DNA from: Bacteroidota bacterium
GTDB taxonomy: Bacteria; Bacteroidota; Bacteroidia; B-17B0; Aurantibacillaceae
Assembly: GCA_030684395.1 (NCBI GenBank)
Contig: JAUXTT010000040.1
Span: forward strand, 62,001 to 126,000
Reading direction: 5' to 3'
DNA length: 64,000 nt
The position numbers and the translations under genes were made by a program. Positions 1-64,000 of the stretch are shown piece after piece. The notes below the pieces were generated by a model. That model worked only from the letters and a program-made list of their open reading frames with translations, did not search any database and had not been told where the DNA came from. Position 1 is the stretch's first letter, and each line of letters begins with the position of its first letter.

Positions 1-2
1 AA

Positions 3-689
3 AACACGGTTATAAGCGGTAATGATTATGGTGTTATCGGCTATTTTGATTTGACCAGTCCATTATCAAAAGTTTCAATCTATTATCATAATGGAACAAA
101 TCTTACTATTAAACGAATTGATCTTACTATGACAAGTTCATCTGCAAAATATAATCACTATCAACATGATTATACAAACGCAGCGCCAGAATACAAATCT
201 CAGTTAGACGAGTCAAATACCACAAATGGAAATGCAAATTTGTTTATGCAGGGTATGGCAAGTAGTAAAATTAAAATTGCTTTCCCACAAATTAAACACT
301 TTAGTGATTCAGGAAAAATAGCAGTGAACAAGGCAGAGATAGTTTTTAAAGTGGACAAGAGCGCTAACTATTTTGATGCCGCTAAATTTTTTATTCCCGG
401 AAGAATGGCTTTGGAAGGTTTAACTTCAGCTAATGTTACACAATCGTTAGCAATTGATCAAAGTTATGATCTTAGTGGTCAATGGGGTTATTATGATTCC
501 GATAATTCCGAATTTCATTTTCCGGTTTCTTACTCGCTGCAAAAAATGGCGAACGGGGAGTATAGCGATTTTAAATTCACAATGCGGTTGTTTCAGCATC
601 ATACCAACCCTGCACGGGTTGTGTTGGGAGGAAAAAATAATTCAACTTATCCTGCTAAACTGAAGATCTGGTATACAAGGATTAAGTAA
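3..689 (+). CDS. DUF4270-like lipoprotein, C-terminal part (5-prime truncated by window)
   Basis: The reading frame is open to the left edge, so the gene begins before the window; a TTG at 51 is only an internal codon. About 228 residues are visible. The C-terminal stretch, with a VVLGGKNN-like turn followed by a beta strand ending in WYTRIK, and the upstream pattern of alternating strands resemble the C-terminus of DUF4270 family proteins, which are surface lipoproteins of unknown role common in Bacteroidota. The lipoprotein signal would lie outside the window. It converges on the next minus-strand gene with a 1-base gap. The family call rests on remembered motifs and is moderate. Confidence 0.6.
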   Translation, partial: NTVISGNDYGVIGYFDLTSPLSKVSIYYHNGTNLTIKRIDLTMTSSSAKYNHYQHDYTNAAPEYKSQLDESNTTNGNANLFMQGMASSKIKIAFPQIKHFSDSGKIAVNKAEIVFKVDKSANYFDAAKFFIPGRMALEGLTSANVTQSLAIDQSYDLSGQWGYYDSDNSEFHFPVSYSLQKMANGEYSDFKFTMRLFQHHTNPARVVLGGKNNSTYPAKLKIWYTRIK

Positions 690-690
690 A

Positions 691-1707
691 TTATTTGTTT
701 TTAGTTTCCCTTGGATGATATTTAATGTAATCATCAATCATATCATTTGTATATTGAATTAAATATTGTTCGTCAGCTGCATGTTTTCTGTATTCTTTAC
801 TAAGAGCTTTTTTGTAAGGTTTTAACTCATCCGATTTTTTACCGTTTTTCGATTCCCATACTATGCGGGCTACAGGATTTAGAATCCATGCCGGAATTTT
901 TTGAGTTTCTTGTTTTTCGCAAACAGAATAGATACATGTTTCAAAATAGTTTGTGTAATATTTTTTTGTTTTGATCTGTTTCCTGTTTATACTGTATGAT
1001 AATTTCAGACCAAACACCGCATCGGGAAACGCAATTTTGTGTTGTTTGGTATCTGGAACTGGCCCGTATGGATCTTTATAGCCGGGATAAGTAAAGGCAA
1101 GCCTTCTTTCCTGAATTACCAATCGTTCTTTGTAATTACCTGCACCCATTCCGAAAAAAACATCAATTCCTATATTCCTGTAGTTTTTCTTTATGCCGAT
1201 GGACATACTTGTAAAGGGAACAATTCCTAAAATGAATTTGCTTTGTTTTTGCCACATATAAATATCTGCTTCGCCTGAATAGTGATAAGAAATCCACCTG
1301 CTTCTGTATTCCAGATATTGAAGAGAAGCATATGGGCCAAAATAGAATCCATTATTGTTTGATTTTGGAAAAAATTTTAAGCAAAGAGACGTTCCAACTC
1401 CATTGTAGTTAAAATAATCATCAAAAAAAATAAATTTGCTTCCGGGACTAAACGGATATATTCCGTAAATTCTTGCGTCTAAATTCATAAATGTCCATGG
1501 TGCGTATTCAATACCACCACCTGCTTGTCTGATAATATCGAAGTAGGAATGAAATGATAATTTGGAATAATATGCTTTGTATTTATTGTTACTATTAAGT
1601 TGTTTCAAAACGCTTGATTTCAGATCGGAGGAATCGGATTGACTTCTTACACTACAAGTCAAACTGAACAATAAAAGAACCAATGTAATTTGTATCACGC
1701 GTTTCAT
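691..1707 (-). CDS. secreted hypothetical protein, possible outer-membrane beta-barrel
   Basis: The 338-residue protein starts with a clear signal peptide (MKR, then a hydrophobic core, then SQS near residue 24). The body is rich in aromatic and glycine residues in alternating short strands (around residues 60-230), as in small outer-membrane barrel or porin-like proteins. The last 80 residues are charged and lack strands. I do not recognise a named family. The 5-prime end faces pheT with a 93-base divergent spacer, and the 3-prime end converges on the DUF4270-like gene. The barrel suggestion is inference from residue pattern only. Confidence 0.6.
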   Translation of the reverse strand: MKRVIQITLVLLLFSLTCSVRSQSDSSDLKSSVLKQLNSNNKYKAYYSKLSFHSYFDIIRQAGGGIEYAPWTFMNLDARIYGIYPFSPGSKFIFFDDYFNYNGVGTSLCLKFFPKSNNNGFYFGPYASLQYLEYRSRWISYHYSGEADIYMWQKQSKFILGIVPFTSMSIGIKKNYRNIGIDVFFGMGAGNYKERLVIQERRLAFTYPGYKDPYGPVPDTKQHKIAFPDAVFGLKLSYSINRKQIKTKKYYTNYFETCIYSVCEKQETQKIPAWILNPVARIVWESKNGKKSDELKPYKKALSKEYRKHAADEQYLIQYTNDMIDDYIKYHPRETKNK

Positions 1708-1788
1708 TTGACGAAAATAGCTTAAAAGGAGTATTTTTCAAATAAATACCGATTAAAATGCCCCATTATTTTCGTAAATTCGTTGCTT

Positions 1789-1796
1789 TAATTTTG
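1789..1796 (+). promoter_or_regulatory. -7 box (TAATTTTG) upstream of pheT
   Basis: Matches the Bacteroidota housekeeping -7 consensus TAnnTTTG and sits 4 bases before the pheT ATG. The predicted transcript start would therefore fall at or inside the start codon, suggesting a leaderless or very short leader mRNA. No convincing -33 TTTG is seen. Confidence 0.4.
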
Positions 1797-1800
1797 CAAT

Positions 1801-4248
1801 ATGAAGATCTCGTATAACTGGCTGAAAACGCTTATAGATATTGACCTGACACCTGAACAGGTTTCTGAACATTTAACCGCTTGCGGATTGGAAGTGGAAA
1901 GTGTGGAGAAATTTGAAAGCATGAAAGGTGGCTTAAAAGGATTGGTGATAGGTGAAGTAGTTGAAAAAGAAAAACATCCTGATGCGGATAAACTGAGCGT
2001 GACCAAGGTAAATATTGGAAGTGGAGAATTGTTGAATATTGTTTGTGGCGCACCAAACGTGGCTGCCGGACAAAAAGTGGTGGTAGCAACTATTGGAACA
2101 ACATTGTATCCAACCACAGGTGAACCATTCGAAATTAAGAAATCAAAAATTCGTGGCGCAGTAAGTGAAGGAATGTTGTGTGCTGAAGATGAGATCGGAT
2201 TTGGTGAAAGTCATGCAGGTATTATGGTATTGGATCCATCAACCAATGTTGGAACTCCTGCTGCCGAATATTTTAAAATTACAGAAGATCATGTTTTTGA
2301 AATTGGTTTAACTCCAAACAGAGGTGATGCAGCTTCACACTATGGTGTAGCAGTTGATCTTGCGGCTGTTTTAAATTGCCAGTTGAACGAACTTAAATAT
2401 ACTGCACACACAGTTGGAATAAAAGATCTTGCACCTTCAAACGAAAGTTTGAAAATTAGCGTGAAGGTTGAAGATGAAAAATCAGCGCCTCGTTATTCCG
2501 GTATTACCATTTCAGGTGTTACCGTTAAGGATTCTCCTGATTGGATCAAAAACTCCTTAAAAGCAATTGGTGTTCGTCCAATTAATAACATTGTGGATAT
2601 TACCAATTTTGTGCTTCACGAATTAGGTCAGCCATTGCATGCATTTGATGTGGCTAAAATAAAAGAAAACAAGATTATCATTAGAAATGCGAAGGAAGGA
2701 GAAACATTTGTTACTCTTGATGGAGTTGAAAGAAAACTGCATCCAACCGATCTGATGATCTGTGATAATTCTTCACCTATGTGTATTGCGGGTGTTTTTG
2801 GCGGTGCGCACTCAGGTGTGAGTAAGGATACTACTTCAATATTTTTGGAGTCAGCCTATTTCGATCCGTCTTCTATTCGTAAGTCTTCTAAATTGCATGG
2901 ATTAAAAACAGATGCATCTTTCCGTTTTGAGCGTGGTACTGATCCTGAGATCACGGTTACGGCATTGAACAGAGCTGCGAATCTGATCATGGAAATTGCA
3001 GGCGGACAAATAAGTGGTGATGTAATCGATTTGTATCCAACACCTGTTGAACCTTCTAAAATTGCATTTTCATTTGCTAATTCAAATAGATTAATTGGTA
3101 AGTCAATTGATACTTCGGTTGTGAAAACCATCATTCAATCGCTTGGTATTGCTATTACGCAGGAAGGTAACGATGCATTGTATTTGAGTGTGCCTGCGCG
3201 TAAGTCAGACGTAACGAGAGAAGCAGACGTTATTGAAGAAGTAATGCGCGTTTATGGTTACAATAATATTCCTGTCTCTGAAAAAACAACTTTCTCGGTT
3301 TCTTTCTCGGATAAAAAGGATATGTACAAAACCGAAGAGATAATTGCGGACTATTTAACTGCAAATGGTTTTACAGAGATCATGTCAACTTCATTAACTA
3401 AAGAATCATATTTTCAATCTGCAGATAAAGATACATTGGTAAATATGCTCAACCCTTTGAGCAGCGATTTAGGTGTAATGCGCCCAACCATGTTATATAG
3501 TGGTTTGGAAGCTATTGCCTACAATGTGAACAGAAAGAATGCAGATCTTAAACTATATGAGATAGGTAGAACATATAGCAAGAACAACGAAAAAGATCCC
3601 GATAGCAATCGGGACAAATACATTGAGACAAAACAAATAGCATTGTTTGTTACAGGTAAACGTTTCGCTGAAAATGCAAACGGACAAAACGGGAACAGTG
3701 ATTTTTTTACTCTGAAAGCATTGGTAGAAAAGCTATTCAAGCGTTTTGCTATTGGTGGGTATGCATTGGAAGAAACGCAAACAGAGAATTACTCTTATGC
3801 AATTACTTACAACGTAGGAAAAAAGCAATTGTGTACTATCGGAAAAGTTGCAAAAGCACCATTGAAGGCAACGGATGTTTCTCAGGATGTTTATTGTGCT
3901 GAATTGAACACAGAAGTGTTATTCAAAATGATCAACCCGGAGAAACTGGTTTATCAGGAAGTATCTAAATTTCCAAGTGTTCGCAGGGATTTGGCTTTGT
4001 TATTGGATAAAGCAGTGAAGTATGGGCAGGTGAAGGAGATTGCTTTAAAAACCGAACGTAAACTTTTAAAAGAGGTCAATTTGTTTGATGTGTTTGAAGG
4101 AGAAAAACTGGGGAATAAAAAATCCTATGCCGTAAGTTTTATTTTTCAGGATGAGCAAAATACATTGAGTGATAAAGAGATTACTAAAACAATGGATAAA
4201 CTGATTAAGGCTTATACTGAGCAATTGGGGGCTGAGTTGAGAGGGTAA
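1801..4248 (+). CDS. pheT: phenylalanine--tRNA ligase beta subunit
   Basis: This 815-residue protein has the full beta-subunit layout. The N-terminal B1 region is followed by an EMAP/tRNA-binding fold (residues 40-150, with HPDADKLSV and CGAPNV motifs). The B3/B4 editing domain comes next, then B5, the catalytic-like core with the FPSVRRDLAL motif, and a C-terminal ferredoxin-fold anticodon-binding domain (last 90 residues). It pairs with PheS to charge tRNA-Phe in the cytoplasm; no pheS is in the window, so the subunits are encoded apart, as is usual in Bacteroidota. The ATG start gives the standard N-terminus MKISYNWLK. A palindromic repeat is embedded in frame near residue 600. No terminator is seen; dispersed repeats follow. 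Confidence 0.97.
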   Translation: MKISYNWLKTLIDIDLTPEQVSEHLTACGLEVESVEKFESMKGGLKGLVIGEVVEKEKHPDADKLSVTKVNIGSGELLNIVCGAPNVAAGQKVVVATIGTTLYPTTGEPFEIKKSKIRGAVSEGMLCAEDEIGFGESHAGIMVLDPSTNVGTPAAEYFKITEDHVFEIGLTPNRGDAASHYGVAVDLAAVLNCQLNELKYTAHTVGIKDLAPSNESLKISVKVEDEKSAPRYSGITISGVTVKDSPDWIKNSLKAIGVRPINNIVDITNFVLHELGQPLHAFDVAKIKENKIIIRNAKEGETFVTLDGVERKLHPTDLMICDNSSPMCIAGVFGGAHSGVSKDTTSIFLESAYFDPSSIRKSSKLHGLKTDASFRFERGTDPEITVTALNRAANLIMEIAGGQISGDVIDLYPTPVEPSKIAFSFANSNRLIGKSIDTSVVKTIIQSLGIAITQEGNDALYLSVPARKSDVTREADVIEEVMRVYGYNNIPVSEKTTFSVSFSDKKDMYKTEEIIADYLTANGFTEIMSTSLTKESYFQSADKDTLVNMLNPLSSDLGVMRPTMLYSGLEAIAYNVNRKNADLKLYEIGRTYSKNNEKDPDSNRDKYIETKQIALFVTGKRFAENANGQNGNSDFFTLKALVEKLFKRFAIGGYALEETQTENYSYAITYNVGKKQLCTIGKVAKAPLKATDVSQDVYCAELNTEVLFKMINPEKLVYQEVSKFPSVRRDLALLLDKAVKYGQVKEIALKTERKLLKEVNLFDVFEGEKLGNKKSYAVSFIFQDEQNTLSDKEITKTMDKLIKAYTEQLGAELRG
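3597..3614. repeat. palindrome TCCCGATAGCAATCGGGA inside pheT
   Basis: Perfect 7-base arms with a 4-base loop. A near copy (TCCCGATAGCTATTGGGA) lies at 59950-59967 just before ssrA. In pheT it encodes part of a charged loop (DPDSNRD), so the insertion left the frame intact. Confidence 0.6.
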
Positions 4249-4257
4249 GAGATTTCC

Positions 4258-4295
4258 AACACAGAGGACGCAAAGTTAAAGGAGTTGCACAGAGG
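4258..4295. repeat. dispersed CACAGAG-type repeat arm
   Basis: A 38-base sequence beginning AACACAGAGGACGC and ending TTGCACAGAGG. It is clearly similar to the reverse complement of 5703-5740, so it belongs to the same dispersed family as the inverted repeat at 5630-5740. It lies in the spacer between pheT and the GWxTD gene. Confidence 0.6.
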
Positions 4296-4312
4296 TTATT
4301 ATATTAACAGCA

Positions 4313-4348
4313 CTTATATGAACTTACATGCCTTATATGGTTCAAAAT
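4313..4348. repeat. dispersed 36-base repeat, copy 1
   Basis: Contains three spaced copies of a CTTATATG-like octamer, ending TTCAAAAT. It matches 14829-14864 at 33 of 36 positions. It abuts the start codon at 4350. Confidence 0.65.
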
Positions 4349-4349
4349 A

Positions 4350-5621
4350 ATGGGTAAAGTTTTCACACATATCCTCGTCTTTCTTGTTTGCTTGACAGTT
4401 GCATTTTCCTGCAAACCCACTTCTACTGTTCGAAAAAACGAACAACTCTATAAACAAAACAATATTGATATTGAAGTAAATTATGTGATCTGCCATGAGA
4501 ATGATTCTGTGAGCAGGTTGTATTATTCTATTAATAACAGCGAGCTAACTTATAAAAAAGCACAGGAAGATTCCCTTTTTACCGCAGAGTTACATTTGTT
4601 TTATAAAATCAGTGCAGATGCAAACGCTAAACAGTTTCTTGATACAGCTACTGTTGTCATTAAAGATCGACAAAAAGCTGTTGCGAAAGGCAGGATTACA
4701 GGAAGCAGGCTATTCAAGGCAACTGAAGGTTCTAAGTTGTTTATGGAACTGGAGTTAAAAGATATTAATCGTAAGGCTTTAAATAATTCTCAATTGTATT
4801 GCAACAAACTATCTAAACTGGGTTCACAAAACTATTTATTGAAACTGACGGATAGTAGTGTTGTTTATACATCCTATATTAAACAAGGAAGCACTATCGC
4901 TTTTAAGAACAAAAGGGTCAATAATCAAAAAGCTTATGTGCAGTATGCCGCTCTTGAACAAAAGCTCCCACCTCCACCTTTTAGTGTAAAGGAAATTCCA
5001 GCTAGTGTAGTTAAATTTGATAGTGCTTTTTCTTTGAATAGGTCGAGTAACGATTGGTTTAGTTTGAATATTGAAAAGCAGGGATGTTATTTTATGAGCG
5101 TTGATAGTATGTCTAAGCAAGGTTGTGCATTATATTCATTTGATGAGAGTTTTCCAAGAGTTACTTCTCATACTCAAATGATAGAGAGTATTCGTTATAT
5201 AACAACCAAAGATGAATACGATGAATTAATGGAAGCGCAGGATAAGCAACAAGCCATTGAGAAATTCTGGATAGGAATTGGTGGGAACATGGATCGCGCA
5301 AGAGGTTTAATCAAAAAATATTATGGTCGTGTACAGGATGCAAATACACAGTTTTCATCTGATAAAGAAGGTTGGAGAACGGATAGAGGAATGATCTACG
5401 TTATTTTCGGTTCGCCTGCTTATGTGTATCAAACAGAAGCAGTAGAAACATGGGTATACGGTGAGATAGGAACTCCTAATGCTTTACGTTTTGAGTTTAA
5501 ACATGTTAATTCACAATTTTCAGATAATGCATTTGAACTGGAAAGAAATGTGTTTTTCAAAGATCCCTGGTATCTGGCTGTTGACGCGTGGAGAGAAGGT
5601 AGGGTTTATCTCGATAATTAA
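4350..5621 (+). CDS. GWxTD domain-containing lipoprotein
   Basis: The 423-residue protein begins with a lipoprotein signal ending in the lipobox AFSC (Cys at about residue 21), so it is probably anchored in the outer or inner membrane. The C-terminal third carries the family signature GWRTDRG, followed by a GSP/YVYQTE segment and a WVYGE motif typical of GWxTD proteins, which are found in Bacteroidota and related phyla and have no established function. The middle is beta-strand rich. A dispersed repeat abuts the start codon, so its promoter is unclear. The 3-prime end lies next to an inverted repeat that may act as a bidirectional terminator. Confidence 0.85.
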   Translation: MGKVFTHILVFLVCLTVAFSCKPTSTVRKNEQLYKQNNIDIEVNYVICHENDSVSRLYYSINNSELTYKKAQEDSLFTAELHLFYKISADANAKQFLDTATVVIKDRQKAVAKGRITGSRLFKATEGSKLFMELELKDINRKALNNSQLYCNKLSKLGSQNYLLKLTDSSVVYTSYIKQGSTIAFKNKRVNNQKAYVQYAALEQKLPPPPFSVKEIPASVVKFDSAFSLNRSSNDWFSLNIEKQGCYFMSVDSMSKQGCALYSFDESFPRVTSHTQMIESIRYITTKDEYDELMEAQDKQQAIEKFWIGIGGNMDRARGLIKKYYGRVQDANTQFSSDKEGWRTDRGMIYVIFGSPAYVYQTEAVETWVYGEIGTPNALRFEFKHVNSQFSDNAFELERNVFFKDPWYLAVDAWREGRVYLDN

Positions 5622-5629
5622 TCCTTTTC

Positions 5630-5740
5630 AACACAGAGACCGCAGAGGTTTCAGAGTTACACAGAGTTTTTTGTTTTTTTGCTTGAGAGTAATTGATATA
5701 AATCTCTGTGAAACTCCCTTGACTCAGTGTCCTCTGTGTT
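5630..5740. repeat. imperfect inverted repeat (CACAGAG family)
   Basis: The left arm (5630-5668) starts AACACAGAGACCGC. The right arm (5703-5740) ends TCCTCTGTGTT and is its imperfect inverse. A T-rich loop lies between. The right arm contains the TAA stop codon of the PhyH gene read on the minus strand, so the repeat forms that gene's 3-prime end. Confidence 0.6.
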
Positions 5741-6692
5741 AAAGGTTAGCAGGTCGCTCACTGATCTCATGATACTTGATCACATCCTTAGCAAAGTAAT
5801 GAATTACCATGCTCTTTCTTGTTGAAGCAGGATTACTAATAGGTTCACCACCATGTAAGAGATTCGCATGCCAGATAAGTACATCACCTTTTTTAGCAGT
5901 GAAGATTTGTTTCGGGATATTTGATTCTTTAGCTACTTCTGCAATTTTATTTTCGTAAGCACTGTAATGTTTATCGTCGCCGATCTTTAATGCAGTAGAG
6001 CCTTTGTCATAATCTTCATTCAAAACATAATCCAACTTATGACTGCCCGGATAATAACTCAAAGGTCCTTGCTCCAAACCTATATCTTCGAGTGCAATCC
6101 AAATGGCAATTAAATAACCTAGTGGATAGGTTGTCATATGAATACTGTCTGAATGCGTACGTTGTTCGCTACCTGTAATGAAATTAATGGTTTGAAAAGG
6201 AATGACTTCTTTACCAAGAATAAAAGAAAGAATAGAAAGTAGTTTTTTATCGAGAGTAATTTTTTTAATAAGCTCCGATTGTTTGTTTGCAAACATGATC
6301 TTATTAAAATCATTGATGTTGGATTTCTTATCAGAAAGTAAACGATCAATTTCTTTATTGATCTCATTAACCTGTTCGCCCGAAAAGAAATTTTTAAAAA
6401 TGATATAACCCTTTTCTCTCCACTCACGAATAGACTGTTGTTCAGTTGCGGTGAAATTTTGCAAACTTAGTTTGTTTTCGAAATCGGAAGGTAATTTCTG
6501 ATCATCCAGCCAGGGCGTATCACCTTTTTCTTTCCCTGCAAATTTTGCGGAGGAAATATTCTGAAATAAGAACCGGTTGAATTTGTATTTTTTGTAAGCG
6601 TCTTTGTTATGTTGTAAAGTATTCTGATGCAATATATTGTACGCAGGTGCTGCGCCTCTGAACAATTTGAAGTATGCAGACAGTTTACTCAT
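5739..6692 (-). CDS. phytanoyl-CoA dioxygenase (PhyH) family protein
   Basis: The 317-residue protein has the PhyH-type non-haem Fe(II)/2-oxoglutarate oxygenase fold. The metal-binding H-x-D triad is seen as HSD near residue 180 and a distal His in the LLHGG segment, with an Arg in the following STRKS segment suited to binding 2-oxoglutarate. The GSHKLD motif is also typical. The substrate cannot be told from sequence; members hydroxylate lipids, amino acids and secondary metabolites. The start codon abuts the stop of the upstream aminotransferase with no gap, so the two are co-transcribed and may act in one pathway. Confidence 0.85.
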   Translation of the reverse strand: MSKLSAYFKLFRGAAPAYNILHQNTLQHNKDAYKKYKFNRFLFQNISSAKFAGKEKGDTPWLDDQKLPSDFENKLSLQNFTATEQQSIREWREKGYIIFKNFFSGEQVNEINKEIDRLLSDKKSNINDFNKIMFANKQSELIKKITLDKKLLSILSFILGKEVIPFQTINFITGSEQRTHSDSIHMTTYPLGYLIAIWIALEDIGLEQGPLSYYPGSHKLDYVLNEDYDKGSTALKIGDDKHYSAYENKIAEVAKESNIPKQIFTAKKGDVLIWHANLLHGGEPISNPASTRKSMVIHYFAKDVIKYHEISERPANL

Positions 6693-7925
6693 TTATTTTG
6701 CCAACTCTGTTTTTGAAGAAGCGGTAGCATTAGTTCTTCCCGGATAAACCTGTAATGCTTCTGCCAAACACTCCATAGCGTTTTTCAGATCTTCCAGATT
6801 CAATACATAAGCTAAACGTACTTCATCCGTCCCTGCTCCCGGCGTTGAATAGAATCCTGTAGCAGGAGCCATCATTACGGTTTGCTTGTTATAAGAAAAA
6901 TCTTCTAACAACCACTGACAGAATTTATCAGCATTATCTATAGGTAATTTTGCAATACAATAAAATGCACCGCTTGGTTTTGGGCAAACCACATTTGGCA
7001 TTTTGTTTAAGGCCTCAATTAAAAAATCTCTGCGGGCAACATATTCTTTTTGTACTTTCTCAAAATAAGAGGGTGGCGTACTCAAAGCTGCTTCCGCACC
7101 AATCTGCCCAAATGTTGGCGGACTTAAACGAGCCTGAGCAAATTTCATGGCTGCGGCCATAAAGGTTTTGTTTTTAGAGATCAAGGCACCTATACGCGCT
7201 CCACATGCACTATAACGTTTAGAGATAGAATCCAATAAAATTACATTATCATCAATTCCTTCCAAATGCATTACCGAAACATATTCTTTTCCATCATAAC
7301 AAAACTCGCGGTAAACTTCATCACTTAATAAATACAAATCGTGTTTCTTCACAAGATCACGTAATTGCTCTAATTCTTGTCTGCTATACAAATAACCAGT
7401 TGGGTTACCAGGATTACAGATCATGATCCCTTTTGTTTTAGGGGTAATCAGTTTTTCGAATTCGCTGATTGGAGGTAAAGCAAAGCCTGTATCAATGGTA
7501 CTTCTGATTGGTTTGATAACAACATCTGCAGCGGTAGCAAATCCATTGTAGTTTGCGTAGAATGGCTCAGGAATAATTACTTCATCACCATTATTAAAAC
7601 AAGTCATAAACGCAAAAGACAGTGCTTCGGATCCGCCATTTGTAATTATAATATCGTTTGCACTTACATTTATTTTGAACCCTTTGTAATATTCAGCCAG
7701 TTTAATACGATAACTTTCGTTACCTGCACTGTGGCTATATTCAACAACTTTTATCTGACTTGATTTGATGGCATTCAACATCACCTCCGGAGTTTCAATA
7801 TCCGGCTGGCCTATATTTAAATGGTAAATTTTAACTCCTTTTTTCTTAGCTGCATCTGCATAGGGAACCAGTTTACGGATCGGCGATGCAGGCATATGGC
7901 TTGCTTTATTTGAGATACTTGGCAT
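6693..7925 (-). CDS. pyridoxal phosphate-dependent aminotransferase (class I/II)
   Basis: The 410-residue protein shows the fold-type I aminotransferase landmarks: NIGQPDIETP near the N-terminus, the NPGNPTG motif, LSDEVYREF, and the PLP-binding lysine in DSISKRYSACG near residue 235. A C-terminal DEVRLAYVL segment contains the arginine that binds the substrate carboxylate. It is closest in feel to the AspC-like group, but donor and acceptor are not determined. It is the first gene of a two-gene operon with the PhyH oxygenase. It diverges from the T9SS protein across a short spacer. Confidence 0.88.
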   Translation of the reverse strand: MPSISNKASHMPASPIRKLVPYADAAKKKGVKIYHLNIGQPDIETPEVMLNAIKSSQIKVVEYSHSAGNESYRIKLAEYYKGFKINVSANDIIITNGGSEALSFAFMTCFNNGDEVIIPEPFYANYNGFATAADVVIKPIRSTIDTGFALPPISEFEKLITPKTKGIMICNPGNPTGYLYSRQELEQLRDLVKKHDLYLLSDEVYREFCYDGKEYVSVMHLEGIDDNVILLDSISKRYSACGARIGALISKNKTFMAAAMKFAQARLSPPTFGQIGAEAALSTPPSYFEKVQKEYVARRDFLIEALNKMPNVVCPKPSGAFYCIAKLPIDNADKFCQWLLEDFSYNKQTVMMAPATGFYSTPGAGTDEVRLAYVLNLEDLKNAMECLAEALQVYPGRTNATASSKTELAK

Positions 7926-8018
7926 GTGAAATTTTTAGGACTACAAAGATGCAATAAATTGTTAGAATTAGGAAGGATATTAGTCATACTTTTTTTCGTA
8001 GTTTTAGCGCTTAAATTA

Positions 8019-9083
8019 ATGCAAATGACCAAATTAGGACTTTTTATTGCAGCCCTTGCGCTGAGTTTTACAATGGCTAAGGCCCAAACATTAAATGGTC
8101 CCGAAAGTATTGAGTTTGATCCGAATGATGGAAAATATTTCGTTGGGAACACAGGGACAGGAGCAATTCTTAAATTAAGTGCAAATGGAACTTTGCAAAA
8201 TTTCGCAACAGGTGTGGCTTCCGGACCTTATGGTTTGGAATTGGTAGGCGATACACTATACGCTTGTTCAGGAGGTAATATTAAAATGATCAATAGAGTT
8301 ACAGGGGTAACCATTGCTACTGTTACAATGGGTGGTACATTTATGAATGGGATCACGCATAAGGGAAATAATTTATACGTAACCGATTTTTCTGCAAAGA
8401 AGATCCACCGTTTTAATCTTACAACTCGTCAGCATAATATTTTTTGTTCTACCATTAATTCTAAAACACCAAACGGAATTATTTATGATGATATAAATGA
8501 TCGTCTGGTATATTGTTGTTGGGGGACAAATGCTCCTGTACATGCTATTAGTTTTTCTGATTCAACTGTTACTCAGATTGGAACAACAACACTTGGAAAT
8601 TGTGATGGGATTGCAATGAACTGTTCCGGAAATTTTTACATTGCTTCCTGGAGTCCGAACAGAGTCACTAAATTCAGCCCTACTTTTACTACTCCTACAA
8701 CGTTTATGTCAACAGGTATTTCATCACCTGCAGATATTTATTATAACCGTGCACAGGATTCGTTGTATGTTCCTAATGGAAATAATACAGTGAAAAAAGC
8801 AGGTGATCTATCTTGTACGGTTTCCTTGAGTGAAAACTTCAAAGATCGTTCTTATCCCGTTTTGTTTCCAAATCCTGCCGGCAACACAATTAATTTCCTG
8901 AAGGAAGAACTTACCGAAACTACAGAATGTGTTATTTGCGATTTGCAAGGTAAGGTAATGAAAAAGCTTATTCTTTCAGTAACGAATACAAGTATTGATA
9001 TCAGTGATCTTAAAAGTGGAATGTATATTGTTATGCTTAGATCAGCGAATAAGAATATTATCTACAAACTGATCAAAGAATAA
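8019..9083 (+). CDS. secreted NHL/beta-propeller protein with T9SS sorting domain
   Basis: The chosen ATG at 8019 (or 8025) places a normal signal peptide (TKLGLFIAALAL to AKAQ) at the N-terminus. An in-frame ATG at 7926 would add a second hydrophobic stretch and is unlikely. A TAGTTTTA box at 7999-8006 fits a promoter just ahead. Residues 25-260 contain repeated blades of the GPYGLE, NGITHKGNNLYVTD and CDGIAMN type, as in NHL or SMP-30-like propellers. The last 80 residues (PVLFPNPAGNTI to YKLIKE) are a T9SS type A sorting domain, so the protein is exported and attached to or released from the cell surface. The ligand is unknown. Confidence 0.85.
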   Translation: MQMTKLGLFIAALALSFTMAKAQTLNGPESIEFDPNDGKYFVGNTGTGAILKLSANGTLQNFATGVASGPYGLELVGDTLYACSGGNIKMINRVTGVTIATVTMGGTFMNGITHKGNNLYVTDFSAKKIHRFNLTTRQHNIFCSTINSKTPNGIIYDDINDRLVYCCWGTNAPVHAISFSDSTVTQIGTTTLGNCDGIAMNCSGNFYIASWSPNRVTKFSPTFTTPTTFMSTGISSPADIYYNRAQDSLYVPNGNNTVKKAGDLSCTVSLSENFKDRSYPVLFPNPAGNTINFLKEELTETTECVICDLQGKVMKKLILSVTNTSIDISDLKSGMYIVMLRSANKNIIYKLIKE

Positions 9084-9084
9084 C

Positions 9085-10536
9085 ATGCGTTTTGTTTTTG
9101 CCATTCTCTTATTTATTTCATTTTCTATAGCTGCTCAGGAAAAAGCAGGTGTAGATAAGATCAATGCTATTCTCACAGAATATAAAAATGATGTTCAATT
9201 AAAACCTGCTATTGTTAGCTTCTGTGTGTTGAATGCAAAAACAGGAGATCAGTTAATTGAGAATAACAGTAAACTGGCAATGACTCCCGCCAGCACTTTA
9301 AAGATTATTACTACAGCTTCTGCTTTAGGAATGTTAGGCGCAGGTTATCGTTACGAAACCAAATTAATGGTTGATGGAATATTTGATTCTGTTACAGGAA
9401 TACTTAACGGAAACCTTATCATTAAAGGTAGTGGAGATCCTACATTGAATTCAGAATACTTTAAAAAGAAAGATGATACTTCTGAACTTGTTGATGAATG
9501 GGCGAATGCATTAAAACTAAAAGGTGTAAAACAGATCACCGGAAGGATCATTGCTGACAATACTTGTTTTGATAATAACGTACCAGGAAATTGGATCTGG
9601 TCTGATATGGGAAATTATTTTGGTGCGCCACCCAATGGTTTATCCTATAATGACAACAAGATCAAATTATATTTTAAAACCGGAGCCAAAACCGGCGATA
9701 GCACTAAAGTTGTAAAACAAGTGCCGGAAGTTCCGGGTTTAGTTTTTAATAATAAAATTACAACCGGCGGAAAAGACGATAATGCTTATGTGTATGGAGC
9801 ACCCGGACAAAAGGAACGTTTAATGACTGGTACTATTCCCGCAAATAAAAGTGCTTATGAAGTTGAAATTGCAATGCCTGATCCTGCATGGTATTGTATG
9901 TATGCTTTGGATAAGGCTCTATTGAAAGCGGGTGTGAGTACAACAGGTATGTTGGAAACAGCAAAAGAATCTATGAAACAAGAGATGCAGGTTTTGCATT
10001 CACACAAGTCTCCTGCATTGAGTTCCATTGTTTACCAAACCAATTTGCACAGTAATAATTTATTTGCAGAAACACTTTTAAAAACCATTGCATTAAAGAA
10101 AACCGGATATGGATCTATCTATTCAGCTATAGACATAGTATTAAATTACTGGAAGGGCAGAGGAGTGGATGTAGAAGGATTTTTTATGAGTGATGGAAGC
10201 GGACTCTCCAGAAGCAATGGTATCTCTACTTTTCAGCAGGCAACTATACTTTCAAAGATCTACCGTGATAACAGTATGTACAAAACATTTAATGCATCAT
10301 TGCCTGTTGCCGGGAAAAGCGGTTCATTGGCAAGTTTGTGCAAAGGAACATTTGCTGAGAATAACATGCGTGCAAAAAGCGGCTACATTACCCGTGCCCG
10401 TGGTTACGCAGGTTATGTGAAAACCAAAAAGGGAACGGAGCTGAGTTTTTCAGTACTCTTTAATAATTACAATTGTTCACCTTCAGAAGCCAAGTTGAAG
10501 ATCGAGAAGTTTTTGGAAGCTTTGGTTGAGTTGTGA
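9085..10536 (+). CDS. dacB: D-alanyl-D-alanine carboxypeptidase/endopeptidase, PBP4 family
   Basis: The 483-residue protein has a signal peptide (MRFVFAILLF to AAQ). It also has the three serine penicillin-recognition motifs of the S13 family: the active-site S-T-L-K in MTPASTLKI near residue 72, an SRSN tetrad near residue 375, and KSG in GKSGSLASL near residue 410. The large insert between the first two motifs is typical of PBP4. It acts in the periplasm, trimming or cutting peptidoglycan peptide stems. It starts 1 base after the preceding stop and is probably co-transcribed with the propeller gene. Confidence 0.93.
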   Translation: MRFVFAILLFISFSIAAQEKAGVDKINAILTEYKNDVQLKPAIVSFCVLNAKTGDQLIENNSKLAMTPASTLKIITTASALGMLGAGYRYETKLMVDGIFDSVTGILNGNLIIKGSGDPTLNSEYFKKKDDTSELVDEWANALKLKGVKQITGRIIADNTCFDNNVPGNWIWSDMGNYFGAPPNGLSYNDNKIKLYFKTGAKTGDSTKVVKQVPEVPGLVFNNKITTGGKDDNAYVYGAPGQKERLMTGTIPANKSAYEVEIAMPDPAWYCMYALDKALLKAGVSTTGMLETAKESMKQEMQVLHSHKSPALSSIVYQTNLHSNNLFAETLLKTIALKKTGYGSIYSAIDIVLNYWKGRGVDVEGFFMSDGSGLSRSNGISTFQQATILSKIYRDNSMYKTFNASLPVAGKSGSLASLCKGTFAENNMRAKSGYITRARGYAGYVKTKKGTELSFSVLFNNYNCSPSEAKLKIEKFLEALVEL

Positions 10537-10570
10537 TATGAATAAGGATTGTGTAACTAGCGTGGTGTAT

Positions 10571-10740
10571 CTATATCATCCCTACGGGATTCCATTTTCG
10601 TATATGGTTTAGAGTTACCAATATATTGCCCCTACGGGACAGTAGAGTTGTAGGTTCATAGATATGGCAATCCCGTAGGGATGGCATATTGGTAACAACA
10701 ACCTATAGCTGGGTAATAAACCCCATTAGGGGTGATATAG
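10571..10740. repeat. nested palindromic intergenic repeat (CCCTACGGGA type)
   Basis: Two nested inverted repeats fill the spacer. The inner arms, 10614-10640 and 10670-10696, pair a GTTACCAATAT sequence plus CCCTACGGGA. The outer arms, 10571-10583 and 10728-10740, pair CTATATCATCCCT with AGGGGTGATATAG. It lies between convergent genes and would form a long folded RNA or cruciform. The CCCTACGGG core resembles REP-like intergenic elements seen in Bacteroidota (from memory). Confidence 0.75.
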
Positions 10741-11790
10741 TTATCCTACCAAGTACTTCTCCAACTCCCCAAACAAAACCTCATTCCCGTTCTGCTTATA
10801 TCCTGAAAGATTCTTTTCAAAGAGGGTAAGATCAAAAAGAAAAGCCTTCAAACCATCTGCATTCAGTGAATCAAAATGCCTTCCGTATCCAAGCTTTTGT
10901 ATATATGCTGCGTTCATCCATTGTTCGAATTGGTTGTGAATCGGAAATGAATATACAGGTTTCTTTAAATACACAGCTTCGCTTATAAAAGAAAAACCAC
11001 CATTGGCAATTACTGCTTTTGCACTTGCCAGATCATCAATAAATCCTTTTTCACTGAAGGGTTTGAAGGCTACATTTCCGTCTGTATAGTCCTGATTCAT
11101 TCCGTACACATAAAATGTTTCGTTGGGTAATTGTTGAAGGGTTTCTTTTACTGTTTTTAAACTGCTCGATGTTTGATACATTAAAATGTGGTTCTTTTTA
11201 GAAACCTTGGCATCTTGAATAGCTTGCCGGATAATAGGAGGAACGATGCTTGTATTTTCCTTTTTTATTTCTGCATCAAAAAAACTGGTGATAAAATAAT
11301 GATCGCAGCCCGGAACTTTTGCTTTTACAATATTCTTAGCTAACGTATAATTGCTTTTTTCTTCTTTGCTGATAGTGATGTCCAAATTGCAACGATTCAT
11401 TACCTGCATGTTATCGATGCTGATCAGGGGCAGTTTGTGCATCTTCGCAAAGAAATAAGAAAAACTCTCAAAATCACTGATGACTAAATCAGCTTTAAAC
11501 GAATGATGAAGATTCAGTTCTTTGCCAATATTATAAATAAGATTTTTTCCTGCTGATTTTAAATTCAATAAAAAAGTTCCTGTCTTAGATACTTCCGCAT
11601 TTTTATAAGCAAAATGAAAGCCTTTGATCTCCGTTACTCTATCCGGAAATGATTTATCCAAAAACTGAAAGGCACGTGAGCTGGATACTACACGCACATC
11701 ATGCTTTTGTGATAAAAGAAAATCAATGACTACTTTGCTTCGTGTGGCGTGTCCCATGCCTTCTCCTGGTACTCCGTATAGTATTTTCAT
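10741..11790 (-). CDS. glycosyltransferase, MJ1255/VC2487-like family
   Basis: I place the start at the ATG whose last base is 11790 (protein MKILYGVPGEGMGHATRS, about 349 residues). The longer frame would overlap the upstream gene and add 14 unrelated residues. The N-terminus has the GEGxGHATRS nucleotide-sugar glycosyltransferase motif. The C-terminal half has IANGGFSFISEAV and KPVYSFPIHNQFEQ, as in GT-B enzymes of the GT28-like MJ1255 family. It probably adds a sugar to a lipid or cell-wall precursor in the cytoplasm. It follows the PAP2 gene by 4 bases, which suggests a joint role in envelope glycolipid metabolism. Confidence 0.85.
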   Translation of the reverse strand: MKILYGVPGEGMGHATRSKVVIDFLLSQKHDVRVVSSSRAFQFLDKSFPDRVTEIKGFHFAYKNAEVSKTGTFLLNLKSAGKNLIYNIGKELNLHHSFKADLVISDFESFSYFFAKMHKLPLISIDNMQVMNRCNLDITISKEEKSNYTLAKNIVKAKVPGCDHYFITSFFDAEIKKENTSIVPPIIRQAIQDAKVSKKNHILMYQTSSSLKTVKETLQQLPNETFYVYGMNQDYTDGNVAFKPFSEKGFIDDLASAKAVIANGGFSFISEAVYLKKPVYSFPIHNQFEQWMNAAYIQKLGYGRHFDSLNADGLKAFLFDLTLFEKNLSGYKQNGNEVLFGELEKYLVG

Positions 11791-11794
11791 AATG

Positions 11795-12391
11795 TTATTT
11801 TTTTCCGGTGAGCCAGTGTCGTGTGTAATCAAAATATAAAAATACCGAGCCTATCAAAATCCCCAATGTTGCTCCTGCACTTACATCTAACGCCGTGTGC
11901 GCACCCATGGCAACACGGGAAACACCAACACCTAAAGCCCATAAAAAAGGTAAGAAGAATAACTTTCTCCACTTAGGTTTACTTCTGTTGAAATAAATAG
12001 CGTAGGAAATAATCATCGCAAATAAAAACGCATTAAAAGTATGACCACTTGGAAATGAAAACCCTGCTTCTTCTATCCAGTGTTGCTGAATCTTATGATC
12101 TATTGCAGTAAATTGTTGTTGGTTTTCTTTTATGAGTTCAGAAAAATAAACGCCGCGATCTTTTTTGCTTAAGTTATATAATGCATCTATTTTGTTAAGT
12201 GAATTTGTTTTTTCGAGCATATAAACGTGACTGGGTCTTTGCAGTTTTAAAATAGGTTTGGTATAATTTTCATTCACCCATGCCAGTGCACCAAAAATGA
12301 TCAGCAACGAAACAAGTGTTTTGCTAAATATTAGTAGCTTTTGTTTTATAGATTCGGCACTCATTGCATAAAATATTCCGGTGAGGATCAT
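11795..12391 (-). CDS. PAP2-family membrane phosphatase (PgpB-like), abnormal 5-prime end
   Basis: The 198 residues from the first ATG contain the whole PAP2 signature: KPILKLQRP (motif 1), FPSGHTFNAF (motif 2) and SRVAMGAHTALD (motif 3). These act on lipid phosphates such as undecaprenyl diphosphate or phosphatidylglycerophosphate at the membrane. The frame stays open upstream to a stop at 12557-12559 and encodes about 55 more residues, including a clear membrane helix (IIFISLSALIFLL), but with no ATG, GTG or TTG. A GTG at 12590 in another frame would join it after one lost A in the run at 12546-12550. The gene is therefore frameshifted or uses a rare start. Confidence 0.8.
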   Translation of the reverse strand: MILTGIFYAMSAESIKQKLLIFSKTLVSLLIIFGALAWVNENYTKPILKLQRPSHVYMLEKTNSLNKIDALYNLSKKDRGVYFSELIKENQQQFTAIDHKIQQHWIEEAGFSFPSGHTFNAFLFAMIISYAIYFNRSKPKWRKLFFLPFLWALGVGVSRVAMGAHTALDVSAGATLGILIGSVFLYFDYTRHWLTGKK

Positions 12392-12602
12392 TAAAATTAA
12401 AAATCCTATCGGTCCACCTGAAGTTGTAAACCCAAAAGCGATGTCGCCCCAAATACTATGAGGTGCAACAGCTGAAAAAGCAATGGGAGTGAACCAAACA
12501 ATTGTCAGGAGAAAAATAAGAGCACTAAGGCTTATGAAAATTATCTTTTTGATGCTTTATACTTTTTTGCTTAATGTAGCGTTTTAACACTTGTAAATTT
12601 AC

Positions 12603-12610
12603 TATCTTTA
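12603..12610 (+). promoter_or_regulatory. -7 box (TATCTTTA)
   Basis: Near-consensus TAnnTTTG-type box 10 bases before the ATG of the small lipoprotein gene. Confidence 0.35.
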
Positions 12611-12620
12611 TTATCAGAAA

Positions 12621-12995
12621 ATGAAACCTCTAAAAAAAATAGTACTTCTTTTTTTATTCATTTCTGCTTTGGCAGGATGCACCAAAGATACTGGCTTGCC
12701 GGGCGGACCCGGTTCGGTAAGTGAATCGGATGTGCCTGAAGCTATTCAGCAAGCAATTATTCAGTTTGATCAGGAAGAAGATTGTGCTACTGCAAATGTG
12801 AAAGAATATATATTTCAGGCTCAAAGGGTATATACTTTCGATCCGGGAATTTGCGGTGCTGATATGACAACTCGCGTAGCGACCGGGAATAATGGGACTT
12901 TAGGTCATTTAGGTGGAATTGCTGGGAATCTTACTATTAATGGAGAGAATTTCAGTAGTGCGGTATATGTAAGAACAATTTGGGAAAACCAGTAG
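12621..12995 (+). CDS. small hypothetical lipoprotein
   Basis: This 124-residue protein has a lipoprotein signal ending in the lipobox LAGC (Cys at about residue 20), so it should be lipid-anchored. The mature part is short, acidic at first, and has two further Cys residues that could form a disulfide. I recognise no domain. The stop codon is followed directly by the ATG of a GNAT gene, so it heads a run of small co-directional genes. Confidence 0.7.
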   Translation: MKPLKKIVLLFLFISALAGCTKDTGLPGGPGSVSESDVPEAIQQAIIQFDQEEDCATANVKEYIFQAQRVYTFDPGICGADMTTRVATGNNGTLGHLGGIAGNLTINGENFSSAVYVRTIWENQ

Positions 12996-13526
12996 ATGTA
13001 TTCTATTCGAAAAACAACAGCCGATGATTTTGAATCAATAAAAGCACTTTATAAAAAGGTAGCTGAGCATACTATTGGTATCGCCCGTTCAAAAAATGAG
13101 ATCTCTGATGTTTATATTCATAATTTCATCAATAGTGCTTTGAGCAATGGAATTGAACTGGTTATTGAAAATCCAGCAAACCCGCATGAGTTAATAGCAG
13201 AGATTCATTGTTACAAATTGATCCCGAATGTTTTTGATCATATTCTAAGTGAACTTACCATAGTTGTAGACCCTGATTTTCATAGTAAAGGGTTGGGCAG
13301 GCTAATATTTACATCTTTATTGGACTATGTGAAGAATAACCGGACTGATATATTACGTATTGAATTGGTAACGCGTGAATCAAATTTAAAGGCGATTAGT
13401 TTTTATAAGAGCCTGGGTTTTTTGCAGGAAGGAAGAATGGAGTATAGAATAAAAAGTCCAAGCGGTGGTTTTGAAGCGGATATTCCGATGGCATGGTTTA
13501 ATAAAAACTTTGAAAGAATTAACTGA
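12996..13526 (+). CDS. GNAT family N-acetyltransferase
   Basis: The 176-residue protein shows the GNAT fold: an N-terminal IRKTTADDFESI strand-helix, a central ELTIVVDPDFHSKGLGR segment with the acetyl-CoA pyrophosphate-binding loop (K-G-L-G-R), and a C-terminal SFYKSLGF segment. The layout resembles RimI-like or small-molecule acetyltransferases. The acceptor is unknown. Its stop overlaps the next ATG by one base (TGATG), indicating translational coupling with the VOC gene. Confidence 0.87.
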   Translation: MYSIRKTTADDFESIKALYKKVAEHTIGIARSKNEISDVYIHNFINSALSNGIELVIENPANPHELIAEIHCYKLIPNVFDHILSELTIVVDPDFHSKGLGRLIFTSLLDYVKNNRTDILRIELVTRESNLKAISFYKSLGFLQEGRMEYRIKSPSGGFEADIPMAWFNKNFERIN

Positions 13527-13915
13527 TGTTGAAACTTAACAAGGTTCATCATATTGCTATTATCTGTTCAGATTGCGAACGCTCGAAGAAATTTTACACT
13601 GAGATACTCGGATTTACAATCATCAAAGAAACATTTCGGGAAGAAAGAAAATCGTATAAGTTGGATCTTGCATTAAATGGAACTTATCTTATTGAATTGT
13701 TTTCTTTTCCTAACCCGCCTGCACGTGTATCACAACCGGAGGCAGCTGGTTTGAGGCATTTAGCTTTTGAGGTGGATGATATTCAACAGGTTTGTGAATA
13801 TTGTAAGGAGAAGAATATTAAGATCGAAGAGATAAGAACAGACGAGATCACTGGTAAACGTTTTACTTTTATAGCTGATCCGGATGATCTTCCAATTGAG
13901 TTTTATGAGAAATAA
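13526..13915 (+). CDS. VOC/glyoxalase-like protein (YaeR/GloA2-like)
   Basis: The 129-residue protein is a two-module vicinal oxygen chelate fold. It has a KVHHIAIICSD start, a KFYTEILGF helix, an IELFSFPNPP strand with a metal-ligand Glu, an LRHLAFEVDD strand with a metal-ligand His, and a final PIEFYE strand with Glu. It is close to the YaeR/GloA2 group, whose enzymatic role is poorly defined. It is translationally coupled to the GNAT gene upstream and is followed by the DUF4406 gene 9 bases later. Confidence 0.85.
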   Translation: MLKLNKVHHIAIICSDCERSKKFYTEILGFTIIKETFREERKSYKLDLALNGTYLIELFSFPNPPARVSQPEAAGLRHLAFEVDDIQQVCEYCKEKNIKIEEIRTDEITGKRFTFIADPDDLPIEFYEK

Positions 13916-13924
13916 TATTAAACT

Positions 13925-14254
13925 ATGATCATTGGAGTAGCGGGGCCCTATTCTGCGCCCACAGAAGAACAGAGAAAGAAAAATCTCGACGCCATGAATT
14001 ACGCAGCCGCACGTTTGCTCGAAGCGGGACATACGCCAATTATTGGAATGAATGCCGTTATTCCGGTGTTAGAGCAGGCAAATGTTCAGGATAAGTATAA
14101 AGCAGTTATGGATATTTCTCTTGCTGTAATAAGTGCTTGCGAAGGTTTATTATTGCTGGCTGAAAGTCCGGGCGCAAACAAAGAACGGGATCTTATTTTG
14201 GCTAAGGGTTTACCTGTTTATTATTCAATAGAAGAAGTCCCGAATTTTCTTTAA
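13925..14254 (+). CDS. DUF4406 (nucleoside 2-deoxyribosyltransferase-like) protein
   Basis: This 109-residue protein begins IIGVAGPYSAP and contains a long helix with a GHTPIIGMNAVIP strand, then SACEGLLLLAESPGANKERDLILAKG. It matches the DUF4406 branch of the deoxyribosyltransferase-like Rossmann fold, in which the SPGA and E residues line the nucleotide-binding pocket. The activity is not established. It is the fourth gene of the small-gene run. Confidence 0.75.
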   Translation: MIIGVAGPYSAPTEEQRKKNLDAMNYAAARLLEAGHTPIIGMNAVIPVLEQANVQDKYKAVMDISLAVISACEGLLLLAESPGANKERDLILAKGLPVYYSIEEVPNFL

Positions 14255-14304
14255 TTTTATAGTAGAATTTAAAGAAGTTTAAACTCTCAGTAAACCATTG
14301 AACC

Positions 14305-14778
14305 ATGAAAGAACACCACTATAAAACAACGATTGTTTGGACCGGCAACAAAGGTGTTGGAACAAAAGGTTATGCAGATTACGGAAGAGAGTACACGGTG
14401 TCTATTGAGAACAAGCCGGACATTCTTGGCTCTTCGGATGTTGCTTTCAGAGGAGATAAAACAAAACACAATCCGGAAGATATGTTGCTTACGGCTTTAT
14501 CAACTTGTCACATGTTATGGTTTTTGCATTTATGTTCTGATGCGGGAATTATTGTGGTAGATTATAAGGATAATGCAACGGCTGTAATGGATGAAGTACA
14601 AGGTGGTGGAGGACATTTCAGGGAAGCCACTTTACATCCTTATGTTGTTATAACAGATGCAAACAGAATAGATGAAGCCAACGAACTGCATCATGAAGCC
14701 CATAGAAAATGTTTTATTGCTAACTCATGTAATTTTCCGGTAAAGCATGAACCGAGTTGTTCGGTGAAATCTACATAA
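14305..14778 (+). CDS. OsmC family peroxiredoxin-like protein
   Basis: The 157-residue protein has the OsmC/Ohr fold with the two redox cysteines, one in ALSTCHMLWF near residue 72 and one in IANSCNFP near residue 144. Family members reduce organic hydroperoxides in the cytoplasm. The NPEDMLLTALSTCH motif is diagnostic. It is separated from DUF4406 by 50 bases and is followed by a dispersed repeat and the convergent asnB gene. Confidence 0.9.
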   Translation: MKEHHYKTTIVWTGNKGVGTKGYADYGREYTVSIENKPDILGSSDVAFRGDKTKHNPEDMLLTALSTCHMLWFLHLCSDAGIIVVDYKDNATAVMDEVQGGGGHFREATLHPYVVITDANRIDEANELHHEAHRKCFIANSCNFPVKHEPSCSVKST

Positions 14779-14828
14779 TAGTTTTCTATACTGAGTGAGA
14801 TAAGAACAAGAGGCTCGCGGAATTTATT

Positions 14829-14864
14829 CTTATATGATCTTATATGCCTTATATGGTTTAAAAT
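14829..14864. repeat. dispersed 36-base repeat, copy 2
   Basis: Three CTTATATG-like octamers ending TTTAAAAT. It matches 4313-4348 at 33 of 36 positions. Its last base coincides with the first base of the asnB stop codon region, so it forms the boundary between convergent genes. Confidence 0.65.
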
Positions 14865-16819
14865 CACATCCCAAACACATTCTTCCAAACAGAAAAAGTT
14901 AAGGCTTTGAACACAATGGTTTGTTCGTGTTTTTGATCGCCAAGCTTTTCAATGGCATTATGAAGTTTCTTTTTGTCTACAAACTCATAAATATCGGAGC
15001 CCAGTAATTCAAGAATTTGTTTTTTATTTTCAGAAAGCCACTTATTGTTAGGAGTTACATAACCCATTTTATCTTTACGAGCATAGATCTCTTTTGGAAG
15101 TAAGTCTTTCACGGCTTCACGCAAAAGTGATTTACTTGTTCCATTATGAAGTTTGTAAGCACTTTCAATAGCAAAAGTATTTTCAATTAAAGGTAAGTGG
15201 TCAGCGAATGGGGTTCGTGATTCTACTGAATGCCACATGCCGCAACGGTCTTCGCACTTCAGGTATAATTTTAAACGAGTGTTACTGAATTCTTGTAAAA
15301 GGGTTTCGTTCAATGAATTCTTTTCGTTCTTCTTTCTGTTATAAGTATTTTCTTTAGCAAAATTCTTATTCAAACATGCTTCCGGATTTGATTTTAATTT
15401 TTTTAAACCTGAAAGAACACCTGTGCTGTTTTGTTTTGCATTTTCTTTGATCCAATGCAATGCAGCTCCTGAGAGTTTCCCTTTTTTCTTCAGTTCAGAA
15501 AGGGTAGCAGACATTCCTCTATTTGCTTTCATTTCATTCCAATAACTTGCAAAATAAGGCATGTAACCGGCAAATAATTCATCACCACCTTGTCCGTCCA
15601 ACACCACTTTTACACCACTTTGTTTTACCAACTCCATTACTTTGAATTGAGCAAAGGTGCTTGTGCTCCATAGAGGAATATCCTGGCAATAAACCAGGTC
15701 TTTTAAATCTTTAAACAGTTCAGTTCCGGTTGGTGTTGTTTTATGCCACTTAGAGTGAGTTGATTTCACGACTTTTTCGGCCCAAATGCTTTCATCAATG
15801 TTCTCGTTGGGAAATACTGCAGAAAATAAATGAATAGGATCTTTGCTTTGTAATTGATCCATAGCACCTGCAATGGCACTGCTATCAATTCCTCCGCTCA
15901 AGCAACAACCCACAGGAACATCAGAGCGCAGACGTAATCGAATGCTATCTATAAAGAGTTCATGTGTTTGTTCGATGTATTGCTTGTATTTTGTTTCAGA
16001 AAAGTCTTCGAAGGTGTTATTGATCTTTAAGGAATAGTATTTCTCTTTTTTTAGTTCTCCGGTTTTCAGGTCCAACAATAAATTGGTAGAAGGAAAAAGC
16101 TCAATGATGTTTTTGAAAAATCCTTCTTCTTCGTATTCTTCTTCATTATGAACAAAAAAATCGTAAACAGCTTTTTTATTGATACTTGTTTCTACAAAGG
16201 GCAATTGTTTAATAGCTTTCTGTTCAGAAGCAAAACAAAAAACACCATTCTTGAAATAATAATAGAAAGGTTTTACACCAAAGCGATCACGTGATGCAAA
16301 CAAACAGTTCTTTTTTTTGTCATAAATAACAAATGACCACATGCCATTGAATTTATTTACGCATGCTGTTCCCCACTTTTCGTAGGCTGCAATAACTACT
16401 TCAGTATCTGACTGAGTTTTGAAAATCACACCGGCATTTTGTAATTCTTCTTTGATCTCAATGTAATTATAGATCTCGCCATTATAAGTGATCCACACTG
16501 TTTCCTGTGTATTGCACATAGGCTGGTGACCACTTGGACTCAGGTCCAAAATAGATAAACGTCGGTGTGCAAATGCAATGTGATGGTTCGATTCTGCTGT
16601 TGATTCTATTTTTTCTTTAGGGCAATAATGAATATTGGAGTGAAATACCTCTTCCTGTGTGTGGGCTGAACCAAACACAGAGAAAGAGTTTTCGGAAAAC
16701 AAGGTAAAACCTTCATCATCCGGTCCGCGGTGTTTGATGCTTCTGCTCATAGAAAAAACAGCATCTTTAACAGAAATGTTTTTTCTTTCCAGTAATGCTA
16801 TGCCGGCTATTCCACACAT
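14864..16819 (-). CDS. asnB: glutamine-hydrolysing asparagine synthase
   Basis: The 651-residue protein starts MCGIAG, with the class II glutaminase nucleophile Cys2. It has the NGEIYN and HRRLSI glutaminase motifs in the first 150 residues, then the synthetase domain with the LSGGIDSS ATP-pyrophosphatase loop near residue 305. In surface-glycan loci such enzymes often amidate sugars or peptides, not free aspartate. Here it is the last gene of a minus-strand run with a GT9 transferase, a flippase and an ASST-like protein, which supports a glycan role, although housekeeping asparagine synthesis is possible. It is somewhat longer than E. coli AsnB (554). Confidence 0.9.
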   Translation of the reverse strand: MCGIAGIALLERKNISVKDAVFSMSRSIKHRGPDDEGFTLFSENSFSVFGSAHTQEEVFHSNIHYCPKEKIESTAESNHHIAFAHRRLSILDLSPSGHQPMCNTQETVWITYNGEIYNYIEIKEELQNAGVIFKTQSDTEVVIAAYEKWGTACVNKFNGMWSFVIYDKKKNCLFASRDRFGVKPFYYYFKNGVFCFASEQKAIKQLPFVETSINKKAVYDFFVHNEEEYEEEGFFKNIIELFPSTNLLLDLKTGELKKEKYYSLKINNTFEDFSETKYKQYIEQTHELFIDSIRLRLRSDVPVGCCLSGGIDSSAIAGAMDQLQSKDPIHLFSAVFPNENIDESIWAEKVVKSTHSKWHKTTPTGTELFKDLKDLVYCQDIPLWSTSTFAQFKVMELVKQSGVKVVLDGQGGDELFAGYMPYFASYWNEMKANRGMSATLSELKKKGKLSGAALHWIKENAKQNSTGVLSGLKKLKSNPEACLNKNFAKENTYNRKKNEKNSLNETLLQEFSNTRLKLYLKCEDRCGMWHSVESRTPFADHLPLIENTFAIESAYKLHNGTSKSLLREAVKDLLPKEIYARKDKMGYVTPNNKWLSENKKQILELLGSDIYEFVDKKKLHNAIEKLGDQKHEQTIVFKALTFSVWKNVFGM

Positions 16820-16877
16820 GGTTCTATATCTCTGTTTTATATCTAAGAAGCTAAATTAATAAGAACATTGCACTTTG

Positions 16878-18644
16878 TTACTCATAGCTTAACTTTTTTG
16901 TATTGTTTTTATTTGTTATTGAGGTCACCTCAATGATTATTTTTTTTCTTGATGGGGTTACTGGAATGCTTACAGGATGTAAAGAACCTGTTGCGCTTTC
17001 AAGAATTTCAGTGGTGATTTCCTGTATAAAGTAACCAAATTCATCTTTGATCAAAATATGATAGCTGTCTTTTTCAGAACCTTCGTTGCTAACATTTAGT
17101 GAAAATGTATGCAGCTTGCTGTTCTTTTTCTTCTTTGCCTCATTTTCAATCTTTACGGAAAAGTAATTAGGATAAAGTGAACTTGCATAGCTGATCCTAT
17201 ACTGTGGATAAGGGTTCCATTTTTTTGCGCTGGGAGAATATTGTTCACAGAACCCATCCCAAACTATTTTTTTAGTTGGAGTTACTTCAAATATCCGGTT
17301 CAGATTTCCCATGCTAACCAGGAGGTTCCCGTTTTTTAACTCACTAACAGAGCCACCTTTGAAACTACGACCATTAGCCAGCGTATCGAAATCGCAATTA
17401 AAAGACCATTCGGAATCGAGCACGGGTTTTATCTGAGAGGGGTTAAAAACAACCACAGAAGAACTTGCATCTTTATTAAGGAGAATATCATTATTGTTGA
17501 AGACAGCAATCCTTCCATCGTTTAAAAATCTTGAATCATGCTGGAATTTAAACATTCCATTTGCCTGATGAGCTTCACCAGATGGCAGTTTTTCTCCGAA
17601 ACTATTCAGGACTATTCCGGTTTGACGGTCTATGAGAACAATTCTGCTGAGATCCCGGAAACCTACACTTACGGTGCCCCCTTCTTTTTCATTCATGTCA
17701 AACGAATTCATGTGGGGACCCGGATTAGCAATGGTATCGGCATTTCCATGAGCGAAAATATCTTCGTCTTTCAAATAGCTTTCTGAATCCCATGACCAAA
17801 CCAGTTTTTTGTCAATATCATATTCCATCACAATTCCATACTCTACACGAATATACATTTCTCCGTTTATGATCTTTGTGTTTTGATTTCCTTTGTATTC
17901 AGTAAGCTTTTCCTTTGGAATTTTTTTAAAAACATATTTTGTTCCTAACACCATATAATTTCCATATGTCAGTTTTTCAAAACAATGATGATAAAATCCC
18001 ATACTGTCTTTGGAATAATTTGCAATTGGAGGAGCTTCCCATAATATGTTTCCATTTATGTCACATTCAATCGCTGACCTGTTATTAAGAAAAGTGAAAG
18101 TGCCATCATGCGTTATCCTAAGATCCCTGATTCTTTCTGTGAAATTTACTTTCCCCGGAATATCCGGCAGGTACCAAACAGGCTCTCCTTTTTTGTTAAT
18201 GGCAATTCTGTTGTAGTCAATAAAAACAAGTTCATTAGTGTTAATGGACTTATCAGTATAATTGATTTTAATTCTATAGCGGTTTTTATTTACGAGCTCT
18301 ACACCACGTATTTTAAAAACAAAATAGGAACTTGAGTCTATTGTTTTTTTGTTTTTATCAGTTGCTAAAACCCTCCACTTGTAGTATTTTCCAAATGAAA
18401 ATTCGGATATGATCTTAAGGTTTGAACTACTAGTGTATTCTTTTATTTCTTTTGGGATGGAAAGATCAATTAGCTGGAGCTTATATTCGGAGGCTTTTTT
18501 TACAGATGGATATTCAAATAGAATCTGTGTGTAATTTAAGATACTACTGTCTTTCGGAATCCTTTGCGAAAAAAGACCAAGCGTCAGTATTAGAAATACC
18601 GCTGCAATTTTAAAACCAGTTTTTTTCGGTTCGATCGCCTGCAT
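16878..18644 (-). CDS. aryl-sulfate sulfotransferase-like (ASST family) protein
   Basis: This 588-residue protein has an N-terminal signal anchor (residues 12-28), an Ig-like module to about residue 130, and then a beta-propeller. The propeller has the segments THDGTFTFL, GNILWEAP, HHCFEKL, HMNSFD and GFRDLSRIVLIDRQTG, a pattern typical of arylsulfotransferase (ASST) proteins. The catalytic His is probably in one of the HH or HMN segments. True ASST enzymes move sulfate between phenols in the periplasm; many Bacteroidota homologues are of unknown activity. It overlaps the flippase stop by one base and lies between flippase and asnB genes. Confidence 0.72.
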   Translation of the reverse strand: MQAIEPKKTGFKIAAVFLILTLGLFSQRIPKDSSILNYTQILFEYPSVKKASEYKLQLIDLSIPKEIKEYTSSSNLKIISEFSFGKYYKWRVLATDKNKKTIDSSSYFVFKIRGVELVNKNRYRIKINYTDKSINTNELVFIDYNRIAINKKGEPVWYLPDIPGKVNFTERIRDLRITHDGTFTFLNNRSAIECDINGNILWEAPPIANYSKDSMGFYHHCFEKLTYGNYMVLGTKYVFKKIPKEKLTEYKGNQNTKIINGEMYIRVEYGIVMEYDIDKKLVWSWDSESYLKDEDIFAHGNADTIANPGPHMNSFDMNEKEGGTVSVGFRDLSRIVLIDRQTGIVLNSFGEKLPSGEAHQANGMFKFQHDSRFLNDGRIAVFNNNDILLNKDASSSVVVFNPSQIKPVLDSEWSFNCDFDTLANGRSFKGGSVSELKNGNLLVSMGNLNRIFEVTPTKKIVWDGFCEQYSPSAKKWNPYPQYRISYASSLYPNYFSVKIENEAKKKKNSKLHTFSLNVSNEGSEKDSYHILIKDEFGYFIQEITTEILESATGSLHPVSIPVTPSRKKIIIEVTSITNKNNTKKLSYE

Positions 18645-19894
18645 TATGAATTGAGTTTCATGATGTTTTTAAAGCTAAAAAATTGTTCTCTGATACCACA
18701 TTTAGTATAACGCGAAAATTGAACTACAAGATATAATGATGAAACACAGTAAGAGAGACAGGAAGTTATTGCTGCACCTCGTAAACCAAATTCGGGCACT
18801 AAGAATAAGCCTGAAAGAATCGTTACAATAAGTGCAAAGGAAGAAGCGTAGGCACTAATTTTCATCATGCCTGTCCCTGAAAAATAATGAGAGTAAATTC
18901 CAGTGAAACCCATTAAAATTATTCCCGGACTAATTATTTGAATTACTTCCTGCATCTCCGAAAAATCCTTACCAAACAAAAAGATGAATAAAGTATTTGG
19001 AAGTAAGATCAAAACAACGACCGCTAATACAGTTAACAGCAAACAAATTTTTGAGAGTTTAATAGAATAAGAAATGGCAAATGATTTGTTTTGAGTGTTG
19101 GAAATTGTAGCGTATTGTACCATTGAAATCCCATTCATTATTACCCAAACAGCTTCTGCCACAGACGAACCGGTGGAAAAAACACCAACGTATTCTTTAC
19201 CTTTTAAAGGAAAAAAATAATCCAAAAAATAATAAGAGAGCCTGTAGTTCAATAACTGAATGAGATTACCCGCTTGCACAATAAATCCGTAGTTTAGTAT
19301 TTCTTTCACTGTTTGCATAAAAGGGCTTTTCTCAATTGGAAAAATAAGTTTGCGCAGAATGATAAAGCTATAAAGGAAATTCAACGAATAACCTACAAGC
19401 AAAGCCAGGTAATAAGCCTGAGCATTGTTCTGACCTCTCACAAATATCAGGAAGCAAAGTGTTAAGAATAATGAAAGCGTTTGAATGATATTTGCGATGT
19501 TGTTGTGTTTTATCTGCTGCAAGCCATTCAGGAACATATTACTCACCCCACTAAAATTCAGGGTAAGAGAAAGAGCCGTGAACCACAAATAATCTTTAAA
19601 ATCATAACCTAAATAGAAGTTAAGTAGAAAGGGTAGGAGCAAAGCACTAAGTAGAGCCATCAAAGCAGATGGAATGACAAGTTTTGGAGCTTTTAGTTTA
19701 GGAATTAAATAAACCAATGCACTTCCCCCGATCAGATCATTTACCATCAGAATCAAAGTAACATTCAGGTACATCAAACTCATTTGCCCGCGCCCTTCTG
19801 AACCAGTAAATTTGGCTGTAATAATTACAATGAGAAAATTGAGAATGGATACAATGCCTTTGGAAAATATAGTCTGTATTATTTTATTGAGCAT
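18644..19894 (-). CDS. polysaccharide flippase (Wzx/MATE-like)
   Basis: This 416-residue integral membrane protein has about 12 predicted hydrophobic segments spread evenly and the polysaccharide-biosynthesis (MVF superfamily) pattern, including GSEGRGQMSL near the N-terminus and GLRGAAITSCLSY near the C-terminus. It would move lipid-linked oligosaccharide across the inner membrane. It overlaps the upstream GT9 gene by 11 bases and the ASST-like gene by one base, so all four genes form an operon. Confidence 0.87.
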   Translation of the reverse strand: MLNKIIQTIFSKGIVSILNFLIVIITAKFTGSEGRGQMSLMYLNVTLILMVNDLIGGSALVYLIPKLKAPKLVIPSALMALLSALLLPFLLNFYLGYDFKDYLWFTALSLTLNFSGVSNMFLNGLQQIKHNNIANIIQTLSLFLTLCFLIFVRGQNNAQAYYLALLVGYSLNFLYSFIILRKLIFPIEKSPFMQTVKEILNYGFIVQAGNLIQLLNYRLSYYFLDYFFPLKGKEYVGVFSTGSSVAEAVWVIMNGISMVQYATISNTQNKSFAISYSIKLSKICLLLTVLAVVVLILLPNTLFIFLFGKDFSEMQEVIQIISPGIILMGFTGIYSHYFSGTGMMKISAYASSFALIVTILSGLFLVPEFGLRGAAITSCLSYCVSSLYLVVQFSRYTKCGIREQFFSFKNIMKLNS

Positions 19895-20969
19895 TATTCA
19901 GTTGTTGGCTCAAAAATACGGATAGTTTTTCAAACACAGCATCCGGTTTTAGTCCTTCTAAACAAATAAAGTCAGGGCATTTCATTGGGTTATTTACTCT
20001 TGTGATATTTGCGGAGATCCATGAACTACAAGGTCTACAAGAGATGGTTTCGTTAAATATGATTTGATGCTTTAAAGAATTGAATTGTTCGTACCCGTAT
20101 AGTTTTTCGTTGGATGCACCCCAAATGGTAAAACTTGGTTTGCTGGCAGACGCTGCAATGTGCATCAAACCGCTGTCACTTCCAATAAGACAAACCGAAT
20201 TTTTAATAATAGAAATTACTTCGGGTAAACTTGTTTTTCCCGTAAGGTTTACTATTGAAGTATTATGTAATTCTTCACCAATAGCAAGTTCGTTTTTGTC
20301 ACCTAACAAAACAACGGAGAGATTTGGAAAATTTTTATGGATCTTTTCAATGAGTCTTTCCCAATTCCCAAGGCTCCACATTTTGTAGGGAGTTTGATTG
20401 TTACCTGCTCCAGCTTGTAAAACAATGTACTTAGCCGGTAAATTAAATTTTTCGAGAGCAGTATCTTTGAAGTTGATGAAAAAATCAGATTCGACTATAG
20501 AGCCTTTTGTGTAAAGATTCAAATTGTGTTCTGCATCTGATCTGTTTTCATGAGGTGTAATATATCTTAAGTTGGGAATTGCGTTTAACTTAAACTTCAC
20601 TTCACGATTAGTAATTACTTTCTTACTAGTTTTTGATGCAGCTAAAATATTACTTCTGTTGGCGGCAAAATAATTTACATAAATTCGATCGAATTTATTT
20701 AAACCATATCGTGTTATAAACCAAACCAGCTTGGGCTTTGAGAGAATAGTTATTTTTTCATCCAGTAAACTTGTTCCTTCAAACAATTCATGAACGTGAT
20801 AAGGAGAAGTAAAAATCCCGGTTACTCTATAACCGTCTTTTTTTAATTGCTTAACCAAAGGAGTCAGCAATAAGGCATCACCAATTCCTGCTGAGTAAAA
20901 TACGGCTGCTGTTTTATGTAACTTGGTTTTTTGCAATTTTGTTTTCTGTTTGTCAAACGATATACTCAT
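19884..20969 (-). CDS. glycosyltransferase family 9 (heptosyltransferase-like)
   Basis: The 361-residue protein has the GT9 (ADP-heptose:LPS heptosyltransferase) layout. An N-terminal GIGDALLLTPLVKQLKK stretch is followed by a YIVLQAGAGNNQTPYKMW segment, a donor-site SDSGLMHIAASASKP segment and FTIWGAS. It transfers a sugar, perhaps heptose, in LPS or surface-glycan assembly at the inner face of the inner membrane. It is the first gene of the minus-strand surface operon and diverges from the DUF4143 gene across 172 bases. Confidence 0.87.
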   Translation of the reverse strand: MSISFDKQKTKLQKTKLHKTAAVFYSAGIGDALLLTPLVKQLKKDGYRVTGIFTSPYHVHELFEGTSLLDEKITILSKPKLVWFITRYGLNKFDRIYVNYFAANRSNILAASKTSKKVITNREVKFKLNAIPNLRYITPHENRSDAEHNLNLYTKGSIVESDFFINFKDTALEKFNLPAKYIVLQAGAGNNQTPYKMWSLGNWERLIEKIHKNFPNLSVVLLGDKNELAIGEELHNTSIVNLTGKTSLPEVISIIKNSVCLIGSDSGLMHIAASASKPSFTIWGASNEKLYGYEQFNSLKHQIIFNETISCRPCSSWISANITRVNNPMKCPDFICLEGLKPDAVFEKLSVFLSQQLNNAQ

Positions 20970-21082
20970 GCAGCTTATTGTTCAATAAAACGGCGAGGTA
21001 GTATTACTCAAAGATAAAAATAAATCTTATATCCATACACTTGTATGATTTTTATATGTTCAATTTATTAATTTAATGTTTT

Positions 21083-21123
21083 ATCCATGAAAATTGGAAA
21101 TGTAATTTTTAATTTTCATGGAT
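21083..21123. repeat. 41-bp palindrome, left copy flanking the DUF4143 gene
   Basis: Arms of 13 bases, ATCCATGAAAATT and its inverse, around a 15-base centre. It is identical to 22315-22355 except in 9 central bases. It overlaps the promoter of the ATPase gene. Confidence 0.85.
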
Positions 21124-21129
21124 TTGTTT

Positions 21130-21137
21130 TATATTTG
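21130..21137 (+). promoter_or_regulatory. -7 box (TATATTTG) of the DUF4143 gene
   Basis: A consensus TAnnTTTG box 4 bases before the chosen ATG at 21142. The predicted -33 region falls inside the left palindrome, so a protein bound there would affect transcription. The transcript would be nearly leaderless. Confidence 0.45.
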
Positions 21138-21141
21138 TGAC

Positions 21142-22311
21142 ATGATAAAACGAAGTATTGAAAAATCGTTGCAGTATAGTTTAAAGCACTTTCCGGTTGT
21201 AATCCTACTAGGGCCGAGGCAGGTTGGGAAAACTACACTGGCCAAACAACTTGCAAAATCTGTAAAGAAGGCAAGTTTGTATTTTGATATGGAGTTGAAC
21301 AGCGACTATGTGAAGTTTGATGACGCTGAATCTTTTTTACGTCAACATCAGGATAAATTGATCATCATTGATGAAGTGCAAAGAAGGCCCGAGTTGTTTG
21401 CCTTGTTAAGGGCTTTGGTAGATATTAAGAGGGTTCCGGCCCGTTTTATTTTGTTGGGATCTGCCAATCCTCAATTGGTTAAAGGAGTATCTGAAACATT
21501 GGCGGGAAGGGCACTTTACGCGGAGTTATCCGGAATTGGTTTGGATGAAATACCAAAATCTATTAGTCTTAAAAAGCACTGGACTCGTGGAGGTTTTCCG
21601 CAGAGTTTGTTGGCTAAAAATGAGTTGGTTTCACGCAACTGGCTTAATAGTTACATTACTTCTTATGTGGAGAAGGAACTGAATAATGCTTTTGGAATTG
21701 AATTTACCGCATCAGTAGTACGCCGTTTCTGGAGTATGCTGTCTGCTAATCATGGTGGTATTTGGAATGCATCCGATTATGCACGTTCCATGGCTGTTAG
21801 TCCTCCTACTGCCACACGTTATCTTGATTATCTGGAAGGGGCTTATCTGGTTCGAAAACTACAGCCGTTTTTTCCCAATGTAAGCAAACGTTTAGTGAAG
21901 GCCCCAAAAGTATACATCAGAGATAGTGGTTTATTGCATGCATTGTTGCGTATTGGAAATTATGATGATTTATACAATACCACCTTTTTTGGTTCATCCT
22001 GGGAAGGTTATGTGATCGAACAAATAAATAGTGCAAAACCCTCTTTTCTGGATTTGTATTATTACCGCACACATAACGGAGCAGAGGTTGATCTGGTACT
22101 TGTAAACGGTCACAAACCTGTTGCTACTGTGGAGATAAAAACCAGTCAAACAGCTAAGTTGAGTGTGGGTTACTATGAATCCACAAAGGATCTGCAAACC
22201 AAACATAACTTTGTAGTGTTTCCTGATGGGGATAGTTATTACAATTCAAGCAAGGTATTATTACTGAATTTGCAGGATTTTATTGCAAACCACCTTCCCA
22301 AACTCAAATAA
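21142..22311 (+). CDS. AAA family ATPase with DUF4143 domain
   Basis: The chosen start gives MIKRSIEKSLQ, the usual family N-terminus; an in-frame ATG at 21118 lies inside the palindrome and is less likely. The 389-residue protein has Walker A (GPRQVGKTT), Walker B (LIIIDEVQ), a sensor-like LLGSAN and the DUF4143 region, with a winged-helix-like segment (SPPTATRYLDYLEGAYLV) and a PD-(D/E)xK-like end (HNGAEVDLVLV then VEIKTS). The family is widespread and its role is not settled. It stands alone and is bracketed by matching palindromes, which suggests a self-contained mobile or self-regulating unit. Confidence 0.88.
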   Translation: MIKRSIEKSLQYSLKHFPVVILLGPRQVGKTTLAKQLAKSVKKASLYFDMELNSDYVKFDDAESFLRQHQDKLIIIDEVQRRPELFALLRALVDIKRVPARFILLGSANPQLVKGVSETLAGRALYAELSGIGLDEIPKSISLKKHWTRGGFPQSLLAKNELVSRNWLNSYITSYVEKELNNAFGIEFTASVVRRFWSMLSANHGGIWNASDYARSMAVSPPTATRYLDYLEGAYLVRKLQPFFPNVSKRLVKAPKVYIRDSGLLHALLRIGNYDDLYNTTFFGSSWEGYVIEQINSAKPSFLDLYYYRTHNGAEVDLVLVNGHKPVATVEIKTSQTAKLSVGYYESTKDLQTKHNFVVFPDGDSYYNSSKVLLLNLQDFIANHLPKLK

Positions 22312-22314
22312 AAA

Positions 22315-22355
22315 ATCCATGAAAATTAAAAATTATATTTTTAATTTTCATGGAT
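22315..22355. repeat. 41-bp palindrome, right copy flanking the DUF4143 gene
   Basis: A near-perfect palindrome with 19-base arms (ATCCATGAAAATTAAAAAT and inverse) around TAT. It starts 3 bases after the ATPase stop codon. It could also act as a terminator. The outer 13 and last 19 bases match the left copy exactly. Confidence 0.85.
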
Positions 22356-22445
22356 ATTAATCTCGATAATTTTTGAATCTTATGCCAATTGGATAACTGT
22401 TTAGTGCATTTTAATTGGACTATTACAGACATCGCATCGGTATTA

Positions 22446-23720
22446 TTATGAGATCATCTCAAACCCTGCATAAGGCACCAAAGCCTTAGGGATCTTAATT
22501 CCTTCCGGAGTTTGATTGTTTTCCAATATAGAAGCTAAGATGCGTGGGAATGCCAATGCGCTACCGTTTAAACTATGAGCCAATACTGTTTTACCATCAG
22601 CACCTTTAAAACGACATTTTAAACGATTTGTTTGGAAGCTTTCAAAGTTAGATACAGAGCTAACTTCTAACCAACGCTTTTGAGCCGTGCTATACACCTC
22701 CATATCGTACGTTAGGGCAGAAGCGAAGCTCATATCTCCTCCGCACAACTTAAGCGTTCTAAACGGCAATTCCAGGTCTTTTAAAAGAGATGCAACATAC
22801 TCACGCATATTCTCTAATATTCCGTATGATTTATCAGGATGCGCAATTTGTACGATCTCAACTTTATCAAACTGATGCAAACGATTTAAACCTCTTACAT
22901 CTTTACCGTAACTTCCTGCTTCTCTACGAAAACAAGGCGTGTAGCCACAATTCATTATTGGAAGATCACTTTCTTTCAAAATAACATCACGGTAAATATT
23001 AGTGATAGGAACCTCTGCAGTTGGGATCAGGTATAAATTGTCAACAGTACAATGGTACATCTGACCTTCCTTATCCGGTAATTGCCCTGTTCCAAAGCCA
23101 CTGTCTTCGTTCACCATTATTGGCGGTTGAACTTCCATGTAACCCATGGCAGTAGCTTTGTCTAAGAAAAAATTTTGCAATGCACGTTGTAATCTTGCTC
23201 CTTTTCCTTTGTAAACAGGGAATCCTGCACCGGTTAATTTCACGCCTAATTCAAAATCGATCAGGTCATATTTTGCAGCAAGTTCCCAATGAGGAATAGC
23301 GCCATCGTGAAGTGTAGGAATAGTGCCATGTTCGTAGATATTCAAATTGTCCTCAGGAGTTTTACCTGTTGGAACACTGATGTGCGGCAGGTTTGGAATC
23401 AGCACCAAAAGAGCATGAATTTCTTGTTCAATGGTTTTTAAATCATCGTCAAATGTTTTTTCTTTTCCTTTAAGATCAGCAGTCTTAGCTTTAATGCTTT
23501 CTGCTTCTTCTTTCTTTCCTGATTTCATTAACTCACCAATTTGTTTGGCAAGAGCATTTGCTTCTGCTTTTACATCATCGGTTTGTTTCTGAACTGCTCT
23601 GCGATTCGTATCCAGGTCAATCACTTTATTAATAATGGTTTCAGCGTCTTTAAAATTTTTGATCGCTAATCTTTTTAAAACATCTTCTTTGTTTTCACGG
23701 ATATAATTAAGTTGTAACAT
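22446..23720 (-). CDS. serS: serine--tRNA ligase
   Basis: The 424-residue protein has the N-terminal coiled-coil arm that binds tRNA (residues 1-110, heptad-like and charged), then the class II core with motif 2 (CFRREAGSYGKDVRG) and motif 3 (GSALAFPRIL). It charges tRNA-Ser, and also tRNA-Sec where present, in the cytoplasm. The gene stands alone between the DUF4143 unit and the rpmA terminator. No strong promoter box is seen upstream. Confidence 0.97.
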   Translation of the reverse strand: MLQLNYIRENKEDVLKRLAIKNFKDAETIINKVIDLDTNRRAVQKQTDDVKAEANALAKQIGELMKSGKKEEAESIKAKTADLKGKEKTFDDDLKTIEQEIHALLVLIPNLPHISVPTGKTPEDNLNIYEHGTIPTLHDGAIPHWELAAKYDLIDFELGVKLTGAGFPVYKGKGARLQRALQNFFLDKATAMGYMEVQPPIMVNEDSGFGTGQLPDKEGQMYHCTVDNLYLIPTAEVPITNIYRDVILKESDLPIMNCGYTPCFRREAGSYGKDVRGLNRLHQFDKVEIVQIAHPDKSYGILENMREYVASLLKDLELPFRTLKLCGGDMSFASALTYDMEVYSTAQKRWLEVSSVSNFESFQTNRLKCRFKGADGKTVLAHSLNGSALAFPRILASILENNQTPEGIKIPKALVPYAGFEMIS

Positions 23721-23810
23721 GATCTATTTTTGGGTTCTGATATTGAATTATTTTTTTGTTCTTTTCAAAATTACACAAATTTGTGAGATTATATTCTCCA
23801 CTTACTCAAA

Positions 23811-23841
23811 AGCAAAAAGCCCGTCGGGAAACCGACAGGCT
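23811..23841 (-). terminator. Rho-independent terminator of rplU-rpmA
   Basis: A 10-base stem (AGCCTGTCGG / CCGACGGGCT on the minus strand, one wobble pair) with a 4-base loop is followed by TTTTTGCTTTT on the minus strand. It lies 28 bases after the rpmA stop. Confidence 0.8.
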
Positions 23842-23869
23842 TAAATATGTGCATACCGTTCGATTATTC

Positions 23870-24130
23870 TTATGCTTGCGCAGGAACTACCGATACATAC
23901 GAACGATCGTCGCGTTTCTTTTTGAAAACAACAACACCGTCAGTTAAAGCGTACAAAGTATGATCTTTACCGATACCAACGTTCTCACCCGGGTGGTGTT
24001 TAGTACCACGCTGGCGAACGATAATATTACCGGAAATAACTGCTTGTCCACCAAACATTTTTACGCCTAAACGCTTGCTATGCGATTCACGTCCATTTTT
24101 ACTACTACCTACACCTTTCTTATGTGCCAT
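23870..24130 (-). CDS. rpmA: 50S ribosomal protein L27
   Basis: This 86-residue protein has the bL27 sequence [18 protein letters not shown] and [10 protein letters not shown], with standard length. The N-terminus MAHKKG carries no cleavable extension of the kind found in Firmicutes. L27 sits near the peptidyl-transferase centre. It follows rplU in the usual order, separated by 83 bases that hold a tandem repeat, and is followed by a strong terminator. Confidence 0.97.
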
Positions 24131-24141
24131 GATATTTTATT

Positions 24142-24169
24142 TTTGATTTCTGATGTTTGATTTCTGATG
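24142..24169. repeat. tandem 14-bp repeat in the rplU-rpmA spacer
   Basis: Two exact adjacent copies of TTTGATTTCTGATG. Similar units, in inverse orientation, occur between rpoA and rplQ at 49018-49069. Confidence 0.7.
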
Positions 24170-24213
24170 TTTTTATATATCAGATATATGAAACCTTATA
24201 TCAAAAATATTAA

Positions 24214-24723
24214 TTAATCTTCTTTTGTTTTTGTTGTTTTTTTAGCGGCAGCTTTTTTAGGAGCAGCAGCCTTTTTAACAGCAGCTTTCTTAGCCGGAGC
24301 TTTTTTAACCTCAGTTTCAGCAACCGGAGCAGCTACAACTTTAGTTCTTCTTTCCAACATTGGTTTCCCTGCAGGTTTAACAACAGCTAATTTGTCTTTC
24401 AACGAATCACCTTTTGCTAAAATTCCTTGGATAAGAACCTGGGTTAGATCCTGACGGTGACCTGTCATTTTCTGATAACCTTTTCTTCTTTTCTTTTTGA
24501 AGATAAGAACTTTGTCTCCTCTTACGTGTTGAACAACTGAAGCAGCGACTTTAGCGCCATCAATTGCAGGGCTTCCAACAGATATTTTACCACCGTTATC
24601 GATCAATAAAACATTGTCAAACTCAACGTCTGCCCCTTCATTAGCCTTTAGGCGGTGAACGTAAACTTTTTGTCCGCGTTCCACTTTAAATTGTTGCCCG
24701 GCTATAGTTACAATAGCATACAT
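24214..24723 (-). CDS. rplU: 50S ribosomal protein L21 with long Lys/Ala tail
   Basis: The first 105 residues are a normal bL21 (MYAIVTIAGQQFKVERGQ, then KKRRKGYQKMTGHRQ). A further 64 residues follow, ending in repeated KKAA/PKKAA units like those of histone H1-like tails. The total of 169 is well above the usual 100-105. L21 binds 23S rRNA together with L20. The tail is probably disordered and RNA-binding; this is inference. First gene of the rplU-rpmA operon, with a good promoter box at 24750-24757. Confidence 0.95.
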   Translation of the reverse strand: MYAIVTIAGQQFKVERGQKVYVHRLKANEGADVEFDNVLLIDNGGKISVGSPAIDGAKVAASVVQHVRGDKVLIFKKKRRKGYQKMTGHRQDLTQVLIQGILAKGDSLKDKLAVVKPAGKPMLERRTKVVAAPVAETEVKKAPAKKAAVKKAAAPKKAAAKKTTKTKED

Positions 24724-24749
24724 ATTATTAGATTTTTAATTTGGGACGG

Positions 24750-24757
24750 CAAAGATA
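24750..24757 (-). promoter_or_regulatory. -7 box (TATCTTTG) of rplU-rpmA
   Basis: A perfect TAnnTTTG box on the minus strand, with a TTG about 18 bases further upstream, 26 bases before the rplU ATG. Confidence 0.55.
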
Positions 24758-24820
24758 GGTATTTTTTGAACAAATCAACATTAACAGCTAAAAATATTAT
24801 TTACCGCTTGTTTTCCGCAG

Positions 24821-24828
24821 TACTTTTG
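24821..24828 (+). promoter_or_regulatory. -7 box (TACTTTTG)
   Basis: A consensus box 17 bases before the ATG of the Cys-motif protein gene. Confidence 0.4.
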
Positions 24829-24845
24829 CCTAAATTAGTTAACTG

Positions 24846-25616
24846 ATGCTGTTTCGCCGAAGATACAAATTATCCATTCCCGAGCCTTGCCATGAGGATT
24901 GGAGTAAGATGCATCCGGTTGATAGAGGAAGGTTTTGTGATTCATGTTCCAAGGTGGTTAAGGATTTCTCTCAAATGACGGATAAGGAAATTGGGATATT
25001 TTTGAAAAGTAAGCCGAAAAATGCCTGTGGAAGGTTCAGAACAAACCAGGTGAATAAAACTTATACTTCACAAAGAAATATTGCGATTCCGGCTCATAAA
25101 AGACTTATTCGTTGCGTAATGAGTGTTTTTTTGATAGGATCTGCTGCAAAAGAAGCGAAAAGCCAGTCGCAGGATACGCTTTTGGTTCAGAGCGATTCTC
25201 TGTATAGAGATAGTTTGGCATTGTCAATTGAAAGCATCCCTTCGGATAGTATAAATGATTGTACTGAAAATATTGTTTTGGCCGATACAACCATTAGCGT
25301 TAATACGCCTGAAATTGTTCTGGTCAATGTTGAATGGGAAGCTATGGTATTGGAAGGGATGACAACTTCGGGTTTGATGTGGGTTGAGACATATCCTGTT
25401 TTCGACCCTGAAATGCCTATTCCAATGTTGGATACGGTTGCCATATTATATGATAAGATCAAAAGAAAGATCAAAAGGGATGTTTTAGCAGTAGAAGAGG
25501 AAAGGCAAATGCCCAGAACTCCTGAAAACCATAAAAAGGAACAAAAGTCCGAAGCCGTTCTGCCATCATTTTTCTCTTTGAGGGACAGAAACTCAGGAGA
25601 ATCTAAGAAATCTTGA
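24846..25616 (+). CDS. hypothetical protein with N-terminal Cys motif and one membrane segment
   Basis: The first 65 residues form a conserved Bacteroidota module: CHEDWSKM, FCDSCSKVVKDFS and a final CGRF, giving cysteines 15, 31, 34 and 61 that could bind zinc. A hydrophobic segment follows (LIRCVMSVFLIGSAA, around residue 90). The rest is acidic, low in complexity and ends in a Lys/Glu-rich tail. Similar N-terminal modules occur at the start of TonB-like and carboxypeptidase-like proteins of this phylum (from memory). It is a stand-alone gene, divergent from rplU. Function unknown. Confidence 0.65.
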   Translation: MLFRRRYKLSIPEPCHEDWSKMHPVDRGRFCDSCSKVVKDFSQMTDKEIGIFLKSKPKNACGRFRTNQVNKTYTSQRNIAIPAHKRLIRCVMSVFLIGSAAKEAKSQSQDTLLVQSDSLYRDSLALSIESIPSDSINDCTENIVLADTTISVNTPEIVLVNVEWEAMVLEGMTTSGLMWVETYPVFDPEMPIPMLDTVAILYDKIKRKIKRDVLAVEEERQMPRTPENHKKEQKSEAVLPSFFSLRDRNSGESKKS

Positions 25617-25650
25617 TTCTGAACTGCATTAATCAGCTATTTTTTCAATT

Positions 25651-25692
25651 TTCATCCGTGTAAATCAGCCAAATCTGTATCATCTACGTTCT
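25651..25692. repeat. candidate dispersed intergenic repeat (CCGTGTAAATCAGCC type)
   Basis: The spacer holds a sequence running CATCCGTGTAAATCAGCC to CATCTACG, a form I recall as repeated between genes in Bacteroidota genomes. Only one copy is seen here, so the call is weak. Confidence 0.3.
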
Positions 25693-25718
25693 ATTTTGTA
25701 TGATTTTCCAAAATCCCT

Positions 25719-25726
25719 TATCTTTG
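25719..25726 (+). promoter_or_regulatory. -7 box (TATCTTTG) of the desaturase gene
   Basis: A perfect box only 4 bases before the ATG at 25731. If used, transcription would start at about the start codon and give a leaderless mRNA. Confidence 0.5.
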
Positions 25727-25730
25727 CAGG

Positions 25731-26846
25731 ATGGGATACAAAGAAGTTCGTTTTATTGATAAGGATCCAAACAGGAACCTTTTTTTCGCTACTCTCCGCA
25801 AAAATGTGGACAATTACTTCAAGGAGAATAAAATTTCAAAGCATTACAACGCTCAAATGGTAATAAAAACAATAGTTTTATTATCCGCATATCTTTTGCC
25901 TTTTGCTGCATTACTCATTTTTACACCTTCATTTGGAGTCTCTATTGCTTTATGGTCTCTCATGGGATTTGCTTTGGCAGGAATCGGGATGAGTATCATG
26001 CACGATGCTAATCACGGAGCTTATTCATCCAGCAGAAGAGTGAATTATTGGTTGGGACATACCTTAAACCTTTTGGGTGGTGCAGTTTTTAACTGGAAAA
26101 TCCAACACAATGTACTTCATCATACATATACCAATATTGTGAATTTGGATGATGATATTGATGATAAATTAATTCTTCGTTTTTCTCCACATACAAAAGT
26201 AAAATGGTACCATAAACTGCAATTTATTTATGCTTTCCTGTTTTACGGAATCCTAACTCTTTACTGGGTTCTATTGAAAGATTTTGTTCAGTATTCAAGG
26301 TACACCAAAGGCGGTGTGAATAAAAATACACAAAGCCAGAATATAGTGACGATGATAAAGATAATAGCATCTAAAATTATTTATTTGGCGGCCTTTGTTG
26401 CTGTGCCCATCTTCGTTTTCAGGATCCCAACCATGCAGGTTGTTTCCGGGTTTTTGTTAATGCATTTTATAGGTGGTGTGGTGTTAACTGTAATTTTTCA
26501 GTTGGCGCACACGGTAGAAAACACAACGCATCCACTGCCTAACGAAGAAGGAACAATTGAAAATAATTGGGCAATTCATCAATTGAACACAACTGTGAAT
26601 TTCTCCCGTCACAATAAATTTATCTCATGGTATGTAGGTGGATTAAATTTTCAGGTAGAACATCATTTGTTTCCATTGATCTGCCACGTACATTACCCTG
26701 CAATTGCCCCAATTGTTAAAGCTACAGCAGAAGAATTTGGTGTTCCATATCTTGAGAATGATTCATTCGGGAAAGCTTTAAATTCTCACATCAACACATT
26801 GGTTCGTTTCGGTAAATTGCCGAAAATGAGCGAAGCTATTGTTTAA
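25731..26846 (+). CDS. membrane fatty acid desaturase (front-end acyl-lipid/linoleoyl-CoA type)
   Basis: The 371-residue protein has the three histidine boxes of the di-iron membrane desaturases: HDANHG near residue 88, HNVLHH near residue 126 and QVEHH near residue 309. The glutamine in the last box is typical of front-end (delta-5/6-like) desaturases. Four hydrophobic stretches flank them. There is no fused cytochrome b5 domain. It inserts a double bond into membrane-lipid acyl chains, which adjusts fluidity. Single gene with its own promoter. Confidence 0.9.
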   Translation: MGYKEVRFIDKDPNRNLFFATLRKNVDNYFKENKISKHYNAQMVIKTIVLLSAYLLPFAALLIFTPSFGVSIALWSLMGFALAGIGMSIMHDANHGAYSSSRRVNYWLGHTLNLLGGAVFNWKIQHNVLHHTYTNIVNLDDDIDDKLILRFSPHTKVKWYHKLQFIYAFLFYGILTLYWVLLKDFVQYSRYTKGGVNKNTQSQNIVTMIKIIASKIIYLAAFVAVPIFVFRIPTMQVVSGFLLMHFIGGVVLTVIFQLAHTVENTTHPLPNEEGTIENNWAIHQLNTTVNFSRHNKFISWYVGGLNFQVEHHLFPLICHVHYPAIAPIVKATAEEFGVPYLENDSFGKALNSHINTLVRFGKLPKMSEAIV

Positions 26847-27063
26847 TTTGATGATGAACTAATTTGGCAATGATTGTAATTACTGAGTGAGCTGATTTCA
26901 TTTTCAAATTGATTTACTTCAAAATTTAGAGTTCCCTTCTAAATCTTTCGAGCTGTTCATTGTGGCGAAAGAGTTGATATTTCACCTAGCTCCCATTTTC
27001 AAATTAACTCATTACCAAATTTTCAAATTCCACCTCCCATTTTCAAATCTTCAAATTTCGGAC

Positions 27064-27071
27064 TATCTTTG
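27064..27071 (+). promoter_or_regulatory. -7 box (TATCTTTG) of gpmA
   Basis: A perfect TAnnTTTG box 16 bases before the chosen gpmA ATG. Upstream, 26895-27060 is AT-rich and holds several near-repeats of CATTTTCAAATT; no gene is seen there. Confidence 0.55.
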
Positions 27072-27087
27072 CACGAAATTTAATTCT

Positions 27088-27693
27088 ATGTCATTACTTA
27101 TCATATTTCGTCACGGACAATCAGTTTGGAACTTAGAGAATAAATTCACTGGTTGGGTTGATGTGGACCTTACAGAAAAAGGTGTTGAAGAGGCAAAGAA
27201 CGCGGGAAAAAAACTGAACGGATATAAATTTGATATCGGCTATTCTTCTGCTCTTATTCGCGCCCAAAAAACACTTACCCTTGCTTTGAAAGAGTGCGGA
27301 CAAAGTGATCTTCCGGTAGTTTATGATAAAGCACTGAACGAAAGAATGTACGGCGATCTGCAAGGTCTTGATAAAGCAGAAACAGCTGCAAAGTTTGGTG
27401 ATGAACAAATCAAAATCTGGAGAAGAAGTTTTGATATCGCACCGCCCAATGGTGAAAGTCTTAAGGATACCGCAGCACGTGTTATCCCTTACTTTGAACA
27501 AGAAATTGTTCCAAAATTAAAAGCAGGAAAAAATGTTGTGATCGCAGCACATGGTAATAGTTTACGTGCATTAATCATGTATCTGGAAAAAATGTCTCCT
27601 GCTCAGATTTTAGAATTTGAAATAGGTACAGGAGTTCCTCGTTTGTATGAATTAGATTCAAATATGAATGTTCTTAAAGCAGAGAATTTATAA
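27088..27693 (+). CDS. gpmA: 2,3-bisphosphoglycerate-dependent phosphoglycerate mutase
   Basis: I start at 27088 (MSLLIIFRHGQS), 201 residues. An in-frame ATG at 26962 would add 42 residues of repeat-derived sequence and put the promoter inside the gene. The RHGQSVWN motif has the phosphorylated His, ERMYGDLQG is the dPGM signature, and AAHGNSLRA holds the second catalytic His. It interconverts 3- and 2-phosphoglycerate in glycolysis. It is shorter than E. coli GpmA (250), and the missing part lies in the C-terminal region. Its stop overlaps the next ATG by one base. Confidence 0.9.
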   Translation: MSLLIIFRHGQSVWNLENKFTGWVDVDLTEKGVEEAKNAGKKLNGYKFDIGYSSALIRAQKTLTLALKECGQSDLPVVYDKALNERMYGDLQGLDKAETAAKFGDEQIKIWRRSFDIAPPNGESLKDTAARVIPYFEQEIVPKLKAGKNVVIAAHGNSLRALIMYLEKMSPAQILEFEIGTGVPRLYELDSNMNVLKAENL

Positions 27694-28154
27694 TGGAACA
27701 CGGATTTACAACTACGGATAGTCAGGTAATCGCAGTTGATTTCGACGGAACAATTGTTGAACATAAATTCCCGAAAATAGGGAAGGAGATGATGTTTGCA
27801 TTTGCTACTTTGAAAGAGCTCCAGAAAAAAGGACATAAACTTATTTTATGGACTTTTAGAGATGGTGAATTGTTGGATGAGGCAGTTGCATATTGTCGTG
27901 AAAATGGAGTGGAATTTTATGCTGTAAATAAAAGTTATCCTGAAGAAGTATATGACCTTTCCATCAGCAGAAAAATAAACGCCGACATTTTTATTGATGA
28001 CAGAAATGTAGGTGGATTTCTTGGCTGGAGCAAGATCTGGCAAACCCTTCACCCGGAAGGTGGAGAGTTCACACATCGGTTGGTGAATGAAGATGCACAT
28101 AAAAATTACAAGAAGGAAGATAAGTCCTTCATAAAAAAATTATTTGGAAAATGA
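27693..28154 (+). CDS. HAD-superfamily hydrolase (BT0820-like)
   Basis: The 153-residue protein has the HAD motif I VDFDGTIVE near residue 17, a motif II-like LILWTFRDGE (threonine) and an acidic motif IV in ADIFIDDRN, with a very small cap. It resembles the structurally known BT0820 group of small Bacteroidota phosphatases. The substrate is unknown. It overlaps gpmA by one base and map by four bases, so the three are translated as one operon. Confidence 0.82.
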   Translation: MEHGFTTTDSQVIAVDFDGTIVEHKFPKIGKEMMFAFATLKELQKKGHKLILWTFRDGELLDEAVAYCRENGVEFYAVNKSYPEEVYDLSISRKINADIFIDDRNVGGFLGWSKIWQTLHPEGGEFTHRLVNEDAHKNYKKEDKSFIKKLFGK

Positions 28155-28951
28155 TCTATTTAAAAACACGTGAGGAAATTGAGTTAATGCGGGAATCAGC
28201 TTTATGTGTATCACGCACATTGGGTATGATCGCAAAAGAATTAAAGGAAGGTATTGAGTTAAAACGTCTTGATAAACTTGCCGAAGAATTTATTCGCAGT
28301 ATGGGTGGAATTCCTTCATTCAAAGGGTATCCGGAAAACTCTAGAAATTCCTTTCCTGCGAGTTTATGTTTGTCGCTGAACGAAGCAGTGGTTCATGGTA
28401 TTCCTGATTCAAGGGTGCTTAAAGATGGAGATATTCTTTCCGTTGATTGCGGTGTTTTAAAAAATGGATTTCATGGTGATCACGCCTACACATTCTGTAT
28501 CGGAAATGTAAAGCCTGAGGTTCGTAAAATGGTTGAAGTAACCAAAGAATGTTTGTACAAAGGAATTGAGCAGGTAACTGCAAATAACCGAATCGGTGAT
28601 ATTGGTTTCGCTATTCAACAACACGCGGAAAAACATGGCTACGGAGTTGTTAGAGAGCTGGTAGGACACGGTTTAGGTCGCAGTCTTCACGAAGATCCGC
28701 AAGTTCCTAATTATGGCCGTCGTGGTACCGGACCAAAATTAAAAGACGGAATGGTGATAGCGATCGAACCGATGATCAACATGGGCAAAAAAGAAGTGCG
28801 TACCGCAAGTAATGGTTGGGATATTGTAACAAAAGACGGATTGCCCTCCGCACACTTTGAGCACGATGTAGCCTTGATAGATGGTAAAGCAGAGATTCTT
28901 TCTACATTTGATTATGTAGAAGAAGCTTTGGGGATATTGAAAACGAGTTAA
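28151..28951 (+). CDS. map: type I methionine aminopeptidase
   Basis: The 266-residue protein has the five dinuclear-metal ligands of MetAP: the two Asp in VDCGVLKNGFHGD, the His in GHGLGRSLHED, the Glu in IEPMINMG and the Glu in HFEHDVAL. It removes N-terminal Met from new proteins. In many bacteria map sits between secY and infA; here it is 16 kb upstream, and infA follows secY directly. The ATG overlaps the end of the HAD gene. A terminator hairpin begins 5 bases after the stop. Confidence 0.95.
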   Translation: MIYLKTREEIELMRESALCVSRTLGMIAKELKEGIELKRLDKLAEEFIRSMGGIPSFKGYPENSRNSFPASLCLSLNEAVVHGIPDSRVLKDGDILSVDCGVLKNGFHGDHAYTFCIGNVKPEVRKMVEVTKECLYKGIEQVTANNRIGDIGFAIQQHAEKHGYGVVRELVGHGLGRSLHEDPQVPNYGRRGTGPKLKDGMVIAIEPMINMGKKEVRTASNGWDIVTKDGLPSAHFEHDVALIDGKAEILSTFDYVEEALGILKTS

Positions 28952-28955
28952 GATG

Positions 28956-28987
28956 AAGGCGGTCAATTTGATCGCCTTTTGTTTTTC
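28956..28987 (+). terminator. terminator of the gpmA-HAD-map operon
   Basis: Nine-base arms (AAGGCGGTC / GATCGCCTT, one wobble) with a 5-base loop, followed by TTGTTTTTC. Confidence 0.7.
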
Positions 28988-29046
28988 AATTGTCATCAAT
29001 TATTTTTAGGAAATATTTTATTTTTATAGTTCAATTAAAATCTAAC

Positions 29047-31905
29047 ATGAAACCTTTCAATGGATTTTTTTATTTACTAAGTTTAGTGATACTACTCTTA
29101 TTTTCTTCTTCAATTAACGCTCAACAAAAATTTAAAGAACTTAAGTATTTGGCGCAAAGTTATTACGAGAATGATAACCTTGATACCGCTTTTATATACA
29201 GTGAAATGGCGATGATACAGGCTGAAAAAGAGTTTGGAAGGATGGACACAAATTACTGTAATATTTTAAGATTGACTTCAAATGTTTTATATCGTGATAA
29301 GAAATTTAGCTCTGCAGAACAATATTGTTTAATTGAAATTGATATACGAAAAGAATTACAGGGTGAGGAGTCTATCGATTATGGGAAAACATTAAAAAAT
29401 CTTGGGGCAATATATTTTAAAAGAGGGAACTATAATTCATGTGAGAAAGTTCTTATTAAATCCATTTCTATATTAAAAAATGGGAAAGACATGGTCATTC
29501 TTGATTACGCTTCTGCTATTGATGCTTTGGCTAGGTTATATAAGCATGAAGGGAATTATATAGAGGCTGAACCGTTGTTTGTTGAGGCAACTGAGTTGCG
29601 GAAAAAAGTATTAGGGACAAACAATACGACATATGCAAATTCTATCAATAATTTAGGAAATCTCTATTCAAAACTTGGTAATTATGAGAAGGCTAAAGAT
29701 TATATAACTGAAGCAGAAGGCATCGAAAGACTTATATTGGGAGATGAAGATCCAAATTATGCTATTACATTAGATAACCTTTCAATCGTATTAAAGAAAT
29801 TGGGAGATTATTCGGGAGCAGAAAAAATGTCAAAAAAGGCAGTGCAAATAACTGAAAAATCATTGGGAGATTCGGACCCGGATTATATTATTTGTTTGGA
29901 AAATCTTGCTTCTCTTTATATAACTATGGCCGAATATGATAATGCAGAGAAGTTGTTTTTAAAGGTAATTGAAAAAAACGTTGAAATATTCGGAAAGGCT
30001 CACCCTGATTATGCAATTTCTTTGAATAATATAGCTCTATTATATGAAAAAATGGGTAGATATGAACAAGCGGAGCCTTTGTACATTGAATCCATTGCAA
30101 TAAAAGCTAATCTTTATGGTAAAAACACTCAGGAATTTAACGCTTCGTTTCACGATTTGGCAATGCTTTATTATTTGCAAAATAAATTGGAAAAGGCCGA
30201 CACATTATTTGAGAATGTTATCAAAAATAGCATGGAAAATATTAAAAAGAATTTTGCGTTCCTTTCGGAAAAAGAAAAGGAAATGTATTTCAAACTGCAT
30301 AGATATTATTATAGCAGTTTTTATTCTTTTGCGAATGAACGGAAAACAAAGAATCGTGAAATTACTCAGATTGTTTATAACTCCCTATTATTCAATAAGG
30401 GAATATTGCTTAAATCTTCATCAGCTATGCGTGCTCAGATATTGCAAAGTAATGATACAGTCCTGATTTCAAAGTACAATAAATGGGTCGGATTAAACAA
30501 AGAGATCTGCAAACTTTATGCTACAGAAATTAGTCGACGTAGGAAAGATCCGGAAATATTAGAAAAACAAATAAATGAATTGGAGAAGGAATTAGTTAAA
30601 GGATCACAAGTTTTTAATAATTTAGAAAAAGCACAAAGTATAAATTGGAAAGATGTACAAAAAAGCTTAGAGCAGAATGAGGCGGCAATTGAGTTTATTC
30701 ATTTTAAAGAAGAAAGGAAGATAGATTCGATAACTTATTGTGCCCTGATTATAACCCCGCAAAGTAAATACCCTGAAATGATTCCTCTCTTTAATGAAAA
30801 GCAATTGTCAGATATTTTGGATTCCTATCCAGGGAATAATTATGAATATATAAATGTAGTATACGGCAAAAGTAATGATATTAATACCAAACTATACGAT
30901 TTGATCTGGAAGCCCTTGGAACGAACATTAAGAGGGATAAAAAGTGTTTATGTTTCACCTTCCGGGTTATTACACAAAGTGTCTTTTGCAGCTATTTCGA
31001 AAAAGAAAAATGTTTATCTGTGTGACGCATATAATGTAAAAATTTTAAGCAGTACAGCTAAAGTCGCTCTCCCTGAAAATTTCATTTTTGATGAGGCAAC
31101 AGTGGCCGGTGTATATGGTGGGGTTGACTTTGATGGTGACAGTACAAATTCTGGAGTTGATAAATTCAAAGGATGGGCGTATCTGGAAGGGACAAAAACT
31201 GAGACAGAAAAGATCACAAGCACTTTAATAAACAATAAAACAAGAGTTAACTATTATGTAGGTAAAGCTGCATCTGAAGCGGAGTTTAAAAGGAGTGCAA
31301 TCAACAGTAATATTATTCATTTAGCAACACATGGTTTTTTTTATCCAGACCCAGAATTGGAATTACAAAAAATGAAAGCAATAAGCTCTTCGGTTAAATT
31401 AGATTCCACTAAAAAGCCGGAAACTAAAAAAGAAGAAATTGCCTTCCGAGGAAGCAATGAAGGTTTTGGTCTTTGGACGTTTGTGAAAAATAAAAATCCA
31501 CTAATGCGATCAGGTTTGGTATTAGCCGGAGCTAATGATGTTTGGAATATTCGATACAAGACAGGAAATGAAGAAGATGGCGTTTTAACTGCACAGGAAG
31601 TTGCAACATTGGACCTTCAAAAAACGGGTTTGGTTGTATTATCTGCTTGTGAAACTGGATTAGGTGATATAAAGGGTAGCGAAGGCGTATACGGGTTACA
31701 GCGAGCTTTTAAAATGGCCGGAGCAAAGTTTATTGTGATGAGTCTATGGCAAGTTCCAGACAAAGAAACTGCGGAGTTTATGGAGTTGTTTTATTCCAAC
31801 ATGATCAAAAATAAGGATATTCGTCAAGCTTTTACTTTAACCCAAAAAGCAATGCGTAAAAAGTATGATCCTTATTACTGGGCTGCATTTGTTTTAGTGG
31901 AGTAA
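29047..31905 (+). CDS. secreted TPR-CHAT domain protein
   Basis: I choose the ATG at 29047, which gives a signal peptide (MKPFNGFFYLLSLVILLLF to NAQQ); 28990 would add 19 residues ahead of it. Residues 30-400 contain about eight 42-residue TPR units of the DYAxSLNNLAxLYxxxGxYxxAEPL type. A coiled linker follows, then a C-terminal CHAT (caspase-like) domain with the catalytic His in IHLATHGFF and Cys in VVLSACETGLG. CHAT proteases are cysteine peptidases. This copy should act outside the cytoplasm; its target is unknown. Single gene just before the ribosomal cluster. Confidence 0.9.
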   Translation: MKPFNGFFYLLSLVILLLFSSSINAQQKFKELKYLAQSYYENDNLDTAFIYSEMAMIQAEKEFGRMDTNYCNILRLTSNVLYRDKKFSSAEQYCLIEIDIRKELQGEESIDYGKTLKNLGAIYFKRGNYNSCEKVLIKSISILKNGKDMVILDYASAIDALARLYKHEGNYIEAEPLFVEATELRKKVLGTNNTTYANSINNLGNLYSKLGNYEKAKDYITEAEGIERLILGDEDPNYAITLDNLSIVLKKLGDYSGAEKMSKKAVQITEKSLGDSDPDYIICLENLASLYITMAEYDNAEKLFLKVIEKNVEIFGKAHPDYAISLNNIALLYEKMGRYEQAEPLYIESIAIKANLYGKNTQEFNASFHDLAMLYYLQNKLEKADTLFENVIKNSMENIKKNFAFLSEKEKEMYFKLHRYYYSSFYSFANERKTKNREITQIVYNSLLFNKGILLKSSSAMRAQILQSNDTVLISKYNKWVGLNKEICKLYATEISRRRKDPEILEKQINELEKELVKGSQVFNNLEKAQSINWKDVQKSLEQNEAAIEFIHFKEERKIDSITYCALIITPQSKYPEMIPLFNEKQLSDILDSYPGNNYEYINVVYGKSNDINTKLYDLIWKPLERTLRGIKSVYVSPSGLLHKVSFAAISKKKNVYLCDAYNVKILSSTAKVALPENFIFDEATVAGVYGGVDFDGDSTNSGVDKFKGWAYLEGTKTETEKITSTLINNKTRVNYYVGKAASEAEFKRSAINSNIIHLATHGFFYPDPELELQKMKAISSSVKLDSTKKPETKKEEIAFRGSNEGFGLWTFVKNKNPLMRSGLVLAGANDVWNIRYKTGNEEDGVLTAQEVATLDLQKTGLVVLSACETGLGDIKGSEGVYGLQRAFKMAGAKFIVMSLWQVPDKETAEFMELFYSNMIKNKDIRQAFTLTQKAMRKKYDPYYWAAFVLVE

Positions 31906-32017
31906 AATTAAGAAAGGAACGTTGAATTTGTCCCCTGCTTCAACCAATTTCACTACATTTGGTTTTTATTTTCCCTCCTCGGTAAAAAAACTTTGAAATT
32001 TTTTATCAACATTGATG

Positions 32018-32044
32018 TTGTTTATAAAAAAATAATTACCTTTG
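32018..32044 (+). promoter_or_regulatory. promoter of the rpsL ribosomal operon
   Basis: A -33-like TTG at 32018 and a TACCTTTG -7 box at 32037-32044. The predicted leader is about 70 bases and holds a C/G-rich CCTCCCTAAAAAGGTGGGG segment that could fold. It lies 76 bases before rpsL. Confidence 0.55.
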
Positions 32045-32120
32045 CCCTCCCTAAAAAGGTGGGGTGTGTTTAATTAAGAGGTAAAAACTCTGTAAAATCA
32101 GGTAATACAACAAGTTTAAG

Positions 32121-32528
32121 ATGCCAACTATACAGCAATTAGTAAGAAAAGGACGCTTTAAAGCGCCAAACAGAAGTAAATCAGTAGCTTTGGACTCATG
32201 TCCACAGCGCCGTGGTGTTTGTACAAAAGTGTACACAACTACTCCTAAAAAGCCAAACTCAGCTATGCGTAAGGTAGCTAAAGTTCGTTTGACTAACAAA
32301 GAGGAAATCATTGCGTACATCCCCGGAGAAGGTCACAACCTACAAGAACACAGTATCGTGTTAGTTCGTGGTGGTCGTGTTAAGGATTTACCAGGTGTTC
32401 GTTACCATATCATTCGTGGTGCATTAGATACTGCGGGTGTTGACGGAAGAAAACAAAGACGTTCAAAATATGGTGCTAAACGCCCTAAAGCGGGTGCAGC
32501 AGCAGCTCCAGCAAAGAAAAAGAAATAA
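32121..32528 (+). CDS. rpsL: 30S ribosomal protein S12
   Basis: The 135-residue protein has the S12 signature ([41 protein letters not shown]). The streptomycin-relevant lysine (TPKKPNS) is present. It ends in an alanine-lysine tail ([10 protein letters not shown]) about 10 residues longer than usual. First gene of the str operon; rpsG follows after 27 bases. Confidence 0.98.
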
Positions 32529-32555
32529 GAACCATTTAGTATATAATCACAAGCG

Positions 32556-33023
32556 ATGAGAAAATCGAGAGCAAAAAAAAGACCGTTGTTACCGGATCCA
32601 AAATTTAACGATACGTTAGTAACACGTTTCATTAACAACCTAATGTACGGTGGCAAAAAAGTTACCGCATCAAACGTATTTTACGATGCTATTGAAATAG
32701 TAGCAAAACGTACTAACGAAGATGGTTTGGAAGTTTTCAAAAAAGGATTGGCAAATATCACCCCGCAAGTTGAGGTTAAATCCCGTCGTGTTGGTGGAGC
32801 TACTTTCCAGATTCCATCTGAAATTCGTCCCGACAAAAAAATTGCAATGGGCATGAAATGGATGATCCTTTATTCACGTCGTCGTAACGAAAAATCAATG
32901 GCTCAGAAATTAGCCGGAGAAATCGTTGCCGCTTCTAAAGAAGAAGGTGCTGCTTTCAAAAAGAAAGAAGATACTCACAAAATGGCGGAAGCTAACAAAG
33001 CTTTCTCACATTTCCGTTTCTAA
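32556..33023 (+). CDS. rpsG: 30S ribosomal protein S7
   Basis: This 155-residue uS7 is of standard length, with [21 protein letters not shown] and the [14 protein letters not shown] loop that contacts 16S rRNA. It organises the 30S head. Second gene of the str operon. In E. coli S7 represses this operon; whether it does here is not visible. Confidence 0.98.
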
Positions 33024-33051
33024 TCATTCTTAAAAAGATACAAAAACAAAA

Positions 33052-35160
33052 ATGAGCGATTTACATTTTACAAGAAACATAGGGATTGCAGCCCACATCG
33101 ACGCCGGTAAAACTACAACAACCGAGCGTATTCTCTATTATACCGGTGTTAACCATAAAATAGGTGAAGTTCACGAAGGTGCAGCAACAATGGATTGGAT
33201 GGCGCAAGAGCAGGAGCGTGGTATTACAATTACTTCAGCTGCTACAACTTGTTTCTGGAACTACCGTGATAACAAATACAAATTAAATATTATCGATACA
33301 CCGGGTCACGTAGATTTTACCGTTGAGGTAAATCGTTCTTTACGTGTATTAGATGGATTGGTTTTCTTATTCTCTGCAGTTGATGGAGTAGAGCCTCAGT
33401 CAGAAACTAACTGGCGTTTGGCTGATAACTATAACGTAACCCGTATAGGTTTCGTTAATAAAATGGATCGTCAAGGTGCTGACTTCTTAAACGTTGTTAA
33501 ACAAACCCGTGAAATTTTAGGTGGTAATGCAGTTCCTCTTCAATTACCAATCGGTGCTGAAGAAACTTTCAAAGGTGTTGTTGATTTGATCAACTTCCGT
33601 GGAATGGTTTGGAATGAGCATGACAAAGGAATGACTTACGAAACTATCGACATTCCTGCTGATATGCTTGAAGAAGCAACTGAGTGGAGAGAAAAAATGT
33701 TAGAAGCAGTTTCTGAATTTGATGATAATATCATGCAAAAATTCTTTGACGCTCCTGAAACAATCACAGAAAGAGAAGTGTTAGATGCATTGCGTAAAGC
33801 ATGTTTAGCTAACAAGATCGTTCCTATGGTTTGTGGATCTTCATTCAAAAACAAAGGTGTTCAAACAATGTTGGATTTGGTTATGGAATTGATGCCATCT
33901 CCAATGGATAAAGAAGTTACTAGAGGTATTAATCCTGATACTGAGCAAGAAGTTACTCGTAAACCGGATGTTAAAGAACCGTTTACTGCGTTGGCATTTA
34001 AGATCGCAACTGATCCTTTCGTAGGTCGTTTGTGTTTCTTCCGTGTTTATTCTGGTCGTTTAGATGCAGGATCCTATGTATTGAACACCCGTTCCGGAAA
34101 CAAAGAGCGTATTTCCCGTATTTTCCAAATGCATGCTAACAAACAAAATGCTATCGATTTTATCGAGGCAGGAGATATTGGAGCAGCAGTTGGATTTAAA
34201 GATATCCGTACAGGAGATACTCTTTGCGAAGAGAAACATCCTATCGTATTAGAAGCAATGAATTTCCCTGAGCCTGTAATTGGTATTGCAATTGAGCCTA
34301 AAACTCAGGCAGACTTAGACAGATTAGGAGTTGGTTTAAATAAATTAGCTGAAGAGGATCCTACTTTCCGTGTTAAAACGGATGAAGATAGCGGTCAAAC
34401 TATCATCAGTGGTATGGGTGAGCTTCACTTAGAGATCATTGTTGACCGTTTGAAACGTGAATTCAAAGTGGAAGTTAACCAGGGAGCTCCTCAGGTTTCT
34501 TACAAAGAGAATATTACAGGAACTATCGAACACCGTGAAGTTTACAAAAAACAAACGGGTGGTCGTGGTAAGTTCGCTGATATCAAAATTACATTGGGTC
34601 CTATCGATGCAGACTTCACAGGTGGCGATTTGCAATTCGTAAATGAGATCACAGGTGGTAATATTCCTCGTGAATTTATCCCTTCTGTAGAAAAAGGATT
34701 CAAGGCATCAATGGTGAACGGTGTATTGGCAGGATTCCCTTTACAACAATTAAAAGTTGTATTAAAAGACGGGTCTTATCACAATGTCGATTCAGATGCA
34801 TTATCATTTGAGATTTGTGCTAAAACGGCTTACCGTGAGGCATTACCAAAATGTAGTCCTGTATTAATGGAACCAATCATGAAAATTGAGGTTCTTACTC
34901 CGGAGCAAAACATGGGTGATGTTGTAGGTGATTTAAATCGTCGTCGTGGACAAATCGAAGGTATGGATAGCAAAGGAACTGCTCAGGTAATTAAAGCAAA
35001 AGTTCCACTTTCTGAAATGTTTGGATACGTAACAGCTTTACGTACTTTAACTTCCGGTCGTGCTACTTCTACTATGGAGTTCTCACATTACGCTGAAGCA
35101 CCGGCTAACGTTGCTGCAGATGTAATCGCTAAATCAAAAGGTAAAACAGAAAAAGTTTAA
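33052..35160 (+). CDS. fusA: elongation factor G
   Basis: The 702-residue EF-G has the GTPase motifs AHIDAGKTT (G1), the RGITIT switch, DTPGHVDF (G3) and NKMDRQGAD (G4). Domain II ([11 protein letters not shown]), domain III (GMGELHLEI), domain IV and the C-terminal domain V ([21 protein letters not shown]) follow. It drives translocation after peptide-bond formation. No tuf gene follows; rpsJ comes next after 24 bases, so the str and S10 operons are joined. Confidence 0.98.
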
Positions 35161-35184
35161 TTGTAAGACATACGCAATAATAAC

Positions 35185-35490
35185 ATGAGCCAAAAAATAA
35201 GAATAAAACTAAAGTCGTACGATTTCAACTTAGTTGATAAATCAGCCGAAAAAATTGTTAAGACAGTAAAGTTGACTGGAGCAGTAGTAAACGGACCAAT
35301 TCCTCTTCCTACTCACAAGAAAATTTTCACTGTATTACGTGCACCACACGTTAACAAAAAAGCGCGTGAGCAATTCCAAGCATGTACTTACAAGCGTTTG
35401 CTTGATATCTACAGTTCAACTTCTAAAACAGTTGATGCTTTGATGAAGCTTGAGTTGCCTAGCGGTGTTGAGGTTGAAATCAAAGTTTAG
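35185..35490 (+). CDS. rpsJ: 30S ribosomal protein S10
   Basis: This 101-residue uS10 has the [10 protein letters not shown] start and the [19 protein letters not shown] loop. It forms part of the 30S head and, with NusB, antitermination complexes. Standard length. A 64-base gap precedes rplC. Confidence 0.98.
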
Positions 35491-35554
35491 GTTTCAGTAC
35501 CAGATTAAACAAATCATTAGAGTAAAAAGTAAATTAATAATTAAATAAGTAAAA

Positions 35555-36178
35555 ATGTCCGGAATAATTGGTAAAAAAGTAGGAATGACTGGTTTCTTCG
35601 GTGCCAATGGTAAATACATACCATGCACGATTATAGAAGCAGGTCCTTGCGTTGTTACGCAAGTAAAAACCAAAGAAAAAGACGGTTACGAAGCATTGCA
35701 ATTATCTTTCGATGAGAAGAAAGAGAAACATACTTCTGCAGCCATGAAAGGTCACTTTCAAAAAGCATCAACAACTCCTAAAAGAAAAGCTGTTGAGTTT
35801 CGTCACTTTGAAGAATCAAAAAACATTGGTGATGTAATCACTGTTGAACTTTTCGCAGAAGGAGATTTCGTTGAGATTTCAGGTACTTCTAAAGGTAAAG
35901 GTTTCCAGGGTGTTGTAAAACGTCACGGATTCAGCGGGGTAGGTCACGCTAACAAATCTCACGGTCAGCACGACAGAGAGAGAGCACCTGGTTCATTAGG
36001 AGCTTCTTCAGATCCTTCACGTGTATTCCCCGGAATGCGTATGGCAGGAAGAATGGGTGGAGACAAAGTGAAGATCCAGAACATCGAAGTAGTTAAAGTT
36101 ATGCCTGAAAAAAACATCCTTTTAATTAAAGGTTCTGTTGCTGGTGCTAAAGGCTCTTATGTAGTAATCGAGAAATAA
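35555..36178 (+). CDS. rplC: 50S ribosomal protein L3
   Basis: The 207-residue uL3 has [12 protein letters not shown], a central [15 protein letters not shown] extension loop reaching the peptidyl-transferase centre, and [12 protein letters not shown]. The loop's [15 protein letters not shown] carries the site methylated by PrmB-type enzymes in other bacteria (Gln in E. coli); here the nearby residue pattern differs slightly. rplD follows after 11 bases. Confidence 0.97.
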
Positions 36179-36189
36179 AAAAATTTACA

Positions 36190-36819
36190 ATGCAACTGGA
36201 AGTAACAAATATAAGCGGTAAATCAACCGGTAAAAAAGTAGAGTTAGCAGATGCTATCTTTGCTGCTGAGCCCAACGATCATTGTATTTACTTAGATGTA
36301 AAACAATTTTTGGCTAACCAACGCCAGGGAACTCACAAATCTAAAGAGCGTGCTGAGATTTCACGTACTACTAAAAAATTGAAAAGACAAAAGGGAACAG
36401 GTGGAGCTCGTGCAGGTTCAATGAAATCTCCTTTGTTTATCGGTGGTGGTCGTGCATTTGGCCCTCGTCCTAGAGATTATTCTTTTAAATTGAATAAAAA
36501 AGTAAAACGTTTAGCTCGTGTATCCGCACTTTCTTACAAAGCGAAAGAAAATAAGATCACTGTGTTGGAAGATTTTACTTTTGATGCTCCAAAAACCGCT
36601 AAATATGCGGAATTATTGAAAAACTTGAGCCTTTCTGATAAAAAAACACTTTTAGTGTTGGGTGAATCAAATAAAAATGTATATTTGTCGTCCCGTAATT
36701 TAGAGCGCACAAAAGTCGTAGTAGCTTCAGATTTAAATACTTACGACATATTAAACGCTTCTAATGTGGTATTAGCAGAGAGTTCTTTGAAACAAATCGA
36801 AACAATTTTAACAAAGTAA
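36190..36819 (+). CDS. rplD: 50S ribosomal protein L4
   Basis: The 209-residue uL4 has the long exit-tunnel loop [13 protein letters not shown] and a C-terminal Rossmann-like lobe. In E. coli free L4 represses the S10 operon through its leader; no such leader is seen here because the operon is fused to str. rplW follows after one base. Confidence 0.97.
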
Positions 36820-36820
36820 A

Positions 36821-37111
36821 ATGGAAATTTTAATAAAGCCGATCATCACAGAGAAGATGACATCGCAAGCCGAAAAACTAAATCGTTATGGCTTCGTTGT
36901 AGACAAAAAGGCGAACAAAGTCCAAATCAAGCAAGCCATCGAAACTATGTATGGTGTAACTGTAAAATCAGTAAACACACAACAGTACGTTGGTAAAGTG
37001 AAAACGCGTAACACCACTCGTGGTATCGCAGTAGGACGAGTAAACAGATCGAAGAAAGCTATCATCACTTTAAAAGATGGTGATATGATTGACTTCTATT
37101 CAAATATTTAA
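36821..37111 (+). CDS. rplW: 50S ribosomal protein L23
   Basis: The 96-residue uL23 has the start ILIKPIITEKMT and the KANKVQIKQAIE helix typical of the family. It sits at the tunnel exit, where trigger factor and SRP dock. Nearly adjacent to rplD. Confidence 0.97.
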   Translation: MEILIKPIITEKMTSQAEKLNRYGFVVDKKANKVQIKQAIETMYGVTVKSVNTQQYVGKVKTRNTTRGIAVGRVNRSKKAIITLKDGDMIDFYSNI

Positions 37112-37135
37112 TAATTCAGAAAAGAATTTAGAACA

Positions 37136-37960
37136 ATGGCACTAAAGAAGTTAAGACCGTTAACACCGGGGCAGCGTTTCAAATTAGTAAGTGATTATTC
37201 AGAGATCACAACTAATACTCCTGAAAAGAGTTTGATTGCTCCGCAAACAAGATCCGGCGGTCGTAATAATACCGGAAAAATGACCATGCGCTATATGGGC
37301 GGTGGACACAAAAAGGCATACCGTATCATCGACTTCAAAAGAGATAACGATGGTGTACCGGGAACAGTAAAAACAATCGAGTACGATCCAAATCGTACTG
37401 CACGTATCGCTTTAATCCACTACAAAGATGGTGACAAACGTTACATTATAGCTCCTCAAGGTTTAGCTGTTGGACAAACAGTTGTATCCGGAAAAGATGC
37501 TACCCCAGAAGTAGGAAATACACTTTATTTAAGTGATATTCCTCTTGGAACAATCATTCATAATATAGAATTACGTCCTGGACAAGGTGCAGCTATGGCT
37601 CGCAGCGCAGGTACTTATGCACAGCTTTCAGCTCGTGATGGTAAATATGCTGTATTGCGTATGCCTTCAGGTGAGGTTCGTATGGTGCTAATTACTTGTA
37701 AAGCTACTGTAGGTGCTGTTTCTAATCCTGATCATAGCCTTGAAATTCATGGTAAAGCAGGTCGTAAACGCTGGTTAGGTCGTCGTCCTCGTACTCGTCC
37801 GGTTGTGATGAATCCAGTGGATCATCCAATGGGTGGTGGTGAAGGTCGTGCTTCAGGTGGGCATCCACGTTCTCGTAAGGGCTTACCGGCTAAAGGATTC
37901 AAAACCCGTTACAAAGCTAAAGCTTCTAACAAACACATCATCGAAAGAAGAAAGAAATAA
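37136..37960 (+). CDS. rplB: 50S ribosomal protein L2
   Basis: The 274-residue uL2 has the OB fold ([12 protein letters not shown]), the SH3-like domain ([15 protein letters not shown]) and the C-terminal [14 protein letters not shown] segment with the conserved His needed for subunit association. Standard length. A 56-base gap to rpsS contains a short GCGAGGCTTCGC dyad. Confidence 0.98.
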
Positions 37961-38016
37961 TTAATAGTTTAATGGTCGCGAGGCTTCGCGATTGCAGAAC
38001 AAAAAAGTAAATAAAA

Positions 38017-38286
38017 ATGGCAAGATCGTTAAAAAAAGGACCGTTCATCGACCACAACGTTGAGAAAAAAGTTGAGGACATGAACAAGAGCGGAAAGAAA
38101 TCGGTTATCAAAACCTGGGCTCGTCGCTCTACAATTCCGCCTGAGTTTGTTGGACACACATTCGCAGTACACAATGGAAACAAATTTATTCCGGTGTATG
38201 TAACGGAAAACATGGTAGGACACAAATTGGGAGAATTTTCTCTTACCCGTTCTTTCAAAGGACACTCAGGAAATAATAAAAAATAA
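38017..38286 (+). CDS. rpsS: 30S ribosomal protein S19
   Basis: The 89-residue uS19 has [12 protein letters not shown], the [22 protein letters not shown] core and [14 protein letters not shown]. It pairs with S13 in the 30S head. Standard length and order. Confidence 0.98.
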
Positions 38287-38310
38287 TTTTTTAGATAAAA
38301 AAGAATAGCG

Positions 38311-38703
38311 ATGGGCAAAAGAAAAAGGTTAGTAGCCGAAGCCAGAAAAGAGTCAAATAAGAGCAGTTACTTCGCAAAGTTGAATGACTGTCCTACCTCT
38401 CCTCGTAAAATGAGAATTGTAGCGGATTTGATCCGTGGAGCAGAAGTATTCCAGGCACTGAATGTTTTAAAATTCAGTACAAAACATGCTTCAGTTAAAT
38501 TGGAGAAATTAGTTAAATCTGCGATTGCGAATTACGAAGCAAAAACAGGTGCTAAACCAGACGAAAATACATTATTTGTAAAAGACATCATGGTAGATAG
38601 CGGTTTCCAATTGAAACGTTTGAGAACTGCACCTCAGGGAAGAGGATACAGAATCAGAAAAAGGTCAAATCACGTAACAGTAATTTTAGGTACAAAAAAT
38701 TAA
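38311..38703 (+). CDS. rplV: 50S ribosomal protein L22
   Basis: The 130-residue uL22 has [17 protein letters not shown] and the tunnel hairpin with [17 protein letters not shown]. It lines the exit tunnel opposite L4. Its N-terminus is about 15 residues longer than in E. coli (110). rpsC follows after 8 bases. Confidence 0.97.
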
Positions 38704-38711
38704 TATAAGAA

Positions 38712-39461
38712 ATGGGACAAAAAGTTAATCCAATAGGTTTTCGTTTAGGAGTCATCAAAGGATGGGATTCAAACTGGTTTGGTGGGAATGATTATTCCGA
38801 GAAATTAGTTGAAGACGAAAAAATCAGAAAATACTTAACTGCTCGTTTACCTAAAGGCAGCATTTCTAAAGTGATCATCGAGAGAACTTTAAAGTTAATT
38901 ACTGTTACTGTAAACACTGCTCGTCCGGGTATTATTATCGGGAAAGGTGGAAAAGAAGTAGATAAATTAAAAGAAGAACTTAAGAAATTCACTAAGAAAG
39001 AAGTTCAGATCAATATCTTCGAAATTAAACGTCCTGAATTAGATGCGCGTTTAGTAGCAGATAGTATCGCTCGTCAGATCGAAGGCCGTATCTCTTACAA
39101 AAGAGCTTCAAAAATGGCAGTTGCATCTGCAATGAGAATGGGTGCTGAAGGGATCAAAATCAAGATCTCAGGACGTCTTCAAGGTGCAGAGATGGCTCGT
39201 TCAGAAATGTACAAAGACGGAAGAACTCCTCTTCATACATTACGTGCGGATATCGACTATGCAGTAGGTGAGGCGCTTACAGCATTTGGATTACTTGGTG
39301 TAAAAGTTTGGGTTTGTAAAGGTGAAATCTTCGGAAAACGTGATCTTTCTCCAAACGCAGGAATGCCAAAAGATAAGAAACAACGTGATACTCCGGCTCC
39401 TAAGTTTAATGCAGGTGGTGCTCGTGGAGGAAACAAAAGAAGAGAGAAGCCTACAAACTAA
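38712..39461 (+). CDS. rpsC: 30S ribosomal protein S3
   Basis: The 249-residue uS3 has the KH domain with the [15 protein letters not shown] loop, the C-terminal [12 protein letters not shown] segment and a Gly/Arg-rich tail ([12 protein letters not shown]). It forms the mRNA entry site. Slightly longer than E. coli S3 (233) owing to the tail. Confidence 0.98.
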
Positions 39462-39497
39462 TTAAGAATATTTAAGTAATAGATAAAATTTACCAAA

Positions 39498-39926
39498 ATG
39501 TTACAGCCAAAAAGAACGAAATATAGAAAGATGCACAAAATGAAGATGAAGGGTTTAGCTAAACGCGGCGACCAATTATCCTTCGGTTCATTCGGTATCA
39601 AAGCAACAGAAGAGTGTTGGGTTACAGCTCGTCAAATCGAAGCTGCCCGTGTTGCAGTAACACGTTTCATGAAAAGAGAGGGTCAGATCTGGATCCGTAT
39701 TTTCCCTGACAAACCAATTACCAAAAAACCTGCAGAGGTTCGTATGGGTAAAGGTAAAGGTGCTCCTGAATATTGGGTTGCTCCGGTTAAAGCTGGTCGT
39801 ATGATCTTTGAAGCTGAAGGTGTTCCTTTAGCAGTAGCAAAAGAAGCTTTACGTTTAGCTGCTCAAAAATTACCGGTGTGTACGAAATTTGTGGTACGTA
39901 GAGACTTTGTTGAAACAGAAGCATAA
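39498..39926 (+). CDS. rplP: 50S ribosomal protein L16
   Basis: The 142-residue uL16 has [11 protein letters not shown], the [18 protein letters not shown] core and [17 protein letters not shown]. It contacts the A-site tRNA elbow. Standard length. rpmC follows after 20 bases. Confidence 0.98.
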
Positions 39927-39946
39927 TCGATTAATAAAAATTGAAC

Positions 39947-40141
39947 ATGGAAAATAAAGATATAGTTGCTCTTTCACTAAGTGAACTAAGAGACAAAATA
40001 AAAGAAGAGAAAGCGGTGATCAACAAAATGAAGATTAACCATACAGTTTCTCCGGTTGAAAATCCGATGAAAATTCGTGAAGCACGCAAATTGATTGCGC
40101 GTTTGAGCACAGAATTAACGAAAAAACAACAAGCATCATAA
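39947..40141 (+). CDS. rpmC: 50S ribosomal protein L29
   Basis: I use the ATG at 39947 ([14 protein letters not shown], 64 residues); a TTG two codons upstream is in frame but is less likely. The protein is an all-helical hairpin with [19 protein letters not shown]. It sits beside L23 at the tunnel exit. Confidence 0.95.
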
Positions 40142-40154
40142 TAAATTGCCAACA

Positions 40155-40415
40155 ATGGAAATCGAAAGAAATTTAAGAAAAGAAAGAATTGGGACAGTTA
40201 CCAGTAACAAAATGGAAAAATCCATTGTTGTTATAGTTGAGCGTAAGGTAAAGCACCCGAAATACGGAAAATTCGTGAAGAAGAGTACCAAGTTCGTAGC
40301 TCATGATGAAAAAAATGAGTGCGGAATAGGGGATACCGTAAAAATTATGGAAACTCGTCCGGTAAGCAAAACAAAATGCTGGAGACTGGTTGAAGTTATT
40401 GAAAAAGCTAAATAA
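40155..40415 (+). CDS. rpsQ: 30S ribosomal protein S17
   Basis: The ATG at 40155 gives [13 protein letters not shown], 86 residues. A TTG at 40146 in frame is the only longer option. It has the S17 OB-fold motifs [12 protein letters not shown] and the final [16 protein letters not shown]. It binds helix 11 of 16S rRNA. Confidence 0.96.
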
Positions 40416-40438
40416 TTTTTTAAAGCATTTAAGACAAA

Positions 40439-40807
40439 ATGATACAAAACGAATCAAGATTATCAGTTGCTGATAACAGTGGAGCTAAAGAAGTATTGGT
40501 GATCCGCGTACTAGGAGGAACACGTAAGCGTTACGCTTCTATTGGTGACAAAGTTGTTGTTACAGTAAAACACGCTCTTCCTTCAGGAAACATTAAAAAA
40601 GGAACAGTTAGTAAAGCGGTAATCGTTAGAACAAGAAAAGAAATTCGTCGCCAGGATGGTTCATACATCCGTTTCGACGACAATGCAGCAGTTCTTTTAA
40701 AGGCTGATGACGAGATCCGTGGAACACGTATCTTCGGACCGGTAGCAAGAGAGTTGCGCGATAAACAATTCATGAAAATTATTTCACTTGCACCCGAAGT
40801 GCTTTAA
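40439..40807 (+). CDS. rplN: 50S ribosomal protein L14
   Basis: The 122-residue uL14 has [18 protein letters not shown], a KAVIVRTRK strand and [14 protein letters not shown]. It forms an intersubunit bridge and is the docking site of RsfS. Standard length. Confidence 0.98.
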
Positions 40808-40829
40808 AATTTAAAAGAGGAACCAAGCA

Positions 40830-41144
40830 ATGAAGTTGAAATTAAAAAAAGACGATTTAGTTAAGGTAATTTCCGGCAACGCAAGAGGCCAGGAAGGAAA
40901 AATCGTATCTATTGACCTTAAAAAATTAAGAGCGATAGTAGAAGGTGTGAATATGATTTCTAAACACACTAAGCCTAACGCAAAGAGCCCTAACGGAGGG
41001 ATTGTTAAACAAGAAGGTTCAATCCACATTTCTAACTTAATGTTAGTTGTTGGAGGCAAGGTTACACGTGTTGGTCGTCAGGTAAACGAGAAAACAGGTA
41101 AAATCGAAAGAATCGCTAAAAAAACTAAGGAGGTAATCAAATAA
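40830..41144 (+). CDS. rplX: 50S ribosomal protein L24
   Basis: The 104-residue uL24 has the KOW motif ([15 protein letters not shown]) and [11 protein letters not shown]. It starts 50S assembly. An AGAGGA sequence lies before its ATG. Its last codons carry the SD sequence of rplE, and its stop overlaps the rplE ATG by one base. Confidence 0.97.
41127..41134 (+). promoter_or_regulatory. strong Shine-Dalgarno sequence of rplE
   Basis: AAGGAGGT, complementary to the 16S rRNA 3-prime end, lies 9 bases before the rplE ATG and inside the last codons of rplX. Such sequences are rare in this phylum. Confidence 0.65.
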
Positions 41145-41707
41145 TGGCTACTACTTACCAACCACGTCTGAAAACAAAATTCAGCAAGGAAATTAAAAAT
41201 TCTCTTAAAGAGAAATTTCAATACAGTTCAGTAATGCAAGTTCCTGAGCTAAAAAAGATCTGCCTTAACCAGGGTTTAGGAGATGCTGTTGCAGATAAAA
41301 AAATTATTGAGAACGCAATTAAAGAAATGACCACTATTTCAGGTCAGAAAGCAGTTGCTACTTACTCAACAAAAGATATCTCTAACTTCAAATTACGTAA
41401 AGGCGTTGCTATTGGTGTACGTGTTACACTTCGTGGAAACCACATGTACGAATTTTTAGACAGATTGATCTCTTCTGCTCTACCACGTATCCGTGATTTC
41501 AAAGGAATCAATGATAAAGGTTTTGACGGACATGGAAACTACACGCTTGGTATCACTGAGCAGATCATTTTCCCAGAGATCGATATCGATAAAATCAGCA
41601 AAATCAATGGTATGGATATTACTTTCGTTACTACAGCGAAAACTAATGAAGAAGCCCACACCTTGTTAACTGAATTTGGTTTCCCATTCAAGAAAAATAC
41701 AAAATAA
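41144..41707 (+). CDS. rplE: 50S ribosomal protein L5
   Basis: The 187-residue uL5 has [16 protein letters not shown], a [16 protein letters not shown] core and [16 protein letters not shown]. It binds 5S rRNA and contacts P-site tRNA. Translation is probably coupled to rplX through the overlapping stop and start and a full SD. Confidence 0.97.
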
Positions 41708-41722
41708 TAGAAGCTCGACAAG

Positions 41723-41992
41723 ATGGCAAAAGAATCAATGAAAGCCCGAGAGGTAAAAAGGGCAAAATTAGTAGCAAAATACGCTGACAAACGTGCAGCA
41801 CTTAAAGCAGCAGGTAATTTTTCTGATCTACAGAAATTACCTAAAAACTCCTGCCCGGTGCGTATGCGTAACCGTTGTAAGTTAACAGGTCGCCCACGTG
41901 GTTACATGCGTACTTTCGGTATCAGTCGTGTTACTTTCCGTGAAATGGCATTATTCGGTAAAATACCGGGTGTGACCAAGTCAAGCTGGTAA
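41723..41992 (+). CDS. rpsN: 30S ribosomal protein S14 (zinc-independent form)
   Basis: The 89-residue uS14 has [22 protein letters not shown] and the C-terminal [10 protein letters not shown]. It is the long form without the CxxC zinc ribbon. It is followed by the largest gap within the ribosomal cluster (140 bases), which contains a promoter box. Confidence 0.97.
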
Positions 41993-42036
41993 TTCGCATT
42001 CGCTAAAGTTTTTAACAAAAGCGAACAAAATTTTCC

Positions 42037-42044
42037 TATCTTTG
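42037..42044 (+). promoter_or_regulatory. internal promoter box before rpsH
   Basis: A perfect TATCTTTG box in the 140-base gap between rpsN and rpsH, with about 80 bases of predicted leader. It implies that rpsH and the genes after it can be transcribed apart from the S10 part. Confidence 0.5.
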
Positions 42045-42132
42045 CGTTCCGAAAAAAATCGGGGTAGGTAAAAAAGAGTATTAATGTATAATTATCCTGT
42101 CGCAAGTCGGGGTAAGATATAAAACAAATAAA

Positions 42133-42531
42133 ATGACAGATACAATTGCAGACTACTTAACAAGAGTCAGAAACGCTATTAGAGCGAAACACAGAATCGT
42201 TGAGATCCCTTCTTCAAACCTGAAGAAAGAAATGACGAAAATCCTTTTCGATAAAGGTTACATACTAAACTACAAGTTTGATGTAAACGAAAAGAACCAG
42301 GCAACTATCAAAATTGCCTTAAAATACCATCCGGTAACAAAACTACCAGCTATCCGTACTTTAGACAGAGTTTCTTCACCGGGACTTCGTAAGTATGCTG
42401 CTGCAGATAAACTGCCACGTGTTATTAATGGTTTGGGAATCGCTATCATCTCTACTTCTAAAGGTGTAATGACTGACAAAGAAGCAAGAACACAGAATGT
42501 TGGTGGGGAAGTAATTTGTTATGTATCTTAA
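42133..42531 (+). CDS. rpsH: 30S ribosomal protein S8
   Basis: The 132-residue uS8 has [18 protein letters not shown], a [17 protein letters not shown] core and the C-terminal [13 protein letters not shown]. It binds 16S helix 21 and represses the spc operon in E. coli. Here the preceding 140-base leader is where such control could act. Confidence 0.98.
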
Positions 42532-42537
42532 AAAAAC

Positions 42538-42543
42538 AGGAGG
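42538..42543 (+). promoter_or_regulatory. strong Shine-Dalgarno sequence of rplF
   Basis: AGGAGG 9 bases before the rplF ATG. With the rplE site, it is one of two canonical SD sequences noted in this cluster. Confidence 0.65.
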
Positions 42544-42552
42544 AAAATTATC

Positions 42553-43104
42553 ATGTCACGTATAGGAAAATTACCGATAACACTACCTTCAGGCGTTGAA
42601 GTTTCAATCGCAGGTACTAACGTAACCGTAAAAGGTTCAAAAGGAACATTAACACAAGTTGTTGACGCAGATATTACTGTAAAAGTAGCTGATGGAATAG
42701 TAGAAGTTACTCGTCCAACTGATCAAAAACGTCACCGTTCACTACATGGTTTATATCGCTCTTTAATCGCGAATATGGTTCATGGTGTTTCTGTGGGATA
42801 TAAATCAGAGCAAGAACTAGTTGGTGTAGGTTACCGTGCCAGCAATAAAGGTCAGTCTTTAGAGCTTTCATTAGGTTACTCTCACAACGTTATGTTTGAA
42901 TTGCCTGTAGAAATTAAAGTTGTTACTACTGCTGAAAAAGGTCAGAATCCAAAAGTTATTTTGGAATCATGCGATAAGCAATTGATCGGGCAGGTTGCTG
43001 CAAAAATTCGTTCACTTCGTAAACCTGAGCCGTACAAAGGAAAAGGTATTAAATTTACAGGTGAAGTACTTCGCAGAAAAGCAGGTAAAGCAGCAGGTAA
43101 ATAA
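42553..43104 (+). CDS. rplF: 50S ribosomal protein L6
   Basis: The 183-residue uL6 has RIGKLPITLPSGV and the C-terminal EPYKGKGIKFTGE segment. It lies near the sarcin-ricin loop, where translation GTPases bind. Standard length; preceded by a strong SD. Confidence 0.98.
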   Translation: MSRIGKLPITLPSGVEVSIAGTNVTVKGSKGTLTQVVDADITVKVADGIVEVTRPTDQKRHRSLHGLYRSLIANMVHGVSVGYKSEQELVGVGYRASNKGQSLELSLGYSHNVMFELPVEIKVVTTAEKGQNPKVILESCDKQLIGQVAAKIRSLRKPEPYKGKGIKFTGEVLRRKAGKAAGK

Positions 43105-43146
43105 TTGGTTAAATAAGATAAGTATAATAATTCAAGATATAAAAAA

Positions 43147-43503
43147 ATGGCTCTCACAAAATCTGAAAGAAGAACTAGAATCAGAAAACGCATCAGAAAG
43201 GCGATCAGCGGAACTACAAGTTCTCCACGTCTTAGTGTTTTCAGAAGCAACGCCGAGATCTATGCTCAAATCATTGATGATTTGACTGGAACAACAATCG
43301 TTACAGCTTCTTCAAGAGATAAAGACCTTGCGGATGCAAAAGGTAATAAATCTGAAGTTTCTAAATTGGTTGGTAAATCACTTGCTGGCAAAGCTAAAGC
43401 TAAAGGAATCGAGACTATCGTTTTCGATAGAGGTGGTTACCTTTACCATGGTCGTGTTAAATCTCTTGCCGAAGGTGCCAGAGAAGGTGGTTTGAAATTC
43501 TAA
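43147..43503 (+). CDS. rplR: 50S ribosomal protein L18
   Basis: The 118-residue uL18 has [32 protein letters not shown] and the final [24 protein letters not shown]-type end. It binds 5S rRNA with L5. Standard length. Confidence 0.97.
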
Positions 43504-43522
43504 AAAATTAAAAAAAGAAAAA

Positions 43523-44041
43523 ATGTCTAAAGAAGTTGTAAAAAGAGTAAAATCAGCCGAAATAGAACTAAAAGATAAATTAGTTGGTATACAGCGTGTA
43601 ACGAAAGTTACCAAAGGTGGTCGTCACTTCAGTTTCTCTGCAATCGTGGTTGTAGGAAACGAAAAAGGAGTGGTTGGTTACGGTTTAGGTAAAGCTAATG
43701 AGGTTACCGATGCTATTACAAAAGGTATTGATGATGCTAAGAAAAACCTGGTTAAGGTATGTGTTCTTAAAGGAACTGTTCCTCACGCTCAGGAAGGAAA
43801 ATTCGGTGGATCAAGAGTGTTCTTGAAACCTGCTGCTCACGGTACTGGTGTAATTGCCGGTGGTGCGATGCGTGCAGTGTTGGAGAGTGTTGGAGTAACA
43901 GACGTACTAGCGAAATCTAAAGGTTCTTCAAACCCACACAACGTGGTAAAAGCAACTTTGGATGCTTTAGCTAAATTACGTGATCCTTACACGATTTCAG
44001 TTCAAAGAGGTATTTCATTGGATAGAGTATTTAACGGTTAA
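43523..44041 (+). CDS. rpsE: 30S ribosomal protein S5
   Basis: The 172-residue uS5 has [18 protein letters not shown], a [14 protein letters not shown] loop and [20 protein letters not shown]. It takes part in decoding fidelity and mRNA unwinding. Standard length. rpmD follows after 11 bases. Confidence 0.98.
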
Positions 44042-44052
44042 TATTAGGTAAA

Positions 44053-44232
44053 ATGAGCAAAGTAAAAGTAACATTGGTTAAAAGTACCATCAAAAAAACG
44101 GAAAGAATCAAACGTACGGTACAGGCCTTAGGTTTAAGAAAAGTTCATAGTACAGCTGAACACACCGTAACACCTCAGATCAAAGGAATGATCGACGCTG
44201 TTAATCATTTAATAAAAGTTGAAAATATTTAA
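44053..44232 (+). CDS. rpmD: 50S ribosomal protein L30
   Basis: A short gene of 59 codons plus stop. The protein starts MSKVKVTLVKSTI, with KRTVQALGLRKVHSTAEH in the middle and KGMIDAVNHLIKVENI at the end, all typical of bacterial uL30. It fits exactly between rpsE and rplO in the conserved spc order. Confidence 0.97.
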   Translation: MSKVKVTLVKSTIKKTERIKRTVQALGLRKVHSTAEHTVTPQIKGMIDAVNHLIKVENI

Positions 44233-44251
44233 TCTTAAGAATTAAAAAGAT

Positions 44252-44698
44252 ATGCAATTAAGTAATTTAAAACCGGCTCAAGGATCTGTGAAGACAAACT
44301 ATCGCAGAGGAAGAGGTCAAGGTTCAGGCGGTGGCGGAACGGCTACTCGTGGGCACAAAGGTGCTAAGTCTCGTTCAGGTTATTCTTCAAAACGTGGTTT
44401 TGAAGGTGGACAGATGCCATTACAACGTCGTGTTCCTAAGTTTGGTTTCAAAAACATCAACCGTATAGAGTATGTATCTGTTAACTTAGATGCACTACAA
44501 AAATTGGCTGATAACAAAGGAATTAAAGAAATCACACCGGAAGTATTTATCCAAAATGGATTAGCTTCTAAGACTTCTTTGATCAAAGTTTTAGGACGTG
44601 GAGAATTAAATGCTGCAGTTACAGTTAAAGCTCACGCTTTTTCAGCTACAGCAAAATCAGCAATCGAAGCAAAAGGTGGTTCTGCAACCACACTATAA
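44252..44698 (+). CDS. rplO: 50S ribosomal protein L15
   Basis: The 148-residue uL15 has a long basic Gly-rich N-terminus (RRGRGQGSGGGGTATRGHKG), a central GGQMPLQRRVPKFGF segment and a C-terminal globular domain. secY follows after 3 bases, the usual order. Confidence 0.98.
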   Translation: MQLSNLKPAQGSVKTNYRRGRGQGSGGGGTATRGHKGAKSRSGYSSKRGFEGGQMPLQRRVPKFGFKNINRIEYVSVNLDALQKLADNKGIKEITPEVFIQNGLASKTSLIKVLGRGELNAAVTVKAHAFSATAKSAIEAKGGSATTL

Positions 44699-44701
44699 TT
44701 T

Positions 44702-46042
44702 ATGAAGAGATTTATAAATACATTAAAAAATATCTGGAGGATAGAAGAGTTAAGACAACGTATTGTCTTAACCCTTTTATTAATCCTGGTGTATCGTTTA
44801 GGAACCTATGTGGTTTTACCTGGCGTTGATGCAAGCGTTTTAGCGAAAGCTAATGAAGGTAGAGCTCAGGATGGGATTCTTGGGTTGATCAATATTTTTT
44901 CCGGTGGAGCCTTTCAAAATGCATCCATTTTTGGTTTAGGTATTATGCCTTACATTACCTCTTCAATTATTATTCAGTTGTTGGGTATGGCAGTTCCTTA
45001 TTTCCAGAAAATGCAGAAAGAAGGCGAAAGCGGAAGAAAAAAAATCAATCAATACACCCGTTTCTTAACAGTAGCAGTTACCGCTGTTCAGGCTCCCGGA
45101 TATATTGCTACGCAAATCACTAACATTCAGGGTGCTGTTCCAAATGCGGGCCCATACTGGTATATACAATCTATTATGATTCTTGTTACTGGAACCATGT
45201 TTGTGATGTGGTTGGGCGAGAAGATAACAGATAAAGGTATTGGAAATGGAATCTCCATGATCATTATGATTGGTATTATTTCAAGATTACCTATGGCATT
45301 TGGTTTTGAGATCAGTTCTCGTTTAGATGCGCAAGGTGGTGGTTTGATCATGTTCCTATTGGAATTAGTATTCTTAGTGTTCGTAATCATCGGATCAATC
45401 CTTTTGGTTCAGGGAACACGTCGCGTACCGGTTCAGTTTGCGAAGAAAATAGTTGGAAACAAACAATACGGTGGAGTTCGTCAATACATTCCTTTAAAAG
45501 TGAATGCTGCAGGTGTAATGCCGATCATCTTTGCTCAGGCAATTATGTTCATTCCTGCTGCTGTAGCTACTATGGGTGACCAATCAAAAGGTGGTTTCTT
45601 AATGGCTTTCACCGATCATTTTGGTTTCTGGTATAACGTTACTTTCGCTATTCTGATCATTCTGTTTACTTATTTCTACACGGCTATCATGGTTAATCCT
45701 AACCAATTGGCTGATGACATGAAACGTAACGGAGGTTTTGTGCCGGGTGTTAAACCGGGTAAAAAAACTGCTGAATTCCTTGATTCAGTTATGTCTAAAA
45801 TTACCTTACCTGGTTCTATATTCCTTGCAGGTGTAGCTATTATGCCGGCAATTGCAAGATTATTAGGGGTTACAAATGAGTTTGCAAATTTCTACGGTGG
45901 TACATCATTGTTGATCTTAGTAGGTGTTGTGTTGGATACATTACAACAGATCGAGAGCCACTTGCTTAACAGACAATATGAAGGTTTGATGAAGAGTGGA
46001 AGAATTAAAGGTAGAACTTCATCAATGCAATTACAGAGCTAA
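44702..46042 (+). CDS. secY: preprotein translocase subunit SecY
   Basis: This 446-residue inner-membrane protein has ten hydrophobic segments. The plug region follows TM1 (FSGGAFQNASIFGLGIMPYI). The conserved cytosolic loops are present, with VQGTRRVPVQFAKK in C4 and NPNQLADDMKRNGGFVPGVKPG in C5. It forms the Sec channel with SecE and SecG, which are not in the window. map, often next to it, is elsewhere in this window. infA follows after 3 bases. Confidence 0.98.
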   Translation: MKRFINTLKNIWRIEELRQRIVLTLLLILVYRLGTYVVLPGVDASVLAKANEGRAQDGILGLINIFSGGAFQNASIFGLGIMPYITSSIIIQLLGMAVPYFQKMQKEGESGRKKINQYTRFLTVAVTAVQAPGYIATQITNIQGAVPNAGPYWYIQSIMILVTGTMFVMWLGEKITDKGIGNGISMIIMIGIISRLPMAFGFEISSRLDAQGGGLIMFLLELVFLVFVIIGSILLVQGTRRVPVQFAKKIVGNKQYGGVRQYIPLKVNAAGVMPIIFAQAIMFIPAAVATMGDQSKGGFLMAFTDHFGFWYNVTFAILIILFTYFYTAIMVNPNQLADDMKRNGGFVPGVKPGKKTAEFLDSVMSKITLPGSIFLAGVAIMPAIARLLGVTNEFANFYGGTSLLILVGVVLDTLQQIESHLLNRQYEGLMKSGRIKGRTSSMQLQS

Positions 46043-46045
46043 AAT

Positions 46046-46264
46046 ATGGCAAAACAAAACTCGATAGAGCAGGATGGAACAATACTGGAGGCATTGAGTA
46101 ATGCCATGTTCAGAGTAGAATTGGAGAATGGGCACATAGTTATCGCTCATATTTCCGGAAAAATGAGAATGAATTATATTAAAATATTGGTTGGCGATAA
46201 AGTTAGACTAGAGATGTCGCCATACGATTTAACAAAAGGAAGAATATCATACAGGTATAAATAA
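46046..46264 (+). CDS. infA: translation initiation factor IF-1
   Basis: The 72-residue OB-fold protein has [21 protein letters not shown] and the [19 protein letters not shown] core. It occupies the 30S A site during initiation. Standard length, between secY and rpmJ. Confidence 0.97.
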
Positions 46265-46273
46265 CAAGAAACC

Positions 46274-46390
46274 ATGAAGGTAAGAGCATCACTTAAAAAA
46301 AGAAGCGTAGATTGCGTAATCGTACGTCGTAAGGGTAAACTTTACATAATTAACAAAAAGAACCCGAAATTTAAACAAAGACAAAGATAA
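46274..46390 (+). CDS. rpmJ: 50S ribosomal protein L36 (zinc-independent form)
   Basis: A short gene of 38 codons. The protein reads [14 protein letters not shown] then [21 protein letters not shown]. Of the usual zinc ligands only Cys14 remains, so it is the form that does not bind zinc. It follows infA by 9 bases. Confidence 0.96.
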
Positions 46391-46397
46391 TTTTTTG

Positions 46398-46405
46398 TAC
46401 TTTCG
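46398..46405 (+). promoter_or_regulatory. possible internal promoter box before rpsM
   Basis: TACTTTCG, one mismatch from TAnnTTTG, 29 bases before rpsM. It marks the usual start of the alpha operon. Confidence 0.3.
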
Positions 46406-46434
46406 CAAACATTTTTAAAAATTAATAGCAAAAA

Positions 46435-46812
46435 ATGGCAAGGATAGCAGGTATTGATTTACCAAAAAACAAAAGAGGAGAGATAGGATTAACGTATATC
46501 TTCGGAATTGGCCGCAGCAGAGCTCAGACAATTTTAACTAAAGCTGGTATTAGCTGGGACAAAAAAGTAAACGAGTGGAATGACGATGAAGCAAATGCTA
46601 TTCGTAAAATCATCAACGACGAGATTCGCGTTGAAGGTGCTCTTCGTTCAGAAGTTCAATTGAACATCAAACGTTTAACTGATATCGGTTCTAACAGAGG
46701 AATTCGTCATAGAAATGGTTTACCTGTGAGAGGTCAACGTACAAAAACAAACGCTCGTACTCGTAAAGGAAAACGTAAGACAATTGCGGGTAAAAAGAAA
46801 GTTACTAAATAA
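46435..46812 (+). CDS. rpsM: 30S ribosomal protein S13
   Basis: The 125-residue uS13 has [22 protein letters not shown], a [14 protein letters not shown] segment and the C-terminal [21 protein letters not shown] tail. It contacts P-site tRNA and L5. First gene of the alpha part. Confidence 0.98.
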
Positions 46813-46873
46813 TAATTGAAATGGGTGAATGATATTTCATTCACTTGATCAGAGTACATAATTAAAAACAAAA

Positions 46874-47284
46874 ATGGCAAAACAACAGCAAAACGCTGCA
46901 TCAGCTAAAGCAGCATCTAAAAAAAGAGTTGTTAAGGTAGAAGCTTCAGGACAAGCGCACATTAATGCTACGTTCAACAATATCATTATTTCTTTAACGA
47001 ATAATGCAGGTCAGGTAATAGCTTGGTCTAGTGCAGGTAAAATGGGTTTCCGTGGTTCTAAAAAGAACACTCCTTATGCAGCTCAGTTAGCAGCAGGTGA
47101 TAGCGGAAAAGTTGCATTTGATGCAGGTTTACGTAAAGTAAAAGTATTTGTAAAAGGTCCTGGTGCAGGTCGTGAATCAGCAATCAGAACTATTGGTACT
47201 GTTGGTATTGAAGTTACTGAGATCGTGGATATCACTCCGATCCCTCACAACGGTTGTCGTGCCCCAAAACGCCGTAGAGTGTAG
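46874..47284 (+). CDS. rpsK: 30S ribosomal protein S11
   Basis: The 136-residue uS11 has an Ala/Lys-rich N-terminus (about 20 residues, longer than usual), then [36 protein letters not shown] and the C-terminal [17 protein letters not shown]. It shapes the mRNA exit site. Confidence 0.98.
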
Positions 47285-47337
47285 TACTTTGTACTTTTAA
47301 AAAGAATAATTGATAATAATATTGTAAATAAAGAGAA

Positions 47338-47943
47338 ATGGCAAGATATACAGGTCCTAAATCGAAAATCGCACGTAAGTTTAAAGAGCCAATTTTTGGT
47401 CCGGATAAGGCTTTAGAAAAGAAAAATTACCCTCCGGGGCAACATGGTTTAGCTAAAAAAAGAGCTAAACAATCAGAATACGCTGTTCAGTTGCAGGAAA
47501 AACAAAAAGCTAAATACACTTACGGTGTTTTAGAAAAACAATTCGCTAACACATTCACCAAAGCAGCCCGTTCTCACGGTATTACAGGTGAAGTATTGTT
47601 GCAATTAATGGAATCCCGTTTAGATAATGTGGTTTACCGTATGGGAATCGCACCTTCACGTAGAGCTGCACGTCAGTTAGTAGGTCACAAACATATTAAT
47701 GTTAATGGTGAATTAGTGAATATCGCTTCTTTCACTCTTAAAGCAGGCGATGTTGTTTCTGTTCGTGAAAAATCTAAATCTTTAGAGGCTATCGTTAATT
47801 CAATTGCAGGTGCATCAAGCAAATACTCTTGGATCGAGTTCGACCCGAAAGATATGAAAGGTACTTACATGCAACGTCCAGAAAGACAACAAATACCTGA
47901 AAACATTAAAGAACAGCTTATTGTCGAGTTATACTCTAAATAA
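47338..47943 (+). CDS. rpsD: 30S ribosomal protein S4 (zinc-independent form)
   Basis: The 201-residue uS4 has [18 protein letters not shown] and [19 protein letters not shown], and its N-terminal zinc cysteines are absent. The S4 domain ([26 protein letters not shown]) follows. It is a primary 16S rRNA binder and, in E. coli, the repressor of the alpha operon. Confidence 0.98.
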
Positions 47944-48004
47944 TCCTGATCTGGTTTTCGAAATATTTTTTTTAATTAGTAACTAATAAAACACAAAATA
48001 TAAT

Positions 48005-48997
48005 ATGGCTATTCTTGCATTCCAACGTCCGGATAAAGTTATATTGCTTCAATCTACTGATACTGTAGGACAATTCGAATTTCGTCCTCTGGAGCAGGGT
48101 TACGGTATAACTGTTGGTAACGCGTTGCGCCGTATCCTTTTGTCATCTTTAGAAGGATATGCAATTACTACAATTCGCCTTGAAGGTGTGGACCACGAGT
48201 TCTCTACCATGAAAGGTGTTGTTGAAGACGTAACAGAAATTATTTTGAATATGAAGCAAATCCGCTTCAAAAAACAAATCGATAATCACGATTTTGAAAA
48301 AGCGGTTTGTACTTTAACAGGAAAAGAAACTATCACAGCAGGTGATATCGGAAAATTCCTTAACGGATTCCAGGTATTAAACCCTGAGTTGGTAATTGCA
48401 CATTGCGAGCCATCTGTAAAAATTAAGTTAGAGATCACAATTGAAAAAGGACGTGGTTATGTTCCGGCTGACGAGAACAAACCTGCTAACGCTGCTCACG
48501 GTGTTATCCCAATCGATGCTATCTACACTCCGATCCGTAACGTGAAATTCTCTGTTGAGAACTACCGTGTTGAACAAAAAACGGATTACGAAAAACTAAT
48601 TTTGGATATCGTTACAGACGGTTCAATTCATCCGAAAGATGCATTGAAAGAAGCTGCTAAAATTCTTATTCACCATTTCATGTTGTTCTCTGACGAGCGT
48701 ATCACCCTTGATGCTGAAGAGAAAAGCACTGAGAATGAATTTGACGAAGCATCTTTACACATGCGTCAGTTATTGAAAACCAAGTTAGTTGATATGGATC
48801 TTTCAGTTCGCGCATTGAATTGCTTAAAAGCTGCTGATGTTGAAACATTAGGTGAGCTGGTAGCTTTCAACAAAAACGATCTTTTAAAATTCCGTAACTT
48901 CGGTAAGAAATCTCTTACTGAGTTAGAAGATCTTGTTCAAACTAAAGGACTTCAATTCGGTATGAACGTTTCAAAATACAAATTAGATAAAGAATAA
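48005..48997 (+). CDS. rpoA: RNA polymerase alpha subunit
   Basis: The 330-residue protein has the N-terminal dimerisation domain ([34 protein letters not shown]) and the C-terminal helix-hairpin-helix domain that binds UP elements and activators ([40 protein letters not shown]). Standard length. Sits between rpsD and rplQ as usual. Confidence 0.98.
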
Positions 48998-49017
48998 TAA
49001 TTAATTGTGGATGTGAG

Positions 49018-49069
49018 ATTTCTGATCATGGATTAAACCATCAGAAATCAGAAATCAAAAATCAAAAAA
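49018..49069. repeat. hairpin and CAGAAATCAAA repeats between rpoA and rplQ
   Basis: Perfect 9-base arms (ATTTCTGAT at 49018-49026, ATCAGAAAT at 49040-49048), then further CAGAAATC/AAAAATC units. The units are the reverse complement of the tandem repeat at 24142-24169. The hairpin could attenuate transcription into rplQ. Confidence 0.55.
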
Positions 49070-49073
49070 CAAA

Positions 49074-49562
49074 ATGAGACACGGAGATAAAATAAATAAC
49101 TTAGGAAGAAAAACGGCTCACCGTCATGCAATGCTTGCTAACATGGCTTGTTCATTGATCGGTAACAAACGTATCTTCACTACTGTAGCGAAAGCAAAAG
49201 CTTTACGTACGTATGTTGAACCTCTTCTTACAAAATCTAAAGAAGATACAACTCACAGCCGTCGTATTGTATTCGCTTACTTAAAAAACAAAGAAGCAGT
49301 TGCTGAATTGTTCAAAGATGTTGCAGTGAAAATTGCAGACAGAAAAGGTGGTTACACTCGTATCATCAAAACCGGTAACCGTATTGGTGATGCTGCTGAA
49401 ATGGCAATGATCGAATTAGTTGATTTCAACGATATCTATACCAACAACAAATCTGCCGGTACTGAGAAAAAAGCGAAACCAACAACTCGTCGTAGCCGTA
49501 GTGCAGGTACTAAAAAAGCTGCTACAGCTAAAGGTACTGACGCTGCTGAAACAGCTGAGTAA
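49074..49562 (+). CDS. rplQ: 50S ribosomal protein L17 with extended tail
   Basis: The first 120 residues are a normal bL17 ([43 protein letters not shown]). About 40 further residues, rich in Lys, Ala, Arg, Ser and Thr ([17 protein letters not shown]), follow. It is the last gene of the alpha part and is followed by a terminator. Decayed copies of its 3-prime end are found at 53532-53594 and, shorter, at 52960-52984. Confidence 0.97.
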
Positions 49563-49591
49563 TATTAAAATACTTTATAAGGAAAGCCCTG
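49529..49591. repeat. 63-bp direct repeat, copy A (rplQ 3-prime end)
   Basis: Covers the last codons of rplQ, its stop and the start of its terminator. Matches 53532-53594 at 56 of 63 positions without gaps. A 25-base core (49556-49580) also matches 52960-52984 at 22 positions. Confidence 0.85.
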
Positions 49592-49617
49592 TACGCCTTT
49601 GGCGGATGGGGCTTTTT
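49584..49617 (+). terminator. terminator of the ribosomal cluster
   Basis: A long interrupted stem from AAGCCC to GGGGCTT with an inner CGCC/GGCG pair and a TTT loop, followed by TTTTTAATTTT, 22 bases after the rplQ stop. Confidence 0.75.
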
Positions 49618-49624
49618 AATTTTG

Positions 49625-49632
49625 TATATTTG
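49625..49632 (+). promoter_or_regulatory. -7 box (TATATTTG) of the SBBP-repeat gene
   Basis: A consensus box directly after the rplQ terminator and 16 bases before the chosen ATG at 49649. Confidence 0.5.
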
Positions 49633-49648
49633 CATAATTCTAAAACCT

Positions 49649-52600
49649 ATGAAATCAGCTATCTCTTTTTTTATTTCAATTTCTATCTTCTTTTGCTTTT
49701 TGATTAATTCAGTTTATGCTCAACAATTGCAATGGGCACGCAAGCTTGGGGGAACAGGAGGAGAAGAAGGTAGGGGTATTGTAGTAGATAAGAATGGTAA
49801 TGTTTATACGACCGGAACATTTCAAGGTACTACAGATTTTGATCCTGGGACTGGTGTTTATAACTTGGTATCGGACGCGGGAACTGATGTTTTTGTTTCT
49901 AAAGTTGATGAGAACGGTTTTTTTAAATGGGCGAGATCTTTTGGAGGAGGAGGCAATACCTACGATTTCGGTTTCTCTATTACTACTGATAATCAAAGTA
50001 ATGTTTATATCATTGGACAATTTTCGGGAACTGTAGATTTTGATCCGGGAATCGGCATAGATACTATTACCGGCTCCGGAGATGCTTTTGTTTGGAAGCT
50101 TGACCAAATGGGAAATTTTTGCTGGGCAAAAACATTTGCGGGATTAGGTTATGGAGGTAATGGAGGCGATGTAGAAGGGAAGTCAATTGCGTTGGATCCC
50201 TTAGGAAATATATATTTAACCGGAAGCTTCAACGGTAATGTTGACTTTAATCCGGGTGTAGGAATTGATACTTTGATAGCTCCCAATGGAAATACTGACG
50301 CTTTCATAACAAAATTGAATAGTAATGGTGATTTTGTTTGGGCGAGGAATATAGGAGGTAGTGATAGCGATCATGCACGTTCAATTGCTGTTGATGATAA
50401 TGGCAATGCGTTTATAACAGGTTGGTTTGTTTTGAATGTAGATTTTGATCCTGGACCTGGAGTAAATAATTTTACAAGCGGAAGTACCTTTCCAGATTCT
50501 TACATATTAAAATTGGATTACCTAGGGAATTTCAAATGGGTTAAAACGTTTGGTGGAAGTAATTTTGACAGAGGATTTTGTATTGTTCTCGATGCTTCGG
50601 GAAATATTTATTCAAAGGGAAAATACACAGCTACTGCAGATCTTGATCCAGGACCAGGTATTAGCAATTACACAGCTGTAGGCGCCGAAGGTAGTTATAT
50701 TTCAAAATTAGATTCTAACGGAAATTTTTTGTGGGCAAAAACTGTTTATGAACAAGAAAATTATAATGGAGCATCGCATCTAGGGGTTGATGAAGAAGGA
50801 AATGTGTATAGTGCAGGTCATTTCCAGGGAACGGTAGACTTTGATCCGGGAGTGCAAACAAACAATTTGATATCTGCAGGAAATTATGATGTTTTCATTT
50901 TTTCGTTGGATAGTTCCGGAAATTACAGGTGGGCAAAAAGTATCGGTCAAAGTCTTGTAGATCGTAGTAACTCTATATTTTTAGACAACAAAAGAAATAT
51001 ATACGTAACGGGAATGTTCCTCAATACCATAGATTGTGACCCTACTAGTAATGTCGAGAATTTGATTTCTACAGGAGGTAGTGAAGTGTTTTTGGCGAAA
51101 TTTAGCCAAAAGGGAGTTATTGGAAAAATCTATCATGATATAAATGGGAATTGTTTACAAGGGAATAATGATATTGGTTTGGTTGGCAGAAGAGTTGTCA
51201 TTGACCCCGGTAGTGTCATAGTTGAAACAAATGCATCAGGTCGTTGGTATATTGATTCGCTTCCCGTAGGGAATTATATTATTAACGTAGATACATCTGG
51301 CAACTGGACGGCTGCCTGCGTGGGTAATGATAACTTTACAGTTGTAAATCCAGATTCGGCAATTCTTGTTTCTAATTTGGGTATCATAAATACTCATCCC
51401 TGCGCTCAACATGATGTTTCCATTACAGCTCCCTTCTTAAGGAGATGTTTTTCGAATCAAACTATATATGTGCAGGCATGTAATCAAAACGTCGCTACAA
51501 CTGCGTTAAATTCGGCTTACGTTGATGTTAAGTTAGACTCATTGTTAACTCCTACTTCTTCATCTCTATCCTACACGTCAATGGGGAATAATAAGTATCG
51601 TTTTAATGTCGGTAATTTGAACCCTGGTCAATGTGTTAATTTTACGATTAACACAACAGTTAGTTGTAACGCAATATTAAATCAAACGCTTTGCATTGAA
51701 GCAAGTTTATATCCTGCCGATTCATGCGTGTTTGATACCATTCCTTCCACTCCAATTCCTGGAGATACGGTTTCCGTAACTCCTTGCACATTGCCATGGG
51801 ATCATTCAAGTTTAAGTGTAGATGGTTGGTGTGCAAACGATACGGTTTATTTTACTGTTACTAATAACGGAATTGCAGTTAATGGAAACATGCAGTGTTA
51901 CGCTCCCGTGAGAGTTTATGTGGATGGCGTGTTGACTTATGTTGATTCTATTTTATTGAGTGGTGGACAAACTATTACGTACTCATATCCCGGTAACGGC
52001 CAAACATGGATCTTACAAGCTGATCAACATCCTTTGCATCCCGGCAACTCTCATCCCAATGCGCATGTGGAAGCTTGTGGTAATATTGCAAACTGGACTC
52101 CAAACTTGATAAACAACTTGCCTTTAGATGACGCAGATCCTGTGGTTGATATTTATTGCGGTGTTGTTTCAGGAGCGTACGATCCTAATGATAAAACAGG
52201 TTTTCCAATAGGTTTAGGAACGCAGCATGAAATACTTCCTAACCAACAAATCCAATACTTAATTCGTTTTCAAAACACAGGAACGGATACTGCATTCAAT
52301 ATTGTAGTAAGAGATACATTGGATACTGATCTGAATATTTTCTCTGTAGTCCCGGGTGCTGCAAGTCATAATTATACATTCAGAATGTATGGGCCTCGTG
52401 TGTTGGAATGGACTTTTACTAACATCATGCTTCCGGATAGTAATGTGAATGAAGCAACGAGTCATGGCTTCTTAACTTTCAGGGTTGATCAGCAACCTAA
52501 TCTTCCAAATGGAACAACAATTTTGAACGATGCTGATATTTATTTTGATTTTAACGATCCCATCATCACCAACCAAACTTTGCACACGATCAATAATCAG

Positions 52601-52882
52601 TTGCATAATTTTGCTGTTGGTTTAAAATCAGAGGTGAAAAATCAGAAATCACAAATTAAAGTGTACCCCAATCCCGCAAGTAATAATGTAACTATTCTTC
52701 TTACAAAAGAAAATGTTGGCTCAACTTATAACATTACCAATCAATTGGGGCAAACAATATTACAAGGGAAATTAACTACAGAACAAAACTTAATTGATAT
52801 TAATAACCTTGCAACAGGTTTTTATGTTGTTACTGTGGAGGGTAAAGAAATAAAACAGAGTGTTAAGTTGGTTAAGCAGTAA
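49649..52882 (+). CDS. secreted SBBP beta-propeller protein with T9SS sorting domain
   Basis: The ATG at 49649 gives a clean signal peptide (MKSAISFFISISIFFCFL to YAQQ). About nine SBBP blades follow (residues 25-500), each with a GNVYxTGxFxGTxDFDPG block, an FDPG-type turn and a WAK/WAR strand. A SdrD-like or CARDB-like region comes next, then a DUF7619-type repeat domain (YDPNDKTGFPIG, YLIRFQNTGTDTAFNIVVRDTL), and last a type A T9SS sorting domain (IKVYPNPASNNVTILL). 1077 residues, probably a surface adhesin or binding protein. It lies between two copies of an rplQ-derived repeat, so it may be a recent insertion. Confidence 0.9.
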   Translation: MKSAISFFISISIFFCFLINSVYAQQLQWARKLGGTGGEEGRGIVVDKNGNVYTTGTFQGTTDFDPGTGVYNLVSDAGTDVFVSKVDENGFFKWARSFGGGGNTYDFGFSITTDNQSNVYIIGQFSGTVDFDPGIGIDTITGSGDAFVWKLDQMGNFCWAKTFAGLGYGGNGGDVEGKSIALDPLGNIYLTGSFNGNVDFNPGVGIDTLIAPNGNTDAFITKLNSNGDFVWARNIGGSDSDHARSIAVDDNGNAFITGWFVLNVDFDPGPGVNNFTSGSTFPDSYILKLDYLGNFKWVKTFGGSNFDRGFCIVLDASGNIYSKGKYTATADLDPGPGISNYTAVGAEGSYISKLDSNGNFLWAKTVYEQENYNGASHLGVDEEGNVYSAGHFQGTVDFDPGVQTNNLISAGNYDVFIFSLDSSGNYRWAKSIGQSLVDRSNSIFLDNKRNIYVTGMFLNTIDCDPTSNVENLISTGGSEVFLAKFSQKGVIGKIYHDINGNCLQGNNDIGLVGRRVVIDPGSVIVETNASGRWYIDSLPVGNYIINVDTSGNWTAACVGNDNFTVVNPDSAILVSNLGIINTHPCAQHDVSITAPFLRRCFSNQTIYVQACNQNVATTALNSAYVDVKLDSLLTPTSSSLSYTSMGNNKYRFNVGNLNPGQCVNFTINTTVSCNAILNQTLCIEASLYPADSCVFDTIPSTPIPGDTVSVTPCTLPWDHSSLSVDGWCANDTVYFTVTNNGIAVNGNMQCYAPVRVYVDGVLTYVDSILLSGGQTITYSYPGNGQTWILQADQHPLHPGNSHPNAHVEACGNIANWTPNLINNLPLDDADPVVDIYCGVVSGAYDPNDKTGFPIGLGTQHEILPNQQIQYLIRFQNTGTDTAFNIVVRDTLDTDLNIFSVVPGAASHNYTFRMYGPRVLEWTFTNIMLPDSNVNEATSHGFLTFRVDQQPNLPNGTTILNDADIYFDFNDPIITNQTLHTINNQLHNFAVGLKSEVKNQKSQIKVYPNPASNNVTILLTKENVGSTYNITNQLGQTILQGKLTTEQNLIDINNLATGFYVVTVEGKEIKQSVKLVKQ

Positions 52883-52906
52883 AGTATAAAGCATTTATAA
52901 AAGAAT

Positions 52907-52942
52907 CCCCATCCTGACTTAATCAAAGGGTGGGGCTTTTTT
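52907..52942 (+). terminator. terminator of the SBBP-repeat gene
   Basis: An 8-base CCCCATCC/GGGTGGGG stem (one wobble pair) followed by CTTTTTTG. Confidence 0.7.
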
Positions 52943-52959
52943 GTGACTTGGAAAAAGGG

Positions 52960-52984
52960 TGAGTAATGTTGAAATACCTTATAA
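52960..52984. repeat. short third copy of the rplQ-end repeat (copy C)
   Basis: TGAGTAATGTTGAAATACCT and the following TTATAA match the core of copy A at 22 of 25 positions. It lies between the SBBP-gene terminator and the toxin gene. Confidence 0.55.
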
Positions 52985-52995
52985 AACCGAAGTAT

Positions 52996-53265
52996 TTACG
53001 GAAATTTTTTGTAGATTTCTTTACGGTGCGCAAAGTCCACCATGTAAACAATATTGTTTTGAAAAACAATTCCTACTCTATAATCAGTTAATACTTTAAT
53101 GCGATAAGCTGTTTTATAGCCGCTTAGTTTTTTTATGTTTTTAATTTCGGCTAAAGAAGAAGCTTTAGTAATGTTAACAACCACATCGGCAATTGCTTCT
53201 TTTAATTTTTTGTCGCGTAATTTATCGAGGCTCTTTTCAAAACTCTTTGAAAACTCAAAATTCAT
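52996..53265 (-). CDS. RelE/ParE family toxin
   Basis: The 89-residue protein has the RelE/ParE fold: an N-terminal helical hairpin (FSKSFEKSLDKLRDKKLK), then strands with YKTAYRIKVLTDYRVGIVF, ending DFAHRKEIYKKFP with the basic and Tyr residues used by RelE-type ribosome-dependent mRNases. Its start overlaps the upstream antitoxin gene by 4 bases. Whether it cuts mRNA or binds gyrase is not clear from sequence. Confidence 0.85.
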   Translation of the reverse strand: MNFEFSKSFEKSLDKLRDKKLKEAIADVVVNITKASSLAEIKNIKKLSGYKTAYRIKVLTDYRVGIVFQNNIVYMVDFAHRKEIYKKFP

Positions 53266-53477
53266 TTAATTCCAAGTTTTTTAAGTACTGTTTTTTTATC
53301 AGCCAAGCCACTTTTTAATCCTGCTTTAATCATTTTGGCTAATGCAGCGTCTTCCTCCGCTTCAACCGTTTCTTTCACAAAGCCAACACTTTTTGTAGTT
53401 TCACTTAGGTCTTTAATAAGAGCAAGCAAGTGTTTTCCCATGCTGGTACGATCGTCTATAACTATTGTATGCTTCAT
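53262..53477 (-). CDS. antitoxin of a RelE/ParE-type module
   Basis: The 71-residue protein is mostly helical: MKHTIVIDDRTSMGKHLLALI, then an acidic SETTKSVGFVKETVEAEEDAAL stretch and a basic end. Its position directly upstream of and overlapping the toxin gene is the main basis for the antitoxin call. The N-terminal strand-like part could be the DNA-binding or autoregulatory end. Confidence 0.75.
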   Translation of the reverse strand: MKHTIVIDDRTSMGKHLLALIKDLSETTKSVGFVKETVEAEEDAALAKMIKAGLKSGLADKKTVLKKLGIK

Positions 53478-53531
53478 ATTACAAATCTACAAAAAAAATC
53501 TGTTCTTATCTCATCAATCCAATTTTAGAGA

Positions 53532-53594
53532 TAAAGGTACTGGCGCTTCTGAAACAGTTGAGTAATATTAAAATACTTTATAAAGGAGACCCTG
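53532..53594. repeat. 63-bp direct repeat, copy B (decayed rplQ tail)
   Basis: A copy of the rplQ 3-prime end (56 of 63 identical, no gaps), still encoding GTGASETVE and a stop in place of GTDAAETAE. It ends inside what would be the terminator. It is not translated as part of any gene and marks the right edge of the inserted region. Confidence 0.85.
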
Positions 53595-53672
53595 ATGGTG
53601 ACGTTAGTTTTTTTGTTTTTATTACAACTTTTCAATCTTTGATTGGTGATTTGTAAATAATTGCAATTTTGT

Positions 53673-53680
53673 TACCTTTA
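53673..53680 (+). promoter_or_regulatory. -7 box (TACCTTTA) of the TPR-SpoIIE gene
   Basis: Near-consensus box 6 bases before the ATG at 53687. Confidence 0.4.
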
Positions 53681-53686
53681 AGTTCT

Positions 53687-55912
53687 ATGAAGAGCTTAAA
53701 GACCTTTCTACTCCTTCTGATCATTCTGTTAAGTGTAAGCCGGTTTTATTCTCAAAAGCGGGATTCTCTTTGGTCGGTTTATAAAAACGCGTCTCAGACC
53801 GATACAAATCGTTTAAAGGCAATAGACGAAATAGCAACTTACTATAGAAGTAACAACCCTGATAGTGCTATCATTGTTGCTCAGCAACAATTAAAATTAG
53901 CTCAGTCAAGCAAACAAAAGAAATACGAAGCCAAGGCTTATAACACCATAGGTCTTTCTTATGCTAATAAGGGGGACTATACTATTGCCCTTCAAAACTA
54001 TTCTCTTGCCTTGAAGATCAGAAAAGAAATTGGAGACAAAAAAGGCATTGCGGGTTCGTATAATAACATGGGAATTGCATACGAGATGCTGGGCAATAAT
54101 AGGGAAGCAATTAATATGCACATGGCTTCTCTTAAAATAAAAGAAGGACTTGGAGATAAAAAAGGAATTGCAAACTCTTACGATAACATCGGCACAGTTT
54201 ATTACAAGCAGGGGAACAATACTCAGGCTCTTAAAATGCAATTGGAAGCATTAAAAATAAGAGAGGAAATAAACGATGAGTATGCTATAGCTATCTCTTA
54301 TAACAATCTTGGCTTGCTAAATTTGCAATTGGAGAATTATGGAGCTGCAATCAAAAATTTTAATTCGGCTATTCAGATAAATAAAAAAATGAAAGATGAT
54401 TTTGCTCTTTCAATGAATTACAACAATCTTGGAAATGTGTATGATAAACAAATGGATTTATCGGAAGCTCTTAAAATGCATTCATCGGCTCTAAAGCTGA
54501 GAGAATCAATGGGAGATAGAAGCGGAGTTGCTTCTTCTTTGCACAATATAGGTATTGTGTATGATAAACAACAGAGTTATGCGGACGCGTTTAAGGTGCT
54601 AAGTCAGGCTTTAGCGATAAGAGAAGAGATTGAAGACAAACCGGGAGTGGCTATATCATATGCTGCCCTGAGTACGGTATATAAACATTTAAAACAATTT
54701 AAGCAAGCAGAAGAATATGCCTTGAAAGCGTTGAAACTTTCGAAAGAAGTCGGCTCTGTTGAATACGAAGAAAATGCTAATTATGCCTTAAGTGAAGTTT
54801 ATTCCCTAACAGGAAAAGACAAAGAAGCACTTAAGTATTTTAAAGCCTATATAGTTAATCACGATACACTCATTAACGAAGAAAACACAAAAAAGAATGT
54901 ACAGGCTCAGATGGAATACGAGTTTAATAAAAAGGAAGTAGCCACTAAAGCTGAGCAGGAAAAAAAAGATGCGTTGGTTGTTGAAGAAAAACGCAAACAA
55001 AGGATCATCACAACTTCTGTTACTATCGGTTTGATTTTAGTTTTATTGTTGGCGGGAGTTATCTTAAGGAGCCTTCGTCAAAATCAAAAAAAGAACAAAA
55101 TCATCACTGAACAAAAAGAATTGGTTGAAAGACAAAAGCACATAGTTGAAGAAAAACATAAAGAAATTACAGATAGTATTAATTATGCGGAAAGAATACA
55201 ACGCAGTTTTTTGGCTACAAAGGAACTGCTTGATGAGAATCTTAAAAATTATTTCATTCTCTTTAAGCCCAAAGATGTAGTGAGTGGAGATTTTTATTGG
55301 GCAGAGATGTTAAGTAACGGAAACTTCATTTTAGCCACAGCGGATAGCACAGGGCATGGCGTTCCCGGTGCCATTATGAGTTTGTTAAACATTACAAGTT
55401 TAGAGAAAGCAATTGAACATTATACTGACCCTGCAGAAATACTTGGCCACACACGTCAAACAATTATCAAAAGATTAAAGCGTGATGGTAGTGCAGAGGG
55501 AGGAAAAGACGGCATGGATTGTAGTTTGATGACGTTTGATTTTCAAAATAAAAAACTTCAAATAGCTGTAGCACATAATCCTGTATGGATAGTTCGTGAA
55601 AATGATTTCATAGAGATCAAAGCAGATAAAATGCCCGTTGGTAAACATGATAGAGATAAAGAACCATTTACATCACATACAATAGATCTTATTTCAGGTG
55701 ATGTTATTTATACACTTACAGATGGTTTCCCAGATCAATTCGGAGGGCCTAAAGGAAAGAAATTTATGAGTAAGAATCTAAAGGAATTACTGGCTAAGAA
55801 TTCAGTGCTCCCAATGCATGAACAAAAAGAACTGTTGGAAAAGATATTCAGGGATTGGGTTGCAAATATAGAGCAGGTGGATGATGTTACTTTGATAGGG
55901 ATAAGGGTATAG
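53687..55912 (+). CDS. TPR sensor with SpoIIE-type (PP2C) phosphatase domain
   Basis: The ATG at 53687 gives the signal peptide MKSLKTFLLLLIILL. Seven to eight TPR units (residues 30-390, of the KGIANSYDNIGTVYYKQGN type) lie in the periplasm. A coiled-coil/TM segment (TTSVTIGLILVLLLAGVIL, near 450) and a KEITDSINYAERIQRS linker lead to a C-terminal SpoIIE domain with SGDFYW, the metal-ligand Asp in ATADSTGHGVPGA, the MDCSLM segment and a final DDVTLIGIRV. It would dephosphorylate serine/threonine residues of cytoplasmic partners, such as anti-sigma or STAS proteins. 741 residues. Confidence 0.88.
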   Translation: MKSLKTFLLLLIILLSVSRFYSQKRDSLWSVYKNASQTDTNRLKAIDEIATYYRSNNPDSAIIVAQQQLKLAQSSKQKKYEAKAYNTIGLSYANKGDYTIALQNYSLALKIRKEIGDKKGIAGSYNNMGIAYEMLGNNREAINMHMASLKIKEGLGDKKGIANSYDNIGTVYYKQGNNTQALKMQLEALKIREEINDEYAIAISYNNLGLLNLQLENYGAAIKNFNSAIQINKKMKDDFALSMNYNNLGNVYDKQMDLSEALKMHSSALKLRESMGDRSGVASSLHNIGIVYDKQQSYADAFKVLSQALAIREEIEDKPGVAISYAALSTVYKHLKQFKQAEEYALKALKLSKEVGSVEYEENANYALSEVYSLTGKDKEALKYFKAYIVNHDTLINEENTKKNVQAQMEYEFNKKEVATKAEQEKKDALVVEEKRKQRIITTSVTIGLILVLLLAGVILRSLRQNQKKNKIITEQKELVERQKHIVEEKHKEITDSINYAERIQRSFLATKELLDENLKNYFILFKPKDVVSGDFYWAEMLSNGNFILATADSTGHGVPGAIMSLLNITSLEKAIEHYTDPAEILGHTRQTIIKRLKRDGSAEGGKDGMDCSLMTFDFQNKKLQIAVAHNPVWIVRENDFIEIKADKMPVGKHDRDKEPFTSHTIDLISGDVIYTLTDGFPDQFGGPKGKKFMSKNLKELLAKNSVLPMHEQKELLEKIFRDWVANIEQVDDVTLIGIRV

Positions 55913-55951
55913 CGGATGTTTTTTGCGGTGTTCCCCCCACTTAAATATGTC

Positions 55952-55959
55952 TATATTTG
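55952..55959 (+). promoter_or_regulatory. -7 box (TATATTTG) of the 7TM-SpoIIE gene
   Basis: A consensus box 27 bases before the ATG at 55987, so this gene probably has its own promoter apart from its upstream paralogue. Confidence 0.45.
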
Positions 55960-55986
55960 AAATAAATATCAGCTAATTTTTTCATT

Positions 55987-58149
55987 ATGTTTATAAAGAG
56001 AAATGTAAAAAAATGCCTGTCGTTACTTTTCCTGTTTTCAGTAGTACTGAGTAACCAGTGTTTTTCTACTTCTGTTACGATAAATGGTGTTAATGTTTTA
56101 GCCGGGGATGAAGTTAAGGATGCTGTAAAATTAGACCCTTACTGGCGTTTTTCCATTGGTGATAACACGGATTGGGCAAATCCGGATTTCGATTACAGTA
56201 AATGGGATTCGGTGTATATGCCGCTTACTATTGAAGAATTCTTCGAATATAAATTCAAAGGAAACTTATGGCTCAGGAATAAATTTGTTATCACAGAGAC
56301 GAATCTGAAAAGGAATTATTCCTTCCTTATTAAACAATATGGTGCTTCTGAAATATACATTGACGGGAAACTTGTACACCAGCTGGGAAAAGTTTCTAAT
56401 TCGCTTGCCGGAGAAGAGTTCTATAACCCTCAGAATTTTCCTATAAGTTTTTCTGTGGGTAGTTCAGGTACACATACGATAGCCATTCGATTCTCTAACC
56501 ACGTTTTTTTGAGTGATGCTATGGATGAATCATACCTGGAGGCGTTCAATTTTCAGATCGTAACTGAGGAAAGTGCAGTTCTTGTCAACAAATTAAAGAT
56601 CTTTAAGGCAAGTATTATGTATGCAGTAGGTTTTGGTTTGTTTTTGGCGCTGGGAGTGCTGAATTTTGTACTGTTCCTTTTCTACAAACGCGATAAAACT
56701 AACCTGCTCTATAGTATTTTCTGTGTGGCCCTTTCAGTCACCTTTATTTTTCAGGTAATTAGGAGCAATACAGCTGTTGCAGGAACCGAAGTAATGATGG
56801 ATCGGCTTATTATGCTTTTCTCCTTTACCTCCAACTTCTTTTTGCTGTCGCTGGTTTTTTCTTTTGTTTACGAAAAAATGCCTAAGCGCCTGTGGGTTGT
56901 TTTAGGCCTAAGTTTAATAGGAATTTGTCTTATTATTCCGGAATCTGATATTGCCAACACCATTGAGAATTTTGTTAGTATTTATTCCGCAATTGATATA
57001 GTGGTAGTAATTTTAGTTACTTATTTCAAACGTTATGATCCTACAAAAAAGAAGCGCCGTTGGGTATTGATAATTCTGACTTCTTTGGTTTTGATAGCGT
57101 GCTTAGGACTGTTTATTCATAAAGCTATTTCCCTTATTGCTTTTCTTATTCTGGTTTTTATTGTTGTGCTACCGGTAGCAGGATTCATATTTGTAGTTCC
57201 GGTATATATGGCAGTTAGGCACGCAAGGAGTTTCGCAGTCACCAATAAAAGTCTGGAAGAACAATTGGAGCAGGTGAAAGAACTTTCTGCAAAAACTATT
57301 GAACAGGAACAGGAAAAAAAGAGGATGCTGGAAACTCAAAACGAAATGCTCGAAGAACAAGTGCAGGAAAGAACTTCCGAATTAGCTGAGAAAAATCTGG
57401 AAATAACTGATAGTATAAATTACGCCCGTCGTATTCAAAGAGCAATTCTTACTAGCAAAGAAGAAATAAATGAAAGCCTGAAACAATGCTTCGTGTTATT
57501 TAAACCTAAAGATATTGTAAGTGGTGATTTTTATTTTTATGCGAAAAAAGAAAACACAGTTATGATAGCAGCTGCTGATTGTACTGGTCATGGTGTTCCG
57601 GGAGCATTAATGAGTATGATAGGTTGTGAAAAATTAATAGGAGCAGTGTCGGAAAGTACGGAGCCATCTGTAATTTTGAATACGCTGAACAGAGGTATAA
57701 AATCTTCCCTGAGACAATCCGATAAAGAAGAGTCTACCAGGGATGGGATGGACATTGCTTTTACTTCTATCAATTTGGAAACAAACTTTGTTCAGTACGC
57801 AGGGGCAAACCGACCCATATGGATCATCAGAAACGGAACAAAGGAAGTAGAAGAAATAAAAGCGACGAAAAAAGCTATAGGTGGTTTCACTTCAGATGAC
57901 CAACATTTTGACCAACATACAATACAGTTTAATACCGGCGATACTTTTTATTTATTTTCGGATGGATATGCCGATCAGTTTGGAAGCAACGGTAAGAAAT
58001 TAATGACCAAAAAGTTCAGAGAGATCCTTCTTGAAATTCAAAACCTGCCTATGGATTTGCAGGAAAAACATCTGGATGATTTTATTGAAAGCTGGAAAAA
58101 AGAGGTTGAACAGGTAGATGATATTTTGGTGATAGGAGTGAGGGTGTAG
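55987..58149 (+). CDS. 7TM-DISM sensor with SpoIIE-type phosphatase domain
   Basis: The 720-residue protein has a signal peptide, a galactose-binding-like extracellular domain (residues 40-200, with LWLRNKFVI and IYIDGKLVHQLG), and seven hydrophobic segments of the 7TMR-DISM type (residues 208-415). A coiled coil (SLEEQLEQVKELSAKT) and an LEITDSINYARRIQRA linker follow, then a SpoIIE domain with SGDFYF, ADCTGHGVPGALMS, GMDIAF and DDILVIGVRV. It is a membrane receptor that controls Ser/Thr dephosphorylation. The linker and catalytic domain are closely related to those of the upstream gene, which indicates an old duplication with new sensor parts. Confidence 0.88.
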   Translation: MFIKRNVKKCLSLLFLFSVVLSNQCFSTSVTINGVNVLAGDEVKDAVKLDPYWRFSIGDNTDWANPDFDYSKWDSVYMPLTIEEFFEYKFKGNLWLRNKFVITETNLKRNYSFLIKQYGASEIYIDGKLVHQLGKVSNSLAGEEFYNPQNFPISFSVGSSGTHTIAIRFSNHVFLSDAMDESYLEAFNFQIVTEESAVLVNKLKIFKASIMYAVGFGLFLALGVLNFVLFLFYKRDKTNLLYSIFCVALSVTFIFQVIRSNTAVAGTEVMMDRLIMLFSFTSNFFLLSLVFSFVYEKMPKRLWVVLGLSLIGICLIIPESDIANTIENFVSIYSAIDIVVVILVTYFKRYDPTKKKRRWVLIILTSLVLIACLGLFIHKAISLIAFLILVFIVVLPVAGFIFVVPVYMAVRHARSFAVTNKSLEEQLEQVKELSAKTIEQEQEKKRMLETQNEMLEEQVQERTSELAEKNLEITDSINYARRIQRAILTSKEEINESLKQCFVLFKPKDIVSGDFYFYAKKENTVMIAAADCTGHGVPGALMSMIGCEKLIGAVSESTEPSVILNTLNRGIKSSLRQSDKEESTRDGMDIAFTSINLETNFVQYAGANRPIWIIRNGTKEVEEIKATKKAIGGFTSDDQHFDQHTIQFNTGDTFYLFSDGYADQFGSNGKKLMTKKFREILLEIQNLPMDLQEKHLDDFIESWKKEVEQVDDILVIGVRV

Positions 58150-58234
58150 ATATAAATGATCAGGCGGATTAAATCAATGACAAATATCATGTGATTTCTT
58201 GATTTAATAGACTACCTTTCGTAAAACGCACCAT

Positions 58235-58242
58235 TACCTTTA
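58235..58242 (+). promoter_or_regulatory. -7 box (TACCTTTA)
   Basis: Near-consensus box 17 bases before the ATG of the small coiled-coil gene. Confidence 0.35.
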
Positions 58243-58259
58243 ATTCAAAATTAAACACC

Positions 58260-58595
58260 ATGGAAACAAATAACAAAATCAGCGATGCCTTTATAAAAGG
58301 GCTAAAGGAAATTACCGCGGAAATAGAAGATCTGCAAGTTCAAAAAACACTGGGGAAAATGGAGGCTGAAGATAAATTAAAAGAGGCCAAGGAAAAGGCT
58401 AAAAAACTTATTGATAAAGCCCACAATGAGTATTATACCGAAAAAAGTGAGTTTAGCAATCTGAGATCTAAACTGGAACATTTGAAGGTGCAGTTCGCAT
58501 TAGGTAAAGCAGAAACTAAAGAAATTATTGAGGAGCAAAAGAAAAACATCATGCATGCCATTCATGATGTGGAGAACCTCATCAAGAATCATTAA
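58260..58595 (+). CDS. small coiled-coil protein with two internal repeats
   Basis: This 111-residue protein is highly charged and helical. Two halves align: EDLQVQKTLGKMEAEDKLKE and EHLKVQFALGKAETKEIIEE share the LxVQxxLGKxE pattern. No signal peptide or membrane segment is present. The repeated helical units could form an antiparallel coiled coil. It resembles no family I can name. It has its own promoter box and ends in a strong bidirectional terminator. Confidence 0.65.
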   Translation: METNNKISDAFIKGLKEITAEIEDLQVQKTLGKMEAEDKLKEAKEKAKKLIDKAHNEYYTEKSEFSNLRSKLEHLKVQFALGKAETKEIIEEQKKNIMHAIHDVENLIKNH

Positions 58596-58600
58596 ACTTA

Positions 58601-58641
58601 ACAACAAAAAAGGAGATTATAAGAATCTCCTTTTTTGTTGT
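58601..58641. terminator. bidirectional terminator
   Basis: A perfect 18-base stem (ACAACAAAAAAGGAGATT and its inverse) with a 5-base loop between convergent genes. The A-run and T-run serve both strands. Confidence 0.85.
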
Positions 58642-58662
58642 CTATTATAAGCTATTGTTGAA

Positions 58663-59124
58663 TTACATTTTCTCGTAATTGGCTGAAGCTATAACTGTTC
58701 CGTTTTCGTCCCAATTATACCAGGTAGAACTTTTTTCTCCATGTACATAACTTAACTCGAAGCGTTTATTTCCATTTTCATCCCAAATAGTCCATTTGCC
58801 ATGCTTTTGACCGTTGAAGTATTCTCCTTCACCAATTTTGCACCCATTCTCATCCAAACGATCCCACTTACCATTACGTTGACCTTCAACAAAACTACCT
58901 GTTTCCATAATTTGTCCTGATTCATAAAAATAAACAGCATTGCCTTGTAATTTACCGTCAACCACACTTAAAATAGATTGCTTAATGCCTTTTGAATTGG
59001 TAAGCGTTATTGCTCCGGTATAAGTCTTCCCTTTTTTACAATACAAACCATTTTCTATTGTTACATTCTGCGCAAAAATTCCTGTAGTAAGGAATACAAT
59101 TGCTAAAGTTAAAAGGGCTTTCAT
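58663..59124 (-). CDS. secreted MORN-repeat protein (YwqK-like)
   Basis: The 153-residue protein has a signal peptide (MKALLTLAIVFLTTGIFAQ) and then four to five MORN_2 repeats of about 23 residues (GNAVYFYESGQIMETGSFVEGQRNG, GKWTIWDENGNKRFELSYVHGEKSS). Such proteins are sometimes named YwqK antitoxins, but a toxin partner is not seen here. It should act in the periplasm or at the surface. Single gene, convergent on the coiled-coil gene. The 218 bases after its start hold no gene that I can see. Confidence 0.82.
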   Translation of the reverse strand: MKALLTLAIVFLTTGIFAQNVTIENGLYCKKGKTYTGAITLTNSKGIKQSILSVVDGKLQGNAVYFYESGQIMETGSFVEGQRNGKWDRLDENGCKIGEGEYFNGQKHGKWTIWDENGNKRFELSYVHGEKSSTWYNWDENGTVIASANYEKM

Positions 59125-59311
59125 ATGGCTGACGTTTATTATTGCTTAATTATTATTTTTATTTGTAGCAATGCTACTTCGTGGTGATTTTAACTGTCAT
59201 ATGGCTTTTTCCATGCATCATTTCTGCTTAAACGCTTTTGAACATGGTTAGGTCATATACTTGATTTTTTAGTTCCTGATCAAATATACGAGCAGATTTA
59301 ATGATTTGTTT

Positions 59312-59353
59312 CTTTAAAATATACTTAATGTTAACATTAAATTTACTTTAAAG
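59312..59353. repeat. 42-bp imperfect palindrome at the end of the thioesterase gene
   Basis: The centre TTAATGTTAACATTAA (59325-59340) is perfect, and flanking CTTTAAA/TTTAAAG arms extend it. It overlaps the thioesterase stop codon region. It may act as a terminator or a binding site. Confidence 0.5.
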
Positions 59354-59810
59354 GTTGCCCTGATTTTTCGAAAGCCTCAATTCTTTCTCTCCATTCCTGA
59401 GGAATTTCAATGGTAGATTGAGTTTCATAATTAAAACAAACAATGGTGAAAGTTGCAAAAGCAGCAATTTCTTCTTTACCCCTGAGTTCTGAGTTTATCG
59501 AAGGATCGAAGGATTCTTTTACCAATACATCGCTTATTTCAAAACTTTTGTTTCCGAGTTTACTTACGGAAGAATAGATGACCAATTTATCGTGTTGAAA
59601 AACGGGCGTTTTATAATCTACAATGCTTTTTGCGAGTATCATTCCGGTTTTGTTCCAATCAACCCGTTCACCCACCACTTCATCAAAATAAGCAACACGG
59701 GCGGTTTCAAAATAAGAAAGATAAACGGCATTGTTAACATGCCCGAGTTTGTCAATATCTACAAATCTTACCTGTATAGGGAATTTGTGTTTAAAGTTCG
59801 AATAATCCAT
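59343..59810 (-). CDS. acyl-CoA thioesterase (4HBT hot-dog fold)
   Basis: I use the ATG whose last base is 59810 (MDYSNFKHKFPIQVRFVDID, 155 residues). A longer frame adds 22 residues that overlap the promoter. The HKFPIQVRFVDIDKLGHVNNAVYLSYFETAR segment holds the catalytic Asp of the YbgC/FadM type. It hydrolyses acyl-CoA or acyl-ACP in the cytoplasm. A TAACTTTG box on the minus strand (59814-59821) lies 3 bases before the ATG, so the mRNA is probably leaderless. It diverges from ssrA. Confidence 0.87.
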   Translation of the reverse strand: MDYSNFKHKFPIQVRFVDIDKLGHVNNAVYLSYFETARVAYFDEVVGERVDWNKTGMILAKSIVDYKTPVFQHDKLVIYSSVSKLGNKSFEISDVLVKESFDPSINSELRGKEEIAAFATFTIVCFNYETQSTIEIPQEWRERIEAFEKSGQPLK

Positions 59811-59813
59811 AGG

Positions 59814-59821
59814 CAAAGTTA
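59814..59821 (-). promoter_or_regulatory. -7 box (TAACTTTG) of the thioesterase gene
   Basis: A consensus TAnnTTTG box on the minus strand immediately upstream of the chosen ATG. It argues against the longer start. Confidence 0.5.
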
Positions 59822-59865
59822 GATGTAAATATTGTGAAAAACGTAAGTATGGCTTTAAAATGTAG

Positions 59866-59873
59866 TATCTTTG
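59866..59873 (+). promoter_or_regulatory. -7 box (TATCTTTG) toward ssrA
   Basis: A perfect box 102 bases before the predicted mature 5-prime end of tmRNA. It would give a precursor trimmed by RNase P. The 59950-59967 palindrome lies within that leader. Confidence 0.5.
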
Positions 59874-59949
59874 CACCTAGTTCTTTGAGACTTACTGAAT
59901 AATTAAAGATGGAGCAATTCAATTCTTCATTTTTAATTCTTCATTCTCA

Positions 59950-59967
59950 TCCCGATAGCTATTGGGA
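59950..59967. repeat. palindrome TCCCGATAGCTATTGGGA before ssrA
   Basis: Near copy of the palindrome inside pheT (3597-3614). It lies 8 bases before the mature tmRNA start. Confidence 0.55.
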
Positions 59968-59975
59968 AAAAAATT

Positions 59976-60340
59976 GGGCCCGCCCGGTTTTGACAGCGAG
60001 AGCAGTAGGAGTGTAAGCATGTAGTGTATTGGGAACGGAGCACTTTAAATCTAAATCTCAAAATTTTATCTGGCGAAGAGAATTCTTACGCTATGGCTGC
60101 TTAATCTAAGATTAACCAACCTTTGCAACCCCTGTAGCGTCTTTGCTTAGCGACAGGAATTTTGCATCATAAATTAGCAAATTGTTTCAGTGATGATGTT
60201 ACCTGAAACAATATCAGCATCTAAGCTTAGTTTTGGTTTAAATGTATGCCTGGACTAAGCCGACAATCAAATACATTTTAAACATGTAGAAAGCATTTTT
60301 ATTCCTTGTTTGGACGAGAGTTCGAATCTCTCCGGGTCCA
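59976..60340 (+). ncRNA. ssrA: transfer-messenger RNA (tmRNA)
   Basis: The 5-prime GGGCCCG pairs with CGGGTCC at the 3-prime end to make the acceptor stem; A60340 is the discriminator and CCA is not encoded. The T arm is GAGAGTTCGAATCTC at the 3-prime end, and a GACAGCGAG region follows the 5-prime strand. The tag frame GGC GAA GAG AAT TCT TAC GCT ATG GCT GCT TAA at about 60073-60105 encodes GEENSYAMAA. It rescues stalled ribosomes with SmpB. Its 3-prime end is the insertion site of the adjacent element. Confidence 0.93.
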
Positions 60341-61862
60341 CTTGGAGGGAAGAGTTGCAAAATTTGCGACTCTTCCCTTTTTTGTTTCCTTCAAAACCCG
60401 CGTCATATCTATTGATTAGGGTAATCACATCAAGCATTTTAGTAGTTCGATATCCTGATTTTTCAAAAATCAGTTTTTCAGGGTACAAGGAGGTTATTAT
60501 TCTCTGTTTTGCTACTGTATCCCTTGTCTTATAGCATGTTTCAAGCTCTTTGATGACATCCATTGCATCATCAACCAAACCACCATAATTCTCTAAAGCA
60601 TTTCTTAATTTTGATTCATCACTAATCAATCTCTCTAAAGTTTTTTCGATCTCTGACTTCATGCCTTTATAATCTTCGGAAGTAATTTCGCCATCCAAAA
60701 CCATTTCCTTAGCATTTTTAAGACGCAACTCTTGCTTGCTAATATCCTTTTGAATTTTCTCAATGTCCGTTCTAACAGAGGTATTTCTATTTCTCAAACT
60801 ACTTTTCAAAAGAACACCAAACAAATCTATCGTTTGTTCATTTGTGGTCAGCTTGCTGATTAGTTTTTCAAATTCTCCGTTTATCAGACTTGCTTTATAT
60901 CTTTCCTTGCAGCCTTTATTACAATGATAATAATAGAACAGAGTTTTCATCTTGCCTCTGGAGGAAGACGCGGTTAGAGTTCTCCCACATTGGGAACAAG
61001 TTAAGTAACCGCGCAATGGAAATTCGTCCCTGATCGTTTGAAATTTATTCGGCATTTTCTTTTTTCTGCCTTCTAATATATCCTGAACAGCGAAGAATGT
61101 TTCGTTATCAATTATTGCTTCGTGTACTCCGTTCACCCAATGTTCTGCCTCATCTTTATAGCCTGGAACTAATACTTTGCCGGTGTACCCTTTGTTTCTT
61201 GAAAGCATCCAAAAAGAACTCCTATTACATTTTAAACCTTCTTTCAGTAGCTTTAATCTTAATTCTTCAATATTATAAAGTCCTGTTGCAAATTCTTTAA
61301 AGGCGCGTTTTACCAGCTCTTCTTGCTCTCCACCTTCAGGAACCATTATTGGTCTGTTGTTAGCATCGCGTGCGTTTCTATAACCTCTAAGCCGCGCACC
61401 TAACCAACGACCTTCTTTCTTACCTCTACGAATGCCATGAAGAATGTTTAATGCTCTGCGATCATTATCTACTTCTGGCGCGGCAAGGTAAATAGCGAGC
61501 ATGATCTTACTTTCCGGTATTTCAAAATCCAATGGTTGTTCTATGGCCTGAGCTTCAACACCCATTTTTTTAAGATCACGAATCGTTATGTATGCTTCAG
61601 CTACGTTGCGTGAAAAGCGATCCCATTTAATGAAATAGATATTGTCAACGTAACCGCGATTCTTTTTAATGAACTTCATTATTTTAATCCATTCAGGGCG
61701 ATCAAAAGTTTTACCACTTTTATCGTCATGATAGAAACCGACCATTTCAATATCATTGTTTTCACAATGCTTTAGCAGCTTTACCTTCTGGTCTAACGGA
61801 CTATAACCATTGTTTTGTTCATCAGTTGAAACACGCGTATATATAATTGCTCTTTTTTTCAT
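60267..61862 (-). CDS. large serine recombinase (site-specific integrase) at ssrA
   Basis: The 531-residue protein has the resolvase catalytic domain (YTRVSTDEQ with the nucleophile Ser12, then WDRFSRNVAEAY), a recombinase domain (residues 160-260), a zinc ribbon (CSQCGRTLT and CNKGCKER) and a coiled coil (360-430). Its last 24 or so codons are read antisense to the tmRNA 3-prime end (VDPERFELSS) and through the terminator hairpin, so integration fused the gene to ssrA. In the free element its C-terminus would differ. The small gene upstream overlaps it by 4 bases. Confidence 0.92.
   Translation of the reverse strand: MKKRAIIYTRVSTDEQNNGYSPLDQKVKLLKHCENNDIEMVGFYHDDKSGKTFDRPEWIKIMKFIKKNRGYVDNIYFIKWDRFSRNVAEAYITIRDLKKMGVEAQAIEQPLDFEIPESKIMLAIYLAAPEVDNDRRALNILHGIRRGKKEGRWLGARLRGYRNARDANNRPIMVPEGGEQEELVKRAFKEFATGLYNIEELRLKLLKEGLKCNRSSFWMLSRNKGYTGKVLVPGYKDEAEHWVNGVHEAIIDNETFFAVQDILEGRKKKMPNKFQTIRDEFPLRGYLTCSQCGRTLTASSSRGKMKTLFYYYHCNKGCKERYKASLINGEFEKLISKLTTNEQTIDLFGVLLKSSLRNRNTSVRTDIEKIQKDISKQELRLKNAKEMVLDGEITSEDYKGMKSEIEKTLERLISDESKLRNALENYGGLVDDAMDVIKELETCYKTRDTVAKQRIITSLYPEKLIFEKSGYRTTKMLDVITLINRYDAGFEGNKKGKSRKFCNSSLQVDPERFELSSKQGIKMLSTCLKCI
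60347..60384 (+). terminator. terminator of ssrA
   Basis: A 15-base stem (GGGAAGAGTTGCAAA / TTTGCGACTCTTCCC, one wobble) with a 1-base centre, followed by TTTTTTG, 6 bases after tmRNA. It lies on the element side of the likely attachment core and within the recombinase gene read antisense. Confidence 0.75.
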
Positions 61863-62059
61863 GCTGCTTGTTTGTATGTTATCTCTTTTAATTGTTTGCT
61901 TTCTTCTCTTTCGTTTGCATCTAAGATGATTTCAATTATGTGGTATAACCACTCTCTGATTTCTAATACTTCTTCATCAGTGTAATGAACTCCTCTTGTG
62001 TTTAGTATCTTTCTGCACTCAGCCAGCGACACTTTTTTATTTTCTGTGTCTAAACTCAT
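61859..62059 (-). CDS. small hypothetical protein upstream of the recombinase
   Basis: The 66-residue protein (MSLDTENKKVSLAECRKIL start) is helical and acidic, with RGVHYTDEEVLEIREWLYHIIEII in the middle. Its stop overlaps the recombinase ATG by 4 bases, so the two are translationally coupled. Such a small coupled protein may be a directionality factor or regulator of the recombinase; that is inference. No family recognised. Confidence 0.6.
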   Translation of the reverse strand: MSLDTENKKVSLAECRKILNTRGVHYTDEEVLEIREWLYHIIEIILDANEREESKQLKEITYKQAA

Positions 62060-62445
62060 GGCCGGATCGTTGAAGGATTAATGACTAAAAAGAACGAATT
62101 GAACCCGCAATTGGAAACACCTGAATACAATACAAATATATTGATTATCAATAAGTTACAATTAAAAAAGATTAAATTCTTATTAACTCTTAATTGACAA
62201 GGAGTTAGGACTTGTTCCAGTAAAAGATGGAAGTGTTTAAAAAGTTCGCGCATCATTTGTGTGATTTTGGTGTAAAGTTGCGCCCCCTTTATTTAGTGTT
62301 GTCCGGATTTTTCACACATACGATCTCATATTAAGTCTTATTCATTTTCCTTTACTTTCATTAACGATTTAATTAAAAACAGCGAAACAAATATTGTTGC
62401 CGTTACTTTCTGAATACCGGAACACTTGCAGGCATTTAAGTACAA
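62060..62445. other. gene-free spacer of the integrated element, left part
   Basis: No convincing gene is seen on either strand. The sequence is AT-rich. It would hold the promoter of the small gene and recombinase, but I find no clear TAnnTTTG box on the minus strand. Confidence 0.5.
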
Positions 62446-62525
62446 GTTGCGGAGCGATTAAAACCAAATCCGGAGCAATTGGGAAACATTGCGGAACAAT
62501 TAGGGAGTGATTGCGGAGCAATTGA
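62446..62525. repeat. iteron-like array of four dyad repeats
   Basis: Four units with the core ATTGCGGAGCAATT (62446-62459, 62468-62480, 62488-62501, 62510-62523), spaced 20-22 bases apart, about two helical turns. Each is an imperfect dyad (ATTGC...GCAAT). This is the expected form of a set of binding sites for one protein, for example a replication, partition or recombination factor. Confidence 0.7.
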
Positions 62526-62610
62526 AAACAGGCAATAAAAGTTAAGGAGGGTTAACGGATCAATAACGAAACCATTGATAAAATCATAAGTCTGCTTAAA
62601 AAACGGAGAA

Positions 62611-62680
62611 ATATAGCTGATTTGGAAATAAAAAGATTCATTTCAGCTATATCTCTACCTATATCTCCAGCTATATCTCT
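62611..62680. repeat. hairpin and CTATATCTC repeats at the end of the second recombinase gene
   Basis: Ten-base arms ATATAGCTGA and TCAGCTATAT (62611-62620 and 62643-62652), then three near-tandem CTATATCTC copies to 62680 that run over the stop codon of the second recombinase. The hairpin may end its transcript. Confidence 0.5.
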
Positions 62681-64000
62681 CGAATTTGTTCTACATTCGG
62701 TTCACTATCACCTAAAATGAATCCCGGGGCGATTTTTTTTACAACCAGTTGCTGTAAGTGCTTATTATAAAACAATCCTTCTGGAAAAATTGTGGACTGA
62801 ATTATTCTTTTAACCTGTAAATCTCCAAAATGCCATACACGATGTAAATTGGAAAGTAATTCTGTTGATCGTTCTTTTATTTTCCTTTTAATGTAAAGGC
62901 CTGTTTTAGCTTTATCCACTTCAGCTTCAACTTTTAATTTCTCAGCATTTAGTTTATCTATATGTTTCAAATATAAATTTTCGGGAATTTCTCGCGAAAT
63001 AAATCGTTCTTCCAAATCGTTAATTTTCCTCTTGATATTTGACAATGTAGTTGTAAAGCTTGCTGCATTTGCTCTATTCAACCTTTCAATTCTAATAAAA
63101 TTGGAAAGAAATTCTTTTTGTACGTTAGGGTAATTAAAATTATCTATTCTTACTTGGCTAAGTAAGTTTTTAAATAGATCATGAATTTTAACTTGGCTTC
63201 TATTATTGCAACAACCAAGAAGCCTGCATTTATAATAATATAAGTTTTTCTTTTTTACTACGTAGCCGACAAAAGGTGATCCACAATCAAAACACCTCAT
63301 TACAATTTTTAATGGTAACTCTGGACTATCCATGCCCCAAGTAGTTCCTTTTATCCTTTTACCTCTTAGAATTTCATTTACATCAAGAAATAATTCCTGT
63401 GAAATTAATTTTTCATGATTGCCATGTACTACTTTCCCTTGAAGAGATCGTGATGATAGAATGCCGCAGTAAAAAGGATTCTGAAGGATTGAAGAAAGAT
63501 TGCTCTTACCTATTTTTAATCCTAATGCGAGTAATCTGTCTATGATCGCAGATTGGGATAATCTCTCATAATAAAGCCATAAGAAAGCTTTTCTTAAAAT
63601 TTCCCCTTCTTTATTAATGACTATTGATCTCTTGCTATTAATTCTAATAATATCATATCCACGCGGAGGTTTTGTACACCAATCACCGCGCAATAGCATA
63701 TTACGCATTCCGGTAATAGTTTTTTCTCTTCTTAATTGATTGTCATACTCGCTAAAAATAAATTGAATGTTTTGCTGTAATGCGCCACTTGGAGTGCTAA
63801 TGTCTGCCGGTTGCATTACCGAAATTAAATTTACTCCGACATTTTTTAGTTGTTCTGCAATGTAAATAGCATTTGCACCTGATCGCGAAAATCTATCAAC
63901 ACTAAAAACAAGAATGAAAGAAACTTTCTCCTTACTTCTTCTAACGAATTTGAGCATGTTATTGAACTCAATTCGCTCATCGGTTTTCGCGCTTTCATAC
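62671..64000 (-). CDS. second large serine recombinase (N-terminus beyond window)
   Basis: The frame stays open to the right edge; a Met codon at 63955-63957 is internal, because the resolvase segment (ESAKTDERIEF, then FSVDRFSRSGANA) continues upstream. The catalytic serine would lie outside the window. The recombinase domain (RGYDIIRINSKRSIV), zinc ribbon (CFDCGSPF and CRLLGCC) and coiled coil (residues 300-360 of the visible part) are present. It is on the same strand as the first recombinase, 611 bases upstream of its small partner gene. The two-recombinase arrangement recalls ccrA/ccrB of staphylococcal cassettes, as analogy only. Confidence 0.87.
   Translation of the reverse strand, partial: YESAKTDERIEFNNMLKFVRRSKEKVSFILVFSVDRFSRSGANAIYIAEQLKNVGVNLISVMQPADISTPSGALQQNIQFIFSEYDNQLRREKTITGMRNMLLRGDWCTKPPRGYDIIRINSKRSIVINKEGEILRKAFLWLYYERLSQSAIIDRLLALGLKIGKSNLSSILQNPFYCGILSSRSLQGKVVHGNHEKLISQELFLDVNEILRGKRIKGTTWGMDSPELPLKIVMRCFDCGSPFVGYVVKKKNLYYYKCRLLGCCNNRSQVKIHDLFKNLLSQVRIDNFNYPNVQKEFLSNFIRIERLNRANAASFTTTLSNIKRKINDLEERFISREIPENLYLKHIDKLNAEKLKVEAEVDKAKTGLYIKRKIKERSTELLSNLHRVWHFGDLQVKRIIQSTIFPEGLFYNKHLQQLVVKKIAPGFILGDSEPNVEQIREI

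What the first reader, a model, noticed from the sequence alone, without database searches (positions are those of the whole stretch)
21083..22355. DUF4143 ATPase gene bracketed by two near-identical 41-bp palindromes
The two palindromes (ATCCATGAAAATT arms) are identical except for 9 central bases and sit just outside the ends of a single gene. The left one overlaps the promoter and the right one starts 3 bases after the stop. The 1273-bp unit looks self-contained: either a mobile element whose ends are palindromes, or a gene whose protein recognises the palindrome and regulates itself. The C-terminal part has nuclease-like D and E-x-K residues, and I know of no described element with this form.
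Basis: partly seen in the sequence, partly recalled or inferred. Interest (0 to 1): 0.75.

Follow-up and report, generated by a model that had tools for sequence, protein, structure and literature searches.

The report
ATPase-nuclease gene with its own palindrome
A very common but uncharacterised bacterial gene (an ATPase fused to a DNA-cutting domain, listed as a possible virus-defence gene) is bracketed by a long palindrome that its own protein very probably reads, and one amino acid beside the predicted cutting site tells which DNA letter stands at one place of the palindrome in about 95% of the relatives examined.

Summary
In detail: two 41-bp palindromes bracket an AAA_14/DUF4143 gene. 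They are not random repeats. In 87 genomes of the order, a generic pattern for the site found 14 places: 10 genuine palindromes, all at ends of such genes, and 4 asymmetric chance matches. A cognate 37-38-bp palindrome directly upstream of the gene is a family feature (Bacteroidota, Proteobacteria; weakly Thermus). The downstream copy occurs mainly in the window's order. The protein belongs to PADLOC family PDC-S01, an abundant, experimentally unvalidated phage-defence candidate. AlphaFold gives a STAND-like ATPase, a winged helix and a PD-(D/E)XK nuclease with intact catalytic residues.

New: residue 312, in the loop before the catalytic E315/D317, predicts palindrome position 3 (CC-N3-TG): Asn/Gln-A, His-G, Asp-C, Ala/Val/Gly/Ser-T, in 62 of 65 loci over about 18 independent changes. 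Position 6 follows residue 311; positions 12-14 follow residues 221/222 of the recognition helix. So the protein very probably reads its own palindrome. The site covers the promoter or abuts the start codon, so autoregulation is most likely. Palindrome-gene-palindrome units are present or absent between sister species at two conserved sites. Self-mobility is possible but not shown.

The parts
21083..21123 (.). Left (upstream) 41-bp palindrome; 37-bp core CCATGAAAATT...AATTTTCATGG at 21085-21121, N3 = A
21130..21137 (+). TATATTTG, Bacteroidota -7 promoter box (TAnnTTTG), 4 nt before ATG; the palindrome covers the region upstream of it, including the -33 side
   Evidence: TAnnTTTG within 30 nt of ATG in 14 of 18 order relatives against 15 of 702 background windows
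21142..22311 (+). AAA_14-DUF4143 gene (PDC-S01), 389 aa plus stop, start MIKRSIEKS
21142..21591 (+). AAA/STAND-like ATPase domain (residues about 1-150; K30, D77, E78, R123 invariant in the 110-protein set)
21709..21918 (+). Winged helix-turn-helix (residues about 190-259); recognition helix 221-233, residues 221/222 (codons 21802-21807) covary with palindrome positions 12-14
21925..22308 (+). PD-(D/E)XK nuclease domain (residues about 262-389): E315 (22084), D317 (22090), E331 (22132), K333 (22138)
22072..22077 (+). Codons of H311-N312, specificity residues: N312 predicts N3 = A, H311 goes with N6 = A; both are observed in both palindromes
22315..22355 (.). Right (downstream) 41-bp palindrome, 3 bp after the stop codon; core 22317-22353, N3 = A

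Best explanation
The palindrome is the private, sequence-specific recognition site of the protein encoded beside it. A dimer (or higher oligomer) of the ATPase-nuclease sits on the two-fold symmetric 37-bp site. Its nuclease loop (residues 311/312) reads the outer bases N6/N3 of each half-site, and its winged-helix recognition helix (residues 221/222) reads the inner bases 12-14. Because the upstream site covers the promoter (Bacteroidota) or abuts the start codon (Proteobacteria), binding most likely represses the gene's own expression until the ATPase is triggered. In this lineage a second copy lies at the 3' end, so the gene is bracketed, and the bracketed unit is gained and lost as a block. 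Shown by sequence: the site, its place, its exclusivity to the gene and the residue-base covariation. Inferred: direct contact, dimer geometry, autorepression, and what the intact nuclease does when activated.
For: Palindromes of this class occur only at ends of these genes; 12 of 14 genome-contig hits lie at such a gene or its 5' remnant. Fixed geometry: 34 of 42 sites are 37 bp and 7 are 38 bp. Strict motif upstream of 48 of 110 family genes against 3 of 184 control regions. Residue 312 carries all the information on N3 (MI 1.86 of 1.86 bits in 47 loci; 1.88 of 1.88 bits, z 8.1). N3-blind palindromes fit in 54 of 62 (upstream) and 16 of 17 (downstream); 62 of 65 after removing mis-registered picks, 18 changes of each trait on a tree without that loop, 9 well-supported independent pairs for A, none going the other way. 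Twelve newly fetched plasmid loci: 11 fit in both half-sites, 1 in one. Residues 221/222 are top for positions 12-14 and residue 311 for position 6. The pairing fits known amino acid-base chemistry (own knowledge). Promoter box between palindrome and ATG in 14 of 18.
Against: No binding, cleavage or expression data. Three of 65 loci break the code (R-T, D-A, T-A). Positions 6 and 12-14 are only partly determined. The held-out plasmid set predicts mostly T, so it tests few letters. Self-complementarity of the variable inner part also fits a hairpin or cruciform. Catalytic residues are near-invariant, which pure autoregulation does not need. A downstream copy is not needed for simple autorepression.
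Confidence: 0.72

Rival explanations
1. Self-mobilising element: the palindromes are its ends, the nuclease cuts at the outer half-sites of both copies (N3 is read three residues from catalytic E315), the ATPase controls the reaction, and the excised 1.3-kb unit is pasted by host repair or an unknown partner.
For: Units present or absent at two orthologous intergenic sites, with no palindrome at empty sites. Same unit type at unrelated sites in three genera. Sites exist only at the gene's ends. Catalytic residues near-invariant in 110 proteins. Patchy distribution: 14 of 87 genomes.
Against: 50 of 61 loci have no downstream copy in the flank held. No target duplication seen; on the upstream side of filled site 2 about 80-100 bp of extra DNA lies outside the palindrome. 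No identical multicopy families. No DDE, HUH, serine or tyrosine recombinase domain found. Units are vertically inherited within a genus.
Confidence: 0.2
2. Phage or plasmid defence or element competition: a STAND-like sensor ATPase that on activation cleaves DNA, perhaps rival copies carrying the same palindrome; the palindrome keeps it off until then.
For: Best PADLOC match PDC-S01, described as the fourth most common prokaryotic defence candidate but not validated (PMC12988326). Fold of residues 1-270 matches archaeal ATPases 2qen/2fna, Avs5 and NLRs. Nuclease fold matches McrC, NucS and Can2.
Against: Defence activity is only guilt by association. The recognised site is found only at the gene itself, so no foreign target is evident. 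This reading is compatible with the best explanation rather than exclusive of it.
Confidence: 0.3
3. The palindromes are hairpin terminators or mRNA-stabilising hairpins with no link to the protein.
For: The right palindrome abuts the stop codon and can form a long hairpin.
Against: The left one lies upstream of the promoter box. Arms are identical across phyla while proteins are about 38-60% identical. The base at position 3 covaries with a protein residue.
Confidence: 0.03
4. REP/RAYT-like (REPtron) system: the gene is a domesticated transposase flanked by the palindromes it spreads.
For: Single gene with matching palindromes on both sides.
Against: REPs are dispersed in high copy (PMC2817692 abstract); here none is dispersed. 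The protein has no HUH/Y1 domain by Pfam.
Confidence: 0.02

Closest known systems
PDC-S01 (PADLOC phage-defence candidate; AAA_14 PF13173 + DUF4143 PF13635)
   Same: The protein is a clear member (E 2.7e-86; DUF4143 139 bits).
   Different: I found no description of a cognate palindrome, a fixed operator geometry or a residue-base code in the papers searched.
Archaeal Walker-type ATPases 2qen (PABY2304) and 2fna (SSO1545); STAND NTPases (Avs5, NLR)
   Same: Residues 1-270, ATPase plus winged helix, align with Z 16.7 and 16.3 over about 247 residues.
   Different: Here a PD-(D/E)XK nuclease follows the winged helix.
PD-(D/E)XK nucleases (McrC, NucS/EndoMS, Can2, Hjc)
   Same: C-terminal domain fold and catalytic D317/E331/K333.
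   Different: Reads a site apparently confined to its own gene.
RAYT-REP 'REPtrons' / IS200-IS605
   Same: A gene bracketed by palindromes that its protein probably recognises.
   Different: Different enzyme class; palindromes not dispersed; usually only one.
Autoregulated repressors such as C proteins of restriction-modification systems
   Same: Two-fold symmetric operator over the own promoter.
   Different: Operator 37 bp, read jointly by a winged helix and a nuclease domain; the protein is an ATPase-nuclease.

Membership tests
PDC-S01 / AAA_14-DUF4143 | HMM match over most of the protein | tested here: met
PDC-S01 / AAA_14-DUF4143 | Anti-phage activity | not testable with these tools
   literature says validation is pending for most such candidates
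PD-(D/E)XK nuclease | Alpha-beta-beta-beta-alpha-beta core with D...ExK in place | tested here: met
   E315 and D317 invariant in 110 proteins, E331 and K333 nearly so
Autoregulated operator-repressor | Cognate symmetric site overlapping the own promoter or start | tested here: met
Autoregulated operator-repressor | Repression on binding | not testable with these tools
   needs experiment
Insertion sequence / transposon | Specific ends on both sides | tested here: inconclusive
   both ends here and in 11 of 61 loci; only upstream found in 50 of 61
Insertion sequence / transposon | Empty sites and different insertion sites | tested here: met
   but ordinary gene gain and loss would also give this
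Insertion sequence / transposon | Target-site duplication | tested here: inconclusive
   none seen by eye at the filled and empty junctions examined; flanks too diverged for a sharp test
Insertion sequence / transposon | Known transposase or recombinase domain | tested here: not met
   only AAA and DUF4143
REPtron (RAYT + REP) | HUH/Y1 transposase | tested here: not met
REPtron (RAYT + REP) | Dispersed REP copies | tested here: not met

The most novel reading that the evidence does not exclude
DUF4143/PDC-S01 proteins are the recognition and cleavage enzymes of a previously unrecognised class of one-gene mobile elements: palindrome-ended units of about 1.3 kb in which a fused ATPase-nuclease reads its own ends by a one-residue code, so that each lineage evolves private ends and many annotated 'defence candidates' are selfish elements.
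Probability: 0.2. Interest if true: 0.93.

Novelty: new variant of a known kind. Interest (0 to 1): 0.82.

Why it matters
PDC-S01 is reported as the fourth most common defence candidate in prokaryotes (about 39,500 copies, PMC12988326), with no known DNA target. This work gives it one, readable from sequence: each gene carries its recognition site, and one residue predicts one base of that site. Binding, specificity swaps, cleavage and autoregulation become directly testable, and the question whether these genes are defence systems or selfish elements becomes answerable. The code also shows how a predicted active-site-adjacent loop of a nuclease can evolve new specificity by single substitutions in step with its site.

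Tried and rejected
Viral contigs palindrome scan: no hit. Phage records: only 9 weak relatives. E. coli genomes: none, so no strain-level empty-site test there. Dispersed repeat / REP idea rejected. Terminator/hairpin idea rejected by position and covariation. Palindrome as a pre-existing target site rejected: empty sites hold no palindrome. Apparent solitary palindromes in genome contigs: four of six turned out to lie at a truncated gene (L016, L023, L028) or at a gene running off the contig (L021); L026 and L029 stay unexplained. Sister species G001 lacks the gene between the same neighbours as in the window, but its intergenic is about 1 kb, so it is not a precise empty site. PDB sequence search gave no useful relative.

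Full report
Observation. The two 41-bp palindromes are at 21083-21123 and 22315-22355. The gene between them encodes AAA_14 + DUF4143. Relatives place its start at ATG 21142, 18 bp after the left palindrome. TATATTTG, a Bacteroidota -7 box (own knowledge), ends 4 nt before that ATG. In 18 order relatives the TAnnTTTG box lies within 30 nt of the ATG in 14, mostly at the same distance of about 4 nt, against 15 of 702 background windows. The palindrome therefore covers the promoter region just upstream.

Not chance, not dispersed. In the own genome the exact palindrome occurs only at these two places. In the own genome other DUF4143 genes have their own palindromes, with matching copies on both sides at L001, L004, L006 and L007. 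Among 84,980 species genomes the exact arms occur at 14 loci in Gammaproteobacteria, Bacteroidota and one Desulfosporosinus. Twelve of these sit at the 5' end of a DUF4143 gene or of a truncated 5' remnant, although the proteins compared are only about 38-60% identical. In 87 genomes of the order, CCNTGNAAWT...AWTTNCANGG finds 14 sites: 10 genuine palindromes, all at ends of these genes, and 4 asymmetric chance matches.

Family-wide feature. Among 110 relatives, a sequence-blind scan finds a 37/38-bp palindrome upstream in 63 (1 in shuffled sequence) and downstream in 17. A stricter motif is upstream of 48 of 110 against 3 of 184 control regions. Length is fixed: 34 of 42 sites are 37 bp and 7 are 38 bp. 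In plasmid-borne alphaproteobacterial relatives most sites end 1-2 bp before the ATG. Only 11 of 61 loci have a downstream copy, mostly in the window's order, and 10 have more than one upstream copy.

The code. Position 3 of the half-site (CC-N3-TG-N6-AAAT) covaries within each palindrome (own-arm match 0.93 against 0.28 across loci). Scanning protein columns, residue 312 carries the full 1.86 bits of N3 in 47 loci, far above the next column. Asn or Gln goes with A (21 of 21), His with G (9), Asp with C (7), Ala/Val/Gly/Ser with T (11 loci, one of them T in one half-site only). With register chosen blind to sequence, 54 of 62 upstream and 16 of 17 downstream palindromes fit. Several exceptions are visibly the wrong palindrome or register and three look real. 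After I removed those mis-registered picks by hand, 62 of 65 fit. On a tree built without that loop, base and residue class each change 18 times; nine well-supported independent pairs for A all go the same way. Twelve loci fetched afterwards from plasmids fit in both half-sites in 11 cases and in one half-site in the twelfth, though ten of the predictions were T and one of the A sites is weak (L263). In 73 loci, residue 312 is again top for position 3 (z 8.1), residue 311 for position 6 (z 4.7), residue 221 for position 12 and residue 222 for positions 13 and 14 (z 3.6-4.4). A natural experiment lies at one orthologous site: L084 and L088 (His) have G, L085 (Gln) has A, and all palindromes of each locus agree.

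Structure. AlphaFold2 with 10 family members gives pLDDT 89: ATPase, winged helix with recognition helix 221-233, and an alpha-beta-beta-beta-alpha-beta core carrying E315, D317, E331, K333. Residues 1-270 match archaeal ATPases 2qen/2fna (Z 16.7/16.3) and STAND proteins such as Avs5 and NLRs. The C-terminal domain matches PD-(D/E)XK nucleases such as McrC, NucS and Can2 (Z about 8). K30, D77, E78, R123, E315 and D317 are invariant in the 110-protein set and E331 and K333 nearly so. Residue 312 lies three residues before E315, so the base it is predicted to read should be near the catalytic centre; residues 221/222 start the recognition helix. A dimer with winged helices inside and nuclease domains outside fits the order of covarying positions (inference; no DNA complex was modelled).

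Gain and loss. In genus g112 the unit lies between alaS and an M23 peptidase gene in three species (gap 1391-1574 bp) and is absent in eleven others for which both flanks were found adjacent (74-194 bp, no palindrome). A second unit lies behind methylmalonyl-CoA mutase in two species, with no unit and no palindrome there in the others examined. Unit types with 76-82% protein identity occur in different genera without shared flanking genes. So palindromes come and go with the gene. I did not see target duplications, and at site 2 about 80-100 bp beyond the upstream palindrome also differs from empty sites.

Reading. Best supported: the palindrome is the protein's own recognition site, and the upstream site works as an operator. 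The near-invariant catalytic residues say that cutting matters too; whether that cutting serves mobility, defence or both is open. PDC-S01 was named a phage-defence candidate and is reported as very abundant without validation. Nothing here shows defence.

Caveats. All evidence is comparative. Locus choice was by similarity to the window protein, so distant DUF4143 subfamilies are hardly tested (L009 fits the code, L001 does not fit obviously). Register was adjusted by hand for a few loci, stated above. Confidences of the best explanation and the defence reading are not exclusive of each other. Gene names of neighbours (alaS, holA, mcm, cas) are from reading translations, not from a search.

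Noticed in passing
22382-22447: A 65-bp stretch between the right palindrome and the end of serS is about 80% identical to at least four dispersed copies in another genome of the class (G485; L291-L294): an unrelated short dispersed repeat.
   Followed up: partly
L017:800-3743; L295:1-1692: DUF4143 genes with palindromes sit beside or inside what look like cas operons (cas4/cas1-like neighbours by eye), which could by itself produce a guilt-by-association defence label.
   Followed up: no
L016:1059-1168, L023:1832-2037, L028:3536-3674: Palindrome plus only the first 20-60 codons of the gene remain: 3'-truncated remnants, so loss of the gene body with retention of the site seems common.
   Followed up: partly
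L057, L060, L061 upstream (and L057 downstream): Arrays of two to four palindromes in tandem about 53 bp apart, with extra inverted half-sites between them.
   Followed up: partly
L009 (own genome C26) upstream: A distant DUF4143 paralogue (28% identity) has a palindrome TCCGATAATTTTC... about 96 bp upstream; residue 312 is Asp and N3 is C, as the code predicts.
   Followed up: partly
L099/L101 intergenic of the alaS site: Two related GC-richer inserts (GCGTGAGGGATGCGAGCG...) in otherwise empty sites of G277 and G268: another small mobile or repeat sequence.
   Followed up: no
L026:3875-3913 and L029:2048-2084: Palindromes of the exact class with no recognisable DUF4143 gene nearby; scars or independent sites.
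   Followed up: no
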